A stretch of 64,000 bases of DNA from Pseudooceanicola sp. (GTDB lineage: Bacteria > Pseudomonadota > Alphaproteobacteria > Rhodobacterales > Rhodobacteraceae): assembly GCA_002709085.1 (NCBI GenBank), contig PAPR01000062.1:1-64000 (forward strand), in the 5' to 3' direction. The translations under genes and the position numbers were made by a program. The stretch's first letter is position 1, and each line of letters opens with the position of its first letter. The notes beneath the pieces were generated by a model. The model worked only from the letters and a program-made list of their open reading frames with translations, ran no database searches and had not been told where the DNA came from. This document shows positions 1-64,000 of the stretch, in pieces.

Positions 1-62
1 CCGCGCGCCCCGCCGCCGAACTGCTGGCGCGCGCCTTTGCCCTGCCGGGAGAGGCATCGTGA
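1..62 (+). CDS. C-terminal fragment of a gene upstream of the GTA tail chaperone, probably GTA orfg10-like (partial)
   Basis: Open frame to TGA at 60-62 encoding ...ARPAAELLARAFALPGEAS*, stop overlapping the next GTG start; position in a GTA-like order. Confidence 0.45.
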   Translation, partial: ARPAAELLARAFALPGEAS

Positions 63-268
63 GTTTTGATTGGCCGGGTCTGATGCGCGCCGGATTGATC
101 GGTCTGCGCCTGAAACCGGCCGAATTCTGGGCGCTGACCCCTGCCGAACTGCGTCTGATGCTGGGCGAGGGCGCGCTACCCACCTTGGGCCGTGCGCGGC
201 TGGACGAGATGCTGGCGCGCTACCCGGATGCGGGCGGCCCGGCAATGACGGACCCGAAGGGAGAGTGA
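59..268 (+). CDS. GTA/phage tail assembly chaperone-like small protein (orfg10.1 position)
   Basis: 69 aa ORF, GTG start, directly before tape measure-like gene; WPxLMRAGLxGLxLxPxEFWxLTPxELxLML resembles the phage TAC family. Confidence 0.75.
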   Translation: MSFDWPGLMRAGLIGLRLKPAEFWALTPAELRLMLGEGALPTLGRARLDEMLARYPDAGGPAMTDPKGE

Positions 269-269
269 G

Positions 270-932
270 ATGATCGAGGAATTTGAAGGGCTTGGCGATC
301 TGCAAGGGCAGGTGGACGCGCTGGAAGTTTCGCTTGGCGGGGCCAGCAGCATGGCCGCCGGGTTCGACAGTGAATTGCGCCGAATGCGCGCGGCGCTCTC
401 CGAGACCGGCAAGGATGTGCAGACGCTGGAGCGCGGCCTGTCCCAAGGGTTGCGACGGGCGCTCGATTCCGTGGTGCTGGACGGGGCAAAGCTATCCGAC
501 GCGCTTGGCACCATCGCGAATTCCGTTGTGAATTCAGCCTATTCGGCGGCCGTGAAGCCGGTGACGGACCACTTTGGCGGCGCGATCTCCCAAGGTGTCG
601 GGAGCCTCGTCGCCGGGATGTTGCCCTTTGCGCAGGGCGGCGCGTTTTCCCAGGGGCGCGTGATGCCCTTTGCCGACGGGGGCGTAGTGCGGGGGGCGAC
701 GACCTTTCCGATGCGCGGCGGCACCGGCTTGATGGGCGAGGCGGGGCCGGAGGCGATCATGCCGCTTGCGCGCGGTCCCGACGGCAAGCTCGGCGTGCGC
801 GCCGACGCCGGGCGCGCGGTCAGCGTGGTGATGAACATCCAGACCACCGACGCCGAGAGTTTCCGCAAATCCCAAAGCCAGATCGCCGCCCAGATGGCGC
901 GCGCGATGACACGCGGCCAACGCAACAGGTGA
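270..932 (+). CDS. GTA tail tape measure-like protein (orfg11)
   Basis: 220 aa; Gly-rich C-terminus FADGGVV...GLMGEAGPEAIMPLARGPDGKLGV typical of short GTA tape measure proteins. Confidence 0.85.
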   Translation: MIEEFEGLGDLQGQVDALEVSLGGASSMAAGFDSELRRMRAALSETGKDVQTLERGLSQGLRRALDSVVLDGAKLSDALGTIANSVVNSAYSAAVKPVTDHFGGAISQGVGSLVAGMLPFAQGGAFSQGRVMPFADGGVVRGATTFPMRGGTGLMGEAGPEAIMPLARGPDGKLGVRADAGRAVSVVMNIQTTDAESFRKSQSQIAAQMARAMTRGQRNR

Positions 933-941
933 GGTAATCCC

Positions 942-1574
942 ATGAGTTTCCACGATATTCGTTTCCCCGCCGCGCTGTCCTTCGGGTCTACCGGCGGCCC
1001 CGAGCGACGCACCGAGATTGTCACCCTCGCCAATGGCTACGAGGAGCGCAACGCCCCGTGGTCCCAATCCCGCCGGCGCTATGATGCGGGGGTTTCGATG
1101 CGCTCTCTCGACGATATCGCGTCGCTTCTGGCGTTTTTCGAGGCGCGGCAGGGGCAGCTCTACGGGTTTCGCTGGAAGGATTGGTCGGATTACAAATCCT
1201 GCCTGCCGGGGGAGGATATTTCCTATACCGATCAACTTCTTGCCCGTGGTGACGGGGTGACGGCGACGTTCCAGCTGGCCAAGACCTACCGTTCGGGCCT
1301 CGAACACGCGCGCCGGGTCATCACGCGGCCGGTCGCGGGCACCGTGCGGATCGGCGTCAACGGGACGGAACTGCGCGAGGGCGTACATTTCACACTGGAC
1401 ACCACAACCGGATCAATCGTTCTGGCAGAGGTCCCGACGCCGGAGGCCGAAGTCACCGCAGGCTTTGAATTCGACGTGCCGGTGCGCTTTGACACGGACC
1501 GGATCGCGACCTCCGTCGCCTCGTTCCAGGCGGGCGAGATGCCGAGCGTCCCGGTGGTGGAGCTTCGGGTCTGA
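942..1574 (+). CDS. GTA distal tail protein, DUF2460 family (orfg12)
   Basis: 210 aa; FHDIRFPAALSFGSTGGPERRTEIVTLANGYEERNAPW is characteristic of DUF2460. Confidence 0.9.
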   Translation: MSFHDIRFPAALSFGSTGGPERRTEIVTLANGYEERNAPWSQSRRRYDAGVSMRSLDDIASLLAFFEARQGQLYGFRWKDWSDYKSCLPGEDISYTDQLLARGDGVTATFQLAKTYRSGLEHARRVITRPVAGTVRIGVNGTELREGVHFTLDTTTGSIVLAEVPTPEAEVTAGFEFDVPVRFDTDRIATSVASFQAGEMPSVPVVELRV

Positions 1575-2452
1575 TGGCGTTCAACGGCGCATTGGCGGCG
1601 CATCTCGCCACGGGGACCACCACGACCTGTCACGCCTGGGCGATCACGCGGGGCGATGGCACAGTGCTGGGCTTCACCGATCACGACCGGGATCTGACCT
1701 TCGACGGCATGACTTTTCGCGCCGGCACCGGGCTGTCCGCGATGGCATTGCAGCAGGGCACCGGGCTGGCGGTCGACAACTCTGAGGCGATTGGCGCGCT
1801 CAGCGATGCGGCGATCCGCGAGGCCGACATCGACGCGGGCCGCTTTGACGGGGCCGCCGTGTCGGCCTGGGTGGTGAACTGGGCGGAGGTCGCGGCGCGG
1901 CAGGTGATCTTTCGCGGCACCATCGGGGAAATCCGGCGTGCGGGCGGGGCCTTTAGCGCGGAATTACGCGGGCTGGCCGAGGCGCTGAATCAGCCGATGG
2001 GCCGGGTCTACCAACCGGGCTGCGGCGCGGTGCTGGGCGATGCGGCCTGCGGCGTCGATCTGGGCGCGGCGGGCTATCACGTCGAGACCACGGTGGAGGG
2101 TTTGGGCGATACGCTGCGTCTGCCTGCCTTGCCGGACTTTGAACCCGGCTGGTTCACGCGCGGCAGATTGATTGTTCTGGATGGTGAGGCCGAAGGGCTG
2201 GTGGGTGAGGTCAAGCGCGATCGGACCACCGAGACGACCCGCGAGATCACCCTCTGGCAAGGCCTGCGCGCACCTCTAGCCATCGGCGACCGGCTGCGCC
2301 TTGTCGCGGGCTGTGACAAGCGGATGGACACCTGCCGCTACAAATTCAACAACCTGCTGAACTTTCAAGGGTTTCCCGACATTCCGGGAGAGGATTGGAT
2401 GACCGCCTATCCCGCCACCAGCGGCCAGACCACGGGGGGCAGCCGGCGATGA
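1574..2452 (+). CDS. GTA hub protein, DUF2163 / phage BR0599-type (orfg13)
   Basis: 292 aa; HLATGTTTTCHAWAITRGDGTVLGFTDHDRDL and CDKRMDTCRYKFNNLLNFQGFPDIPGEDWM. Confidence 0.9.
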   Translation: MAFNGALAAHLATGTTTTCHAWAITRGDGTVLGFTDHDRDLTFDGMTFRAGTGLSAMALQQGTGLAVDNSEAIGALSDAAIREADIDAGRFDGAAVSAWVVNWAEVAARQVIFRGTIGEIRRAGGAFSAELRGLAEALNQPMGRVYQPGCGAVLGDAACGVDLGAAGYHVETTVEGLGDTLRLPALPDFEPGWFTRGRLIVLDGEAEGLVGEVKRDRTTETTREITLWQGLRAPLAIGDRLRLVAGCDKRMDTCRYKFNNLLNFQGFPDIPGEDWMTAYPATSGQTTGGSRR

Positions 2453-2871
2453 ATCGATACGTTCAGGCGGCGCGCGGCTGGATCGGCACGCCCTATCTGC
2501 ACCAAGCCTCGCATCGCGGTGTGGGCACCGATTGCCTGGGCCTGCTGCGCGGTATCTGGCGCGAGGTTCTGGGGGCGGAGCCGGAGGCGATCCCGCCCTA
2601 TTCCCGCGACTGGTCCGAACCCTCTGGCGAGGAACGCCTGTGGCGCGCCGCGCGGCGTCACCTTTGCCCCAGTCGGATTGAGGCGGCGGGCGATGTGGTG
2701 CTGTTCCGCATGCGCGCCGGGGCGGTCGCGAAACATCTCGGCATTCAGGCCCGGACCGGCGCGCAGGCCAGTTTCATTCATGCCTACAGCGGGCACGGCG
2801 TTGTCGAAAGCCCGCTCTCCACCCCTTGGCGACGCCGCATCGTGGCGCGTTTCACATTTCCGGAGGTTTGA
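2449..2871 (+). CDS. GTA NlpC/P60 family cell wall peptidase (orfg14)
   Basis: Start ATG 2449 overlaps end of orfg13; GTDCLGLLRGIWRE catalytic Cys motif, KHLGIQ, SFIHAYSGHGVVESPL. Confidence 0.88.
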   Translation: MNRYVQAARGWIGTPYLHQASHRGVGTDCLGLLRGIWREVLGAEPEAIPPYSRDWSEPSGEERLWRAARRHLCPSRIEAAGDVVLFRMRAGAVAKHLGIQARTGAQASFIHAYSGHGVVESPLSTPWRRRIVARFTFPEV

Positions 2872-2874
2872 TCC

Positions 2875-5800
2875 ATGGCGACGCTACTTCTTTCGGCGGC
2901 GGGGGCCGCGTTCGGCGGATATATGGGCGGTACGGTGCTGGGCCTGTCGTCCGTGGTAGCGGGGCGCTTTGTGGGGGCGCTGGCCGGGCGCGCCATCGAC
3001 CAGCGGCTGCTGGGACAGGGGGCCGAGCCGGTCGAAACGGGCCGGGTCGAGCGTCTGCGCCTGATGGGCGCGGGCGAGGGCGATCCGCTGGCCCGCGTGC
3101 ATGGCCGTGTGCGCATCGCCGGGCAGGTGATCTGGGCCACCCGGTTCGAAGAAGTCGTGACCCAGACCGGCGGCGGCGGCAAGGGCGCGCCGCAGCCCAT
3201 GGTGCGGCGTTATTCCTACCGCGTCTCGCTGGCGATCGCGCTTTGCGAGGGCGAGATTTCGGGCATCGGGCGCATCTGGGCGGACGGGGCAGAGATCGCC
3301 TCCACCGATCTGTCGATGCAAGTCTACACCGGGTCCGACGACCAGCTTCCCGATCCCAAGATGGAGGCGGTCGAGGGCGCCGGCGCGGTTCCCGCCTATC
3401 GCGGCACGGCCTATGTGGTGATCGAGGATCTGGCGCTGGAGCCATGGGGCAACCGGGTGCCGCAGTTCTCCTTCGAGGTCATCCGCCCGGCCCCGGTTGA
3501 GGTCGCCCCCGATGATCCCGCGCACGCGATCCGCGCGGTCGCGATGATGCCGGGCAGCGGGGAATATGCGCTGGCGAGCACGCCGGTCAGCTATGACCTC
3601 GGGGCGGGTAACGTGCGGATGGCAAACGTCAATTCGCCCTCGGGCAAGGCCGATTTCCCGACCGCGCTGGATCAGATGCAGGCGGAACTGCCGGGCTGCG
3701 ATCACGTCTCCCTCATCGTCAGTTGGTTCGGGGACGACCTGCGCTGCGGGACATGTTCGATCCGTCCGCTGGCCGAATCCGCCGCGCCGGAGGCCAGCAT
3801 GCCGTGGCACGTCGCCGGGGTGTCGCGCGCGACCGCCGGTCTGGTCGCCAAGGACGACGAAGGCCGCGCGATTTATGGCGGCACCCCCGCCGATGCTTCG
3901 GTGATCGAGGCGATTGGCGAGATGTCGGCGCGCGGTCAAAAGGTGATGTTCTACCCATTCATCCTGATGGATCAGCCCGAGGGGAACGCGCTGCCCGATC
4001 CGTGGTCCGGCGGTGTGGGCCAAGCTGCATTGCCGTGGCGCGGACGCATCACCACCTCGCGCGCGCCGGGGATTGCAGGTTCGCCCGACGCAACGGCGGC
4101 GGCGGGGGCAGAGGTCGCGGCGTTCTTTGGCACCGCCTCGGCCAGTGATTTCAACGTCTCGCCGGGGCATGTCGTCTATTCCGGCCCGGCCGAGTGGTCC
4201 TACAGACGGTTCATTCTGCATCAGGCGGCCTTGTGTGTGGCCGCCGGCGGGGTGGAGTCCTTTTGCATCGGCTCCGAAATGCGCGCGCTGACGCAGATCC
4301 GCGACGACATGGGCTTTCCCGCCGTGGCGGCGCTGCGCGCATTGGCGGGGGAGGTCCGCGCGATCCTCGGGGCTGAGACGAAGATCGGCTATGCGGCGGA
4401 TTGGTCGGAATATTTCGGCTATCAGCCGGAGGGGAGCGGGGATCGCTACTTTCACCTCGATCCCCTCTGGGCGGATGCTGAGATCGACTTTGTCGGGATC
4501 GACAATTACATGCCGCTCTCGGATTGGCGGGAGGGGGATGATCACGCCGACGCCGCCCATGGGTCGATCTACGATCTCAACTATCTCAAGGGCAATATCG
4601 AGGGCGGCGAGAGGTATGACTGGTATTACCATTCGGACGCCGCGCGCCGCGCGCAAATCCGCACGCCGATCACCGATGGCGCGCATGATGAGCCGTGGAT
4701 CTGGCGCAACAAGGACATTCGGGGCTGGTGGCAGAACGTCCATTACGAACGCATCGGCGGGGTGCGCCAATCCGATCCGACCGCGTGGGAGCCGCAGTCC
4801 AAACCCGTCTGGTTCACCGAATTGGGCTGCGCGGCGGTGGACAAGGCGACCAATCAGCCGAACAAGTTTCTCGACCCCAAATCCTCGGAATCCGCGCTGC
4901 CGCATTTTTCGACCGGGCGGCGCGACGATCTGATCGCGATGCAGTATCTGCGCGCGATGCTCTCCTATTGGGGTGAGGCCGCGCATAACCCCGTCTCGGC
5001 GGTCTATGGCGCACCGATGCTGGATATGTCGCGCGCCCATGTCTGGGCCTGGGACGCGCGGCCCTATCCGTGGTTTCCGAACGCGCAGGAGACCTGGTCG
5101 GACGGGGCCAATCATGCGCGTGGACACTGGATCACCGGGCGCGCCTCGGCCCGGTCGCTGGCCAGCGTGGTGCGCGAGATCTGCCTGCGCGCCGGGGTCG
5201 ATACCATCGACACCGAGGGGCTGCGCGGCGTCGTCTGGGGCTATGAGGAGCCGTTGGGCGGGACCGCGCGCGCCGCCCTGCAACCCCTGATGCTGCGCTT
5301 TGGCTTTGACGCGGTGGATCGCGAGGGCGTGCTGACCTTTGCGATGCGGGACGGCGGCGTCGATGCGGTGCTGTCGCGCGATCATCTCGCGGTCAGCAGG
5401 GAGCTTGACGCGACCTTGGAGGAGAGCCGCGCCAGCGAGGCGGAGAAGGCGGGCCGGATCCGCTTGCGCTTTGTTCAGGCGGGCGGGGATTTCGACATGG
5501 TCGCCGAAGAGGCTGGCCTGCCACATCAGGACAGCGACACCGTCGCCGCGCAGGAGCTGCGCCTGTCGATGCTGCGCGGCGAGGGGCGACAGGTCGCCGA
5601 ACGCTGGCTGGCCGAGGCGCAGGTCGCGCGCGACACAGCACGCTTTGCCCTGCCGCCGTCGCAGGCCGCGCTCGGGGCCGGGGACGTGGTGCAGATCGGT
5701 GAGGGGGTGGCGCGCTACCGCATCGACCGGGTGGATCGCGGCGCGGTGCAGATCGTCGATGCGGTGCGTGTTGAGGCTGAAACCTATCGCCCCGTCGACA

Positions 5801-6768
5801 TGGTCGAAACCACCGCGCGGCAGGCACAGTTTGTGCCACCCGTGCCGGTGTTTCCGCTGTTCCTCGACCTGCCACTGATGCGGGGCGACGAGGTGGCGCA
5901 TGCGCCGCACCTCGCCGTCACCGCGCAGCCCTGGCCGGGGACCGTGGGGGTCTATAGCTCCGGCGAGGATGCGGATTATGCGCTGGACCGGGTGATCGAC
6001 CAGCGCGCGGTGATCGGGGTGACGACCGCGCCCTTGGTTTCCGCGCCGTCGGGCCGTTTTGACCGGGGGGAGCCCTTGGCCGTGCGTCTGACCAGCGGCA
6101 CGCTCGAGTCGATCAGCGACGCCGGGCTGCTTGCGGGCAAGAACCTGATGGCAATCGGCGACGGCACGCCGGGAGGATGGGAGCTGTTCCAGTTCCGCGA
6201 CGCGGTACCGGGCGGGCAGGGCGTCTACCTGCTGAGCCACCGTTTGCGCGGTCAACTCGGCACCGATGCGACGATGCCCGAGGTCTGGCCGGCGGGGTCC
6301 TATGTCGTGCTGATGAACGGCGCGCCGCAACAGATCGGCCTGACCCCGGCGCAGCGCGGCCACCAGCGCCATTTCCGCATCGGACCGGCGCGGCGCAGCT
6401 ATTCCGATGCCTCCTACCGCCATGAAAGCCACGCCTTCGACGGGATCGGCTTGCGCCCGCTGTCGCCGGTGCATCTGCGCGCCGAGCCCGAGGGTGCGGA
6501 CCTTGCGATCAGCTGGATCCGGCGCACGCGGATCGGCGGGGATAATTGGGACGCGCTCGACGTCCCCCTGGGCGAAGAGCGCGAATCCTACCTTTTGCGC
6601 ATCATGCAAGGGGTTCAAATCAAACGGGAAATCATGCTCGATCAGCCCGGATGGACCTATACGGGCGCGGATCAGCAGACGGACGGAGCGCTGGCGGGCA
6701 AGCATCTGGAGGTTGCGCAGATCTCGGCGATCTTTGGACCCGGCGCATGGGCAAGGCTGGCGTTTTAG
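2875..6768 (+). CDS. GTA megatron/host specificity protein with TIM-barrel-like domain (orfg15)
   Basis: 1297 aa, last gene of the tail module; GTA TIM-barrel-like segment (YFHLDPLWADAEIDFVGIDNYMPLSDWR) and phage tail domain. Confidence 0.9.
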   Translation: MATLLLSAAGAAFGGYMGGTVLGLSSVVAGRFVGALAGRAIDQRLLGQGAEPVETGRVERLRLMGAGEGDPLARVHGRVRIAGQVIWATRFEEVVTQTGGGGKGAPQPMVRRYSYRVSLAIALCEGEISGIGRIWADGAEIASTDLSMQVYTGSDDQLPDPKMEAVEGAGAVPAYRGTAYVVIEDLALEPWGNRVPQFSFEVIRPAPVEVAPDDPAHAIRAVAMMPGSGEYALASTPVSYDLGAGNVRMANVNSPSGKADFPTALDQMQAELPGCDHVSLIVSWFGDDLRCGTCSIRPLAESAAPEASMPWHVAGVSRATAGLVAKDDEGRAIYGGTPADASVIEAIGEMSARGQKVMFYPFILMDQPEGNALPDPWSGGVGQAALPWRGRITTSRAPGIAGSPDATAAAGAEVAAFFGTASASDFNVSPGHVVYSGPAEWSYRRFILHQAALCVAAGGVESFCIGSEMRALTQIRDDMGFPAVAALRALAGEVRAILGAETKIGYAADWSEYFGYQPEGSGDRYFHLDPLWADAEIDFVGIDNYMPLSDWREGDDHADAAHGSIYDLNYLKGNIEGGERYDWYYHSDAARRAQIRTPITDGAHDEPWIWRNKDIRGWWQNVHYERIGGVRQSDPTAWEPQSKPVWFTELGCAAVDKATNQPNKFLDPKSSESALPHFSTGRRDDLIAMQYLRAMLSYWGEAAHNPVSAVYGAPMLDMSRAHVWAWDARPYPWFPNAQETWSDGANHARGHWITGRASARSLASVVREICLRAGVDTIDTEGLRGVVWGYEEPLGGTARAALQPLMLRFGFDAVDREGVLTFAMRDGGVDAVLSRDHLAVSRELDATLEESRASEAEKAGRIRLRFVQAGGDFDMVAEEAGLPHQDSDTVAAQELRLSMLRGEGRQVAERWLAEAQVARDTARFALPPSQAALGAGDVVQIGEGVARYRIDRVDRGAVQIVDAVRVEAETYRPVDMVETTARQAQFVPPVPVFPLFLDLPLMRGDEVAHAPHLAVTAQPWPGTVGVYSSGEDADYALDRVIDQRAVIGVTTAPLVSAPSGRFDRGEPLAVRLTSGTLESISDAGLLAGKNLMAIGDGTPGGWELFQFRDAVPGGQGVYLLSHRLRGQLGTDATMPEVWPAGSYVVLMNGAPQQIGLTPAQRGHQRHFRIGPARRSYSDASYRHESHAFDGIGLRPLSPVHLRAEPEGADLAISWIRRTRIGGDNWDALDVPLGEERESYLLRIMQGVQIKREIMLDQPGWTYTGADQQTDGALAGKHLEVAQISAIFGPGAWARLAF

Positions 6769-6863
6769 GCATTCCGATCCGCAATCTTGCCCATCACATC
6801 ATTGCGTTTTAAGCCCGCTCCTCTATCTGCTAAGGTACGGCAGAGCCAAAAGAGGACGACCAC

Positions 6864-7685
6864 ATGCCCATCACCCGCGCGAAAGTATCCTCGGTCGATC
6901 CGGTCTGGGAGCGTATGACACAGGAAGCGGAGCAGGCGATCCGCGACGAACCTCTCTTGGGCGGGCAGATCCACTCGGCCTTGCTGCATCACCCTTCGAT
7001 AGAGAACGCGCTGGCCTATCGCATCGCGATGAAGCTGGCGAATTCCGAGATGTCCGAGCAATTGCTGCGCGAAATCTGTGACGAGGCCTACCGCGCCGAT
7101 CCGTCACTGGCCGATGCGGCGCGCGCCGATATCGTCGCCACCTATGAGCGTGACCCGGCCTGCCACCGATTTATCCAGCCTCTGCTCTATTTCAAGGGCT
7201 ATCAGGCGGTGCAGTCCTACCGTGTCGCGCATTGGCTGTGGACGCAGGGGCGGCGCGATCTGTCGTACTTTTTCCAGATGCGCTGTTCCGAGGTCTACGG
7301 AATCGACATCCACCCCGCCGCACGGATCGGGCGCGGCATCATGATCGACCACGCCCATTCCATTGTCATCGGTGAGACGGCTGTGGTGGGCAACAACGTC
7401 TCGATGCTGCATTCCGTCACTCTGGGCGGCACCGGCAAGGAGGACGACGACCGTCACCCCAAGATCGGGGACGGCGTGCTGATCGGGGCCGGAGCCAAGG
7501 TGCTGGGCAATATCGCCGTCGGGCATTGCTCGCGCATCGCCGCCGGATCGGTTGTTCTGCATGACGTGCCGCCCTGCAAGACCGTCGCCGGGATCCCGGC
7601 GAGGATCGTCGGTGAGGCGGGTTGCGATCAGCCCTCGATGTCGATGAACCACCTCTTTGGCGGGGACGTGCCGCCCGCGTCGTAA
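6864..7685 (+). CDS. cysE: Serine O-acetyltransferase
   Basis: 273 aa with left-handed beta helix: GIDIHPAARIGRGIMIDHAHSIVIGETAVVGNNVSMLHSVTLGGTGK. Confidence 0.95.
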   Translation: MPITRAKVSSVDPVWERMTQEAEQAIRDEPLLGGQIHSALLHHPSIENALAYRIAMKLANSEMSEQLLREICDEAYRADPSLADAARADIVATYERDPACHRFIQPLLYFKGYQAVQSYRVAHWLWTQGRRDLSYFFQMRCSEVYGIDIHPAARIGRGIMIDHAHSIVIGETAVVGNNVSMLHSVTLGGTGKEDDDRHPKIGDGVLIGAGAKVLGNIAVGHCSRIAAGSVVLHDVPPCKTVAGIPARIVGEAGCDQPSMSMNHLFGGDVPPAS

Positions 7686-7898
7686 TTGTGGTTATGCGGG
7701 TGCATTTGCGCGGCGCGAGCGGTTGAAATCGCGGCTGTGTCCCTGCGAGGGCATGGCCGGTTTCGGGGCTGATATCTTCGTAAGCCAAAGGCGCGACAGG
7801 TCGGGAGGGGTCTGCCGACCGGAGCGTGAGCCCCGTCACAAATCGTTATCAAGCTGATAGATGACCGGACCCTGCTTTGCGCTCCGGACCTCGGCCAT

Positions 7899-7925
7899 GG
7901 TCGGGGCAGTCCTACCGCCCCGACC
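7899..7925. terminator. Stem-loop between convergent cysE and cyclophilin genes
   Basis: Perfect 9-bp stem GGTCGGGGC-agtcctacc-GCCCCGACC; no U-tract, so terminator role uncertain. Confidence 0.45.
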
Positions 7926-7933
7926 AATCGTGA

Positions 7934-8488
7934 TCATTCGGTGACAGAGACCTGGACCATGCGGTCCGGCGTGCCGGAGACCGTGCCGCTTTGGCCTTGG
8001 CCGCGCTTGATTTCGTCAACGATTGCCATGCCTTCGGTCACTTCGCCGACGACCGTGTACTGACCGTTCAGAAACGGGCCGGGGGCGAACATGATAAAGA
8101 ACTGGCTGTTGGCGGAATTTGGGTTCTGCGAACGGGCCATGCCGACGACACCCCGTTCGAAAGGTTTGTCCGAGAACTCTGCCGGAATGTCGGCCATGTC
8201 CGAACCGCCGGTGCCGGCGCGGCGCATGTCGCCGCCCTCGACACGGGCGAATTGCACGTCGCCGGTCTGGGCCATGAAGCCGTCGATCACGCGGTGAAAG
8301 TAGACGCCGTCATAGGACCCTGACGACGCGATTTCGGTGATCTGCGCGACATGCTTGGGCGCGACATCCTCGAAGAGGTCGATGTGGATCGTGCCGTTGG
8401 CCTGGCCCGCGATCTCGATGTCGAGACCGGTGGCAAGCGCCGGTGCGGCGAGGGTGGAGAGTGCCAGAGCGGCGAGAAGATTACGCAT
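7934..8488 (-). CDS. Peptidyl-prolyl cis-trans isomerase, cyclophilin type, exported
   Basis: Signal peptide MRNLLAALALSTLAAPALA and FHRVIDGFMAQTGD, NSANSQFFIMFAP. Confidence 0.92.
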   Translation of the reverse strand: MRNLLAALALSTLAAPALATGLDIEIAGQANGTIHIDLFEDVAPKHVAQITEIASSGSYDGVYFHRVIDGFMAQTGDVQFARVEGGDMRRAGTGGSDMADIPAEFSDKPFERGVVGMARSQNPNSANSQFFIMFAPGPFLNGQYTVVGEVTEGMAIVDEIKRGQGQSGTVSGTPDRMVQVSVTE

Positions 8489-8987
8489 CCGCCGCCACCT
8501 TGACCGAGATCATGCGGTCGGGATTCGCGGGCGGCTCGCCGCGGGTGATGGCGTCGACATGCTCCATCCCCTCGATGACGCGGCCATAGACCGTGTACTG
8601 ACCGTTGAGGAAGTTGTTGTCGGAAAAGTTGATGAAAAACTGCGAGTTGGCGGAATCGGGATTCTGCGAACGTGCCGCGCCGAGGGTGCCGCGATCATGC
8701 GGCAGCTTGGAAAATTCCGCCGGCAGGTCGGGCTTGTCCGAGGCGCCGGTGCCGGCCATGCGCGCGTTGTAATCCTGTTCCATGTTGCCGTGCTGCACGT
8801 CGCCGGTCTGAGCCATGAAACCGTCGATCACCCGGTGGAAGGCAACGTTGTCATAGGCACCGGCGCGGGCCAGTTCCTTCATCCGTTCGGCATGCTTGGG
8901 GGCGACGTCGGCCAGAAGCTCGATCGTGACGGTGCCGTCCTTGAGTTGCATCAGGATAGTGTTTTCGGGGTCTTTGATGTCGGCCAT
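8481..8987 (-). CDS. Peptidyl-prolyl cis-trans isomerase, cyclophilin type, cytoplasmic
   Basis: No signal peptide; NVAFHRVIDGFMAQTGDVQHGN, NSQFFINF. Confidence 0.93.
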   Translation of the reverse strand: MADIKDPENTILMQLKDGTVTIELLADVAPKHAERMKELARAGAYDNVAFHRVIDGFMAQTGDVQHGNMEQDYNARMAGTGASDKPDLPAEFSKLPHDRGTLGAARSQNPDSANSQFFINFSDNNFLNGQYTVYGRVIEGMEHVDAITRGEPPANPDRMISVKVAADA

Positions 8988-9333
8988 TTTGGTCCTCGTC
9001 CATTGGGTTTGGGGGCAGGTTTAAGCGGGGTTCGCGCGAATGAAAAGCGATTGGCACCAGACACCCCCTGACAAGCAGAAGAACGCGGGTCGGCCTGCCG
9101 CTGGCCCGGCACGGCGAAAAACCCTGCAAAGAGAGAGCGCTACCACGGTTGACGCCCTTCGCGGTGCACGCGACAAGGCGGCCAAGAGCGCGCCCGGCGG
9201 GCAGCAGCCGCGCCGATCTGGCCGGTTTCACCGACCCCGGGGCGACCGACAAAGGCCTCGGATCGACAGGCCGGATGGCGCGGCGCGCGACGAAAAAGCC
9301 CTTTGGGCAGGCAATTGGGCAGGGAAAGAACGC

Positions 9334-10518
9334 ATGCAATTCAATACCATCGACGACATGGATCTGGAGGGCAAGCGCGTCCTGCTGCGGGTGGACATCA
9401 ATGTGCCGCTGGATCATGGCCGGGTGACGGATGCGACACGGATCGAACGGATCGTGCCCAGCGTGCATGATATTCTGGCCAAGGGCGGGCGACCCGTTCT
9501 GATCGCGCATATGGGTCGGCCCAAGGGGCGGACCGTGCTGGATATGTCGCTGCGCCAGGTCTTGGCGACCCTGCGCGAAAAACTGGGGCGCAGCGTCGCC
9601 TTTATCGAAACGCTCGACGGGGCGGAGGCACCGACCGAAGAGCAGCTCTCTGCCGATGTGATCCTCTTGGAAAACATCCGTTTTCATCCCGGTGAGGAAA
9701 AGAACGATTCCGAATTCGCCCAGCGGCTGGCGGGGTTGGGCGATGTCTTCTGCAACGATGCCTTTTCCGCGGCGCATCGCGCGCATGCCTCGACCGAAGG
9801 AGTCGCGCATCTCATGCCCGCCTTTGCGGGGCGCCTGATGCAGGCCGAGCTTGAGGCGCTGGAGGCCGCGCTTGGTCACCCGCAGCGCCCGGTGGTTGCC
9901 GTGGTCGGGGGCGCCAAGGTGTCGAGCAAGCTGGACCTTCTGGGCAACCTCGTCGCCAAGGTCGATCATCTGGTGATCGGGGGCGGCATGGCCAATACCT
10001 TTCTCGCCGCGCAAGGCCTCGCGGTGGGGAAATCCCTGTGCGAGCATGAACTGGCCGAGACCGCGCGCGACATCATAGGCAAGGCCGGGGCGGCGGGTTG
10101 CGAGATCGTGCTGCCCGAGGATGTCGTTGTCGCGCGGGAGTTCAAGGCCGGCGCGCAGAGCGAGATCGTCGCCGCAGCCGATTGCCCATCGGATGCGATG
10201 ATCCTCGACGCCGGGCCGAAGGCCGTGGCGCGGATCGGCGCGGTGCTGGAGGGGGCCAAGACGCTGATCTGGAACGGCCCGCTCGGCGCCTTTGAAATTC
10301 CGCCGTTTGATCGCGCGACCAACGCCGCGGCGGCCTACGCGGCAGAGCTGACGCTTGCGGGTCATCTGACCTCGGTCGCCGGGGGCGGGGACACGGTCGC
10401 GGCGCTGAACGGCGCAGGCGCGGCGGATGAGTTCACCTATATCTCGACCGCGGGCGGGGCGTTTCTGGAATGGATGGAGGGCAAGGACTTGCCCGGTGTC
10501 GCCGCCTTGTCGCGCTGA
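9334..10518 (+). CDS. pgk: Phosphoglycerate kinase
   Basis: [47 protein letters not shown] at 9334 chosen over longer track ORF. Confidence 0.96.
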
Positions 10519-10655
10519 TCGGGGCAAGAAGGTCGCGCGGCGGGGCGATCAAGGCCCCCGGCGCGCCAAGGGTCTGGTCAGCGAGGGCCATGCGTCCTAA
10601 AACAAACGCAAGGGTTGCAGAGGCGACCGGGGACATTTGAGAAACGGATTTCGAC

Positions 10656-11549
10656 ATGAGCAAAGACCAGCAGACACGCCAGATCGCGGACGGACAGGGT
10701 TTTATCGCCGCACTTGACCAGTCGGGCGGCTCCACCCCCAAGGCGCTGCGCCTTTATGGTATTGAAGAGGATGCCTATTCCTCGGAAGCTGAAATGTACG
10801 GGCTGATCCACGACATGCGCGCGCGGATCATCAAATCGCCCGCCTTCAACGGTGAAAAGGTGGTCGGCGCGATCCTGTTCGAACGTACCATGGACGGTGA
10901 GATCGACGGCACCCCGACCGCGCGCTACCTGTGGGACAAATGCGGGGTCGTGCCCTTTCTCAAGGTCGACAAGGGGCTGGCGGATCCCGAGGACGGCGCC
11001 AAGGTGATGAAGCCGATGCCCGACCTCGACGCGCTGTTGAAAAAGGCCGTCTCGCACGGGATTTACGGCACCAAGATGCGGTCGGTCATCGACGCGGCCA
11101 ACCCGGCGGGCGTTCGGGCCGTGGTGGCGCAGCAATTCGAGGTGGCGCGCCAGATTCTCGGCCATGGGCTGGTGCCGATCATCGAACCCGAGGTGACGAT
11201 TTCCATCGCCGACAAGGCCGAAGCCGAGGACCTGCTGCTGGAGGCGATCCGCGCGGAACTGGACGCGCTGGAGCCGGGGCAGGAGGTCATGCTGAAGCTG
11301 ACCCTGCCGGAAAACGACAACCAATACAAAGCCTTGGTTGATCATCCCCGCGTCATCAAGGTGGTTGCCCTCTCGGGGGGGTACCCCCGTGACGAGGCCA
11401 ACGCGCGTCTGTCGCGGCAAAGCGGCATGATTGCCAGTTTTTCGCGCGCACTGACCGAGGGGCTGTCGGCCCAGCAGTCGGACGATGAATTTGACGCGGT
11501 GCTGGCGGAAACCGTTGCCCAGATTCACCGGGCTTCTGTCTCGGGCTGA
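10656..11549 (+). CDS. Fructose-bisphosphate aldolase class I
   Basis: GFIAALDQSGGSTPKALRLYGI; GTKMRSVI; LSGGYPRDEAN. Confidence 0.92.
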   Translation: MSKDQQTRQIADGQGFIAALDQSGGSTPKALRLYGIEEDAYSSEAEMYGLIHDMRARIIKSPAFNGEKVVGAILFERTMDGEIDGTPTARYLWDKCGVVPFLKVDKGLADPEDGAKVMKPMPDLDALLKKAVSHGIYGTKMRSVIDAANPAGVRAVVAQQFEVARQILGHGLVPIIEPEVTISIADKAEAEDLLLEAIRAELDALEPGQEVMLKLTLPENDNQYKALVDHPRVIKVVALSGGYPRDEANARLSRQSGMIASFSRALTEGLSAQQSDDEFDAVLAETVAQIHRASVSG

Positions 11550-11857
11550 GACCACTGTCGGGATTCCGTGCGGAGCAGGTCCGGGTCCGGCTGATTTGTG
11601 AGCCGGCTTCGAGGTGAGGGGCCGTCTGTCCGTGTGTGCGCCGGCGATCAACGCAGTAATTGCAGGGGGCGGAGTGCACCGGGCCTGGAGGGACGCGGCG
11701 AGTCAGTCACGATTGCGTCGTTCATCCAGGCGGCTTTGTGCCTGTTTTGCCATACCTCGGCAGAACCGGGCGACATCCGCATGAAAGGGGATTCCCAAGC
11801 GATTCCAGCTATGTCATGGTCCACTTTAATGCCCGTCAGAGGCATGATGAGGACAAG

Positions 11858-12157
11858 ATGAGCAATTTGGGACGTCCCGCCTTTTCGGGTCTAATCTACT
11901 TCGCAGCCGTTTTTTGTGCTGGCCTGTACTTCACCTTTTCCGCCGTGCAGGGGGATATGGGGTTGTTTCGCCGTGCTGAAATTCAGGCGGACCGCGACGC
12001 GCTGTCGGTGCAACTGGCTGCGCTGGACAAGGAGTTGGCGCAGATGGAAAATCTGACGCGGCGTCTGTCGGACGACTACCTTGACCTTGACCTTCTGGAT
12101 CAGCAGGCACGCGATGTTCTGGGCGTCATGCGCGCTGACGAGATTGTGGTGCGCTGA
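11858..12157 (+). CDS. Septum formation initiator (FtsB/DivIC family)
   Basis: Short protein with one N-terminal TM helix and coiled coil, upstream of pdhA. Confidence 0.82.
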   Translation: MSNLGRPAFSGLIYFAAVFCAGLYFTFSAVQGDMGLFRRAEIQADRDALSVQLAALDKELAQMENLTRRLSDDYLDLDLLDQQARDVLGVMRADEIVVR

Positions 12158-12162
12158 ACGGT

Positions 12163-12462
12163 TCAGCCAGTCTGCGACAGGCGCACGGGGCTTCCCTTGG
12201 CGCGGATCAGAATCCCCTTGGCCTCAAGATCGAGTTGCACGCTTTTCAGCCACCATCCCGCCGTCGCGCCACCGGGAAAGAGGGCTTGATCCAGATAGGG
12301 GTCCAGCGCCTCGCGCAGACGTTTTACCGTAATCGGCTGTTCAGCCTGCGCGTCTTTCATGCCTTTCAGCAAAGCTTCGCGCATCGCGGTGTATTTCGCC
12401 GCGTCCACCCGCGTCGTGCGGCCGGGCGTGTTGACATTCTGCACCTCGATCTTGTCACTCAT
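12163..12462 (-). CDS. Conserved hypothetical protein (possibly DUF6958-like)
   Basis: 99 aa intact ORF; TVKRLREALDPYLDQALFPGGATAGWWLKSVQLDLEAKGIL. Confidence 0.6.
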   Translation of the reverse strand: MSDKIEVQNVNTPGRTTRVDAAKYTAMREALLKGMKDAQAEQPITVKRLREALDPYLDQALFPGGATAGWWLKSVQLDLEAKGILIRAKGSPVRLSQTG

Positions 12463-12573
12463 GAGCTATGTCCGGACGTGCCGGTCCCTGTCGTTGGTCA
12501 GATCTCCAGCAGACAGGAAGTTCGCGCCGAGGTCAAATTCACACTCGCAAGAGATCGTGAAATGTTTTAAGAT

Positions 12574-12593
12574 ATAGTTCAACGTTAAACTAT
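12574..12593. promoter_or_regulatory. Candidate operator: 20-bp palindrome with one mismatched pair, upstream of pdhA
   Basis: ATAGTTCAACGTTAAACTAT, ends 20 bp before pdhA ATG, overlapping an AT-rich -10-like region. Confidence 0.5.
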
Positions 12594-12613
12594 CGGATGG
12601 GAGGAGGCACCAC

Positions 12614-13669
12614 ATGGCGACCCGCAAATCCGCTGCCCAGGATAAGGCTGCAGGCAAAGCGTCCGGCAGCGCATCGGCAGACGAGTTGAAATCCTATTAC
12701 CGCGACATGCTTTTGATCCGCCGGTTTGAAGAAAAGGCCGGCCAGCTTTACGGCATGGGTTTGATCGGGGGGTTCTGTCACCTCTACATCGGACAGGAAG
12801 CCGTCGTCGTCGGGCTGGAAGCGGCGGCGGAAGAGGGCGACAAGCGTGTCACCTCCTACCGCGATCACGGGCATATGCTGGCCTGTGGCATGGACCCCGA
12901 TGGAGTTATGGCCGAGTTGACCGGGCGCGAGGGCGGCTATTCCAAGGGCAAGGGCGGCTCCATGCACATGTTCTCCAAGGAGAAGCATTTTTATGGTGGC
13001 CATGGCATTGTCGGGGCGCAGGTTCCGATTGGCGCAGGTCTGGCCTTTGCCGACAAGTACCTCGACAATAATCGCGTGACCTTCACCTATTTTGGTGACG
13101 GCGCGGCGAACCAGGGCCAGGTCTACGAGACCTTCAACATGGCCGCGCTGTGGAAACTGCCGGTGATCTTTGTGATCGAGAACAATCAATATGCCATGGG
13201 GACCGCGCAGGTGCGCTCGACCTCCAGCGCCGATCTTTACAAGCGCGGTGAGGCCTTTGGCATCCCCGGTGAACTGGTCGACGGAATGGACGTTCTGGCC
13301 GTCAAGGAAGCCGGCGAAAAGGCCGTGGCGCACTGCCGCTCGGGCAAGGGGCCCTATATCCTTGAGGTCAAGACCTACCGTTATCGCGGCCATTCCATGT
13401 CGGACCCGGCGAAATACCGGACCCGCGAGGAGGTGCAGAAGATGCGCGAAGAGAAGGACGCCATCGAACGGGTGCGCGTGATGCTGCTGGATGGCAAGCA
13501 CGCCTCCGAAGACGATCTGAAGGCCATCGACAAGGAGATCAAGGACGTGGTCTCCAAATCCGCAGATTTCGCAAAGGACAGCCCGGAGCCGGACCCGAGC
13601 GAACTGTGGACCGATATCTACGCCAGGGATTCACCGCAGGGTGCCGCGTTGGAAACCGGGGACGCCTGA
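12614..13669 (+). CDS. pdhA: Pyruvate dehydrogenase E1 component alpha subunit
   Basis: RRFEEKAGQLYGMGLIGGFCHLYIGQEA; GDGAANQGQVYE TPP motif. Confidence 0.96.
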   Translation: MATRKSAAQDKAAGKASGSASADELKSYYRDMLLIRRFEEKAGQLYGMGLIGGFCHLYIGQEAVVVGLEAAAEEGDKRVTSYRDHGHMLACGMDPDGVMAELTGREGGYSKGKGGSMHMFSKEKHFYGGHGIVGAQVPIGAGLAFADKYLDNNRVTFTYFGDGAANQGQVYETFNMAALWKLPVIFVIENNQYAMGTAQVRSTSSADLYKRGEAFGIPGELVDGMDVLAVKEAGEKAVAHCRSGKGPYILEVKTYRYRGHSMSDPAKYRTREEVQKMREEKDAIERVRVMLLDGKHASEDDLKAIDKEIKDVVSKSADFAKDSPEPDPSELWTDIYARDSPQGAALETGDA

Positions 13670-13670
13670 G

Positions 13671-14057
13671 GTGACGACCGTACATCTGGAATTCCAGGTC
13701 AGCGATCTAAAGGCCGGCATGGCGTTTTACGGCGATCTGCTGGGCTGGACGTTCGCGCGGATGGGCGACATGGATTATTACCTGATCTCGGGTGACGGGA
13801 TCGGGGAGGGCCAGCCGGTTTCGGGCGGGTTGCTGCCGCGCAACGGGCCGGTGCCAGAGGCGGGCACCCCGCCACGCGGCGCGATGGCGACCTTTCCGGT
13901 CAAGGACGTGAATGCGGCCTATGCTCGCGCGCTCGACCTCGGCGGGGCCGAGGCGATGCCGCCAACCGATTTTCCCGGCGTGGGCCGGGTCTGTGTATGC
14001 GAAGACGGACATGGGAACATCTTCGGGATGATCCAGCCGCCGAAGGAGATGATGTGA
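13671..14057 (+). CDS. VOC/glyoxalase-family protein
   Basis: GTG start abutting pdhA stop; [24 protein letters not shown] and [16 protein letters not shown]. Confidence 0.85.
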
Positions 14058-14058
14058 C

Positions 14059-15492
14059 ATGCCAACCGAAGTATTGATGCCCGCGCTGTCCCCGACGATG
14101 GAGGAAGGGACGCTTGCGAAATGGCTGGTGAAGGAGGGGGACACGGTGTCCTCGGGCGACATCCTGGCCGAGATCGAGACGGACAAGGCGACGATGGAAT
14201 TCGAGGCCGTGGAGGAGGGCGTGATCGGCAAGCTGCTCATCTCCGAAGGCTCCGAAGGGGTCAAGGTCAACACCCCGATCGCCGTGATGCTGGAAGAGGG
14301 CGAGAGCGCGGAGGATATTGCGAAGAGCGGCTCTGACGAGGCAGCAGAGGCGGAAGACGCGGGCTCAAAGAGCGGCTCTGAGGAGAAGACAGCGGAGAGC
14401 GGCAAGACCTCCGACAAGGCGCCGGCCAAGGCGAAATCCAAAGGAGATGCGAAGGAAGAGGATGATATTCCCAAACCCGATCAGACCCCGGATTGGCCCG
14501 ATGGCACCAAGATGCGCACCCAGACGGTTCGCGAGGCCCTGCGCGACGCAATGGCCGAGGAAATGCGGCGCGACCCTAACGTCTACCTGATGGGCGAAGA
14601 GGTCGCGGAATATCAGGGGGCCTACAAGATCTCGCAGGGTCTGCTCGACGAATTCGGCGGCAAGCGCGTCATCGACACGCCGATCACCGAGCATGGCTTT
14701 ACCGGGATCGCGGTCGGGGCGGCCTTTGGCGGGTTGCGCCCGATTGTGGAGTTCATGACCTTCAACTTTGCCATGCAGGCGATCGACCAAATCGTAAATT
14801 CTGCGGCCAAGACGCTCTATATGTCCGGCGGGCAGATGGGCGCGCCGATGGTGTTTCGTGGTCCCAACGGTGCGGCGGCGCGTGTCGGTGCGCAGCATAG
14901 CCAGGATTACGCCGCGTGGTATGCCCATATTCCGGGCCTCAAGGTGGTGCAGCCCTATTCGGCGGCGGATGCCAAGGGTCTGTTGAAGACGGCCATTCGC
15001 GACCCCAATCCGGTGATCTTCCTCGAAAATGAGATCATGTACGGCAAATCCTTTGACGTGCCCGTGCTGGAGGATTTTACCGTCCCCTTCGGCAAGGCGA
15101 AGATCTGGCGCGAGGGCAGCGACGTCACCATCGTCAGCTGGGGCATCGGCATGACCTATGCGCTGGAGGCGGCGGATCGTCTGGCCGAGGATGGCATCGA
15201 GGCGGAGGTGATCGACCTGCGCACCCTGCGCCCGATCGACTACGACACGGTGCTCGCCAGTGTGCAAAAGACCAACCGCTGCGTGACGGTCGAGGAAGGC
15301 TTCCCCGTCGCGTCCATCGGCAACCATCTGTCGGCGGTGATCATGACGCGGGCGTTTGATTATCTCGACGCGCCGGTGCTGAACTGCACGGGCAAGGACG
15401 TCCCCATGCCCTATGCGGCGAACCTGGAAAAGCTGGCCTTGCTGAACGCCGACGAGGTCGTCGAGGCCGTTCACAAAGTCACCTACCGCTGA
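14059..15492 (+). CDS. pdhB: Pyruvate dehydrogenase E1 component beta subunit with N-terminal lipoyl domain
   Basis: Lipoyl motif [14 protein letters not shown], then E1 beta transketolase domain [19 protein letters not shown]. Confidence 0.96.
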
Positions 15493-15504
15493 GGAGGATA
15501 CGCG

Positions 15505-16893
15505 ATGCCAACGGAAATCCTGATGCCCGCGCTCTCCCCGACGATGGAGGAAGGGACGCTGGCGAAATGGTTGGTCAAGGAGGGGGACACCGTGTCCTCA
15601 GGCGACTTGCTGGCCGAGATCGAGACCGACAAGGCGACGATGGAATTTGAGGCCGTCGATGAAGGCGTGATCGGCAAGCTGCTCGTCTCCGAAGGCTCCG
15701 AAGGGGTCAAGGTGAACACCGCCATCGCCGTCCTGCTGGAAGAGGGCGAGAGTGCGGAGGATATCGGGTCGGCGTCTGAAGAGGCGCCCTCGGCTGGGTC
15801 TGATGAGACGTCTGGCGAGACGTCGGATGACACGTCGAGCGATGCATCGGACGACGCAGGCGACACGACGTCGAAGCCCGACGCAGAGAAGGCGACCAGA
15901 AACGCCACCTCTACCACCAAGGCCCCCGCAGCCCCGAAATCTAGCGACGGAGAGCGCATCTTTGCCTCGCCCCTCGCACGGCGGATCGCGGCGGACAAGG
16001 GGCTGGACCTGACGCAGATCGAAGGCTCCGGCCCGCATGGACGCATCGTCAAGGCGGATGTGGAGAATGCCAAAGCCGGTGCCGGCACGTCGGCGAGCGA
16101 GGTGGCTGCACCTTCCGGTGGCGCAGCCAAGGGCGAGGCGGCCAAGGCCACCATGCCCGCCGGTCTGTCCTCGGATGCCGTTCTCAAGATGTATTCGGAC
16201 CGCGAGTTCGAAGAGGTCAAGCTCGACGGGATGCGCAAGACCATCGCCGCCCGCCTGACCGAAGCCAAGCAGACCATCCCGCATTTCTACCTGCGCCGGG
16301 ATATCAGGCTCGACGCGTTGATGGCCTTCCGATCCGAGTTGAACAAGCAGTTGGCGCCGCGCGGCATCAAGCTGTCGGTCAATGATTTCATCATCAAGGC
16401 CTCGGCATTGGCGCTGCAACAGGTGCCCGATGCGAACGCGGTCTGGGCCGGGGATCGTATCCTCAAGCTCACGCCGTCGGATGTCGCCGTCGCCGTCGCG
16501 ATCGAGGGCGGATTGTTCACGCCGGTGCTGCGGGACGCGGATCAAAAATCGCTCTCTGCACTCTCGGGCGAAATGAAAGACCTCGCGGGGCGGGCGCGCA
16601 ATCGCAAGCTGGCACCGCATGAATATCAGGGCGGGGCTTTCGCGGTCTCCAACCTCGGGATGTTCGGGATCGACAATTTCGACGCCGTGATCAACCCGCC
16701 GCACGGGGCCATACTGGCCGTGGGGGCCGGGGTGAAGAAACCGGTCGTCGGCGCGGATGGCGGGATCGAGATCGCCACCGTCATGTCTGTCACCCTGTCG
16801 GTGGATCACCGGGTGATCGACGGCGCGCTTGGCGCGGAGCTGTTGCAAAAGATCGTCGAAGGGCTGGAAAACCCGATGGCGATGCTCGCCTGA
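15505..16893 (+). CDS. pdhC: Pyruvate dehydrogenase complex dihydrolipoamide acetyltransferase (E2)
   Basis: Lipoyl domain, peripheral subunit-binding domain ([17 protein letters not shown]), catalytic [12 protein letters not shown]. Confidence 0.96.
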
Positions 16894-16952
16894 GGTCGGC
16901 GCACGCGGCCTGATGAGGGTGCGCGTCTCTACCTGAGGTTGCGAGATTTGGG

Positions 16953-16983
16953 AAAGGCCGGGACAGGGCGCCCGGCCTTTTTT
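16953..16983 (+). terminator. Rho-independent terminator after pdhC
   Basis: AAAGGCCGGG-acagggcg-CCCGGCCTTTTTT. Confidence 0.88.
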
Positions 16984-17103
16984 CATGCGCATCGCCCTTG
17001 GCAGAATGAGCCTGCGCAACCAATAACCTGTTCGTGAGAGCGGCTTGATTAGGCGCTCGGGTGAAACCGGTGCAGACTGCGGCGCAAAGCTGGGGAGGAT
17101 CGG

Positions 17104-18159
17104 ATGCGCCAAGTTACGCTGCACGTCTTGCATGGGAATGAGCGGGTCGCGGCCCGAGGGCGAGGCCTCGCGTCGCCCCGTAGGGGCAGGCTTCGTCGCC
17201 TGGCGGCTCTGGCTGCCACTATAACGACCCTCTCAACGGCCAGCGCCATGGCAGACCCCGCGTTCTGGAAGAGCGAATGGCCCGAGACGGATTTCTCGAA
17301 AACCACACTGGAGAGCTGGTCGGACGTGATGTCCGGCGGGCCCGGCAAGGACGGTATCCCGGCGCTCTCCGATCCCGAGATGCTGCCGGTCGCCAAGGCC
17401 CGCCTGCCAGAGCGGGAACCGGTGCTGACCGTCGCGCTCGACGGGGCCCCGGCGCGGGCCTACCCCTTGCGCTACATGACCTGGCACGAGATCGTCAACG
17501 ACCGCATCGGGGGCCGCCCGGTGGCCGTGACCTTCTGCCCCCTGTGCAATTCCGCCATCGCCTTTGATCCGCGCGTCGGCGGGCGTGTGCTGACCTTTGG
17601 CGTGACCGGAAAACTGCGCCATTCCGACATGGTGATGTATGACCGCGAGACGCAAAGCTGGTGGCAACAGGCCCTCGGTACCGCGATTGTGGGGGAGTTG
17701 ACGGGCACGAAATTGCAGGCGCTGCCCTCGTGGATGGAGAGTTTTGCGCAGTTCCGCGCCGCGCATCCCGGTGGTCTGGTGATGGCCGAGCCGCGTGGCA
17801 ACCGACCCTATGGGCAGAACCCCTATGCGGGGTATGATTCCGCCGCGAAGCCGTTCCTCTACTCCGGTGCGCCGCCGCCGCATGGCGTGCCGGCATTGGC
17901 CCGCGTAGTGCGGGTCGGGGACCGCGCATGGCCCCTGCCGCGCCTCGCCAAGGCGGGTCGGATCGAAGAGGCCGGGCTGGTGCTGACGTGGCAGGCGGGT
18001 CAGGCCTCCGCTCTCGACAGTCGCGAGATGGCGGCGGGGCGCGATGTCGGGTCGGTTCGGGTGCGCGACGGGCAGGGGCGCGACGTGGTGCATGATGTGC
18101 TCTTTGCCTTTGCCTTCGATGCGTTCTGGCCCGACGGGACTTGGATGATCGGGGGGTGA
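17104..18159 (+). CDS. DUF3179 domain-containing exported protein
   Basis: N-terminal signal-like region; MTWHEIVNDRIGGRPVAVTFCPLCNSAIAFDP typical of DUF3179; start uncertain. Confidence 0.85.
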   Translation: MRQVTLHVLHGNERVAARGRGLASPRRGRLRRLAALAATITTLSTASAMADPAFWKSEWPETDFSKTTLESWSDVMSGGPGKDGIPALSDPEMLPVAKARLPEREPVLTVALDGAPARAYPLRYMTWHEIVNDRIGGRPVAVTFCPLCNSAIAFDPRVGGRVLTFGVTGKLRHSDMVMYDRETQSWWQQALGTAIVGELTGTKLQALPSWMESFAQFRAAHPGGLVMAEPRGNRPYGQNPYAGYDSAAKPFLYSGAPPPHGVPALARVVRVGDRAWPLPRLAKAGRIEEAGLVLTWQAGQASALDSREMAAGRDVGSVRVRDGQGRDVVHDVLFAFAFDAFWPDGTWMIGG

Positions 18160-18238
18160 TCGGGCGTAAAACGGGCGTCGATCAGCGGTCATCGGAGGAA
18201 CCGAGCCGGAGACCACGGTGCAGGCGCGACAAAACCGC

Positions 18239-18267
18239 TTAACAAACCCGGCGCGGCGCGCTATGCC
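18239..18267 (+). promoter_or_regulatory. Candidate promoter for Cys-rich leader ORF
   Basis: TTAACA-N17-TATGCC; predicted start falls near the A of ATG 18274. Confidence 0.4.
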
Positions 18268-18273
18268 TTGGAC

Positions 18274-18318
18274 ATGACGCGCCGCCAGATCATTATCTGC
18301 TGCATTACCGCCTGCTGA
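18274..18318 (+). CDS. Candidate Cys-containing leader peptide MTRRQIIICCITAC upstream of cysS
   Basis: Short ORF with three Cys codons (one CC pair) in 14, 81 bp before cysS; mutually exclusive GCCTGC/GCAGGC pairings. Confidence 0.5.
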   Translation: MTRRQIIICCITAC

Positions 18319-18399
18319 GACAACTCGCAGGCCGCTTCTTCGTTTCCAATTCCCGACGATCTTGCTAAGCCGCCTGCGGACCAACCGCGAGGGACCGAG

Positions 18400-19803
18400 A
18401 TGGTCGAGATACGCCTGACGAACTCCAAGACCCGCCGCAAGGAGGTCTTGGCCCCGATCGATCCCGCAGACGTGCGGATGTATGTCTGCGGCCCAACGGT
18501 CTATGACCGCGCGCACCTTGGCAACGCGCGCCCGGTGGTGGTGTTCGATGTGCTGAACCGGCTGCTGCGGCACGTCTACGGGGAGGGCGCCGTGACCTAT
18601 GTGCGCAATTTCACCGATGTGGATGACAAGATCAACGCCCGCGCGGCGCGCGATGGGCGCACGATCCGCGAGATCACGGACGAGACGATCGGCTGGTACC
18701 ACGAGGACATGAAAGCGCTCGGGGCACTGCGGCCGACCAAGGAGCCGCGCGCGACGGAATATATCGAGCAGATGGTGGAGATGATCGATGAGCTTGGCGC
18801 GCGTGGCCATGCCTATGCGGCTGAGGGGCACGTGCTCTTCTCTGTTGACAGCTATGCGGATTACGGTGCGCTGTCGGGCCGGACCGTGGAGGACATGATC
18901 GCTGGCGCGCGAGTCGAGGTCGCCCCCTACAAGCGTAACCCGATGGATTTCGTCCTGTGGAAGCCCTCGGAGCCGGATTTGCCGGGTTGGGACGGGCCGA
19001 TGATCGGGGGCGAGCGGCTGGGTCGTGGGCGCCCCGGTTGGCATATCGAGTGTTCTGCGATGGCCAAAGCCCTGCTTGACGACAAGTTTGACATTCACGC
19101 GGGCGGTATCGACCTGACGTTCCCACACCACGAGAACGAGATCGCGCAAAGCTGCTGCGCCAACGGCACCGAGGAAATGGCCCGCTTCTGGCTGCACAAC
19201 GAGATGCTGCAGGTCGAGGGCAAGAAGATGTCCAAATCGCTGGGCAATTTCTTTACCGTGCGGGATTTGCTGGATCAGGGGGTGCCGGGCGAGGTGATCC
19301 GGTTCGTCTTCCTCGGCACGCATTACCGCAAGCCGATGGACTGGACGGAGAAGAAGCGGGATGAGGCGGAGGCCACCTTGCGCGGCTGGCGCGAGGTGAC
19401 TGCTGGCGCGACCCCGGAGCCGAACCCGCACTCCGACGTGATGACGTGCCTTGCCGACGATCTGAACACCTCGGGCGCGATTGCCAGCCTGCACCGGCAA
19501 TACGCGAATGTCCGCAAGGGTGCGTTGCGCCCCGGTCGGTTCTTGTGGAGCGCGCAACTGCTGGGATTGCTCACGCCAGACCTGGGCGGCTGGGACGCCA
19601 CGGCGAGCGTCGACCTCACCACCTATTCCGACGCCTTGGCCGCCGCCCGCGCCGAGGCAATGGCCAGCAAGGATTTCTCCCGTGTCGATACGCTCAAGAC
19701 CGCCTTGACGGCGGCGGGGGTCGAGGTGCGTATGTCCAAGGAGGGGATCGAATTGATCCCCGGTCCGGACTTCGATGCAGACAAACTGGAGTTCGTGTCG
19801 TGA
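18400..19803 (+). CDS. cysS: Cysteinyl-tRNA synthetase
   Basis: [19 protein letters not shown], [19 protein letters not shown]. Confidence 0.97.
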
Positions 19804-19844
19804 GCGGGTCGTCGCGACATGCGGGGACGAGGGGGGGATATGTC

Positions 19845-19891
19845 CAGGGGGCGCTGTTCCAGACCCCAGGATATTTCCGGCAAGACAGATG
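19845..19891 (+). repeat. Composite intergenic element: GC hairpin remnant plus GGATATTT..AAGA..GATG motif
   Basis: ccaGGGGGCGCTGttccagaccccaGGATATTTccggcAAGACAGATG; same architecture as 26919-26977. Confidence 0.55.
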
Positions 19892-19906
19892 CGGGATGGT
19901 CCGGCG

Positions 19907-21565
19907 ATGACCCTGGAGCGCCTGTACCTCTACGACACCACCCTGCGCGACGGGCAGCAGACGCAGGGCGTGCAGTTCTCGGCGCCGGAGAAGCATCAGA
20001 TTTGCGCAATGCTCGACACGCTCGGCGTGGATTACATCGAGGGCGGCTGGCCCGGGGCGAACCCGACCGACAGCGCGTTTTTTGACGAGGCGCCGCAGAC
20101 GCGGGCGCGGATGACGGCCTTTGGGATGACCAAACGCTCGGGGCGCTCGGCGGAAAATGACGACGTCTTGGCGGCGGTGATGAACGCGGGGACGCAGAGC
20201 GTATGCCTCGTCGGCAAGACGCATGATTTCCACGTGCGCACCGCGCTTGAGATCCCGCTGGAGGAGAACGTCGAGAACATTCGCGCCTCGGTCGCGCATC
20301 TGGTGGCGCAGGGGCGCGAGGCGTTGTTCGATGCGGAGCATTTCTTTGACGGATTTAAGGCCAATCCCACCTATGCGCTGGAGTGTCTGCGCGCGGCGCG
20401 TGACGCCGGGGCGCGCTGGATTGTGCTTTGCGATACCAACGGGGGCACGCTGCCGTCGGAGATTTCGCAGATCGTCCGGTCTGTCATTGACGCGGGTTTG
20501 CCGGGTGAGCGCCTTGGCATCCACACGCATAACGACACGGCCAATGCGGTGGCGGGCTCGCTGGCGGCGGTCGATGCCGGGGTGCGCCAGATACAGGGGA
20601 CGCTCAACGGGCTGGGGGAGCGGTGCGGCAATGCCAACCTGATCACCCTGATCGCGGTGCTGATGCTGAAGGAACCCTATCGCAGCCGCTACGAGACCGG
20701 GGTGAGCGAGGCGGCCTTGACCGGGCTGACCCAAGTGTCGCGCCAATTGGACGACATCCTCAATCGTGTGCCACTGCGGCAGGCAGCTTTTGTCGGCGCT
20801 TCGGCCTTTGCGCACAAGGCAGGATTGCATGCGAGCGCGATCCTCAAGGACCCGAGCACATACGAACATATTGACCCGGCTGTGGTCGGCAACGCCCGCG
20901 TTATCCCGATGTCGAACCAGGCGGGACAGTCAAACCTGCGTCGTCGTCTGGCCGATGCCGGGCTGGTGGTGGAGGCCGGGGATCCGGCGCTCGCACGTAT
21001 CCTCGACGAGGTGAAGGCCCGCGAAGATCGCGGCTATACCTACGATTCCGCGCAGGCATCCTTCGAGGTGCTGGCGCGGCAGGTTCTGGGCCGGATGCCG
21101 GAGTTTTTCGAGGTGGAGCGGTATCGCGTCTCGGTTGAGCGGCGTCGGAACAGATACGACCACACAATCACGCTTTCCGAGGCGGTTGTCGTGGTGAAGG
21201 TGGATGGGGAGAAGCGCCTTTCAGTGTCGGAAAGCCTTGACGAAAGCGGCCACGATCGCGGCCCCGTCAACGCGTTGGCAACCGCGCTGGCAAAGGACCT
21301 CGGGCAATATCAGGACGCGATTGATGACATGCACCTGGTTGATTTCAAGGTGCGAATTACCCAAGGCGGGACGGAAGCCGTAACTCGCGTCATCATAGAC
21401 AGTGAGGATCGCAGCGGACGGCGCTGGTCCACCGTGGGCGTGTCGCCCAACATCGTGGATGCCTCCTTTGAGGCGCTGCTGGATGCAATCAACTGGAAGT
21501 TGTTGCGCGAAACCAAGAGGGACACGCACAGGAGTGGCATGCAGGCGGAAGGCCAGACAGAATGA
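19907..21565 (+). CDS. cimA: Citramalate synthase
   Basis: LYDTTLRDGQQTQGVQFS, HTHNDTANAVAGSLAAVDAGVRQIQGTLNGLGERCGNANL, C-terminal regulatory domain. Confidence 0.95.
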   Translation: MTLERLYLYDTTLRDGQQTQGVQFSAPEKHQICAMLDTLGVDYIEGGWPGANPTDSAFFDEAPQTRARMTAFGMTKRSGRSAENDDVLAAVMNAGTQSVCLVGKTHDFHVRTALEIPLEENVENIRASVAHLVAQGREALFDAEHFFDGFKANPTYALECLRAARDAGARWIVLCDTNGGTLPSEISQIVRSVIDAGLPGERLGIHTHNDTANAVAGSLAAVDAGVRQIQGTLNGLGERCGNANLITLIAVLMLKEPYRSRYETGVSEAALTGLTQVSRQLDDILNRVPLRQAAFVGASAFAHKAGLHASAILKDPSTYEHIDPAVVGNARVIPMSNQAGQSNLRRRLADAGLVVEAGDPALARILDEVKAREDRGYTYDSAQASFEVLARQVLGRMPEFFEVERYRVSVERRRNRYDHTITLSEAVVVVKVDGEKRLSVSESLDESGHDRGPVNALATALAKDLGQYQDAIDDMHLVDFKVRITQGGTEAVTRVIIDSEDRSGRRWSTVGVSPNIVDASFEALLDAINWKLLRETKRDTHRSGMQAEGQTE

Positions 21566-22548
21566 TCGGTAAGATATTTGTCGGGCTGGCGCTGTTGGCA
21601 GGGATCCCCCTGGTGATCGCGCTGGGCCTCATTGTCAGTCAATGGCCACGCGGTGCGGTGGCGGATAGTCCGGGGGGCCTGGATTTCTCTGCGCAATTGG
21701 CAGGGGGAGCGGAGCCGTTGCCGGCGTCTTCTGTCACCATGTCGGACGCCACCCATGCGCGTGTTCGTCACCTTGGTGCGACCACCGCCGATGCGCCGCT
21801 GGTTGTCCTGGTGCATGGCTCTGGCTGGGATGGCGGGCAGTTCGATGCGCTCGCCTTTGGGTTGAGCCGCGTCGGCGATGTGCTGGTGCCCGACTTGCGG
21901 GGCCACGGGGCGACGCCGGACCGGCGTGGCGATGTCGATTACCTCGGGCAATTCGAAGATGATCTCGCCGATCTGATCGAGCAGTACAAACGCGAGGACA
22001 AACAGGATGTTATCCTGCTCGGCCATTCTTCTGGTGGAGGGTTGGTGATCCGGTTTGCCAACGGTCCTCACGGGTCGATGATGGATCGGGCGGTGCTGCT
22101 GGCGCCCTTTGTGCAGTATGACGCGCCGATGCAGCGTCCGGGTTCGGGGGGATGGGCGCGAGCGCTGACGCGGCGAATCGTCGGTCTGTCGATGCTGAAC
22201 AGCGTCGGGATTCACGCGCTGGATCATCTGACAGTGATCGAGTTCGCCATGCCCGAGACCGTTTTGCAGGGATCGGAAGGTCACCGCGCCACGACGGCCT
22301 ATAGCTGGCGTCTGAACCAGAGCTTTTCACCGCGTCGGGACTGGCGGGCCGAAGTCGCCGCGCTGCCGCCCTTTTTGCTGGTGGCGGGAACGCGGGACGA
22401 GGCTTTTGTGGCGGAGGCATACGAGCCCCATTTCTCGCCCCTGACGGAAGCGGGCGAATACCTTCTGGTGCCGGGTGTCGGGCACCTCGATATTGTCAAT
22501 TCGGCGCGTACATTGGCCGCCGTGACCGCGTTTATCCGCGATGAATGA
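21562..22548 (+). CDS. Alpha/beta hydrolase
   Basis: N-terminal TM segment; VLVHGSGWDGGQF, LLGHSSGGGLVI; ATGA overlap with cimA. Confidence 0.85.
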   Translation: MIGKIFVGLALLAGIPLVIALGLIVSQWPRGAVADSPGGLDFSAQLAGGAEPLPASSVTMSDATHARVRHLGATTADAPLVVLVHGSGWDGGQFDALAFGLSRVGDVLVPDLRGHGATPDRRGDVDYLGQFEDDLADLIEQYKREDKQDVILLGHSSGGGLVIRFANGPHGSMMDRAVLLAPFVQYDAPMQRPGSGGWARALTRRIVGLSMLNSVGIHALDHLTVIEFAMPETVLQGSEGHRATTAYSWRLNQSFSPRRDWRAEVAALPPFLLVAGTRDEAFVAEAYEPHFSPLTEAGEYLLVPGVGHLDIVNSARTLAAVTAFIRDE

Positions 22549-23329
22549 CGATCTGAACGCCTGCGCCGCGCTGGTCGAACGTGGGGATCCGGTGCGCTTC
22601 CGTGCGGCAATGGCGGCGCCGGTGGCGGCGCGGCGTGTTCTGTTTCCACTCTACGCCTTCAACCTGGAGGTCGCGCGCGCGCCCTGGGTCACGCAGGAGC
22701 CGTTGATCGCGCGGATGCGGTTGCAATGGTGGCGGGATGCGCTGGCCGAGATCGCCGAGGGCGGCGTGGTGCGGCGCCACGAGGTCGTGACGCCCCTGGC
22801 GCTGGCGATCCGGGCGGAGGATGTGCCCGCGCTCGACCGGCTGGTCGCCGCGCGCGACCGCGATGTGGAGCCCGCCGATTTCGCCAATGAGGCCGAGGTG
22901 CTGGATTATCTCGACGCGACCTCTACCGGATTGATCGCGGTGGCGGCGCATCGTCTGGGGGGGGATGCCTTGGGCGCGGCGGTCGGGGATGTTGCAGGTT
23001 CGGCGGGACGTGCTCTGGGCCTTGCGAATTGGCTGATGGCGGTCCCGGTCCTGGAGGCGGCCGGACGCAGGCCCTTGCCAGAGGGATCGGACACAGCAAT
23101 TGCCGGATTAGCGAGGGCCGGTACGGTCGCATGGCAAGAGGTGCGGCGGGCATGGCGCGGCGTTCCGAACGCTGCGAAGCCCGCGTTCTTTCCTATGGCG
23201 GGGGCCGGGATGATCCTGCGCCGTGCGCTGCGCGATCCGGGCCTTGTGCGCGCGGATGGCTTGGAGCCGGGGCAGTTGCAGGCGCGGCTACGCATGGCGG
23301 CGATGGCGGTGAGCGGGCGCCTTTGGTGA
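22541..23329 (+). CDS. Squalene/phytoene synthase family protein
   Basis: RRVLFPLYAFNLEVARAPWVTQEPLIARMRLQWWRDAL. Confidence 0.85.
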   Translation: MNDDLNACAALVERGDPVRFRAAMAAPVAARRVLFPLYAFNLEVARAPWVTQEPLIARMRLQWWRDALAEIAEGGVVRRHEVVTPLALAIRAEDVPALDRLVAARDRDVEPADFANEAEVLDYLDATSTGLIAVAAHRLGGDALGAAVGDVAGSAGRALGLANWLMAVPVLEAAGRRPLPEGSDTAIAGLARAGTVAWQEVRRAWRGVPNAAKPAFFPMAGAGMILRRALRDPGLVRADGLEPGQLQARLRMAAMAVSGRLW

Positions 23330-23375
23330 GGCGCGCGCGTCATCAGGCCCGCGCGACCGGGTCTGCGCGGCGCAT

Positions 23376-23398
23376 GGATATTTGCAAAACCAAAGTGG
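23376..23398 (+). repeat. Instance of dispersed intergenic motif
   Basis: GGATATTTGCAAAACCAAAGTGG, 46 bp after stop codon. Confidence 0.4.
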
Positions 23399-23427
23399 TC
23401 AGGTTTTGGCTAGCGGGTGCGGATGGC

Positions 23428-24651
23428 TTAGGCCGCCTGCGTCTTGGGCCGGGTCAGTAGCCATATGAGAGAGCCCCCGGCCAACACGAGGAAGGGGACC
23501 ATAGCGAGGTTCACCGCCGCCCAGCCCGCCTGTGGCGTGCCGCCCGAGCAATTCATCAGCCCGCCCGAGGACAGAGAGGCCACCGTCACGCCGCCAAAGA
23601 CGATCAGGTCGTTCAGCCCCTGCATCCGGCCCCGTTCATGCGGCGCATGCGCCCCGGCAAGCATTGATGTGGCGCCGATAAAGCCAAAGTTCCACCCGAC
23701 GCCCAGAAGCACCAGAGCGATGAAGAAGTTCGCCAGATCAACCCCTTGCAGCGCCACTGCGCCCGCCCCGGCGAGGATGACCAACCCGGCGGCCATGATC
23801 TTTTCCACACCGAAGCGGGCGATCAGATGACCGGTGAAAAAGCTGGGGATATACATCGCCAGAACGTGGAAAGACACGACATCGGCGGCATTCGACTTGT
23901 CAAAGCCGCAGCCCACCACCGCAAGCGGGGTCGAGGTCATGACCAGGTTCATCAACGCGTAAGAGACCATGGCGCAGATCACCGCCACCGCGATGCGCGG
24001 CGTCTTTAGCAGCTCCATCCGCGAGCGGCCTCGCGGTGCGTCCTGCGAGGGCACCGGGGGCTTGGGAATGTCGATCATGATGAACAGCATCGAGCCGATG
24101 ACGTTGACCGCAATCACCGCGAGATAGGTGCCGAGGAAGGGCACCACCATGGCGTCCGCCGTCACCTTGACCAGCTGCGGCCCGATCAGCGCCGAGAGGA
24201 GGCCGCCTGCCATGACATAAGAGATCGCCTTGGGACGAAAGGTGTCCGATGCCGTGTCGGCGGCGGCAAAGCGGTAGAACCCTTGCGCCGACATGTAGAT
24301 CCCGGTGCAGAACGAGCCGAGCAGGAAAATCGGGAAGGAGGCGAGGTAGAGCCCGATCGCCCCGATGATCCCGCCGAGTGCGCCACCGCAGGCCCCGACA
24401 AAGAACCCGGTGCGGCGACCGTATCGCTGCATGATCCAGGAGAGCGGCGTGGCCGACGACATGGAGCCGAGCACGATGAGCGATATCGGCAGCGTGGCAA
24501 AACAGGGGTTGGCTGCCAACGACTGGCCCGCCAATCCGCCGATGGTGAAGATCATCGGCATTTGTGCGCCGAGGAACGCCTGCGCCATCACCAGCACCAT
24601 GACATTACGTCTTGCGCGGCGGTCGTCCGGGAGGTGGTCGGTACTGCTCAT
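23428..24651 (-). CDS. MFS transporter
   Basis: About 12 hydrophobic segments; WIMQRYGRRTGFFVGA loop motif. Confidence 0.88.
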   Translation of the reverse strand: MSSTDHLPDDRRARRNVMVLVMAQAFLGAQMPMIFTIGGLAGQSLAANPCFATLPISLIVLGSMSSATPLSWIMQRYGRRTGFFVGACGGALGGIIGAIGLYLASFPIFLLGSFCTGIYMSAQGFYRFAAADTASDTFRPKAISYVMAGGLLSALIGPQLVKVTADAMVVPFLGTYLAVIAVNVIGSMLFIMIDIPKPPVPSQDAPRGRSRMELLKTPRIAVAVICAMVSYALMNLVMTSTPLAVVGCGFDKSNAADVVSFHVLAMYIPSFFTGHLIARFGVEKIMAAGLVILAGAGAVALQGVDLANFFIALVLLGVGWNFGFIGATSMLAGAHAPHERGRMQGLNDLIVFGGVTVASLSSGGLMNCSGGTPQAGWAAVNLAMVPFLVLAGGSLIWLLTRPKTQAA

Positions 24652-24710
24652 CGCAAAGGCGTAGCGCGCGGCGAGGGGGTGCGCAAGTCCGCGCGAGCGT
24701 GTGGTGAGCC

Positions 24711-26003
24711 TCAGCCCCGGTCGATGATATGCGCGAAGGAGCCGCAGATTTGTCCCTCGCGAATGCCCATCGGAGGAAGCGCGGCACCGGTCGCGTCGGT
24801 GGCTTCGAAAAGCGGCGCGCCCCCCTTGTGCAGGGTTGTGGCGTAGTGGAATTCATGCGCCCGGTGCCTGCCCGGAAAGGGACCGGTGGTGGCCGTGAGG
24901 GTTCGGTAGCCAAGGTGCAGGCGCTGCGTCTTGAACGAGGTCGCCAGCGGCAGCAGACCGGCCATTTGATGCGGCGTATTGTCGCTATCGAACAGCACAT
25001 CACCCAGGACCATGTAGCCGCCGCATTCGCCGTAGATGGGCCTGTGATCTCCATGTCGCCGCAGGGTAGCGAGGAAGGTCGCCGCGCGCGCGATCCGCCC
25101 TGCATGCAGTTCCGGATAGCCGCCCGGCAGGAAGACGAAATCCGCCTGAGGCACGGCGTGATCCGCAAGCGGTGAGAAGAAGCGCAGCTCTGCGCCCGCC
25201 GCGCGCCAATCGTTCAACATATGCGGATAGGTGAAGGCAAAGGCCTCATCCCGCGCGATGGCGATGGTCTGGGCCGGCGGGTTCAATCGTGCGGATGGGT
25301 CGAGGTCAGGGACGTCGGGCAGGGGGGTGGAAAGGCTCAGCAGCGCTTCGAGGTCGGTCGCCTCGTCCCCCGCGCCCCCCGCCGCAAGCGCATCGGCGGC
25401 GCGGTCGAGAAAGGCAGCGAGATCGGGGTTCTCCCCCGCCTGCACCAGCCCGAGGTGGCGAGAGGGCAGTGCCAGATCCGCGCGTCTCGGCAGTGCTGCC
25501 AGCACCGGGAGGCCCAGCGGGGCAAGGGCCGCGCGCAGCATTCCCGCATGGCGCGCCGAGCCGACATTGTTCAGGATCACCCCGGCGACCCGGACCGCGG
25601 GATCATGTGCTGCAAAGCCCGCCACGAGCGGGGCCACCGATTGCGCCATGCGCGCCGCGTCGACGACCAGCACCACCGGCAAGGCCATCAGCCGCGCCAG
25701 ATCGGCCACCGCGCCGCGGCCCTCGGGCGGTGCGCCGTCAAACAGGCCCATGGCCCCTTCGATGATCAACAGTTCAGGCCCGGCGGCGAGCGAAATCAGA
25801 CGTTCGGGTGACATCGCCCAGGCGTCAAGGTTGACGCAGGACGCACCGCAAGCGGCCTCGTGAAAGCGCGGATCGATGTAGTCAGGACCGGATTTCGCGC
25901 CCCGCACGTCGAGGCCGAGACGGCTCAGCAGGCGCAACAGGGCCAGCGTTACGGTGGTCTTGCCCGCGCCCGAGGACGGCGCGGCGAGGATCAGCCCCGG
26001 CAT
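24711..26003 (-). CDS. cobB: Cobyrinate/hydrogenobyrinate a,c-diamide synthase
   Basis: PGLILAAPSSGAGKTTVTLALLRLL; GPDYIDPRFHEAACG; C-terminal GATase YGECGGYMVLG. Confidence 0.94.
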   Translation of the reverse strand: MPGLILAAPSSGAGKTTVTLALLRLLSRLGLDVRGAKSGPDYIDPRFHEAACGASCVNLDAWAMSPERLISLAAGPELLIIEGAMGLFDGAPPEGRGAVADLARLMALPVVLVVDAARMAQSVAPLVAGFAAHDPAVRVAGVILNNVGSARHAGMLRAALAPLGLPVLAALPRRADLALPSRHLGLVQAGENPDLAAFLDRAADALAAGGAGDEATDLEALLSLSTPLPDVPDLDPSARLNPPAQTIAIARDEAFAFTYPHMLNDWRAAGAELRFFSPLADHAVPQADFVFLPGGYPELHAGRIARAATFLATLRRHGDHRPIYGECGGYMVLGDVLFDSDNTPHQMAGLLPLATSFKTQRLHLGYRTLTATTGPFPGRHRAHEFHYATTLHKGGAPLFEATDATGAALPPMGIREGQICGSFAHIIDRG

Positions 26004-26007
26004 CCGC

Positions 26008-26868
<861 letters not shown>

Positions 26869-26918
26869 CTTCTCTATATGGCCCGACGAGGGGGGCCTGA
26901 AAAGGTCCCGACAGATGA

Positions 26919-26977
26919 TTTCACTTGGGTTTTTAAAATATCCCGGGGGAGGCCGCAGGCCGGGGGCAGCGCCCCCT
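26919..26977 (-). repeat. Composite intergenic element downstream of truA
   Basis: Minus strand AGGGGGCGCTGCCCCCGGCCTGCGGCCTCCCCCGGGATATTTTAAAAACCCAAGTGAA: GC hairpin plus GATATTT..AAGTGAA. Confidence 0.6.
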
Positions 26978-27024
26978 GCGACACCCGGGCGGGTTTATCG
27001 GCAAGGATCGCCAGCAACAGCGCT

Positions 27025-27795
27025 TTACGCGGCGAAGGGGTCATCCGGATAGCCCACCCCGACGAGGTACAGGCCCTGCGGCGGGCAGACCGGACCGCAG
27101 GCGGCGCGGTCGCGCGCCTCCAGCACTTCGCCCACCCGCTCGGGCGGCCAATGACCCGACCCGACGCGTTCAAGCGTTCCGACAAACGATCGCACCTGAT
27201 TGTGCAGGAACGAACGGGCGCGGAAATGCAGCCGGATCTCGGGACCGGAGAGCGTCTCATGCGGCTCGATCCGGATCTCGTCCAGCGTCTTGACCGGGCT
27301 CTTGGCCTGACAAGTCGACGAGCGGAAGGTGGTGAAATCGTGATGCCCGACCAGATGCGCGGCGCCGGCGCGCATTGCCGCGATGTCCAGCGGATGCGAG
27401 ACCTGCCAGACCAGCCCCGCGTCATGGGTGGCCGGAGCGCGGCGGGTCAGCAGGCGAAAGAGGTAGCGCCGCTCAACCGCCGAAAACCGTGCGTGCCATT
27501 CGGGGTCGACCTCGGCGCAGGCGCGGATCGCCACGCCCGAGCGTTTGAGGTGGTAGTTCAGCGCCTCGGACAGGCGGAAGGGGTCCCAGCTCTTGCCCAG
27601 ATCGCAATGCGCGACCTGCGCGGTGGCATGGACCCCGGCGTCCGTGCGACCGGCGGCGGCGATGGTGTGCGGCCCCGGCTCCAACCGTGCCAGCGCCTGT
27701 TCGATCGCGCCTTGAACCGAGGGCTGATCGGCCTGACGCTGCCACCCGGCAAAGGGCGCGCCGTGATATTCGACCTGAAGGGCATAACGGGGCAT
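27025..27795 (-). CDS. truA: tRNA pseudouridine(38-40) synthase
   Basis: [43 protein letters not shown]. Confidence 0.96.
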
Positions 27796-28161
27796 GGCGG
27801 GGATTTATCGCGGGCAGGCAGGCGGGTCCAGTGCCGGGTTTCAGCCGGTGCCCGGACCACTGCCTGACCTTGCGCGTTTGGGCGTTCGCGTCAGCAAAAG
27901 GCGCTTGCGAGGACGATCAATGGCGGTGCCGTCGCGTTGCACCTCGGAGAGTCGCCGTGCAGAAGCCACCAGCACATCCGCCGGGATGGTGGTCACAGCG
28001 ACAGGCATTGAGAGGCATCGACGCATGCACGATCCATCCCCCAAGGGGGGTGGCAGGCAGGCCGGGACGGCCCTATCTTCTGCCCAGTGGCATTACAGAA
28101 CCATTTGAGGGCGCGGCCATTCTTGGGGCGATATGAAGACAGGGCGGGGTTTGGAACTTTG

Positions 28162-29586
28162 GTGATTGGCAGGTTGGCCGAGGGCGTCGCCCGGCAGGTG
28201 GAATCGGTGGGCGATACGGTCTCGGGCGCGTTCTTTGAGCCGGTCATCCGGCTCGGCGTGACCGGGCTGGCGCGGTCGGGCAAGACGGTGTTCATCACCT
28301 CGCTGGTTGCAAACCTCCTGGACCGGGCGCGCATGCCGGGCCTCGTCGCGCAGGCGGACGGGCGGATCACCACCGCCTTTCTCCAGCCCCAGCCCGACGA
28401 CACCGTGCCCCGGTTCGAGTACGAGAGTCACCTCGCCGCGCTGACCTCGGCCAGCCCGCATTGGCCCGAAAGCACCCGCGCGGTGAGCGAGCTGCGCCTG
28501 TCGTTCAAGGTGCGTCCCGGCGGGCTTCTCGGCGGGCTTCAGGGACCGCGCGTCGTGCATCTCGACATCGTGGATTATCCCGGTGAATGGCTGCTCGACC
28601 TCGGGTTGATGGATCGCACCTACGCCGAATGGTCGCGCGAGATGCTGGAGCGGATCGCGCCGCGCGATGAGGCGGCGGGCTTTCTCGGTGTGATCGAGGG
28701 GTTTCGCGACAAGGGGACGTGGGAGGAAACCGACGCACAGACACTGGCGCGCGCCTATACCGGCTATCTGGAGGGCGCGCGGCTGGCGGGTTATTCCGAC
28801 CTGACGCCGGGACGTTTCCTGTTGCCCGGAGAGATGGCCGGCTCGCCCGCTTTGACCTTTGCGCCCCTCCGCCCCGAGGATCGCCCCGCCCGGCGCGGTC
28901 TCTGGCGCGAGATGGAGCGGCGCTATGACGCTTATAAATCGCAGGTGGCCAAGCCCTTCTTTCGCGATCACTTTGCCCGGATCGACCGGCAGGTGGTGCT
29001 GGTCGACACGCTCGGCGCGATCCACAAGGGGCCGCGCGCGATGGAGGATTTGCGCCAGACGCTTGGCGATATCCTCGGGGCGTTCCGACCGGGGCGAAAC
29101 CGCTTTCTCAGCCGGCTCCTGATGGGGCAGCGGGTGGAAAAAATCCTCTTTGCCGCGACCAAGGCGGATCATCTGCACCATTCCCAGCACAGCGCGCTGA
29201 CCGGGATCATGCAGGCGATGGTGCGCGACGCCGTCGATAGGGCGAAGTTCGCCGGGGCGCAGACGCAGGCGATGTCGATCGCCTCGATCCGCGCGACGGT
29301 CGAAGAGACGCTGCAACATGAGGGCGGGCCGCTCGATTGTGTGCGCGGCACGCTTTTGACACCCGAAGGTACGCGCGGACGGATGGCGGCGATGTATCCC
29401 GGCGAATTGCCCGAAGACCCGGCCCGCCTGCTGAATCCGGCCCGTGCCGGGCAGGACCGATGGCTGGACGGTGAATACGGTGTGATGAGCTTTGCGCCCG
29501 CCGTGCTGCGTCTGAAACCGGGCGAGGGGCCGCCGCATATCCGGCTGGACCGCGCGGCGCAGTTCCTGCTGGGGGATCGCCTGTGA
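28162..29586 (+). CDS. YcjX family P-loop GTPase-like protein
   Basis: RLGVTGLARSGKTVFITSLVANLL Walker A; HLDIVDYPGEWLLDL; start (GTG 28162 or ATG 28087) uncertain. Confidence 0.92.
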   Translation: MIGRLAEGVARQVESVGDTVSGAFFEPVIRLGVTGLARSGKTVFITSLVANLLDRARMPGLVAQADGRITTAFLQPQPDDTVPRFEYESHLAALTSASPHWPESTRAVSELRLSFKVRPGGLLGGLQGPRVVHLDIVDYPGEWLLDLGLMDRTYAEWSREMLERIAPRDEAAGFLGVIEGFRDKGTWEETDAQTLARAYTGYLEGARLAGYSDLTPGRFLLPGEMAGSPALTFAPLRPEDRPARRGLWREMERRYDAYKSQVAKPFFRDHFARIDRQVVLVDTLGAIHKGPRAMEDLRQTLGDILGAFRPGRNRFLSRLLMGQRVEKILFAATKADHLHHSQHSALTGIMQAMVRDAVDRAKFAGAQTQAMSIASIRATVEETLQHEGGPLDCVRGTLLTPEGTRGRMAAMYPGELPEDPARLLNPARAGQDRWLDGEYGVMSFAPAVLRLKPGEGPPHIRLDRAAQFLLGDRL

Positions 29587-30074
29587 GCGCCGCGCCGGAG
29601 CCAGCGCCAAAGTCGGCGCGTCAGGGCGATCTGGCGATCCGCAAGGCGCAGCCGCTGGATGCGGGCGTGGTCGGCGCGATCCTGAACCAGGCCTCCCGCG
29701 AGCACGCCTGGAAACCGCGCCTGCACAGCGAGGCCGAGGATATCTCCCACGCGGGGCTCTTGATCGACAACGATCTTGTCTGGCTGGCCGAGGACAACGC
29801 GGTGCGCGGTTTCCTAGCGCGTGAGGGCGGCTATGTGCATGCGCTTTACGTCGCGCGCGGCGCACGCGGACGCGGCATCGGGGCGCGGTTGATCCGGGCC
29901 GCGCAGGCGGTGGCCCCGAGGCTGGAGCTATATACCTTTGTGGCCAACACCGGCGCGCGCCGGTTCTACCAGCGCCACGGCTTTGTCGAGATCGACCGCT
30001 CGGACGGGGCGCGCAACGACGAGAATTTGCCCGACATCTATTTTGTCTGGGATGCGGAGGTGGCCCATGGCTGA
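29583..30074 (+). CDS. GNAT family N-acetyltransferase
   Basis: VHALYVARGARGRGIGARLIRAAQA; NTGARRFYQRHGF. Confidence 0.92.
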   Translation: MSAAPEPAPKSARQGDLAIRKAQPLDAGVVGAILNQASREHAWKPRLHSEAEDISHAGLLIDNDLVWLAEDNAVRGFLAREGGYVHALYVARGARGRGIGARLIRAAQAVAPRLELYTFVANTGARRFYQRHGFVEIDRSDGARNDENLPDIYFVWDAEVAHG

Positions 30075-31092
30075 CGAGACACGACGCGGTCCGGTGATGA
30101 TCGAGATGGAGAGCGACGGCCCCGGCCCGGCCGAGGCACCCCCGGTCCCCGATCTGCCCGGCGCAATCGAGGCGCCGAGCGGGCGGGCGATGCAACTGGC
30201 CGCGACGCTGGCGGCGCGGCGTCCGTCGCGCTTGGCGCGCTGGTTCTGGGGGTTGCTGGCGGCGCTGCTCTCGGTCGCCGTCACGGCGGCGGCGTGGAAT
30301 TTCGTCGTTTCGCTGGTGGCCAGCACCCCATGGCTCGGCTGGGCGGTGGCCGCGTTGTTCGTCGCCTTCGGGTTGGTCGTTCTGGCCATCGTCGTCAAGG
30401 AAATCGCCGCCTTTTCTCGCCTGTCGCGGATGGATGAATTGCACGCGCTGGCCGAAGTGGCGCTGGTGGAGGGCGATCTCTCAGAGGCGCGGGCCTACGC
30501 CGACCGTCTGGACGCGATGTATCGCCCGCGGGCAGAGATGCGCTGGCATCACGAACGGTTTGCCGAGCGCCGCGAAGAGCAATTCGACGCCGCCGCCCTG
30601 ATGGAACTGGCCGAGGCCGAGTTGATCGCGCCGCTTGACGCCGCCGCCCTGCGCGAGGTCGAGGCGGCGGCGCGTCAGGTGGCCGCCGTCACCGCGCTGG
30701 TGCCGCTGGCCTTTGCCGATGTGCTGGCGGCGATGACCAGCAATATTCGCATGATCCGGCGCATAGCGGAGGTCTACGGCGGGCGGTCCGGCACGCTCGG
30801 CTCTCTCCGGCTGACGCGGGCGGTGATGACGCATCTGGTAGCCACCGGCGCGGTGGCGGTCGGCGATGACATGGTCGGCTCTATGCTCGGGGGGAATGTG
30901 TTGGCAAAGCTATCTCGCCGCTTTGGCGAGGGGGTCGTCAACGGCGCGCTGACCGCACGGGTCGGAATCGCGGCGATGGAGGTCTGCCGCCCGATGCCCT
31001 TTGGCGCTGGCCGGCGACCGCGTGTCACGAGCGTGCTGCGGCGCGCGCTGACCGGATTGTTCGGGGATAAAGGCGAAGTTGACGCCGGCTGA
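30067..31092 (+). CDS. YcjF family (TIGR01620/DUF697) inner membrane protein
   Basis: Two TM helices after a Pro-rich N-terminus; follows ycjX; RPMPFGAGRRPRVTSVLRRALTGLF. Confidence 0.88.
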   Translation: MADETRRGPVMIEMESDGPGPAEAPPVPDLPGAIEAPSGRAMQLAATLAARRPSRLARWFWGLLAALLSVAVTAAAWNFVVSLVASTPWLGWAVAALFVAFGLVVLAIVVKEIAAFSRLSRMDELHALAEVALVEGDLSEARAYADRLDAMYRPRAEMRWHHERFAERREEQFDAAALMELAEAELIAPLDAAALREVEAAARQVAAVTALVPLAFADVLAAMTSNIRMIRRIAEVYGGRSGTLGSLRLTRAVMTHLVATGAVAVGDDMVGSMLGGNVLAKLSRRFGEGVVNGALTARVGIAAMEVCRPMPFGAGRRPRVTSVLRRALTGLFGDKGEVDAG

Positions 31093-31119
31093 GGCGGGGC
31101 AAAACCTTCGCGCGTATTC

Positions 31120-31140
31120 AGATATTTTCACCAAGCAGGA
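31120..31140 (+). repeat. Instance of dispersed intergenic motif
   Basis: AGATATTTTCACCAAGCAGGA, 27 bp after stop codon. Confidence 0.4.
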
Positions 31141-31171
31141 CGGGCAGGGACCGCGCAACGTGTTTCGCGGC

Positions 31172-31200
31172 TTTACCCTGTGGCGGGCTGGACCTATAAG
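31172..31200 (+). promoter_or_regulatory. Candidate promoter for ileS leader
   Basis: TTTACC-N17-TATAAG. Confidence 0.5.
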
Positions 31201-31210
31201 GCGGGCCAAG

Positions 31211-31258
31211 ATGGGATGCTTTGCGATCATCATTCGAATTATCAGCCCGGCGCTCTGA
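31211..31258 (+). CDS. Candidate Ile-rich leader peptide MGCFAIIIRIISPAL upstream of ileS
   Basis: ATG GGA TGC TTT GCG ATC ATC ATT CGA ATT ATC AGC CCG GCG CTC TGA; five Ile codons in six; stop 84 bp before ileS. Confidence 0.6.
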   Translation: MGCFAIIIRIISPAL

Positions 31259-31342
31259 CAGACGAGCCGCCGGGTCAAGGCGTATGGATGCCCGCGCCGA
31301 TTTATCCCCTTTCCCGAATATCTGACAGACGGAACGCCCGAA

Positions 31343-34249
31343 ATGAGCGCCGAGACTCCCGACTACAAACAAACGCTGAACCTTCCCAAGACCGATTTCC
31401 CCATGCGAGCCGGATTGCCCAAGCGCGAGCCTGATTGGCTGGCCAAGTGGGAAAAGATCGGTGTCTATGACCGCCTGCGTGAAAAGGAGGGCCGCGCGCC
31501 CTTTGTGCTCCATGACGGCCCACCCTATGCCAACGGGCATTTGCACATCGGTCATGCGTTGAACAAAATTCTGAAAGATATGGTCGTGCGTTCACACCAG
31601 ATGATGGGCCATGACGCGCGCTATATCCCCGGTTGGGATTGTCACGGTCTTCCGATTGAATGGAAGATCGAAGAGCAGTACCGCAAAAAGGGCAAGAACA
31701 AGGACGACGTGCCTGTCGTCGATTTCCGTCAGGAATGCCGGTCTTTTGCCGAAGGCTGGGTCGATATCCAGCGCGAAGAATTCAAACGTCTGGGGATCAC
31801 CGGCAATTGGGAAAACCCTTATCTGACGATGGATTTCCACGCCGAACGTGTCATCGCCGAAGAATTCATGAAATTCCTGATGAACGGGTCGCTCTATCAG
31901 GGCTCGAAACCCGTGATGTGGTCGCCCGTTGAAAAGACCGCGCTGGCCGAGGCGGAGGTTGAGTACCACGACAAGGAGAGCTTTACCATTTGGGTGAAGT
32001 TCAAGGTCGTGGGCACGGGCGATGCGACGCTGGATTCCGCACAGGTGGTGATCTGGACCACGACCCCTTGGACCATGCCGTCTAACAAGGCGGTGGTTTA
32101 TGGCGAGAGCATCTCTTACGGGCTGTATGAGATCACCGGGCGACCCGAGGAATGCTGGGTCTCTATCGGGGATCGCTATATCCTGGCGGATGATCGCGCG
32201 GCCGATGTTTTGGGGCGCGCCCGTTTGGAAGAAGGCATGTATCGCCGATTGTGCGATGTGACCCAGGACGATCTGGCCAAGATTTCGTTGCATCACCCGC
32301 TGGCCGGGGCCGAAGGCTCCAATGGCGAATGGGATGACATCCGTGATTTCCGCGCCGCCGATTTCGTCACCGACACCGAAGGGACCGGGTTCGTGCATTG
32401 TGCGCCATCCCACGGGATGGAGGAATACGACCTTTATCGCGACCTCGGGATGTTGGAAAAAGTCATCACTTATAACGTGATGGACGACGGGTCGTTCCGT
32501 GCGGATTTGCCCTTCTTTGGGGGGAAATACATCCTGAACCGCAAGGGCGGCGAAGGGGATGCCAATAAGGCCGTGATCGACAAGCTGATCGAGGTTGGCG
32601 GTCTGCTGGCGCGTGGCAAGATCAAGCATAGCTATCCGCATTCATGGCGCTCCAAAGCGCCGATCATCTACCGCAACACGCCGCAGTGGTTCGCGGCCAT
32701 CGACAAGCCGGTTGGCGGAGATGACACCCATGGCAAAACCATCCGGGAACGGGCGCTGACCAGCATCGATAGTCTCGTGAAATGGCATCCGCAGACGGGG
32801 CGTAACCGTTTGTATTCGATGATCGAATCCCGTCCCGACTGGGTGCTGTCACGACAGCGCGCCTGGGGTGTACCGCTGACCTGTTTCGTGAAGAAGGGCG
32901 CTTTGCCGACCGACGCGGATTATCTGCTGCGCGATGACGCCGTAAACGCCCGTATCGCGGAGGCCTTTGAGACCGAGGGCGCGGATGTCTGGTACGCCGA
33001 GGGGGCGAAGGACCGCTTCATCGCCGATGCCGCGGACCCGGAGGCCTATGAGCAGGTGTTCGACGTGCTCGACGTGTGGTTCGATAGCGGCTCGACCCAC
33101 GCCTTTGTGCTGCGCGACCGCGCGGACGGGGCTGCGGACGGGATCGCGGATGTCTACCTCGAAGGGACCGACCAGCATCGCGGCTGGTTCCACTCCTCGA
33201 TGTTGCAGGCCTGCGGCACCAAGGGGCGCGCGCCTTACCGCAACGTGGTGACGCACGGCTTCACGCTGGATGCCAAGGGCAACAAGATGTCCAAATCGCT
33301 TGGCAATACCATCGTGCCCGAGAAGGTGGTCAAGGAATACGGCGCCGATATCCTGCGGCTCTGGGTGGCGCAGGCGGATTATTCGGCCGATCAGCGCATC
33401 GGGCCGGAGATCCTCAAGGGCGTCGCGGACAGCTACCGGCGGTTGCGCAACACCATGCGTTTCCTGCTCGGCTCGCTCAACGGTTTTGACGAGGCCGATC
33501 GCGTGGCCCCCGAAGAGATGCCGGAACTGGAACGTTGGGTGCTGCACCGTCTGGCCGAGCTCGATGACGTCGTGCGCGAGGGCTATGCCAGCTACAACTT
33601 CCAGTCGATGTTCCAGGCGGTCTTCAACTTTGCCACGGTGGAGCTTTCGGCCTTCTACTTCGACATCCGCAAGGACGCGCTTTACTGCGACGGTGACACG
33701 TTGCGGGCGAAATCGGCGCGCACGGTTCTCGACATCCTGTTCCACCGCCTGACGACATGGCTCGCCCCGGTGCTGGTCTTCACGATGGAGGAGGTCTGGC
33801 TGGAACGCTTCCCCGGTGAGGGCTCCTCGATCCACCTCGTCGATTTTCCCGAGACCCCGGCGGCATGGCGCGACGCGGCGCTGGCGCAGAAATGGGGTCG
33901 CGTCCGCCAAGCCCGGCGCGCGGTCACGGCGGCGCTGGAGATCCAGCGCACGGACAAGGTGATCGGCGCCTCGCTGGAGGCCGCGCCGCTGGTCCATATC
34001 GCTGAGCCCGAGATGCTGGAGGCGCTGAAATCCGTCGCCTTCGAGGACATCTGCATCACCTCGGACATCGACCTCACCGGCGATCCCGCCCCGGACGAGG
34101 CCTTCCGCCTGCCCGAGGTGCCGGGCGTCGCCGTGGTCTTTGAACGCGCCGAGGGCGAGAAATGCCAGCGCTGCTGGAAGATCCGCCCCGATGTCGGCAC
34201 TCATACCCATGCCGGGACCTGCGCGCGCTGTGACGCCGCACTCGGTTGA
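31343..34249 (+). CDS. ileS: Isoleucyl-tRNA synthetase
   Basis: [40 protein letters not shown]-terminal CQRCWKIRPDVGTHTHAGTCARC zinc motif. Confidence 0.97.
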   Translation: MSAETPDYKQTLNLPKTDFPMRAGLPKREPDWLAKWEKIGVYDRLREKEGRAPFVLHDGPPYANGHLHIGHALNKILKDMVVRSHQMMGHDARYIPGWDCHGLPIEWKIEEQYRKKGKNKDDVPVVDFRQECRSFAEGWVDIQREEFKRLGITGNWENPYLTMDFHAERVIAEEFMKFLMNGSLYQGSKPVMWSPVEKTALAEAEVEYHDKESFTIWVKFKVVGTGDATLDSAQVVIWTTTPWTMPSNKAVVYGESISYGLYEITGRPEECWVSIGDRYILADDRAADVLGRARLEEGMYRRLCDVTQDDLAKISLHHPLAGAEGSNGEWDDIRDFRAADFVTDTEGTGFVHCAPSHGMEEYDLYRDLGMLEKVITYNVMDDGSFRADLPFFGGKYILNRKGGEGDANKAVIDKLIEVGGLLARGKIKHSYPHSWRSKAPIIYRNTPQWFAAIDKPVGGDDTHGKTIRERALTSIDSLVKWHPQTGRNRLYSMIESRPDWVLSRQRAWGVPLTCFVKKGALPTDADYLLRDDAVNARIAEAFETEGADVWYAEGAKDRFIADAADPEAYEQVFDVLDVWFDSGSTHAFVLRDRADGAADGIADVYLEGTDQHRGWFHSSMLQACGTKGRAPYRNVVTHGFTLDAKGNKMSKSLGNTIVPEKVVKEYGADILRLWVAQADYSADQRIGPEILKGVADSYRRLRNTMRFLLGSLNGFDEADRVAPEEMPELERWVLHRLAELDDVVREGYASYNFQSMFQAVFNFATVELSAFYFDIRKDALYCDGDTLRAKSARTVLDILFHRLTTWLAPVLVFTMEEVWLERFPGEGSSIHLVDFPETPAAWRDAALAQKWGRVRQARRAVTAALEIQRTDKVIGASLEAAPLVHIAEPEMLEALKSVAFEDICITSDIDLTGDPAPDEAFRLPEVPGVAVVFERAEGEKCQRCWKIRPDVGTHTHAGTCARCDAALG

Positions 34250-34270
34250 TCATGGCTTGGGACGGGGTGG

Positions 34271-34292
34271 CTTCATCTCGTCCCAAATACTC
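34271..34292 (-). repeat. Instance of dispersed intergenic motif
   Basis: + strand CTTCATCTCGTCCCAAATACTC; minus GAGTATTTGGGACGAGATGAAG; 21 bp after ileS stop. Confidence 0.55.
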
Positions 34293-34398
34293 AAATCCGA
34301 CGCGGGCCACCACGCCTGAGGGTGGGGCCGCGCGTCATCGGTTTACATCGCACCCCCGCCTTGCTAAGCCACTGGCGTTGGACAAAAAGGGGCGTGCC

Positions 34399-34452
34399 AT
34401 GACCGGCATCCTTTGGCAGGGGCACCAGATCGGAGGGCGATGGCGCGGGTGA
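34399..34452 (+). CDS. Candidate trp leader peptide MTGILWQGHQIGGRWRG
   Basis: Two Trp codons in 17, AAAAAGGGG Shine-Dalgarno, upstream of trpE(G) with GC stem-loop between. Confidence 0.55.
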   Translation: MTGILWQGHQIGGRWRG

Positions 34453-34479
34453 TCCGTCGCTGACCCTTTCCCTGTTCCT

Positions 34480-34508
34480 GCGGCGGCCACTGGCCTGCCG
34501 CCCCTTGT
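34480..34508 (+). promoter_or_regulatory. Candidate attenuator stem-loop upstream of trpE(G)
   Basis: GCGGC-GGCC-act-GGCC-t-GCCGC followed by CCCTTGT. Confidence 0.5.
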
Positions 34509-34520
34509 ACGAGACCCAGA

Positions 34521-36683
34521 ATGACCGATCTTACTTACCGAACCGACGGCGGCCTGACCATCACGCGCCGCGAGGTGCCTGCCGATTATCACCGTGACAC
34601 CGACCGGCTGGCGGAGCAGCTCGATTCACATCGCGGCGCGTTGTTTTCATCGAATTACGAATATCCGGGCCGCTACACCCGTTGGGAATTCGGCTTTTCC
34701 GAGCCTCCCGTGGTGGTGGAGGCACGCGGCCGCCAGATGCGCATCGCCGCGCTCAATCCGCGCGGGCGTGTCCTGCTAACGATGATGCGCGACGTGGTCG
34801 AAGGCTTGCCAGAGGTGGTGGATTTCACCGCTGCCGAGGAACAGTTCGATCTGCGCATCGCCGAACCCGACCGGGTCTATAACGAAGAGGAACGCTCTCG
34901 CGCGCCCTCGGTTTTCACGGTCCTGCGCGCCCTCGTGGGGCATTTCAAATCGGATGAGGATCACCACCTCGGCCTTTACGGTGGCTTTGGCTATGACCTC
35001 GCATTCCAGTTCGAACCGATCGAATTCCACCTCGAACGGCCCGCGGATCAGCGTGATCTCGTGCTTTTTCTAGCTGACGATCTGCTGGTGGCGGATCATT
35101 ACTCCGCCAGTGCCGTGCGCTATCGCTACGAGTTTTCCGACGGCACGCAGCGCACCGACGGGTTGAGCGGCGGCGGCGAAGAGGTCGCCTTTCAGCGCGG
35201 ACGCCAGGATGTGCCGCGCGGCGATCACCAGCCCGGCGAATATGCCGAACTCGTTAAGGAGGCCAAGAAAAGCTTCGTGCGCGGCGATCTCTTTGAGGTT
35301 GTGCCGGGGCAGGTGTTTTACGAACCCTGCAAGGACAGCCCCTCGGCCATCTTCAAGCGGTTGAAAAAGATTAATCCCGCCCCCTTCGGTTTCATCATGA
35401 ACCTCGGCGACAGCGAATATCTGGTGGGCGCCAGCCCCGAGATGTTCGTGCGCGTCACCGGGCGGCGGGTCGAAACCTGCCCGATTTCCGGCACCATCAA
35501 GCGCGGCGCGGATGCTATCGAGGACAGCGAACAGATCCTCAAGCTCTTGCAATCCAAGAAGGACGAGAGCGAACTGACCATGTGTTCCGACGTCGATCGA
35601 AACGACAAGAGCCGGGTGTGTGACCCCGGTTCCGTCCGCGTCATCGGTCGGCGTCAGATCGAGATGTATTCACGCCTGATCCACACCGTCGATCATATCG
35701 AGGGGCGGCTGCGCGCCGGGATGGACGCCTTTGACGCCTTTCTCAGCCACGCATGGGCGGTGACGGTGACGGGCGCGCCCAAGCTCTGGGCGATGCGGTT
35801 CATCGAAAAGCACGAGAAATCGACGCGTTTCTGGTATGGTGGGGCCATCGGGGCCATCGGCTTTGACGGCGACATGAACACCGGACTGACCCTGCGCACC
35901 ATCCGGATCAAGGATGGCGTGGCCGAGGTGCGCGCCGGCGCGACCCTGCTTTATGACAGCGACCCCGACGAGGAAGAGGCCGAGACCGAGCTGAAGGCCA
36001 GCGCCATGCGCGCCGCCATTCGCGGCGATGTCGCCAGCAATGAGCGGGGCGGCGATGATTGGCGCCTTGCGAAAGGCAAGGGGCGGCGCATTCTGCTGGT
36101 CGATCACGAAGACAGCTTTGTGCACACGCTGGCCAATTATTTTCGTCAAACCGGGGCCGAAGTGCTGACGACACGGTCGCCGGTGGATGAAGAGGTCTTT
36201 GCCGAATTCCGTCCCGATCTGGTGGTTTTGTCGCCGGGGCCGGGGACACCTGGCGATTTCGATTGCAGCGCGACACTCGACAAGGCGCTTGCGCGCAATT
36301 TGCCGGTTTTCGGGGTTTGCCTCGGAATGCAGGCGATTGCCGAACATTTCGGTGCGGATTTGATCCAGCTCGACGTGCCGATGCATGGCAAACCGTCGCG
36401 GGTCGATGTGTGCGATCCCGGATTGGTCTTTGACGGATTGCCGGACCAGGTGACCATCGGGCGCTATCATTCCCTGCACACAAAGCCAGAAACCTTGCCG
36501 GATGTTTTACGTGTGACGGCGACCACGGCTGATGGCGTCATTATGGGATTGCAACATCGCGATCTGCCGGTTGCGGCTGTGCAATTCCATCCTGAATCGA
36601 TCATGTCGCTGGGTCAGGACGCGGGCATTCGGATGATCGAAAACGTCGTCAGTCTACTCGTTGCACGGAACACGTCACAATAA
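34521..36683 (+). CDS. trpE(G): Fused anthranilate synthase component I/II
   Basis: TrpE core [36 protein letters not shown]-terminal GATase [25 protein letters not shown]. Confidence 0.96.
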
Positions 36684-36716
36684 AGTCTGTCCTCTGAGGG
36701 CGTTATGTCCATATCG

Positions 36717-36747
36717 AAAATGCCCGGCTTTGTGTCGGGCATTTTTT
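36717..36747 (+). terminator. Rho-independent terminator after trpE(G)
   Basis: AAAATGCCCGgctttgtgtCGGGCATTTTTT. Confidence 0.9.
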
Positions 36748-36896
36748 ATATTGGCGTCACGGCAGAAATTCGACTGATACAAATTGAAACTTGCGATTCC
36801 GGTAACAGGTATTTAACGAATAGGATTGAAAGTGTGTCTGGTTACGAAAATTCCGCCGCCTGTTTCGCGGCTTTCATCAAAAAGCAAGAGGAACGG

Positions 36897-37220
36897 ATGA
36901 CGACAGTTAACCTGAATGAGATGTCTCTGGACGAGTTGAAGGCGCTGCGAAAAGACGTCGACGCTGCAATCAAGAACTATGAGAGCCGCAAGAAGAAAGC
37001 CGCTCTCGCCGAATTGGAGGCCAAGGCCGCCGAGTTGGGGTTCAACCTGAATGATCTGACCGGAAGCGGCGGACGCTCACGCAAGATCAACCCGCCCAAA
37101 TTCCGGCACCCCGAGAATCCCGAATTGACGTGGAGCGGGCGCGGACGTCAACCTGATTGGTACAAGGAACAGATCAGCGCCGGTCGCGACCCCGAAGATA
37201 TGAAGATCGCCAAGTCCTAA
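36897..37220 (+). CDS. H-NS histone family DNA-binding protein
   Basis: N-terminal coiled coil; PPKFRHPENPELTWSGRGRQPDWYKEQISAG matches the H-NS C-terminal signature. Confidence 0.92.
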   Translation: MTTVNLNEMSLDELKALRKDVDAAIKNYESRKKKAALAELEAKAAELGFNLNDLTGSGGRSRKINPPKFRHPENPELTWSGRGRQPDWYKEQISAGRDPEDMKIAKS

Positions 37221-37232
37221 TTGCGAGGTCCT

Positions 37233-37297
37233 AATAGCCGTTACCGGGAATGGCAAAGTTGCTCTTGCCTCTCGCTTCACTCCCGGCAACGGCTATT
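37233..37297. repeat. Long imperfect inverted repeat (nested stem-loop) downstream of H-NS-like gene
   Basis: AATAGCCGTTaCCGGGA ... TCCCGGcAACGGCTATT, 16 paired bases per arm, inner GGCAA..TTGCC. Confidence 0.75.
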
Positions 37298-37595
37298 TCG
37301 ATATGTGTATCATTTGCTGAAACATGCGCGTCGTCTTCCCTCGCGCCTCGGAACGAATGCAATACATTCCGCGCCTTTGGTGGATGGATATAGCGGTGCC
37401 GGGGCAATCGATGATGACGTGCCCTGTCGCCAGCGTGCGACTACTCCGTCCAGCGCTGCACTGTCGACCAAAGTCGAAGACCGGTCGCGCAGCCCATGGT
37501 AAACCGATCCGCCGCCACACCGCGACCAGACCGCGATTGCCCAAGTTTTGCGCGCACACTTATGGCTCCGGTCGATTTCGCCACCTGGATCGAAA

Positions 37596-37613
37596 TTTTA
37601 CCATTTGATAAAA
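37596..37613. promoter_or_regulatory. Candidate RutR-like operator upstream of preT
   Basis: TTTTACCATTTGATAAAA versus TTTGACCANNTGGTCAAA (three mismatches). Confidence 0.45.
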
Positions 37614-37662
37614 AATTTTCCTGTGCCACGCTACTCCGCAGAGATCACAGCCGGAGTTTCCG

Positions 37663-39003
37663 ATGAACATTTCGCCCCGAACGGATGGCATCACCGCAGG
37701 CCGCCTGACCGAAGACGAGCTGGCGCAGAACTTTTCCGATCTGCATCCGCCTCTGGATAAGCACGAAGCGCATGTCGCCGCGGACCGGTGTTATTTTTGT
37801 CATGACGCGCCCTGCATGACGGCTTGTCCGACCTCCATCGACATCCCGCTGTTCATTCGCCAGATCGCGACGGGCACACCCGAAGCAGCGGCAAAGACGA
37901 TATTCGACCAGAACATCCTCGGCGGCATGTGCGCCCGTGTCTGTCCGACCGAAACCCTGTGCGAGGAGGTCTGCGTGCGCGAGATCGCCGAGGGCAAGCC
38001 GGTCGAAATCGGGCGCCTTCAGCGTTACGCAACGGACCGGCTGATGGCGCAGAACACCCATCCGTTTGAACGCGCTGCACCGACGGGCAAGCGCATCGCG
38101 GTGGTGGGCGCGGGGCCGGCGGGTCTGTCCTGCGCGCATCGCCTGGCGATGAAGGGGCATGAGGTTGTCATCCTCGATGCCCGACCCAAGCCCGGCGGGC
38201 TCAACGAATATGGCATCGCCTCCTACAAGAGCACCGAGAATTTCGCGCAGGCCGAAGTCGACTGGCTGCTGCGCATCGGCGGCATCACGATCGAGCCCGG
38301 CACCGCCCTCGGGCGCGACGTGACGCTGGAGGCCCTGTCATCGCGTTTCGATGCGGTCTTCATCGGCATGGGGCTGAACGGCGTCAACGCGCTCGCCACT
38401 CCGGGCGAGGGCCTTGCGAATGCGCGTGATGCGGTGGATTTCATCGCCGATCTGCGTCAGGCGGAGGATCTGCAATCGCAGCCCGTCGGGCGCAACGTCG
38501 TGGTGATCGGCGGCGGAATGACAGCGATCGACGCGGCGGTGCAATCCCGACTTCTGGGGGCAGAGACCGTCACCGTTGCCTACCGACGCGGACAGGACCG
38601 CATGGCGGCCTCGGTTTATGAACAGCACCTCGCCACAGCCAGCGGCGTGCGCATCCTCGCCAATGTCCAGCCGGTCGCGCTACACGGCAATGACGCACTG
38701 GAGGCGGTGGAGTTCGAATACACCCGCGACGTCGACGGTCGCCTGACCGGCACGGGCGAGACCATTCGCGTCCCGGCGGATCAATGTCTGCGCGCCATCG
38801 GTCAGACGCTGGCAGGCGCGCCGGAGCCGCTCGACCTTAGCGGGGGCAAGATCGCCGTGACCGGGGCCGGACGCACCAGCCTGCCCGGTGTCTGGGCCGG
38901 GGGGGACTGCGCCACGGGGGGCGACGATCTGACTGTAACGGCCGTTGCCGAGGGACGCGACGCCGCCGAAGACATCCACACGACGCTGATGGGAGAAGGC
39001 TAA
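37663..39003 (+). CDS. preT: NAD-dependent dihydropyrimidine dehydrogenase subunit PreT
   Basis: CYFCHDAPCMTACPTSIDIPLFIRQI; GAGPAGLSCAHRLAMKGHEV; next to preA. Confidence 0.93.
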   Translation: MNISPRTDGITAGRLTEDELAQNFSDLHPPLDKHEAHVAADRCYFCHDAPCMTACPTSIDIPLFIRQIATGTPEAAAKTIFDQNILGGMCARVCPTETLCEEVCVREIAEGKPVEIGRLQRYATDRLMAQNTHPFERAAPTGKRIAVVGAGPAGLSCAHRLAMKGHEVVILDARPKPGGLNEYGIASYKSTENFAQAEVDWLLRIGGITIEPGTALGRDVTLEALSSRFDAVFIGMGLNGVNALATPGEGLANARDAVDFIADLRQAEDLQSQPVGRNVVVIGGGMTAIDAAVQSRLLGAETVTVAYRRGQDRMAASVYEQHLATASGVRILANVQPVALHGNDALEAVEFEYTRDVDGRLTGTGETIRVPADQCLRAIGQTLAGAPEPLDLSGGKIAVTGAGRTSLPGVWAGGDCATGGDDLTVTAVAEGRDAAEDIHTTLMGEG

Positions 39004-40307
39004 TGGCTGATCTGACGACGACATTCCTGGGAATCACGTCACCCAACCCGTTCTGGCTGGCCTCCGCGCCCCCGACGGACAAGGAATACAACGTCCGGCG
39101 CGCCTTTGATGCCGGTTGGGGCGGCGTGGTGTGGAAGACGCTCGGTGAGGCGGGGCCACCCGTGGTCAACGTTAACGGCCCGCGTTACGGGGCGATCTGG
39201 GGTGCGGACCGGCGGCTGCTGGGGATGAACAACATTGAATTGATCACTGACCGCGATCTGCATACCAACCTCGAGGAGATGACGCGGGTCAAGAGGGACT
39301 ACCCCGAACACGCGCTCATCGCCTCCATCATGGTGCCCTGCGAAGAGGAGGCCTGGAAATCCATCCTGCCGCTCGTCGAGCAGACCGGCGCCGACGGGAT
39401 CGAGCTGAACTTTGGCTGCCCCCACGGAATGAGCGAGCGCGGCATGGGCGCGGCTGTCGGTCAAGTGCCGGAGTATATCCAGATGGTCGCGGAGTGGTGC
39501 AAGAAGTACTATTCCAAACCCGTTATCGTGAAACTGACCCCGAATATCACCGACATTCGCAAACCGGCGACGGCGGCAAAAATGGGTGGCGCGGATGCGG
39601 TGAGCCTGATCAATACGATCAATTCGATCACCCATGTCGATCTTGACCTGATGGCGCCGGAACCGACGATTGACGGCAAGGGCAGCCACGGCGGGTATTG
39701 CGGACCGGCGGTGAAACCGATTGCCCTGTCGATGGTCAGCGAAATCGCGCGGAATAACGAAACCCGCGGCTTGCCGATTTCGGGTATTGGCGGGATCACC
39801 ACCTGGCGCGATGCGGCGGAATTCATGGCTTTAGGCTGTGGAAATGTGCAGGTTTGCACGGCGGCGATGACCTATGGTTTCAAGGTCGTGCAGGAAATGA
39901 TCTCGGGCCTGTCGCAATGGATGGATGAAAAAGGCTATCGCTCGACCGAAGATTTCATCGGCATGGCGGTGCCCAATGTCACGGATTGGCAGCACCTCAA
40001 TCTCAATTACGTCACCAAGGCACGGATCGACCAGGACGCCTGCATCGGTTGTGGTCGCTGTTATGCCGCCTGCGAGGATACCTCGCATCAGGCCATCGCA
40101 ATGAGTGCAGAGCGGGAGTTCACGGTGATCGACGAGGAATGCGTCGCCTGCAATCTCTGCGTCAATGTCTGCCCGGTGGAGGAATGCATCACCATGGTCG
40201 AACTCGACAAGGGCAGCATTGATCCGCGCACCGGCGAAACGGTCCGCGACTATGCTAACTGGACGACGCATCCCAATAACCCCGCCGCGGTTCCGGCGGC
40301 GGAATAG
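39003..40307 (+). CDS. preA: NAD-dependent dihydropyrimidine dehydrogenase subunit PreA
   Basis: ELNFGCPHGMSERGMGAAVGQ; C-terminal CIGCGRCYAAC and CVACNLCVNVCPVEEC ferredoxin motifs. Confidence 0.95.
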   Translation: MADLTTTFLGITSPNPFWLASAPPTDKEYNVRRAFDAGWGGVVWKTLGEAGPPVVNVNGPRYGAIWGADRRLLGMNNIELITDRDLHTNLEEMTRVKRDYPEHALIASIMVPCEEEAWKSILPLVEQTGADGIELNFGCPHGMSERGMGAAVGQVPEYIQMVAEWCKKYYSKPVIVKLTPNITDIRKPATAAKMGGADAVSLINTINSITHVDLDLMAPEPTIDGKGSHGGYCGPAVKPIALSMVSEIARNNETRGLPISGIGGITTWRDAAEFMALGCGNVQVCTAAMTYGFKVVQEMISGLSQWMDEKGYRSTEDFIGMAVPNVTDWQHLNLNYVTKARIDQDACIGCGRCYAACEDTSHQAIAMSAEREFTVIDEECVACNLCVNVCPVEECITMVELDKGSIDPRTGETVRDYANWTTHPNNPAAVPAAE

Positions 40308-40323
40308 GGCGCGCGACTCCGGG

Positions 40324-40345
40324 CTTCATCTCGTTAAAAATACTC
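40324..40345 (-). repeat. Instance of dispersed intergenic motif
   Basis: + strand CTTCATCTCGTTAAAAATACTC, 19 of 22 identical to 34271-34292. Confidence 0.55.
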
Positions 40346-40396
40346 ACGGCGCGACCCCACCGGTCACGCCGCATGCGCCCCGCTTGCGCGGCGGTG

Positions 40397-41053
40397 TCAC
40401 ACCGACAACATCCGGGTGAACATCGTCACCAGATAGGCTTCGGCCTCGGGGAAGGGGTCGTCGACCTCCGGACCCAGCACCGCGCGGACCTGCACGTCGA
40501 AATCCGCGTAATGCTGGGTCAGCGACCAGATCGAGAACAGCAGGTGATGCGGATCCGAGGCGCGCAGCCGTCCCGCATGCATCCACTCGGCGATCACGCG
40601 CGCCTTGTCGTCGACCAGCGGTTTCAGCTCTGTCGACAGGGCGGGGCCGATACGCTCGGCGCCTTGCAGGATCTCATTGGCGAATAGACGGCTTTCACGC
40701 GGCATGTCGCGGCTCATCGCCAGTTTGCGCCGCACATAGGTGAGGATTTCCGAAAGGGGATCCCCTGTGTGATCAAGTTCGCGCAGCGGGTCGAGCCAGG
40801 TATCCATCAGCTGGTTCAGAAGATGGGTATGGATCGCCTCCTTGCTGGGAAAATAATAGAGCAGGTTCGGCTTGGAAAGCTCCGCCGCCCGCGCAATCTG
40901 GTCCACTGTGGTGCCGCGATAGCCATGGGTCGAGAAGACGTCGAGCGCGGCCTCGCAGATCACGGCGATTTTGGTGCGTTGGATACGGGTCTGCCCCATG
41001 ACATTGTCTTTCAAACCCGGTCCCCCGATCGAAAAATTCTGGTTTTGTTTCAA
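40397..41053 (-). CDS. TetR family regulator, RutR-like
   Basis: GTTVDQIARAAELSKPNLLYYFPSKEAIHTHLLNQLMDTWLDPL; within pyrimidine catabolism locus; start may be internal. Confidence 0.88.
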   Translation of the reverse strand: MKQNQNFSIGGPGLKDNVMGQTRIQRTKIAVICEAALDVFSTHGYRGTTVDQIARAAELSKPNLLYYFPSKEAIHTHLLNQLMDTWLDPLRELDHTGDPLSEILTYVRRKLAMSRDMPRESRLFANEILQGAERIGPALSTELKPLVDDKARVIAEWMHAGRLRASDPHHLLFSIWSLTQHYADFDVQVRAVLGPEVDDPFPEAEAYLVTMFTRMLSV

Positions 41054-41170
41054 TGTTTCGCAGTTTTCCCCTTTAGTCCAGAGATGTGCAAAAATTGGAC
41101 GATATGCCGGGCGAAGAGGGGGGCGGGGTGTGAAATTCTTGACTGGGTACAGGCCTCTGCTAGCGTGTCC

Positions 41171-41188
41171 TTTGACCGGTTGGTCAAA
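41171..41188. promoter_or_regulatory. Candidate RutR-type operator
   Basis: TTTGACCGGTTGGTCAAA between divergent regulator and amidohydrolase; near match to TTGACCANNTGGTCAA. Confidence 0.7.
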
Positions 41189-41211
41189 AGGTTGGCGGGC
41201 AGGAGGCTCAA

Positions 41212-42462
41212 ATGGCGGCAGCGGGCGAAAACTTCCGAATCAACGGCGACCGATTGTGGGACAGCCTGATGGAGATGGCCACCATCGGACCGGGGGTCGC
41301 GGGGGGCAACAACCGCCAGACCCTGACGGACGAGGACGCCGAGGGTCGCGCGCTGTTCCAGTCGTGGTGCGAGGCGGCGGGTTGCGAAATGGGCCTCGAT
41401 TCCATGGGCAATATGTTCGCGCTGCGTCCCGGTACTGATCCCGATGCGCTGCCGGTCTATGTCGGCTCGCACCTCGATACGCAACCGACGGGCGGCAAAT
41501 ATGACGGCGTCCTGGGCGTGCTCGGCGCGTTGGAAATTGTGCGCACCCTCAATGACCTCGACGTGAAGACCCGCCATCCGATTGTCGTGACCAACTGGAC
41601 GAACGAGGAGGGCACGCGCTACGCCCCCGCGATGCTGGCCTCCGGCGTCTTTGCCGGCGTCCACGACGAAGCTTGGGCCAAGGCGCGCGAGGATGCCAAG
41701 GGCCTCGCCTTTGGCGCAGAGTTGAAGCGCATCGGTTGGGAGGGCGCAGAGCCGGTCGGACAACGCAAGATGCATGCCTTCTTCGAGTTGCACATCGAAC
41801 AGGGTCCGATCCTCGAAGCCGAGGGCAAGGACATCGGCATCGTCACCCACGGGCAGGGGCTCGCCTGGATCGAGGTGACGATTACGGGACGTGACGCGCA
41901 TACAGGCTCAACCCCGATGCCACTGCGCAAGAACGCCGGCCTCGGCATGGCGGCGGTCCTGCAACTGGTCGATGAGATCGCGCTGAGCCATGCGCCCCAT
42001 GCTGTCGGCGCCGCCGGGCATATCGACGTCTATCCCAATTCGCGCAATGTGATCCCCGGCAAGGTCGTTTTCACGGTCGATTTCCGCTCGCCCGACCTTT
42101 CGGTGATCGAGGATATGGAAGCCCGGTTGAAATCCGGGGCGCAGGCGATTTGCGACGACATGGGGCTAGAGGTGTCGTTCGAGAAGGTCGGCGGCTTTGA
42201 CCCGGTGGAGTTCGACGCGGGCTGCGTCGGCGCCCTGCGCGACGCCGCCGACCGGCTGGGCTATGCGTATCGCGACATCATTTCGGGGGCAGGCCACGAT
42301 GCCTGCTGGATCAATCGCGTCGCCCCGACGGCCATGGTGATGTGCCCCTGCGTTGACGGGCTGAGCCATAACGAGGCCGAAGAGATCTCCAAGGACTGGG
42401 CCATCGCCGGAACGGATGTTCTGCTGCACGCGGTGGTCGAGACGGCGGAGGTCGTGGAGTGA
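41212..42462 (+). CDS. Zn-dependent amidohydrolase (N-carbamoyl-beta-alanine / allantoate amidohydrolase family)
   Basis: VGSHLDTQPTGGKYDGVLGVLGALE; NWTNEEGTRYAPAMLASGVFAG; ELHIEQGPILE. Confidence 0.93.
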   Translation: MAAAGENFRINGDRLWDSLMEMATIGPGVAGGNNRQTLTDEDAEGRALFQSWCEAAGCEMGLDSMGNMFALRPGTDPDALPVYVGSHLDTQPTGGKYDGVLGVLGALEIVRTLNDLDVKTRHPIVVTNWTNEEGTRYAPAMLASGVFAGVHDEAWAKAREDAKGLAFGAELKRIGWEGAEPVGQRKMHAFFELHIEQGPILEAEGKDIGIVTHGQGLAWIEVTITGRDAHTGSTPMPLRKNAGLGMAAVLQLVDEIALSHAPHAVGAAGHIDVYPNSRNVIPGKVVFTVDFRSPDLSVIEDMEARLKSGAQAICDDMGLEVSFEKVGGFDPVEFDAGCVGALRDAADRLGYAYRDIISGAGHDACWINRVAPTAMVMCPCVDGLSHNEAEEISKDWAIAGTDVLLHAVVETAEVVE

Positions 42463-42471
42463 GCGCGAGCC

Positions 42472-42570
42472 TTAACCTTTTCTGGGGGACGGACCCGGCC
42501 ATTTCACCAATGGTTCACGCGGCATCTGAGGTGGAGGAGGCGGTGGCGGCGCCTGATCTTTATCTGCCAT
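42472..42570 (-). CDS. Possible small proline-rich protein
   Basis: MADKDQAPPPPPPPQMPREPLVKWPGPSPRKG; GGAG 9 nt before ATG on minus strand. Confidence 0.3.
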   Translation of the reverse strand: MADKDQAPPPPPPPQMPREPLVKWPGPSPRKG

Positions 42571-43087
42571 GAAAATAGCTCCAGACTACTACATATCTGA
42601 ATATACCAAAAGTGATGCCATGAAGGAAGCCCTCCGGCAGACTGAGATGAAACTGGTCGCTCAACTATCGATCGCTACTTCATCGGATCAGCGTGCATAT
42701 GCATTTTGCGCAGTCGTGATAGTGCTGGCGGCTCTGGTGCTCGATTCCTCTGCGAGGGTGACTACGCAATATGTCCAGCTTCTAATATTACTACACTTCT
42801 TCGCAGCGGGAGTTCTGGCGGCTTACTCAGCTCGCCCCACTCGGTTCTTTGATAGCGGAGGGACGAGCGCGGCTTTCGAAAACTATCTCGGTGACGGCCG
42901 GGAAGGTTACGTGCTTTCTGCGCTAATCGAGCGAAATGATGAACTGATCAAGCGAAACGACAGAGCTATAAAGCGGGCGTCTCGGCAATTTCTTCTCGCG
43001 TTGTTGTTTGGAGGTACTGGTTTGATCCTCGCCCTTGGCGATCCACTCGCCAACGTACAGGGTGAACTAATAGGAGTGTTCAAATGA
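42569..43087 (+). CDS. Hypothetical membrane protein (about 3 TM)
   Basis: 172 aa; TM hairpin, soluble segment ERNDELIKRNDRAIKRASRQ, third TM; no recognised family; 4-bp overlap with dihydropyrimidinase. Confidence 0.65.
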   Translation: MKIAPDYYISEYTKSDAMKEALRQTEMKLVAQLSIATSSDQRAYAFCAVVIVLAALVLDSSARVTTQYVQLLILLHFFAAGVLAAYSARPTRFFDSGGTSAAFENYLGDGREGYVLSALIERNDELIKRNDRAIKRASRQFLLALLFGGTGLILALGDPLANVQGELIGVFK

Positions 43088-44544
43088 GCAAAGTCATCAA
43101 GGGCGGCACGGTCGTCACCGCGGATCGCCAGATCAAGGCCGATGTCCTGATCGAAGGCGATGTGATCGCGGAAATCGGCGAAGGTCTGAGGGGCGACGAG
43201 GTCATCGACGCCTCGGATGCCTATGTGATCCCCGGCGGCATCGACCCGCATACCCATCTGGAGATGCCCTTCATGGGCACGACGGCGGCCGAAACCTTTG
43301 AAACGGGCACATGGGCCGCAGCCTGCGGCGGCACCACGATGCTGATCGATTTCTGTCTGCCGGGCGAGGACGGCTCGATCAAGAACGCGATCCAGGAATG
43401 GCACCGGAAATCGGCGCCGCAGATCTGCTCTGACATCGGGTATCACATGGCGGTCACCGGCTGGAATCAGAGTATTTTTGACGAGATGAAGGACGCGGTC
43501 GATGCGGGGGTCAATTCGTTCAAGCACTTCATGGCCTACAAGGGCGCCTTGATGGTGGAAGATGACGAGATGTTCGCCTCGTTCTCGCGTTGCCGCGAGT
43601 TGGGCGCGCTGCCGATGGTGCATGCGGAAAACGGCGATCTGGTCGACCTGATGCAAAAGAAATTCCTCGCCGAAGGTAAGACCGGGCCGGAATGGCACGC
43701 GCGCTCGCGCCCCCCCGAGTTCGAGGGGGAGGCCGCCAACCGCGCCATTACCATTGCCGATGCCGCTGGCGTGCCGCTCTATATCGTGCATGTCAGTTGC
43801 GAGCAGGCGCATGAGGCGATCCGGCGCGCGCGCCAGAAGGGGATGCGCGTCTATGGAGAGCCGCTGGCGCAGTTCCTCACGCTGGATGATAACGAATACC
43901 TCTCCGATGACTGGCTGCACTCGGCACGGCGCGTGATGTCGCCGCCGTTTCGCGGGCGCGAGCATCAGGACGGCCTATGGGCGGGGCTCCAGTCCGGCTC
44001 GCTTCAGGTGGTGGCAACGGATCACGCGGCCTTTTCGTCGGAGCAAAAGAAGATGGGCGTGGAGGACTTCACCAAGATTCCCAATGGCACCAACGGGTTG
44101 GAAGAGCGGCTCGCCGTGCTCTGGACCCTCGGGGTCGAGACGGGTCGCCTGACGCCCGAGGAATTCGTCGCCGTGACCTCGACCAACATCGCCAAGATCC
44201 TCAACATGTATCCCAAGAAGGGCGGCATCCTGCCCGGCGCCGATGCGGATGTGGTGGTCTGGGACCCCTCGATCAAGAAGACGATTTCGGCGTCCAACCA
44301 CCACTCGATCCTCGATTACAACGTCTTCGAGGGCTACGAGGTCACCGCCCAGCCGCGCTACACGCTCAGCCGGGGCGAGGTGATCTGGGCCTGGGGGCAG
44401 AATTCTCAGCCCCAGCCCGGTCGCGGTCGGTTTGTTCCGCGCAAACCCTTCGCCTCGGCCCATAAGGCGCTGAGCAAGTGGAAAGAGCTGAACTCCCCCC
44501 GGTCCGTTGTGCGCGATCCGATGAACATTCCGGCGGGGATCTAG
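43084..44544 (+). CDS. hydA: Dihydropyrimidinase
   Basis: DAYVIPGGIDPHTHLEMPFMGT; FKHFMAYKGALMV; VATDHAAFSSEQKKMG. Confidence 0.95.
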   Translation: MSKVIKGGTVVTADRQIKADVLIEGDVIAEIGEGLRGDEVIDASDAYVIPGGIDPHTHLEMPFMGTTAAETFETGTWAAACGGTTMLIDFCLPGEDGSIKNAIQEWHRKSAPQICSDIGYHMAVTGWNQSIFDEMKDAVDAGVNSFKHFMAYKGALMVEDDEMFASFSRCRELGALPMVHAENGDLVDLMQKKFLAEGKTGPEWHARSRPPEFEGEAANRAITIADAAGVPLYIVHVSCEQAHEAIRRARQKGMRVYGEPLAQFLTLDDNEYLSDDWLHSARRVMSPPFRGREHQDGLWAGLQSGSLQVVATDHAAFSSEQKKMGVEDFTKIPNGTNGLEERLAVLWTLGVETGRLTPEEFVAVTSTNIAKILNMYPKKGGILPGADADVVVWDPSIKKTISASNHHSILDYNVFEGYEVTAQPRYTLSRGEVIWAWGQNSQPQPGRGRFVPRKPFASAHKALSKWKELNSPRSVVRDPMNIPAGI

Positions 44545-45338
44545 TGACGTTGCCAAGAAGTGAAGAACCCGTGGTCTCGGCCAAGGGGCTGGACCTCACG
44601 TTCCAGACCAACGATGGCCCTGTGCATGCGCTCAAGGGCGTTGATCTCGACATCGAAAAGGGGGAATTCGTCAGTTTTATCGGGCCTTCGGGCTGTGGCA
44701 AGACGACATTCCTGCGTTGCATCGCCGCTCTTGAACAGCCGACGGGGGGCACGCTCAGCGTCAACGGGATGACCCCCGAAGCCGCCCGACAGGCGCGCGC
44801 CTATGGTTACGTATTTCAGGCGGCGGGGCTTTACCCATGGCGCACGATTGCCGCGAACATTCGTCTGCCGCTGGAAATCATGGGATTTTCCCGGGCAGAG
44901 CAGACAGAGCGTGTGGCGCGTGTTCTCGACCTTGTCGATCTGGCAGGCTTCGGTGGAAAGTTTCCGTGGCAATTGTCGGGCGGCATGCAGCAGCGCGCCT
45001 CCATCGCGCGCGCGCTGTCGTTCGATGCGGATATTCTGCTGATGGACGAACCTTTCGGCGCCTTGGACGAGATCGTGCGCGATCACCTCAACGAAGAGCT
45101 GTTGAAGCTGTGGTCGCGGACCGGCAAGACCATCGGTTTTGTCACCCATTCCATTCCCGAGGCGGTTTATCTTTCGACCAAGATCGTGGTGATGTCGCCG
45201 CGTCCTGGTCGGATCACGGACATCATCGACAGTCCGCTTCCTCGCGAGCGGCCGCTCGATATCCGCGATTCTGCAGATTTCCTCGCCATCGCGCATCGCG
45301 TGCGTGACGGTTTGCGGGCGGGGCATGCCTATGACTGA
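44544..45338 (+). CDS. ABC transporter ATP-binding protein (NitT/TauT type)
   Basis: GPSGCGKTTFLRCIAALE; LSGGMQQRASIARALSFDADILLMDEPFGALDE; GTG start overlaps hydA stop. Confidence 0.94.
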   Translation: MTLPRSEEPVVSAKGLDLTFQTNDGPVHALKGVDLDIEKGEFVSFIGPSGCGKTTFLRCIAALEQPTGGTLSVNGMTPEAARQARAYGYVFQAAGLYPWRTIAANIRLPLEIMGFSRAEQTERVARVLDLVDLAGFGGKFPWQLSGGMQQRASIARALSFDADILLMDEPFGALDEIVRDHLNEELLKLWSRTGKTIGFVTHSIPEAVYLSTKIVVMSPRPGRITDIIDSPLPRERPLDIRDSADFLAIAHRVRDGLRAGHAYD

Positions 45339-45609
45339 GGCCGCCACCCTGACCACGTACGGGCCGCTTTTCATCAGCGCTGCGGCCCGGTGCCCGACCG
45401 TTGCCGGCCGAACCCCGGTGCCGCCCCGTACTGAGGGTGGGATCACGGGAGGTCCCTTCACCTTTCGCGGTCATCGGCTCGCCAGCCTGTACCGCGCCAC
45501 CAGGTCACCACGAAATCCTTTCATCTTTCCTAAAATACGCCCGTCGCGCCGGTCGGATCCGAAAAAATTCGCGTATTTGGCGAAAGATGAAACGGGGGAC
45601 GCCCGATGA
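45331..45609 (+). CDS. Doubtful 92-aa ORF bridging ATPase and permease genes
   Basis: ATG 45331 overlaps ATPase stop; its TGA overlaps permease ATG; C-terminus runs through an inverted repeat. Confidence 0.2.
   Translation: MTEAATLTTYGPLFISAAARCPTVAGRTPVPPRTEGGITGGPFTFRGHRLASLYRATRSPRNPFIFPKIRPSRRSDPKKFAYLAKDETGDAR
45519..45592. repeat. Inverted repeat formed by two opposed copies of the dispersed motif
   Basis: TTTCATCTTTCCTAAAATACGC (45519-45540) and GCGTATTTGGCGAAAGATGAAA (45571-45592); 19 of 22 complementary. Confidence 0.75.
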
Positions 45610-46526
45610 GCCGCGCGATCCTGCCCGTGTTGAGCGTCGTCGCGGTGATCGTGGCGATCTGGTACGCGGCATGCGTTCCGATGAATATTCACAGCGCTGT
45701 GACGATAGCGGAACGCGCAGGCATCGCCGTCACGCCGGAGGGCGCGCGAGAGCGGCGGCAGGTCGGGGCCTTTGCCCTCGCTGCGCAAAATCCGCAGGTC
45801 TGGGGCACGACGTTTCAGCAGGACAAGCCGCGCCTGCCGGCCCCGCATCAGGTCGTGGTCGAATTGTGGGAGACGACCGCGCTGAAAAACGTCACCTCAA
45901 AGCGCAGTCTGGTGTTTCATGGCTGGATCACGCTGTCCGCGACGCTGGTCGGGTTCGCGATCGGGTCGGTCGCGGGGATCGTGCTGGCGATCGGGATCGT
46001 GCATTCGCGCGCCATGGATATGAGCGTCATGCCATGGGCGATAGCCAGCCAGACCATACCCATTCTGGCGATCGCGCCGATGATCATCGTGGTGCTGAAT
46101 TCCATCGGGGTGCAGGGTCTGATCCCCAAGGCGGTGATCTCGGCCTATCTGTCATTCTTTCCGGTGGTCGTGGGGATGGTCAAGGGTCTGCGGGCGCCCT
46201 CGGGCATGGACCTTGATCAGATGCAGACGTGGTCGGCGACGCGGACACAGACCTTCTTCAAGCTACGGTTGCCGTCTTCGGTGCCCTATCTCTTTGCTTC
46301 GCTCAAGATCGGGATCGCAGCGTCGCTGGTCGGGGCGATTGTCGGTGAGCTGCCGACCGGGGCGGTGCGGGGTCTGGGCGCGCGGTTGCTGACGGGCAGT
46401 TACTACGGGCAGACCATCCAGATCTGGTCGGCGCTTTTCGCGACGGCGATACTGGCCGCCTTGCTGGTCGCCATCGTCGCGGGGGTCGAGAAGCTGACCC
46501 TGCGGCGCATGGGGGTGCGGACATGA
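45606..46526 (+). CDS. ABC transporter permease
   Basis: BPD permease; MPWAIASQTIPILAIAPMIIVVL, GLRAPSGMDLDQMQTWSATRTQTFFKLRLPSSVPYLFASLKIGIAASL. Confidence 0.92.
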   Translation: MSRAILPVLSVVAVIVAIWYAACVPMNIHSAVTIAERAGIAVTPEGARERRQVGAFALAAQNPQVWGTTFQQDKPRLPAPHQVVVELWETTALKNVTSKRSLVFHGWITLSATLVGFAIGSVAGIVLAIGIVHSRAMDMSVMPWAIASQTIPILAIAPMIIVVLNSIGVQGLIPKAVISAYLSFFPVVVGMVKGLRAPSGMDLDQMQTWSATRTQTFFKLRLPSSVPYLFASLKIGIAASLVGAIVGELPTGAVRGLGARLLTGSYYGQTIQIWSALFATAILAALLVAIVAGVEKLTLRRMGVRT

Positions 46527-47374
46527 TGGGGCTCGTGGTGCTGGCTCTTGCGCTCTGGTTGGGCGCATGGTGGCTGAACGTGCGGATCGCCAATGGACCG
46601 CGCGCCGAGGGGCAGGGCGCCCGGCTGGCGGTGCCGGTGATCTTTGGCCTTACGCTGCTAATCATGTGGGAGCTGATCGTGCGCGGCTTGCAGGTGCCCG
46701 GCGTCATTCTGCCCCCGCCGAGTGCAATTGCCGCGCGCTTTGCCGCTAGCACGTCGATCCTCTGGGCCGATTTCGTCCAAACCGTCGTGAAGGGCGCGCT
46801 GTCGGGCTATGTGATCGGCTGCCTCGCGGCGTTCGGAACGGCCATTCTGGTCGATCGCAGCGATTTTCTGCGGCGCGGGCTGATGCCTGTGGGGTCCTTC
46901 GTCGCGGCGCTGCCGATTGTGGGCACCGCGCCGATCCTCGTGATGTGGTACGGATTTGACTGGCAGTCCAAGGCGGCGGTCGTCGTGGTCATGGTGTTCT
47001 TTCCCATGTTGGTGAACATCACTGCCGGATTGCAGGAAACCACCCAGATGCAGCGTGACCAGATGCAGACCTGGGCGGCGGGCTATTGGCGGGGGCTGTG
47101 GAAGCTGCGGCTGCCTGCTGCGATGCCGTTTATCTTTAACGGGCTGAAAATTTCATCGACCTTGGCGCTGATCGGGGCCATCGTGGCAGAGTTCTTCGGT
47201 TCTCCCATTGTCGGGATGGGCTTTCGCATATCAACATCCGTGGGACAGCTGGCGCTGGATATGGTCTGGGCGGAAATCGTCGTCGCCGCCATCGCCGGGT
47301 CTGCCTTTTACGGTGTCGTGGCCTTTATCGAACGCAAGGTCACGTTCTGGCACCCCTCGCAACGAGGGTTATAA
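46523..47374 (+). CDS. ABC transporter permease
   Basis: BPD permease; TAPILVMWYGFDWQSKAAVVVVMVFFPMLVNITAGLQ. Confidence 0.92.
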   Translation: MMGLVVLALALWLGAWWLNVRIANGPRAEGQGARLAVPVIFGLTLLIMWELIVRGLQVPGVILPPPSAIAARFAASTSILWADFVQTVVKGALSGYVIGCLAAFGTAILVDRSDFLRRGLMPVGSFVAALPIVGTAPILVMWYGFDWQSKAAVVVVMVFFPMLVNITAGLQETTQMQRDQMQTWAAGYWRGLWKLRLPAAMPFIFNGLKISSTLALIGAIVAEFFGSPIVGMGFRISTSVGQLALDMVWAEIVVAAIAGSAFYGVVAFIERKVTFWHPSQRGL

Positions 47375-47389
47375 CAGGGAGCAATACTC

Positions 47390-48388
47390 ATGAAGTCATT
47401 CCTTTCAGCGGCCGCGCTGGCCTCTCTCACCATGACCGGGACGGCCTGGGGCGAAAGCCACATGGACAACAAGGTCGCCCTGCAGCTCAAGTGGGTCACG
47501 CAGGCCCAGTTCGCCGGGTATTACGTGGCCCAGGACAAGGGCTTTTACGACGAGGCCGGGCTGGACGTGACCATTCTGCCGGGTGGCCCCGATGTTGCGC
47601 CGGCGCAGGTGCTCGCCGGGGGTGGCGCGGATGTGATGGTGGACTGGATGCCCTCGGCGCTGTCGGTGCGCGAAAAGGGTCTGCCGGTGGTCAATATCGC
47701 CCAGCCCTACAAGACGTCCGGCCTGATGCTGGTCTGCTGGAAGGACACCGGGATCACGGGCCCTGAGGATTTCAGGGGCAAGACCATCGGGGTCTGGTTC
47801 TTTGGCAACGAATATCCCTTTTTGTCCTGGATGAGCCAGGCGGGCATTCCGACTGAGGGCGGAGATGACGGGATTACCGTGCTGAAGCAGGGCTTCAACG
47901 TCGATCCGCTGATCCAACGACAGGCCGATTGCATTTCGACCATGACCTACAATGAATTCGGACAGGTGCTGGACGCGGGCATCGGCGAAGAGGAGCTGGT
48001 GACCTTCAAGTACGAGGATCAGGGCGTCGCGACGCTGGAAGACGGGCTTTACGTGCTGGAAGAGAAGCTCGAGGACCCGGCCTTCAAGGAGAAGATGGTC
48101 AAGTTCGTCGCGGCCTCCATGCAGGGCTGGAAATACGCCGAGGAGAACCCGGACGAGGCGGCCGAGATCGTGCTGGACTACGATGAGACCGGCGCCCAGA
48201 CCGAAGCGCATCAGAAATACATGATGGGCGAGGTGGCAAAGCTGACCGCGGGATCGAACGGTGCACTGGACCCGGGCGATTACGAGCGCACGGTGGAGAC
48301 ATTGCTGGCCGGGGGGTCCGACCCGGTGATCACCAAGCAGCCCGAAGGTGCCTATACGCTGGAGATCACGGACGAAGCGCTGAAGTAA
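47390..48388 (+). CDS. ABC transporter substrate-binding protein (NMT1/THI5-like)
   Basis: Signal peptide; VALQLKWVTQAQFAGYYVAQDKGFYDEAGLDVTILPGGPDVAPAQVLAGGGADVMVDW. Confidence 0.92.
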   Translation: MKSFLSAAALASLTMTGTAWGESHMDNKVALQLKWVTQAQFAGYYVAQDKGFYDEAGLDVTILPGGPDVAPAQVLAGGGADVMVDWMPSALSVREKGLPVVNIAQPYKTSGLMLVCWKDTGITGPEDFRGKTIGVWFFGNEYPFLSWMSQAGIPTEGGDDGITVLKQGFNVDPLIQRQADCISTMTYNEFGQVLDAGIGEEELVTFKYEDQGVATLEDGLYVLEEKLEDPAFKEKMVKFVAASMQGWKYAEENPDEAAEIVLDYDETGAQTEAHQKYMMGEVAKLTAGSNGALDPGDYERTVETLLAGGSDPVITKQPEGAYTLEITDEALK

Positions 48389-48408
48389 TATCGCGACGCT
48401 TCCGGCGG

Positions 48409-48429
48409 GCGTATTTATGCGAAGGTGAA
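48409..48429 (+). repeat. Instance of dispersed intergenic motif
   Basis: GCGTATTTATGCGAAGGTGAA, 20 bp after stop codon, immediately before a terminator. Confidence 0.5.
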
Positions 48430-48459
48430 CCCCGGCTGTCGTGAGATGGCCGGGGTTTT
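48428..48459 (+). terminator. Rho-independent terminator after ABC transporter operon
   Basis: AACCCCGGC-tgtcgtgagatg-GCCGGGGTTTT. Confidence 0.85.
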
Positions 48460-48705
48460 GTCGTTCTGGTTATTCGCGGGAAATGCGTGTTATTTGGTGT
48501 AAAGGCAGGGTGATCCACAGGTTTGTGCATTGTTTTTACAAAAATCGCGCCTTATCGCGCTTGTGAAGAATGTCCAGGATCGTCACACTGAGCCCAAGAG
48601 GTTGAATCCCTGAACAGGCACCCCAAATTCAACATGACAGAAAAGGAAGACCCGTGCGCCGCCACATCCAGGGGCCGGGGGTTTTGCCCAATATAAGGAA
48701 AGAGC

Positions 48706-51123
48706 ATGCAAGAGCCTCTCAACCCGTCCTATCCCGTCCTGCCGCTGCGCGACATCGTGGTTTTCCCCCATATGGTCGTGCCGCTCTTTGTGGGTCGCGA
48801 CAAATCGGTCAAGGCGCTGGAGGAAGTGATGGCGGAGGACAAGCAGATCCTGCTGTCCAGCCAGGTCGACCCCGCCGACGATGATCCCGACGCCGAAGGT
48901 ATCTATGATGCCGGCGTTCTGGCCAATGTCTTGCAACTGCTGAAACTGCCCGACGGCACCGTCAAGGTGCTGGTGGAGGGCACGTCACGCGTGCAGATCC
49001 TGGAATTTCTCGACAACCCGAATTTCTTTGAGGCCCGTGCGGAGTACCTCAACGAGGTGCCGGGTGACAGCGAGACGACCGAGGCGCTGTTGCGCACCGT
49101 CGGGCAGGAGTTCGAGCGCTACGCCAAGGTCAAGAAGAACATCCCCGAAGAGGCGCTGAGCGCCGTCTCCGGCGCCATCGAGCCGGCCAAGCTGGCCGAT
49201 CTGGTCGCCGGGCATCTCGGCATCGAGGTTGAGCAGAAGCAGGAGCTTCTGGAGACGCTCTCGGTCAGCGAGCGGCTGGAGAAGGTCTATGGCCTGATGC
49301 AGGGCGAAATGTCCGTTCTGCAAGTCGAGAAGAAGATCAAGACCCGTGTGAAATCGCAGATGGAGCGGACGCAGCGCGAGTATTACCTCAACGAACAGAT
49401 GAAGGCGATCCAGAAGGAGCTGGGCGACGGTGAAGAGGGCGAGGGCGAAATCGCCGAGCTGGAATCCCGCATCGCCGAGACCAAGCTGTCCAAGGAAGCG
49501 CGCGAAAAGGCCGACGCGGAGCTGAAGAAGCTCAAGAACATGTCGCCCATGTCCGCCGAGGCGACGGTCGTGCGCAACTACCTCGACTGGATGCTGTCGA
49601 TCCCATGGGGTGTGAAAAGCCGCGTGAAGAAGAACCTGCACGGCGCGGAAGAGGTGCTGGACACCGACCACTTTGGCCTTGAGAAGGTCAAGGAGCGGAT
49701 CGTCGAATATCTCGCCGTGCAACAGCGCAGCAAGAAGCTGAAAGGCCCGATCCTGTGCCTTGTCGGCCCTCCGGGTGTGGGCAAGACCTCGCTCGGGAAA
49801 TCGGTGGCCAAGGCGACGGGGCGCGAGTTCATCCGCATCTCTCTCGGCGGCGTGCGCGACGAGAGCGAGATCCGTGGCCACCGGCGGACCTACATCGGGT
49901 CCATGCCCGGCAAGATCATCCAGGCGCTGAAAAAGGCCAAGACGACGAACCCGCTGATCCTGCTCGATGAAATCGACAAGATGGGTCAGGATTTCCGGGG
50001 GGATCCGGCCTCGGCCATGCTGGAGGTTCTCGACCCCGAGCAGAACGGCACCTTTGTCGATCACTATCTCGAGGTCGAATATGACCTCTCCAACGTGATG
50101 TTCCTGACGACGGCGAACTCCTACAACATGCCGAGCCCCTTGCTGGACCGGATGGAGATCATCACCCTCGCGGGCTACACCGAGGACGAGAAGCTGGAGA
50201 TCGCCAAGCGTCACCTCCTGCCCAAGCAGGTCAAGAACCACGGGCTGCGCAAGGGGGAGTTCCAGATTTCGGACGACGCCATGCAGGAGATGATCCGCCG
50301 CTACACCCGCGAAGCCGGGGTGCGGAGCCTTGAGCGCGAGCTGGGCAAGATCGCCCGGAAAGCCGTGACCAAGATCATCAAGGGCGAGGTCGAAAGCGTC
50401 GATGTGACGGCCGAGAACCTGGATGATTTCCTCGGGGTGAAGAAGTTCCGCTTTGGTCTCGCCGAGAAGGAGGATCAGATCGGGGTCGTGACCGGCCTTG
50501 CCTGGACCTCTGTCGGGGGTGATCTCTTGCAGATCGAGGCGCTGCGCCTGCCGGGCAAGGGTCGGATGAAGACCACCGGCAAGCTGGGCGACGTTATGAA
50601 GGAATCGATCGATGCGGCCTCGTCCTACGTTCGCTCGGTCGCGCCCGAGATCGGGGTGAAACCGCCGCGCTTTGACCGGATGGATATTCACGTCCACGTA
50701 CCGGACGGTGCGACGCCCAAGGACGGGCCGTCCGCCGGTCTCGCCATGGTGACGGCCATCGTGTCGGTGCTGACGCAGATCCCCGTGCGCAAGGACATCG
50801 CCATGACCGGTGAGGTCACGTTGCGCGGCAATGCGTCGGCTATCGGTGGGTTGAAGGAAAAGCTTCTCGCGGCTCTTCGTGGCGGCATCAAGACGGTGCT
50901 GATCCCCGAGGAGAACGAGAAGGACCTCGCCGAGATTCCCGACAACGTGAAAGAGGGGCTGGAGATCATTCCCGTCACCCATGTGCGCGATGTGCTGAAC
51001 CTGGCCTTGGTGCGTCAGCCCGAGGCCGTCGAGTGGGATGAGGAGGCCGAAGAGGCCGCCGCCGCCGCCCGGGCCGTCGCTGCAGCGGATGCTGCCGCTG
51101 GCATGGGTCGTCCGGCGCATTGA
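48706..51123 (+). CDS. lon: ATP-dependent protease La
   Basis: [47 protein letters not shown] catalytic Ser. Confidence 0.98.
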
Positions 51124-51163
51124 TGTTGGCTGGGCTCGAATAGGGTCCCGGACAAGGGTACAG

Positions 51164-51198
51164 ACCGGCGTGTCCTTTATGGGCGCGCCGGTTTTGTT
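51164..51198 (+). terminator. Rho-independent terminator after lon
   Basis: ACCGGCG-tgtcctttatgggcg-CGCCGGTTTTGTTT. Confidence 0.8.
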
Positions 51199-51443
51199 TG
51201 CCGGGTGGGGCGATGTGGTGTTGTGATTTTGCTTAAGATTGGCCGGATCCGGCGGGGTATCGGAACGGTCGGTATTCCTATGTGATGACGGTGACGGTTT
51301 CCCTAAGGCGTTGGCTCTGCGGTCAAACAGAAGGTAGGCGTGACATCCATAACCGGGCCGATACGCATCGTCCGGGGTGGTCCCGAAAAGCGCCGCGCAT
51401 GGGGTTGCGAAGAGCGGCGAGGGCGGCTAAAGAATCGCCCTAC

Positions 51444-51518
51444 GGGTGATTAGCTCAGTGGTAGAGCGCTTCGTTCACATCGAAGATGTCAGGGGTTCAA
51501 ATCCCTTATCACCCACCA
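51444..51518 (+). tRNA. tRNA-Val (CAC), CCA encoded
   Basis: Cloverleaf GGGTGAT...ATCACCC; anticodon loop TTCACAT; T-arm GGGTTCAAATCCC. Confidence 0.93.
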
Positions 51519-51576
51519 AAGCCTTTCGCGAAGCGAAAGGCGTCGGCCGAAAGAGTTTGCAAAGCAAACGCGCAGG
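51519..51576 (+). repeat. tRNA-Val 3'-flanking double hairpin, copy 1
   Basis: GCCTTTCGC-gaa-GCGAAAGGC then GTTTGC-aaa-GCAAAC, ending cgcgcagg. Confidence 0.8.
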
Positions 51577-51761
51577 CCAACCCGATCTCTCCCCAATCAC
51601 CCAGCCACTCAGCAAGAGCCTGCCAACGCCCCATCCTGACGAGATGACGCTGCATTTCGGGGCAGCTATACCCTCGTGAACCCATGCGGGCCGGTGCGAT
51701 CGCGGCGAGGGATTGCCTTCCGCGGCGGGGTCTGGAACGCTTGGGAAACTCTTGGGGATTT

Positions 51762-53507
51762 ATGCGCGAATTCGATGCTACTTTCCGCGCCCGGTTGCTG
51801 ACGCTGATCGGGCAGATTTACCCGGATCATGATGCCGGGGACCTGGCCGTCCGGATTGAACAAACCTTCTGGCCCGAAGGCACAACCCATCGGCGACGCG
51901 GGCGCATGCCCGGTAATCGGCACTGGTCCGAGCGGGATGCCCTGATCATCACCTATGGCAACTCCATCGTCGACGGTCAGCACAAGCCCTTGGACTTGCT
52001 GCGCGATTTTCTGCATCGTCAAATGTCTGGCGTGGTGAACGGCGTGCATATCCTGCCGTTCTTTCCCTATACCTCGGATGATGGGTTCGCGGTGACGGAT
52101 TACAGGGCGGTCAATCCCGCCCTCGGGGATTGGACGGACATTCAGCGTATCGGGTCGGAGTTTCTGCTGATGTCGGATCTGGTGCTGAACCACGTCTCCT
52201 CGCAATCCCATTGGTTTCATGAATATCGTCAGGGCCACGCCCCCTATGACGCGTTTTTCTTTGAGGCCTCGCCCGAGGACGACCTCTCGTTGGTGGTGCG
52301 TCCGCGCGCGCACCCGCTCTTGCGCAAGGTCGAGACGGCGCGCGGTACACGGCATGTCTGGTGCACCTTCAGTCACGACCAGATCGACCTCGACTTTTCC
52401 AACCCCGATGTCCTGTTGGAGTTCATCGCCATCACGCGATTGCACATCGACAGCGGCGTGCGGATCCTGCGGCTGGATGCGGTGGCCTTCATCTGGAAGG
52501 AGGTCGGCACCCGGTCCATTCACATGCCCGAGACCCATGCCATCGTGCGTCTGCTGCGGCTATTGGCCGATTTCGCGACCGAACCGATCATTCTTCTGAC
52601 TGAAACCAATGTGCCCAATCAGGAAAACCTCAGCTATTTCGGCAATCGGAACGAGGCGCATGCGGTCTACAATTTTACCCTGCCACCGCTGGTCCTGCAT
52701 GCGATGATGGCGGGAACAGCTCGCAACCTCGTGCGCTGGCAGGGCAGCATGCCGCCGGCGCAACTGGGCTGCGCTTATCTCAACTTCACGGCCAGCCACG
52801 ACGGGATCGGAATGCGCCCGGCCGAGGGGATCCTGACCGCCGACGACACGGCGCGCGTGATCGAGACGATGCGCGACTTTGGCGGGCTGGTGTCGATGCG
52901 CGCCTTGCCCGACGGAGGTCAGTCCGCTTATGAGCTGAACATCACTTGGTTCGAGGCGATGAAGGGCACGTTCGAAGGGCCCGACGAGTGGCAGATCGCG
53001 CGTTTTATCGCCTCGCAAACCCTGATGATGGCGCTGGAGGGGATCCCGGCCTTTTACATCCAGTCGCTGCTGGCTTGTGCAAACGACCGCGAAGGCGTGG
53101 AAAAATCCGGGCATAACCGCGCGATTAACCGTCACAGGTGGGATTACGGTGATCTTCAGACGCTGCTCGATGACCCGGAGTCGCCGCAACATATCGTCAT
53201 GCAGGCGATGAAGGAGCGGATTGATGTTCGGCGGCGCCAGCGCGCCTTTCACCCCAATGCGACGCAATTCACGTTACGGTTGGATCACCGCATCTTTGGG
53301 TTGTGGCGGCAGAGTCTGGATCGGGACCAGTCGATTTTTGCCCTGCACAACGTCTCGTCCGACACGGTGATGGTTGATCCTTACGCGATCAATTTGATTG
53401 AGGGCGAGAATTGGGTCGATCTGCTGACGGGGGCCGGGGTCGAAGCCTCTGCGGGTGAGATTTCCTTTGCCCCTTACCAGTGTCGCTGGATCACCAATCG
53501 CGGGTGA
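51762..53507 (+). CDS. Sucrose phosphorylase-like GH13 enzyme, probable glucosylglycerate phosphorylase
   Basis: HILPFFPYTSDDGFAVTDYRAVNPALGDW, GVRILRLDAVAFIWKE, LLTETNVPN, ANDREGVEKSGHNRAINRHRW; specificity inferred from gpgS/gpgP neighbours. Confidence 0.85.
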   Translation: MREFDATFRARLLTLIGQIYPDHDAGDLAVRIEQTFWPEGTTHRRRGRMPGNRHWSERDALIITYGNSIVDGQHKPLDLLRDFLHRQMSGVVNGVHILPFFPYTSDDGFAVTDYRAVNPALGDWTDIQRIGSEFLLMSDLVLNHVSSQSHWFHEYRQGHAPYDAFFFEASPEDDLSLVVRPRAHPLLRKVETARGTRHVWCTFSHDQIDLDFSNPDVLLEFIAITRLHIDSGVRILRLDAVAFIWKEVGTRSIHMPETHAIVRLLRLLADFATEPIILLTETNVPNQENLSYFGNRNEAHAVYNFTLPPLVLHAMMAGTARNLVRWQGSMPPAQLGCAYLNFTASHDGIGMRPAEGILTADDTARVIETMRDFGGLVSMRALPDGGQSAYELNITWFEAMKGTFEGPDEWQIARFIASQTLMMALEGIPAFYIQSLLACANDREGVEKSGHNRAINRHRWDYGDLQTLLDDPESPQHIVMQAMKERIDVRRRQRAFHPNATQFTLRLDHRIFGLWRQSLDRDQSIFALHNVSSDTVMVDPYAINLIEGENWVDLLTGAGVEASAGEISFAPYQCRWITNRG

Positions 53508-53547
53508 GGTGACTGGGTCGGGGGGCACGCGACACCGGGGGGGCCGC

Positions 53548-54768
53548 TCAGGTGAATTCCTTCAGATCCGCGGCCACCGCTTTCAGCATGTCGGTCATCA
53601 AGCCGGGGTCGGCGGAATGCACGCGGTTCCAGGTCGGGATGAAGGGCGTCTCAGACGGGTTGTCGAGAAAGACCCGCCCGGCCTCCATGATGTTCTCGGC
53701 AAAAAGCTCGGCGGTGCGTTCCTCGGTATGGCGGTCGACGGTCAGCCCGTTCATGCGGGCGTCGTTGTAATAGGCTTCCAACAGGTCGAGCGCGGAGCGG
53801 TAGTAGGTCGCCTTGAGCGTGCGGAAGACCTCTTCGTTGAACACCGTTCCGTCGGCGGCGAGCTTGCGGAACACCGCCTTGCAGATGTCGATGGACATGC
53901 GCGAGAGGCCAGTGGATTTGTCCTCTTCGCTGAGATCCTGATGCTTGTGATCGTAGTGATCCGCGATTTCGACCTGGCAGACGGCCTTGGGCGCGAGATT
54001 GCGCCAGGCTTCGGATAGCACGCCAATTTCCAACCCCCAGTCCGACGGGATGCGCAGATCGGCCAGAATGGACGTTCTCATCGCGAATTCGCCCGAGAGA
54101 GCGTAGCGGAAGGCGCGCAGGAAATCGATGTAGTCGCGGTCTCCGATCACTCGTTTCAGGGCGATCAACAGGGGCGAGACCAGCATTCGCGACACACGCC
54201 CGTTGATTTTTTCCTGACCGACACGGGCGTAGTAACCCTTGGCCACCTGATAGGGAAAGTTCGGATTGACCACCGGGTAGACCAGGCGCGCCAGCATGTC
54301 CCGGTCATAGGTGGTGATGTCACAATCATGGATCGCCACGACCTCGCTATCCGCGCAGGCCAGCAGGAAGCCGATGCAGCCCCAGACGTTCTTGCCCTTG
54401 CCCGGCTCAGAGGGCGCGAGACCGAGGGTGGTCAGCCGCGCTTCGATTGCCTTCATCCGAGGGCTCTCGTTCCAGATCACCACGTGGTTCTGTGGCAGAA
54501 CGGAAAAGAAGTCGCGGGCGTGGCGGTATTGGTCCTCGTCCGCGCGGTCCAACCCGATGACGATGCGATGCAGATATGGGACCTTGGCCAATTCGGTCAG
54601 GATGTTGGGCAGGGCGTCGCCCTCCAGCTCGGAATAGAGCGAGGGCAGGATCAGGCTGATCTTGCGGTTGGCGGAATAGCTGACCAGCTCGCTCGTCAGG
54701 TCTTCTGTCGTGCGGGTGCGCAGATTGTGCAGCGTCGCGATATTGCCGTTCTGATGAAAATCCGCCAC
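53548..54768 (-). CDS. gpgS: Glucosyl-3-phosphoglycerate synthase-like glycosyltransferase
   Basis: ISLILPSLYSELEGDALPNILTELAKVPYLHRIVIGLDRA; VVAIHDCDITTYDRDMLARLVYPV; GTG start with GGAG. Confidence 0.82.
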   Translation of the reverse strand: MADFHQNGNIATLHNLRTRTTEDLTSELVSYSANRKISLILPSLYSELEGDALPNILTELAKVPYLHRIVIGLDRADEDQYRHARDFFSVLPQNHVVIWNESPRMKAIEARLTTLGLAPSEPGKGKNVWGCIGFLLACADSEVVAIHDCDITTYDRDMLARLVYPVVNPNFPYQVAKGYYARVGQEKINGRVSRMLVSPLLIALKRVIGDRDYIDFLRAFRYALSGEFAMRTSILADLRIPSDWGLEIGVLSEAWRNLAPKAVCQVEIADHYDHKHQDLSEEDKSTGLSRMSIDICKAVFRKLAADGTVFNEEVFRTLKATYYRSALDLLEAYYNDARMNGLTVDRHTEERTAELFAENIMEAGRVFLDNPSETPFIPTWNRVHSADPGLMTDMLKAVAADLKEFT

Positions 54769-54782
54769 GGCGCTCTCCTGTT

Positions 54783-55592
54783 TTAGTCGGCCTGATGAGG
54801 TTTGGCCTGTTGGATATCTTGCAGATCTGAAATTAGCTGCAGGATGCATTCATTCCAACCTCTTGGTCCCGCTTTTTCGCTGCGGCGGAGCCGTCCGTCA
54901 TCTTCTGCTGCAAGGGCAGGCAGTGGCGGGACCGAAGGATTGGCGATGAGAAAGCCGTAACGCGCCGCGTTCAGCATTTCGACGTCGTTCGGCGCATCCC
55001 CGAGGGCGACCGAGAAGGGCGCGTCGAACCGGCGGCGTAAGGTCTCCATCCGGTCGGCCTTGGTGCCGCCGAAGGAGAGGGTCAGGAACCGCCCGCCGCG
55101 CCGCGCAGTGACACCGTTTTCGGCCAATGCAGCGACAAATTTTTGCAGGGTCTCGGGAGGGGCGGTACTAAGGCCGGGTTCGGAAAAGGCGCGGCGTCGG
55201 GCGAGGGTCGCGCGCTCGGCCGTCAGGCCGGTGATCTCGGCCACTTCGGCGTCGCTCATGTCGCCAAATCCGCGAAATGTTTCCCGCAGCTCCGCGGGCA
55301 GGCTGTCGATCGTATCGCGCAACCGGCCGTAGGGCCCGGTCAGATCAGCGGGATCCGCACCCGGCTCCAGCACGCCGGCGCCGTTCTCGACTATGGCGGG
55401 GGTGAGGTGCAGGCCCATCTCGGCCCGGATCGGCGCGATCTCTGCCGCCGTCTTTGACGAAGAGAGCACCACCGGCACCCCAAGCGCGCGCAACCGGGCC
55501 AGGGCGGGCAGGGCTGCGGACCAGCTATAATCATGATGATCCAGCAGGGTGCCATCGAGATCGGTAAAAACAATAAACGGCGGAGGTGTCAT
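54783..55592 (-). CDS. HAD family phosphatase, probable glucosyl-3-phosphoglycerate phosphatase
   Basis: FIVFTDLDGTLLDHHDYSWSAALPALARLRALGVPVVLSSSKTAAEI; GDAPNDVEMLNAA. Confidence 0.85.
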   Translation of the reverse strand: MTPPPFIVFTDLDGTLLDHHDYSWSAALPALARLRALGVPVVLSSSKTAAEIAPIRAEMGLHLTPAIVENGAGVLEPGADPADLTGPYGRLRDTIDSLPAELRETFRGFGDMSDAEVAEITGLTAERATLARRRAFSEPGLSTAPPETLQKFVAALAENGVTARRGGRFLTLSFGGTKADRMETLRRRFDAPFSVALGDAPNDVEMLNAARYGFLIANPSVPPLPALAAEDDGRLRRSEKAGPRGWNECILQLISDLQDIQQAKPHQAD

Positions 55593-55599
55593 ATCGCTC

Positions 55600-55629
55600 T
55601 TGCAGGGGGGAGGCGGCATTTGCTATTGC
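55600..55629 (+). promoter_or_regulatory. Candidate promoter of tRNA-Val(TAC)
   Basis: TTGCAG-N18-TATTGC just upstream of the tRNA. Confidence 0.45.
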
Positions 55630-55638
55630 CACCGGCAC

Positions 55639-55714
<76 letters not shown>

Positions 55715-55773
55715 AAGGCTTTCGCGAATGCGAAAGCCGTCCGCCGAAAGAGTTTGCACAGCAAACGCGCAGG
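55715..55773 (+). repeat. tRNA-Val 3'-flanking double hairpin, copy 2
   Basis: GGCTTTCGC-gaat-GCGAAAGCC then GTTTGC-aca-GCAAAC, ending cgcgcagg. Confidence 0.8.
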
Positions 55774-55966
55774 TGTCCCCCGGCAAATCCTGCATCACAA
55801 CAACCGTGGTTACTCAAGCCGTCCGCCAAGATAACCTCCTCGCCAACCGCTTCAGCGACTTTAGGCCTACCCTCATCACCGACCCTTTTCAGTTTCCTAA
55901 GCCGCCCGCTGCACCACCCCCAACCGACATTTCCACCCCGACACGCGAAAACCCAGCAAAACCCGC

Positions 55967-55995
55967 TTGACGCGCGCGGGCGCAAACCCTAGTAC
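55967..55995 (+). promoter_or_regulatory. Candidate promoter of first tRNA-Asp
   Basis: TTGACG-N17-TAGTAC. Confidence 0.6.
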
Positions 55996-56013
55996 CACCG
56001 CCACGGCAGCTGC

Positions 56014-56090
56014 GCGGTTGTAGCTCAGTTGGTTAGAGTACCGGCCTGTCACGCCGGGGGGCGCGGGTTCGAGCCCCGTCAACCGCGCCA
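56014..56090 (+). tRNA. tRNA-Asp (GTC), CCA encoded
   Basis: GCGGTTG...CAACCGC acceptor; anticodon loop CTGTCAC. Confidence 0.95.
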
Positions 56091-56102
56091 CTGTCGTTGT
56101 CC

Positions 56103-56126
56103 AAAGCGCCCTCAGGGGCGCTTTTG
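56103..56126 (+). terminator. Rho-independent terminator between the tRNA-Asp genes
   Basis: AAAGCGCC-ctca-GGGGCGCTTTTGT. Confidence 0.75.
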
Positions 56127-56204
56127 TCATTTGTGGGGGCAGGGGCGTCGGGGAACGGACGAGGGGTCTTTCGACCACAGGTGCAGGGGGCGGGGAATTC
56201 GCGC

Positions 56205-56233
56205 TTGACGGGTCGGGGGGCATGGCATATTCC
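56205..56233 (+). promoter_or_regulatory. Candidate promoter of second tRNA-Asp
   Basis: TTGACG-N17-TATTCC. Confidence 0.6.
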
Positions 56234-56244
56234 GCCCCTCACGC

Positions 56245-56321
56245 GCGGTTGTAGCTCAGCTGGTTAGAGTACCGGCCTGTCACGCCGGGGGTCGCGGGTT
56301 CGAGCCCCGTCAACCGCGCCA
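56245..56321 (+). tRNA. tRNA-Asp (GTC), CCA encoded
   Basis: Near-identical to 56014-56090; anticodon loop CTGTCAC. Confidence 0.95.
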
Positions 56322-56365
56322 CTTTCCCCTATCACTCCCCCTCGCATCCAGCTCTCTTTGCCGCC

Positions 56366-57739
56366 TCACTCTGCCAGGGCATCGAGGATACGCGCCCAAC
56401 TGCGGATCCCCTTATGGAATGAGGTCATGTCGTATTTCTCGTTCGGCGAATGGATCTGGTCGTCGTCCTTGCCGAAACCGATCAGCATGGCATCGGTGTC
56501 GAGGATGGTCTTGAAATGCCCCGCGATCGGGATGGACCCACCACAACCGACATAGGCCGCCGGTTCGGGCCACTCATCCGACAGCGCGTGGCGTGCAGCT
56601 TCGAATGCCGGGTGGTCAATCTCCATCTGACTGGCGCGGCTGGCGCCGTGGGGGTGGAAATCGACGCTGCAATCGGGGGGGAGCTGCGATTGCACGTAGG
56701 CGCGGAAGCTCTCGCGGATGGCCTGCGGATCTTGCTGCCCGACCAGCCGGAACGAAATCTTGGCCGAGGCCTTGGCCGGAAGCACGGTCTTGAACCCGTC
56801 GCCGGTGTAGCCCCCCTGGATGCCGTTGACCTCACAGGTGGGTCGCGACCATATCATCTCCAGCGGCGTGCGGTCCTGTTCCCCGGCGGGGGTCGACAGC
56901 CCCACCTCACCGAGAAAGGAGCCGTGGTCGAACCCCAGCCCCTGCCATTGCGCGCGGATCTCGTCGGATAACTCCGGCACGCCGTCATAAAATCCCGGCA
57001 CGGTCACGCGCCCGGTATGATCGTGCAGACCGGCGATGATCTTGGCCATCACCCGAATGGGGTTCATCGAGACGCCGCCGTACATGCCGGAATGCAGGTC
57101 TTTGGAGGGGCCGGTGATGGTCAGTTCCTCGCCCAGCAGACCGCGCAGCATGGTGACGATAGCGGGGGTCGCATCGCCGAACATGCCGGTGTCGCAGATC
57201 AGCGCGATGTCGGTGGTCAGCTCCGCCGCGTTCTCCTTCATGAAGGGCACGAGGGAGGGGGAGCCTGATTCCTCCTCACCCTCAAGGAAGAACGTAATCT
57301 TGCAGGGCAGGGCGCCGTTGATCGCGATCCAAGCGCGGCAGGCCTCCACAAAGGTCATCAGCTGGCCCTTGTCGTCCGCGGCACCGCGCCCCCGGATCAC
57401 CTGGCCCTTTTCGGTGTTTTCTATCGCAGGATCGAACGGATCCCGGTCCCACAGTTCCAGCGGGTCAACCGGCTGCACATCGTAATGCCCGTAAAACAAC
57501 AGGTGCGGCGCGCCCTCGCCGATGTGGCCCACCACCATGGGATGGCCCGGTGTGGGGCGCTTCTCGGCCTCTGCGCCGAGCGATCTCAGGTCCGCGACGA
57601 GCCAATCGGCGGCGCGGTCGCACTCCGCCTTGTAGGCGGGGTCGGTCGAGATGGAAGGGATCCGCAGCAACTCCAGCAGGCGGTCGGTCGCGGCGGGCAG
57701 GTCGGAATCGATGCGGGTTAGGACGTCATCTAGGCTCAT
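56366..57739 (-). CDS. M20 family dipeptidase
   Basis: LLFYGHYDVQPVDPLELWDRDPF; RGAADDKGQLMTF; LEGEEESGSPSL. Confidence 0.93.
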   Translation of the reverse strand: MSLDDVLTRIDSDLPAATDRLLELLRIPSISTDPAYKAECDRAADWLVADLRSLGAEAEKRPTPGHPMVVGHIGEGAPHLLFYGHYDVQPVDPLELWDRDPFDPAIENTEKGQVIRGRGAADDKGQLMTFVEACRAWIAINGALPCKITFFLEGEEESGSPSLVPFMKENAAELTTDIALICDTGMFGDATPAIVTMLRGLLGEELTITGPSKDLHSGMYGGVSMNPIRVMAKIIAGLHDHTGRVTVPGFYDGVPELSDEIRAQWQGLGFDHGSFLGEVGLSTPAGEQDRTPLEMIWSRPTCEVNGIQGGYTGDGFKTVLPAKASAKISFRLVGQQDPQAIRESFRAYVQSQLPPDCSVDFHPHGASRASQMEIDHPAFEAARHALSDEWPEPAAYVGCGGSIPIAGHFKTILDTDAMLIGFGKDDDQIHSPNEKYDMTSFHKGIRSWARILDALAE

Positions 57740-57875
57740 GGGCACTCCTGTCATTTGCAGCGGAGCCTATCAGCCGTCGGTCCGGTGTCCAGTGCGGCAG
57801 GCGGAGGCGCGCCCCCCCTCACGCTGCACTCGCAGGAATATAGCTACGGGAGGTCTATGTCCGTGTCGCCGCGCG

Positions 57876-59123
57876 CTACATCAACTCCGGCTCCCGCCCG
57901 ATCCGCTTGGCCAGTGGCGCGACCGTCAGCCCCTGCACGACGATGGAGAAGATCACCACGCAATAGGTCGAGGTCAGAATCAGCGGCGTCCACTCGCCTT
58001 CGGGCAGGGACAGGGCCAGCGCGACCGAGATGCCGCCCTTTAGCCCGCCCCATGTCATGATCGGGATCGTGCCCTGATCAAAGGCCCGGAAGGGCCTGAG
58101 CAGCAGGACCGGCACCGCCACTGCCGACAGTCGCGCAAGCAAAGCCAGCGCGATGGAAAAGACCGCCGCAAAGGCCGAGGAGGTGTCGAAGGTGACGGCA
58201 AAGACCTCTACCCCGATCAGCAGGAACAGGACCGCGTTGAGGATCTCGTCGATCAGGTGCCAGAACATATCGACATAGCGGCGCGTCTCTTCGGACATGC
58301 CATGGCGCGCGCCGATGTCACCGATCAAGAGGCCCGCGCAGACCGCCATGATCGGCGCCGAGACATGCAGTGCGACCGAAAGCTCATAGCCCCCGAAGGC
58401 GAGGCCGAGGGTGATCAGCACCTCGAGCGAAGGGTCGTTGATGTGGCGCATCACCCGGAAGGTCAGCCAGCCCGCGACCAGGCCGAGGACCGCACCGCCG
58501 AGGGCCTCTTGCAGGAACAATTGCGCGGCCCCCGAGAGGCCCGAGCCATGGGCCTCACCGCTCGGGAAGGCGATACCCACGAGGACGAGGAAGACGACGT
58601 AGCCGACCCCGTCGTTGAACAGGCTCTCCCCGGCGATCTTGGTTTCCAGCGACTTCGGCAGGGAGGCCTCACGCAGCACCCCCAGCACCGCCACCGGGTC
58701 CGTGGGCGAGATCAGCGCGCCAAACACCAGTGCGATCAGGATGGGCATTCCGGTCAGCCAGGAAAAACCCACCCCGACAACCAGCGTCGACAGCGCGATC
58801 CCCATGGTTGCCATGAGGAACACGATTCCCCATTGCGCGCGCAGGTCCGACACCTTGACGTGCAAGGCCCCGGCAAAGAGCAAGAGCCCCAACATCCCTT
58901 CCAGCAGCGCGTCGGAAAAGTCGATGTCCTGAACAAAGCCGCGTATGTCCTCGGCCACGGTCGAGGCGGGCCACATCGCGTCGATCCCCAGCACAGCGAG
59001 CGAGGCAAAGAGCGCGACGACAAGGATGCCGATGGAGGAAGGAAGCTTGAGAATGAAATAGTTGATCGTGCCAAAGACCCCGGCGAGGACGATCAGCAGA
59101 GACGCGATTTGCAGAATGTTCAT
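57876..59123 (-). CDS. Na+/H+ antiporter (CPA1/NhaP type)
   Basis: Multi-TM; GALISPTDPVAVLGVLREASLPKSLETKIAGESLFNDGVGYVVFLV. Confidence 0.93.
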   Translation of the reverse strand: MNILQIASLLIVLAGVFGTINYFILKLPSSIGILVVALFASLAVLGIDAMWPASTVAEDIRGFVQDIDFSDALLEGMLGLLLFAGALHVKVSDLRAQWGIVFLMATMGIALSTLVVGVGFSWLTGMPILIALVFGALISPTDPVAVLGVLREASLPKSLETKIAGESLFNDGVGYVVFLVLVGIAFPSGEAHGSGLSGAAQLFLQEALGGAVLGLVAGWLTFRVMRHINDPSLEVLITLGLAFGGYELSVALHVSAPIMAVCAGLLIGDIGARHGMSEETRRYVDMFWHLIDEILNAVLFLLIGVEVFAVTFDTSSAFAAVFSIALALLARLSAVAVPVLLLRPFRAFDQGTIPIMTWGGLKGGISVALALSLPEGEWTPLILTSTYCVVIFSIVVQGLTVAPLAKRIGREPELM

Positions 59124-59884
59124 GCCGGGTCCTTCATGGCTTCGGGTTTGGTTCGCACGGCCGTTTCGGTCGATGCAGCCAGCTGCAACGTCACCAGAAC
59201 CGGGAGATGGTCCGAGGCAACGCGCGCCGGTTGCGCGGTATGAGCATAGGGTGCACGGGTCGCCGTCAGGTGGTGCGACAGGGCGAAACGGTCGAGCGCC
59301 CCAAGCGGGCGCGGCGAGGGGTAACTGCGCGGACTGTCGAGGAAATCCAACTGGCGGATCGCGTGATCCATCACCGTGACACGGCCCCATTCGTTCAGGT
59401 CGCCAGCCAGGACGGTGGGTATGTCGTCCAGATCTTCCAGCATCAGCGACAGGGCGTGCAACTGGCGCAGCCGGTCCCGCCGCCGCAGGCCAAGGTGCGT
59501 TCCGATCACCCGCAGCGGACCGAGGGGGGTGGTCAATTCGGCCCGGATCGCGCCGCGCGGCTCCAGCCCCGGCAGATCGAGGTGGTGCAGGCTGCCCACC
59601 ACAATGCCGGGGCGCGCCAGCATCGCATTGCCGCACCAGCCGATCGAGGGCCCGCCGGGGCCGAGCGGACCAAAGGGCAGGACCTGCCAGCCCGCAGCCT
59701 CGGCCATGTCGCGCGGCAGGGCGGCGGGACGGGGCGGCAGACGTTTGTCAGCCTCCTGCAGAACGGCGAGGTCCGCGCCGCAATCGCCCAACACGTCCAG
59801 CGTGCGACCGGGGTTGCGGCGCAGGTCCATGCCGATACACTTCTGCAGGTTCCAGGTTGCTATCGTCAGGCATTTGCGTCTCAT
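59120..59884 (-). CDS. Endonuclease/exonuclease/phosphatase family protein
   Basis: LTIATWNLQKC; AVLQEADKRLPPR; VLAGDLNEW; VASDHLPVLVTL. Confidence 0.88.
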   Translation of the reverse strand: MRRKCLTIATWNLQKCIGMDLRRNPGRTLDVLGDCGADLAVLQEADKRLPPRPAALPRDMAEAAGWQVLPFGPLGPGGPSIGWCGNAMLARPGIVVGSLHHLDLPGLEPRGAIRAELTTPLGPLRVIGTHLGLRRRDRLRQLHALSLMLEDLDDIPTVLAGDLNEWGRVTVMDHAIRQLDFLDSPRSYPSPRPLGALDRFALSHHLTATRAPYAHTAQPARVASDHLPVLVTLQLAASTETAVRTKPEAMKDPA

Positions 59885-59921
59885 AAGATCACACTTGGGC
59901 CAAACGGAGCATTTGTCACCT

Positions 59922-60557
59922 ATGTTACGCGACCAGACGATCATTACACGCCTGATCTGGCTCGCCTTGCTGCTGGCCGCGGCAGAAGCGCTGATTACGG
60001 GGCGGCTATCGCTCGCCTTTATCGCGTTGGTGACACTGGGCCTGTCGATGGCGCCGATCTTTGTGGCGAGGTGGGCGGAAATCACAGTGCCGCCCAGTTT
60101 CATGCTGGCGGTCGTGATGTTTGTCGGCGGGACGGTCTTCCTCGGCGAGGTATTTGATTTTTACAACAAGTTCTGGTGGTGGGACATCGTGATGCACGGC
60201 GGTTCGGCCATTGCCTTTGGCCTGACGGGATTTGTTCTGGTCTTCATGATGTTCCAGGACGACCGTTATGCCGCCCCGCCCAGCGCGATGGCGCTCTTTG
60301 CCTTTTGCTTTGCGATGGCGATCGGGGCGCTTTGGGAAATCTTTGAATTTGCCATGGATCGCGGCTTTGGCACCAACATGCAGAAATCCGGGCTGACGGA
60401 CACCATGGGCGATCTGATCGTCGACATGGGAGGGGCACTGGTCGGGGCCGGCGTGGGCTATGCCTACATGCGGGGGCAGGCGCTTGGCGGGGCGACGGGC
60501 GTGATCGAGGAATTCGTGTCGCGCAATCCCCGGTTCTTCCGCAAATGGCGTAAATAG
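59922..60557 (+). CDS. Multi-TM membrane protein, DUF2238-like
   Basis: FYNKFWWWDIVMHGGSAIAFGLTGF; ALWEIFEFAMDRGFGTNMQKSGLTDTMGDLIVDMGGALVGA. Confidence 0.75.
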   Translation: MLRDQTIITRLIWLALLLAAAEALITGRLSLAFIALVTLGLSMAPIFVARWAEITVPPSFMLAVVMFVGGTVFLGEVFDFYNKFWWWDIVMHGGSAIAFGLTGFVLVFMMFQDDRYAAPPSAMALFAFCFAMAIGALWEIFEFAMDRGFGTNMQKSGLTDTMGDLIVDMGGALVGAGVGYAYMRGQALGGATGVIEEFVSRNPRFFRKWRK

Positions 60558-60595
60558 CGATTGACGCCGGGGATCGGTCTGCGCTGGATGCGCGG

Positions 60596-61474
60596 ATGAG
60601 AAAAACCCACCTCGATCTCGCCGGCTTTTCCAGCCTGATGTTGTTCACGGCGGTCCTTGCGGGCAACCAGCTGGTCATGAAGCTGACGTCAACGGGATTG
60701 TCCCCGGTCTTCCAGGCGGGGCTGCGATCCGCGCTGGCGCTGGTCGTGGTGCTGATCTGGGCCTATGCGCGTGGGGTGAAGCTAGGCTCATGGCGACGGG
60801 ATCTGTGGCCGGGGCTGGCCATGGGGACGTTTTTCACGCTGGAATTCATCGGCCTATACAATGCCTTGGACCTGACCACGGTCGCGCGGGCCTCGATCAT
60901 CTTTTACACCATGCCGATGTTTCTGAGCCTTGCGGGGCACTTTCTCATCCCCGGTGAGCGCTTGACGACCCTCAAGATTGTCGGGCTCGTCTGCGCCTTT
61001 CTGGGCGTGGCCCTCGTGTTGATGGATCGCGCGGGCGGAGAGGCCAGCCTCGCCGGGGATTTACTGGCGCTGATGGGCGCGCTTGGGTGGGCGGCCATCG
61101 CGCTGACCGTGCGGATCACGCGCCTGTCCGAAGCGCCACCCGAGGCGCAGCAGGTTTGGCAATTGTCGGTCTCCGCCGTCGCCCTCCTGGCCGTCGCCCC
61201 ACTGTTTGGCCCCTTGGTACGCGACTTTGGCGTCGAGCATGTGGCGTTGATGGGGTACCAGGTCTTTCTGGTGGCGAGCTTCGGCTTCCTCGGCTGGTTC
61301 TACCTGATGAAGGCCTATCCGGCGGCGACCGTAGCGAGCTTTTCTTTCCTGACGCCGGTGTTCGCCGTGTTCATGGGCTGGGCGCTATTGGGCGAAACAC
61401 TGCACCTGTCGGTGCTGATCGCGCTCGCGCTGGTCTCTTTCGGGATCGTGCTGATCAATCGCAAGCCGCGATGA
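60596..61474 (+). CDS. DMT superfamily (EamA) transporter
   Basis: 10 TM, two EamA halves; FSFLTPVFAVFMGWALLGETL. Confidence 0.93.
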   Translation: MRKTHLDLAGFSSLMLFTAVLAGNQLVMKLTSTGLSPVFQAGLRSALALVVVLIWAYARGVKLGSWRRDLWPGLAMGTFFTLEFIGLYNALDLTTVARASIIFYTMPMFLSLAGHFLIPGERLTTLKIVGLVCAFLGVALVLMDRAGGEASLAGDLLALMGALGWAAIALTVRITRLSEAPPEAQQVWQLSVSAVALLAVAPLFGPLVRDFGVEHVALMGYQVFLVASFGFLGWFYLMKAYPAATVASFSFLTPVFAVFMGWALLGETLHLSVLIALALVSFGIVLINRKPR

Positions 61475-61548
61475 ATGGCCAGAGGCGCGGGAGGCCATAT
61501 GGACCTGCCGCTGACGTGACTTAAAGGGTCGTTACGTCATGAAAATTG

Positions 61549-62979
61549 TCAGGTACCACAGAAGGTTGCCGTGACAACTTCGTGTTCTGCGGGAGGTTTC
61601 GTGAGGCCGGGATCGTCCGGGCGCGCATAGGGCGTTGCGAGGGCAGCCATGAGATTGCGAAACGGGGCCATGTCGCCGTCGACCGCAGCGGCGATCATCT
61701 GTTCGATGCGGTGATTACGCGGAATGACGGCGGGGTTGCTGCGCGCCATCAAGACAGGCGCCTCCGGTTCGCTCTCCAAGCGTGCATGCCAGCGACCGAC
61801 CCAGTCGAGGAAGCCCCCGCGATCCGCGATCTGGTCCTGCGCCTCATTGCCCGGCAGGGCGCGGAACGTATTGGTGAAATCCGAGCTGCCGGCCTGCATG
61901 AGGGTCAGCAGGTCTTCGATCAGGGCGCGGTCCTCGGCACGTGGCTCCGCGATTCCGATCTTGGCCGCGAAGGTCTTGAGCCAGCGTGCCTCGATCATCT
62001 CGGGCATGGCGTGCACGGCTTGGGTAAAGGGATCGATCGCCGCGTCGGGGTCGGGCATCAGCGCGAGCAGGGCCGAGCCGAGTTTTGCCATGTTCCAGGG
62101 CAGAATTCGCGCTTGGTTATCATAGGCATAGCGGCCCTGCCGGTCGATGGAGCTGTAGACCGTCTGGGGATGATAGCCGTCCATGAAGGCGCAGGGCCCA
62201 TAGTCGATCGTCTCGCCCGAAATCGAGGTGTTGTCGGTGTTCATCACACCGTGAATGAAGCCAAACCCGAGCCATTTCGCCACGAGGTCTGATTGACGTT
62301 CGATCACCCCCTTGAGGAAATCGAGGGGGTCGCGCGCGTCGGGATGATGCCTTTCAACCGCGTGATCGTAGAGCGCGCTTAACGACGCGGTGTCGCCGCG
62401 CGCCGCAAAGTATTCAAAGTGCCCGACGCGAAGGTGGCTGGAGGCCACGCGGGTCAGGATCGCACCGGGCAGGGTGGTTTCACGCTGCACGCTTTCGCCA
62501 CTCGCGACAGCGGCCAGCGCGCGTGTGGTGGGCACGCCGAGGGCATGCATCGCCTCGCTCACCACGTATTCACGCAGCACAGGTCCCAGCCACGCCCGGC
62601 CATCGCCCGCCCGGGAATAAGGGGTACGACCGGCGCCTTTCAGCTGGATGTCGCGGCGTTGGCCTTTGGTGTCGATGACCTCCCCAAGCAGGATCGCGCG
62701 TCCATCCCCGAGCGAGGGCGAGAAACCGCCAAACTGGTGACCCGCATAGGCCTGTGCCAGGGGCAGTGCGCCGTCGGGCAGGCGGTTGCCGGCAAAGATC
62801 GCCGCACGCTCGGTCGCTGTCGGGGCGGTGGCATCATCGCCGGTGATGCCGAGTTCGCGCGCGAGGGGCGCGTTCCAGGCCAGCATTTCAGGGGCTGCGA
62901 CCGGGGTCGGGTCGTGACGGGTGAACAGCGCGGCGGGCAGGCGTGCGTAGCTGTTGTCAAAGGGGATGTGCAGGGTCAT
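61549..62979 (-). CDS. selO: YdiU/SelO family protein adenylyltransferase
   Basis: YAGHQFGGFSPSLGDGRAILLGEV; QLKGAGRTPYSRAGDGRAWLGPVLREYVVSEAMHALGVPTTRALA; GVMNTDNTSISGETIDYGPCAFMD. Confidence 0.96.
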   Translation of the reverse strand: MTLHIPFDNSYARLPAALFTRHDPTPVAAPEMLAWNAPLARELGITGDDATAPTATERAAIFAGNRLPDGALPLAQAYAGHQFGGFSPSLGDGRAILLGEVIDTKGQRRDIQLKGAGRTPYSRAGDGRAWLGPVLREYVVSEAMHALGVPTTRALAAVASGESVQRETTLPGAILTRVASSHLRVGHFEYFAARGDTASLSALYDHAVERHHPDARDPLDFLKGVIERQSDLVAKWLGFGFIHGVMNTDNTSISGETIDYGPCAFMDGYHPQTVYSSIDRQGRYAYDNQARILPWNMAKLGSALLALMPDPDAAIDPFTQAVHAMPEMIEARWLKTFAAKIGIAEPRAEDRALIEDLLTLMQAGSSDFTNTFRALPGNEAQDQIADRGGFLDWVGRWHARLESEPEAPVLMARSNPAVIPRNHRIEQMIAAAVDGDMAPFRNLMAALATPYARPDDPGLTKPPAEHEVVTATFCGT

Positions 62980-63087
62980 GGCGCATAGATAACCCGTTTT
63001 CACGCAGGTTGAAGGGGGGGCGTGTGGAACAGGCGGGGGGAAGGGCGGCGTTGGCGTGCGATGCCGCAGCGCGCGGCCTGCGCGGCG

Positions 63088-63534
63088 TCAGAACCGCCGC
63101 GTCATCAGCATGTAGTCCTGTCGCGGCTGAAACCCGGCGCGGCGATAGCTTTCCTGGATGCGCACGGCGACGCGCGAGACCTCCATATGCAGCGCCTTCA
63201 GCCCGCTGGCGCTGAGCGTCTTGGGCAGGGCCATCAGCACTTCGGTCCCGATACCGCGCCCACGAACGGAAGGACGGATGTAGAGTTCGTCGACAAAGCC
63301 GTCCATGCCACCGAATTCGATCGACCAGCCAAAGCAGATCACCACGTAGCCAATAGGCGCGCGCGCGGGCCCGACCAGCCAGATCGCGCCATGGGGCGAG
63401 CCGTCGAGCAGCGGGCGCAGCGCGTCGACACGGGTGTCCTCGTCGACGGTGATGGCGGCCTCTTGATGAAAGGCGCGCACGAGGGGGAGCAGACGCTCGA
63501 TATCTGCGGCTGTGGCCAGATGCAGCGCGGTCAC
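63088..63534 (-). CDS. GNAT family N-acetyltransferase
   Basis: VDELYIRPSVRGRGIGTEVLMALPKTLSASGLKALHMEV. Confidence 0.9.
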   Translation of the reverse strand: MTALHLATAADIERLLPLVRAFHQEAAITVDEDTRVDALRPLLDGSPHGAIWLVGPARAPIGYVVICFGWSIEFGGMDGFVDELYIRPSVRGRGIGTEVLMALPKTLSASGLKALHMEVSRVAVRIQESYRRAGFQPRQDYMLMTRRF

Positions 63535-64000
63535 AGGCGGGCCAGCCGTTCGGTCAATAGGTCGAAATAACCCTGTGCGTCGATCCTACCCATGAACATG
63601 GCATTCCTCGGTCTGTCGGTCACGCCCCACCAGTCCGCAACGGTCATGCCCATTGTCAGCTCTGAGGAGGTCTCGATCTCGACGTTGATGTGTCGGCCCG
63701 AGAACAGCTCGGGCCGGATGAGATAGGCGGTGACGCAAGGATCATGCAAGGGCGCACCCTCGGAGCCGTACTTTTCCTTGTCGAACCGCTCGAAAAAGTC
63801 GGTCATGTTGGCCACCGCGGTGCCGACCTTGGTGCCGAGGCTGCGAAAGGCCGCGTTGCGCTCGGGCGTGACAAGCGCCTTGTGGGTCACGTCGAGCGGC
63901 ATCACCACAATCGGCGCGCCTGCGCGAAACACGATGTCGGCCGCTTGCGGATCGACGTAGATATTGAACTCCGCCGTCGGAGTGATGTTGCCGACCTCAA
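63531..64000 (-). CDS. Inosine/uridine-preferring nucleoside hydrolase (5' end beyond window)
   Basis: Open frame continues off the right edge: EVGNITPTAEFNIYVDPQAADIVFRAGAPIVVMPLDVTHKALVT...LHDPCVTAYLI. Confidence 0.9.
   Translation of the reverse strand, partial: EVGNITPTAEFNIYVDPQAADIVFRAGAPIVVMPLDVTHKALVTPERNAAFRSLGTKVGTAVANMTDFFERFDKEKYGSEGAPLHDPCVTAYLIRPELFSGRHINVEIETSSELTMGMTVADWWGVTDRPRNAMFMGRIDAQGYFDLLTERLARL

Follow-up and report, generated by a model that had tools for sequence, protein, structure and literature searches.

The stretch of Pseudooceanicola sp. DNA analysed here (64,000 nucleotides of contig PAPR01000062.1, referred to as the window) carries an ileS gene at positions 31343–34249, identified as encoding isoleucine-tRNA ligase (TIGR00392, 779.5 bits against a cut-off of 621.4). 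This gene and all features described below lie on the forward strand. Upstream of the ileS start codon (ATG, 31343), which is presumably the start of the controlled gene, we identified a short open reading frame (31211–31258, with its ATG at 31211 and a TGA stop codon at 31256–31258) that would encode the peptide MGCFAIIIRIISPAL. It is near-leaderless and lacks a Shine-Dalgarno sequence: the gap between a -10 hexamer, TATAAG (31195–31200), and the ATG is 10 nt. A 17-nt spacer separates this hexamer from TTTACC (31172–31177), which is -35-like by resemblance to the consensus only; TTTACC or CTGGAC is found here in many relatives, and a strict sigma70 scan gave zero matches.

Within the reading frame, an Ile-Ile-Ile codon run (ATC ATC ATT, 31226–31234) is followed by the core CGA-ATT-A-NNNN-CCCGGC (31235–31251), in which the rare codons CGA (Arg) and ATT (Ile) precede the 5' arm of a hairpin at a fixed spacing. 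In this hairpin (1:2, 31246–31274), CCCGGCG (31246–31252) is complementary to CGCCGGG (31268–31274), which places the 5' arm inside the reading frame and the stop codon in the loop. A second hairpin (3:4, 31279–31298, of the form GGYG..TGR / YCG..CRCC) and a pyrimidine-rich, G-poor segment (31299–31330), by its base composition a possible Rho loading region, complete the leader. An earlier note on this DNA had proposed an isoleucine-responsive leader peptide at this place, and the coordinates that it named, the promoter hexamers, the reading frame, the repeats and the ileS start all agree with the window sequence.

The ileS loci used for comparison were retrieved via the IleS protein and not via the leader motif, and the set is therefore unbiased towards the motif. 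The leader was present at 30 of 30 loci (the genome of the window and 29 relatives) and at 71 of 80 further loci from named genomes; the nine loci without it include two that are cut within the gene (L076 and L078). A 17-nt pattern, CGAATTANNNNCCCGGC, occurs a single time in the window genome, at ileS, and is shared by 35 of 36 genomes from its family, the Rhodobacteraceae, for which the reversed pattern gave zero matches. A covariance model of the core detected the leader in the window genome with E = 3.7e-12, the next best match having E = 0.2; the leader in the window is far from chance. Applied to genome samples, the same model had matches in 92 of 385 genomes from the class (E <= 0.01) and in 67 of 349 from the phylum (E <= 0.001), 66 of the 67 belonging to the same class. 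The leader is conserved across the Alphaproteobacteria and almost confined to that class. The sole match outside the class in the phylum sample (G527:C6:594488-594539, E 2.9e-4) may reflect chance or transfer.

In several of the genomes that have no core before ileS, the gene directly follows a ribF-like gene, which we take to be ribF (L270–L273), suggesting that the leader goes with ileS genes that have their own promoter. A search for near-identical DNA among plasmids returned matches in the flanking coding stretches only. When the leader loci were compared with Rfam 15, no family matched the leader at the gathering threshold and only tRNAs were found in the loci; a T-box covariance model had no match, whether at the gathering threshold or with E values of up to 10.

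Of 180 nonredundant leaders, 98.9% have an ATG-started frame that continues into the core, compared with 6.1% and 7.8% for the other two frames, and from this conservation the leader reading frame is almost certainly translated. No purine-rich Shine-Dalgarno sequence precedes the leader ATG in the 180-leader comparison. A profile of 178 leaders contains a TATAAT-like box at -13 to -8 of the ATG, and the base preceding the ATG is C in 75% of leaders. Among 77 nonredundant leaders from Rhodobacterales, 60 have 6 or 7 nt between the end of the -10 box and the ATG, and this promoter geometry implies that the leader mRNA is probably effectively leaderless. The near-leaderless, Ile-containing reading frame upstream of ileS, as first proposed from the window, is thus a conserved feature of the ileS loci counted above.

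At codons -3, -2 and -1 before the Arg codon, Ile is found in 50, 63 and 60 of the 77 Rhodobacterales leaders, respectively. The wobble base in this run varies, chiefly in the middle codon (ATC 37, ATT 23, ATA 3), so that it is isoleucine itself that is conserved. The comparison of ileS 5' regions across Rhodobacterales to which the earlier note had pointed thus returned a conserved reading frame and conserved Ile codons with varying wobble positions. The Arg-Ile pair that follows is encoded by CGA in 76 of 77 and by ATT in 77 of 77 of these leaders; in the same ileS genes CGA accounts for 1.4% of the codons for Arg and ATT for 10.4% of those for Ile. Beyond Rhodobacterales, the Ile run becomes shorter and the CGA-AUU pair remains. 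Upstream of CGA, the share of Ile is 30% in the leaders of Rhodobacterales, 13% in the remaining ileS leaders and 11% in leaders preceding an ACT-domain gene (ACT leaders, see below), against 2–5% in the other frames of the same leader groups, and neither Val nor Leu is enriched upstream of CGA in the leader reading frames. The Ile-Ile-Ile run is therefore a Rhodobacterales elaboration, and what is universal in the leader is a single Ile codon in a fixed position. With the run bound to a lineage and the Arg-Ile pair kept, the window presents an elaborated form of the leader: the run on which the first proposal was built persists in Rhodobacterales, but it is the CGA-AUU pair, and not the run, that is universal.

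The peptide tail R-I-[TSIM]-x-P-[AV] is kept in nearly all leaders, as would be expected if the nascent tail stalled the ribosome in the exit tunnel on binding of a ligand. We regard such arrest as highly improbable, since invariance at the level of codons (CGA and ATT) is unexpected from a constraint on the peptide, P-A is accounted for by the CCCGGC arm, and the tail is preceded by 8–20 unconserved residues. The question is raised why a 7-nt coding sequence, CGAAUUA, is practically frozen across a class. If it formed one half of a local helix, sites complementary to it would be expected in excess, and ileS leaders show no such excess. Mimicry of a tRNA T-loop (TTCGAAT) by the core was dropped as an explanation, since beyond Rhodobacterales the base preceding CGA varies.

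The distance from the first base of AUU to the start of the stem of hairpin 1:2 is invariant at 8 nt. Across 64 Rhodobacterales leaders, 97% of the alignment cells over hairpins 1:2 and 3:4 are paired, and 50 cells are changed on both sides, compared with 13 in shuffles. Four pairs of hairpin 1:2 have compensatory changes in these relatives, in agreement with the pairing of CCCGGCG and CGCCGGG noticed in the window. Hairpin 3:4 is 97.5% paired in Rhodobacterales, with compensations from GGCG/CGCC to GGTG/CACC and from GC to AU (14 and 27 cells). In other alphaproteobacterial leaders the lower five pairs of hairpin 1:2 (CCCGG/CCGGG) are practically invariant; the upper stem varies freely yet stays paired (0.87, compared with 0.65 in chimeras). 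The fold of the single window sequence is not exceptional (z = -0.23), and the structural evidence for the leader is comparative rather than drawn from that fold. Taken over the aligned leaders, the element is real, coding and structured.

An alternative pairing between GGCGT (31279–31283) and ACGCC (31334–31338), which had been suggested to reach the ileS start region, is present in the window sequence but in just 1 of 21 congeners, and we reject it; the region contains the covarying hairpin at 31279–31298 instead. Sequestration of a Shine-Dalgarno sequence before ileS is not conserved among the leaders, and control at the level of ileS translation, as the earlier note had considered, is therefore unsupported.

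The motif is found in a second context as well. Among 122 classified motif loci of the class, a number that includes repeated fetches of one place, 62 lie before ileS, 38 before a family of open reading frames of approximately 100 residues, and 22 are other or unclear. Members of this family have weak matches, below the cut-off, to acetolactate synthase small subunits. A confident AlphaFold2 model (pLDDT 88.9) has a beta-alpha-beta-beta-alpha-beta fold, and its best PDB match is IlvN with valine, by which the second target is predicted to be a small IlvN-like ACT-domain protein. The ACT gene mostly starts 73–84 nt after the core and is found in many Alphaproteobacteria outside Rhodobacterales (for example L127:1501-2015, L147:1507-1912 and L204). 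Several genomes have both an ileS leader and an ACT leader. The short ACT gene is absent from the relatives of the window, where weak matches lie in longer reading frames that probably correspond to IlvH. The leader thus stands before ileS, as first described, but is not private to this gene.

Roughly half of the ACT leaders have a reading frame that continues across the hairpin and into the ACT gene, with an overlap of 14–44 nt at the ACT start; this is hard to reconcile with a simple terminator model. Such an overlap resembles translational coupling, and with the few regulatory codons found outside Rhodobacterales it would suit a constitutive leader, in which the reading frame and hairpins set a basal level of expression (through leaderless loading, mRNA stability or coupling) and sense nothing. 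A leader of this kind is very unlikely in our assessment, given that Ile, and not Val or Leu, is enriched in front of two genes that both belong to branched-chain amino acid metabolism and that the sequence constraint is extreme across the class.

Further arrangements of the motif were observed. In 30% of ACT leaders, compared with 6% in shuffled sequences, the hairpin is followed within 32 nt by an ATTCG-type partner of CGAAT. Such partners lie 8–21 nt after the hairpin in leaders such as L135, L147, L172, L192 and L241; with CGAAT they possibly form an outer helix. Tandem cores approximately 200 nt apart precede the ACT gene at L183 and L194 (G068:C1:64968-65211 and G295:C1:3488920-3489163). 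Another group (L123–L126, L209, L230 and L235) has the core and hairpin, good -35 and -10 elements and a leaderless ATG (for example MTWRQNSAYIARITTPA, ending at a stop codon), and no ileS or ACT target; the next reading frame on the same strand is NTF2-like, and Ile is not enriched in these leaders. Loci L157–L159 combine a leader MWMM(C/W)GTRRISCPA, ending at a stop codon, with a perfect hairpin, and no ileS or ACT gene was found just downstream.

Taken together, we consider it likely that the leader is a cis-acting leader-peptide element which couples ileS expression to the charging state of tRNA-Ile. Its best-supported function, as judged from the sequence comparisons, is that it probably lets the cell sense a shortage of isoleucine. 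Transcription would start at or a few nucleotides before the leader AUG, and a ribosome would load on the leaderless start, translate the Ile-rich stretch and arrive at the slow pair CGA-AUU. When Ile-tRNA is scarce, the ribosome is expected to stall with AUU in the A site. In this position the P site starts at the C of CGA; from this base it is 11 nt to the start of the stem, a distance that falls within the usual ribosome footprint. With the 5' arm inside the footprint, the stalled ribosome would keep hairpin 1:2 open, and ileS expression would presumably rise. When Ile-tRNA is ample, the ribosome would proceed (in Rhodobacterales, to stop inside the hairpin), and once it has passed AUU, hairpin 1:2 and then hairpin 3:4 would fold and reduce readthrough into ileS. 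In other Alphaproteobacteria, ileS and the IlvN-like ACT gene may together form a small branched-chain amino acid regulon.

Several observations sit uneasily with isoleucine sensing. The hairpin would stay free if the ribosome stalled at the first Ile codons of the run; CGAAUUA and CCCGG/CCGGG are more strictly invariant than codon sensing and a hairpin would require; and the fact that several congeners have leaders without the Ile run, with few or no Ile codons beyond the Arg-Ile pair, counts against it. Conservation of these two segments far beyond the needs of the peptide, and a CGAAUUA without a local pairing partner in ileS leaders, could point to autoregulation by an RNA-binding protein, for instance by IleRS binding to a tRNA-like feature, comparable to the case of E. 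coli thrS, the reading frame being secondary. We hold this to be distinctly unlikely, because the frame is kept open in nearly all leaders, Ile is specifically enriched with synonymous variation, the element also precedes the ACT gene, and no tRNA-like or other Rfam family was matched.

How hairpin formation would be read out depends on what follows it. A search for intrinsic terminators found none in the window, in accordance with the first impression that no strong terminator is present, and TTTT does not occur within 12 nt of hairpin 1:2 in any of 76 Rhodobacterales leaders, so that one of the features that define a classical attenuator is lacking. In such an attenuator, 3:4 (or 1:2) would be the intrinsic terminator and 2:3 an antiterminator selected by the Ile-stalled ribosome. 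Segments 2 and 4 do share CGCC/CRCC and compete for GGYG, and 2:3 can pair in 97.7% of cells; this pairing is, however, just 4 bp long and without covariation. Outside Rhodobacterales, 18% of ileS leaders have TTTT within 12 nt of the hairpin (2.5% in shuffled sequences), and U-rich tails follow hairpin 1:2 in Rhizobium, Agrobacterium, Methylocella and some ACT leaders. On balance, we view classical attenuation as a rather unlikely description of the leader. The segment between hairpin 3:4 and the start region in Rhodobacterales leaders consists of 38% C and 16% G, and such a C-rich, G-poor tail suggests compatibility with Rho. For the isoleucine-sensing leader, the readout is most likely transcriptional, the output in Rhodobacterales being hairpin-stimulated pausing or Rho-dependent termination over this tail, which is the least certain step; in Rhizobiaceae, it may be partly intrinsic, at the U run after the hairpin. 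More tentatively, and at a level of confidence that falls short of even, we propose a class-wide leader RNA: a leaderless mini-gene whose single hungry pair of rare codons, CGA-AUU, set at a fixed distance from a hairpin of invariant sequence, would act as an isoleucine sensor for ileS and the IlvN-like ACT gene, without a terminator or Shine-Dalgarno sequestration, via Rho or a recognized RNA core.

Control of aminoacyl-tRNA synthetases at the RNA level is well described for Gram-positive T-boxes, and little is described in Alphaproteobacteria. The leader resembles the trpL, hisL, ilvL, leuL and enteric pheST attenuators in its short reading frame with cognate codons, in hairpins that overlap the end of this frame, and in a target from the cognate pathway. 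It differs from them in that it has no conserved intrinsic terminator, is effectively leaderless, requires in essence a single Ile codon, placed at a fixed spacing, and targets an aminoacyl-tRNA synthetase in Alphaproteobacteria. This raises the question whether one codon pair and one hairpin replace the codon runs and terminators of other leaders. The leader would define a small isoleucine regulon reaching from marine roseobacters to rhizobia, relatives of Brucella and methylobacteria.

The trpL/rnTrpL attenuator of Sinorhizobium meliloti, in which the mRNA starts at the leader AUG, is likewise alphaproteobacterial and leaderless with a short leader peptide, but senses Trp, has a clear terminator that releases an sRNA, and uses other codons and another structure (PMC10117765). 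The ileS T-boxes of Actinobacteria also exert control by tRNA-Ile charging at the RNA level without an intrinsic terminator, and differ in binding the tRNA directly and having no reading frame (PMC1262725). Mycobacterial cys leader peptides are conserved and lack a terminator as well, with a poly-pyrimidine stretch suggested as a Rho site, but they carry Cys codons, belong to another phylum, and have no reported invariant hairpin (PMC1262725). An attenuator survey by Naville and Gautheret does not mention ileS (PMC2965389), and no description of the ileS leader element was found in the literature searched, whose coverage excludes subscription journals. Ribosome profiling of Caulobacter crescentus lists an 'ileS leader CDS', CCNA_03934, solely as a negative control and without sequence analysis or function (Schrader et al., 2014; PMC4117421). 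As a small translated CDS upstream of ileS in an alphaproteobacterium it is like the leader, and is possibly the same element.

Downstream of ileS, the window contains another small reading frame (34400–34453; MTGILWQGHQIGGRWRG, ending at a stop codon), for which Rfam had zero matches in the region. It has two Trp codons and lies approximately 70 nt upstream of a TrpE-TrpG-fusion-like gene (34521–36683), and is a candidate trpL-like leader.
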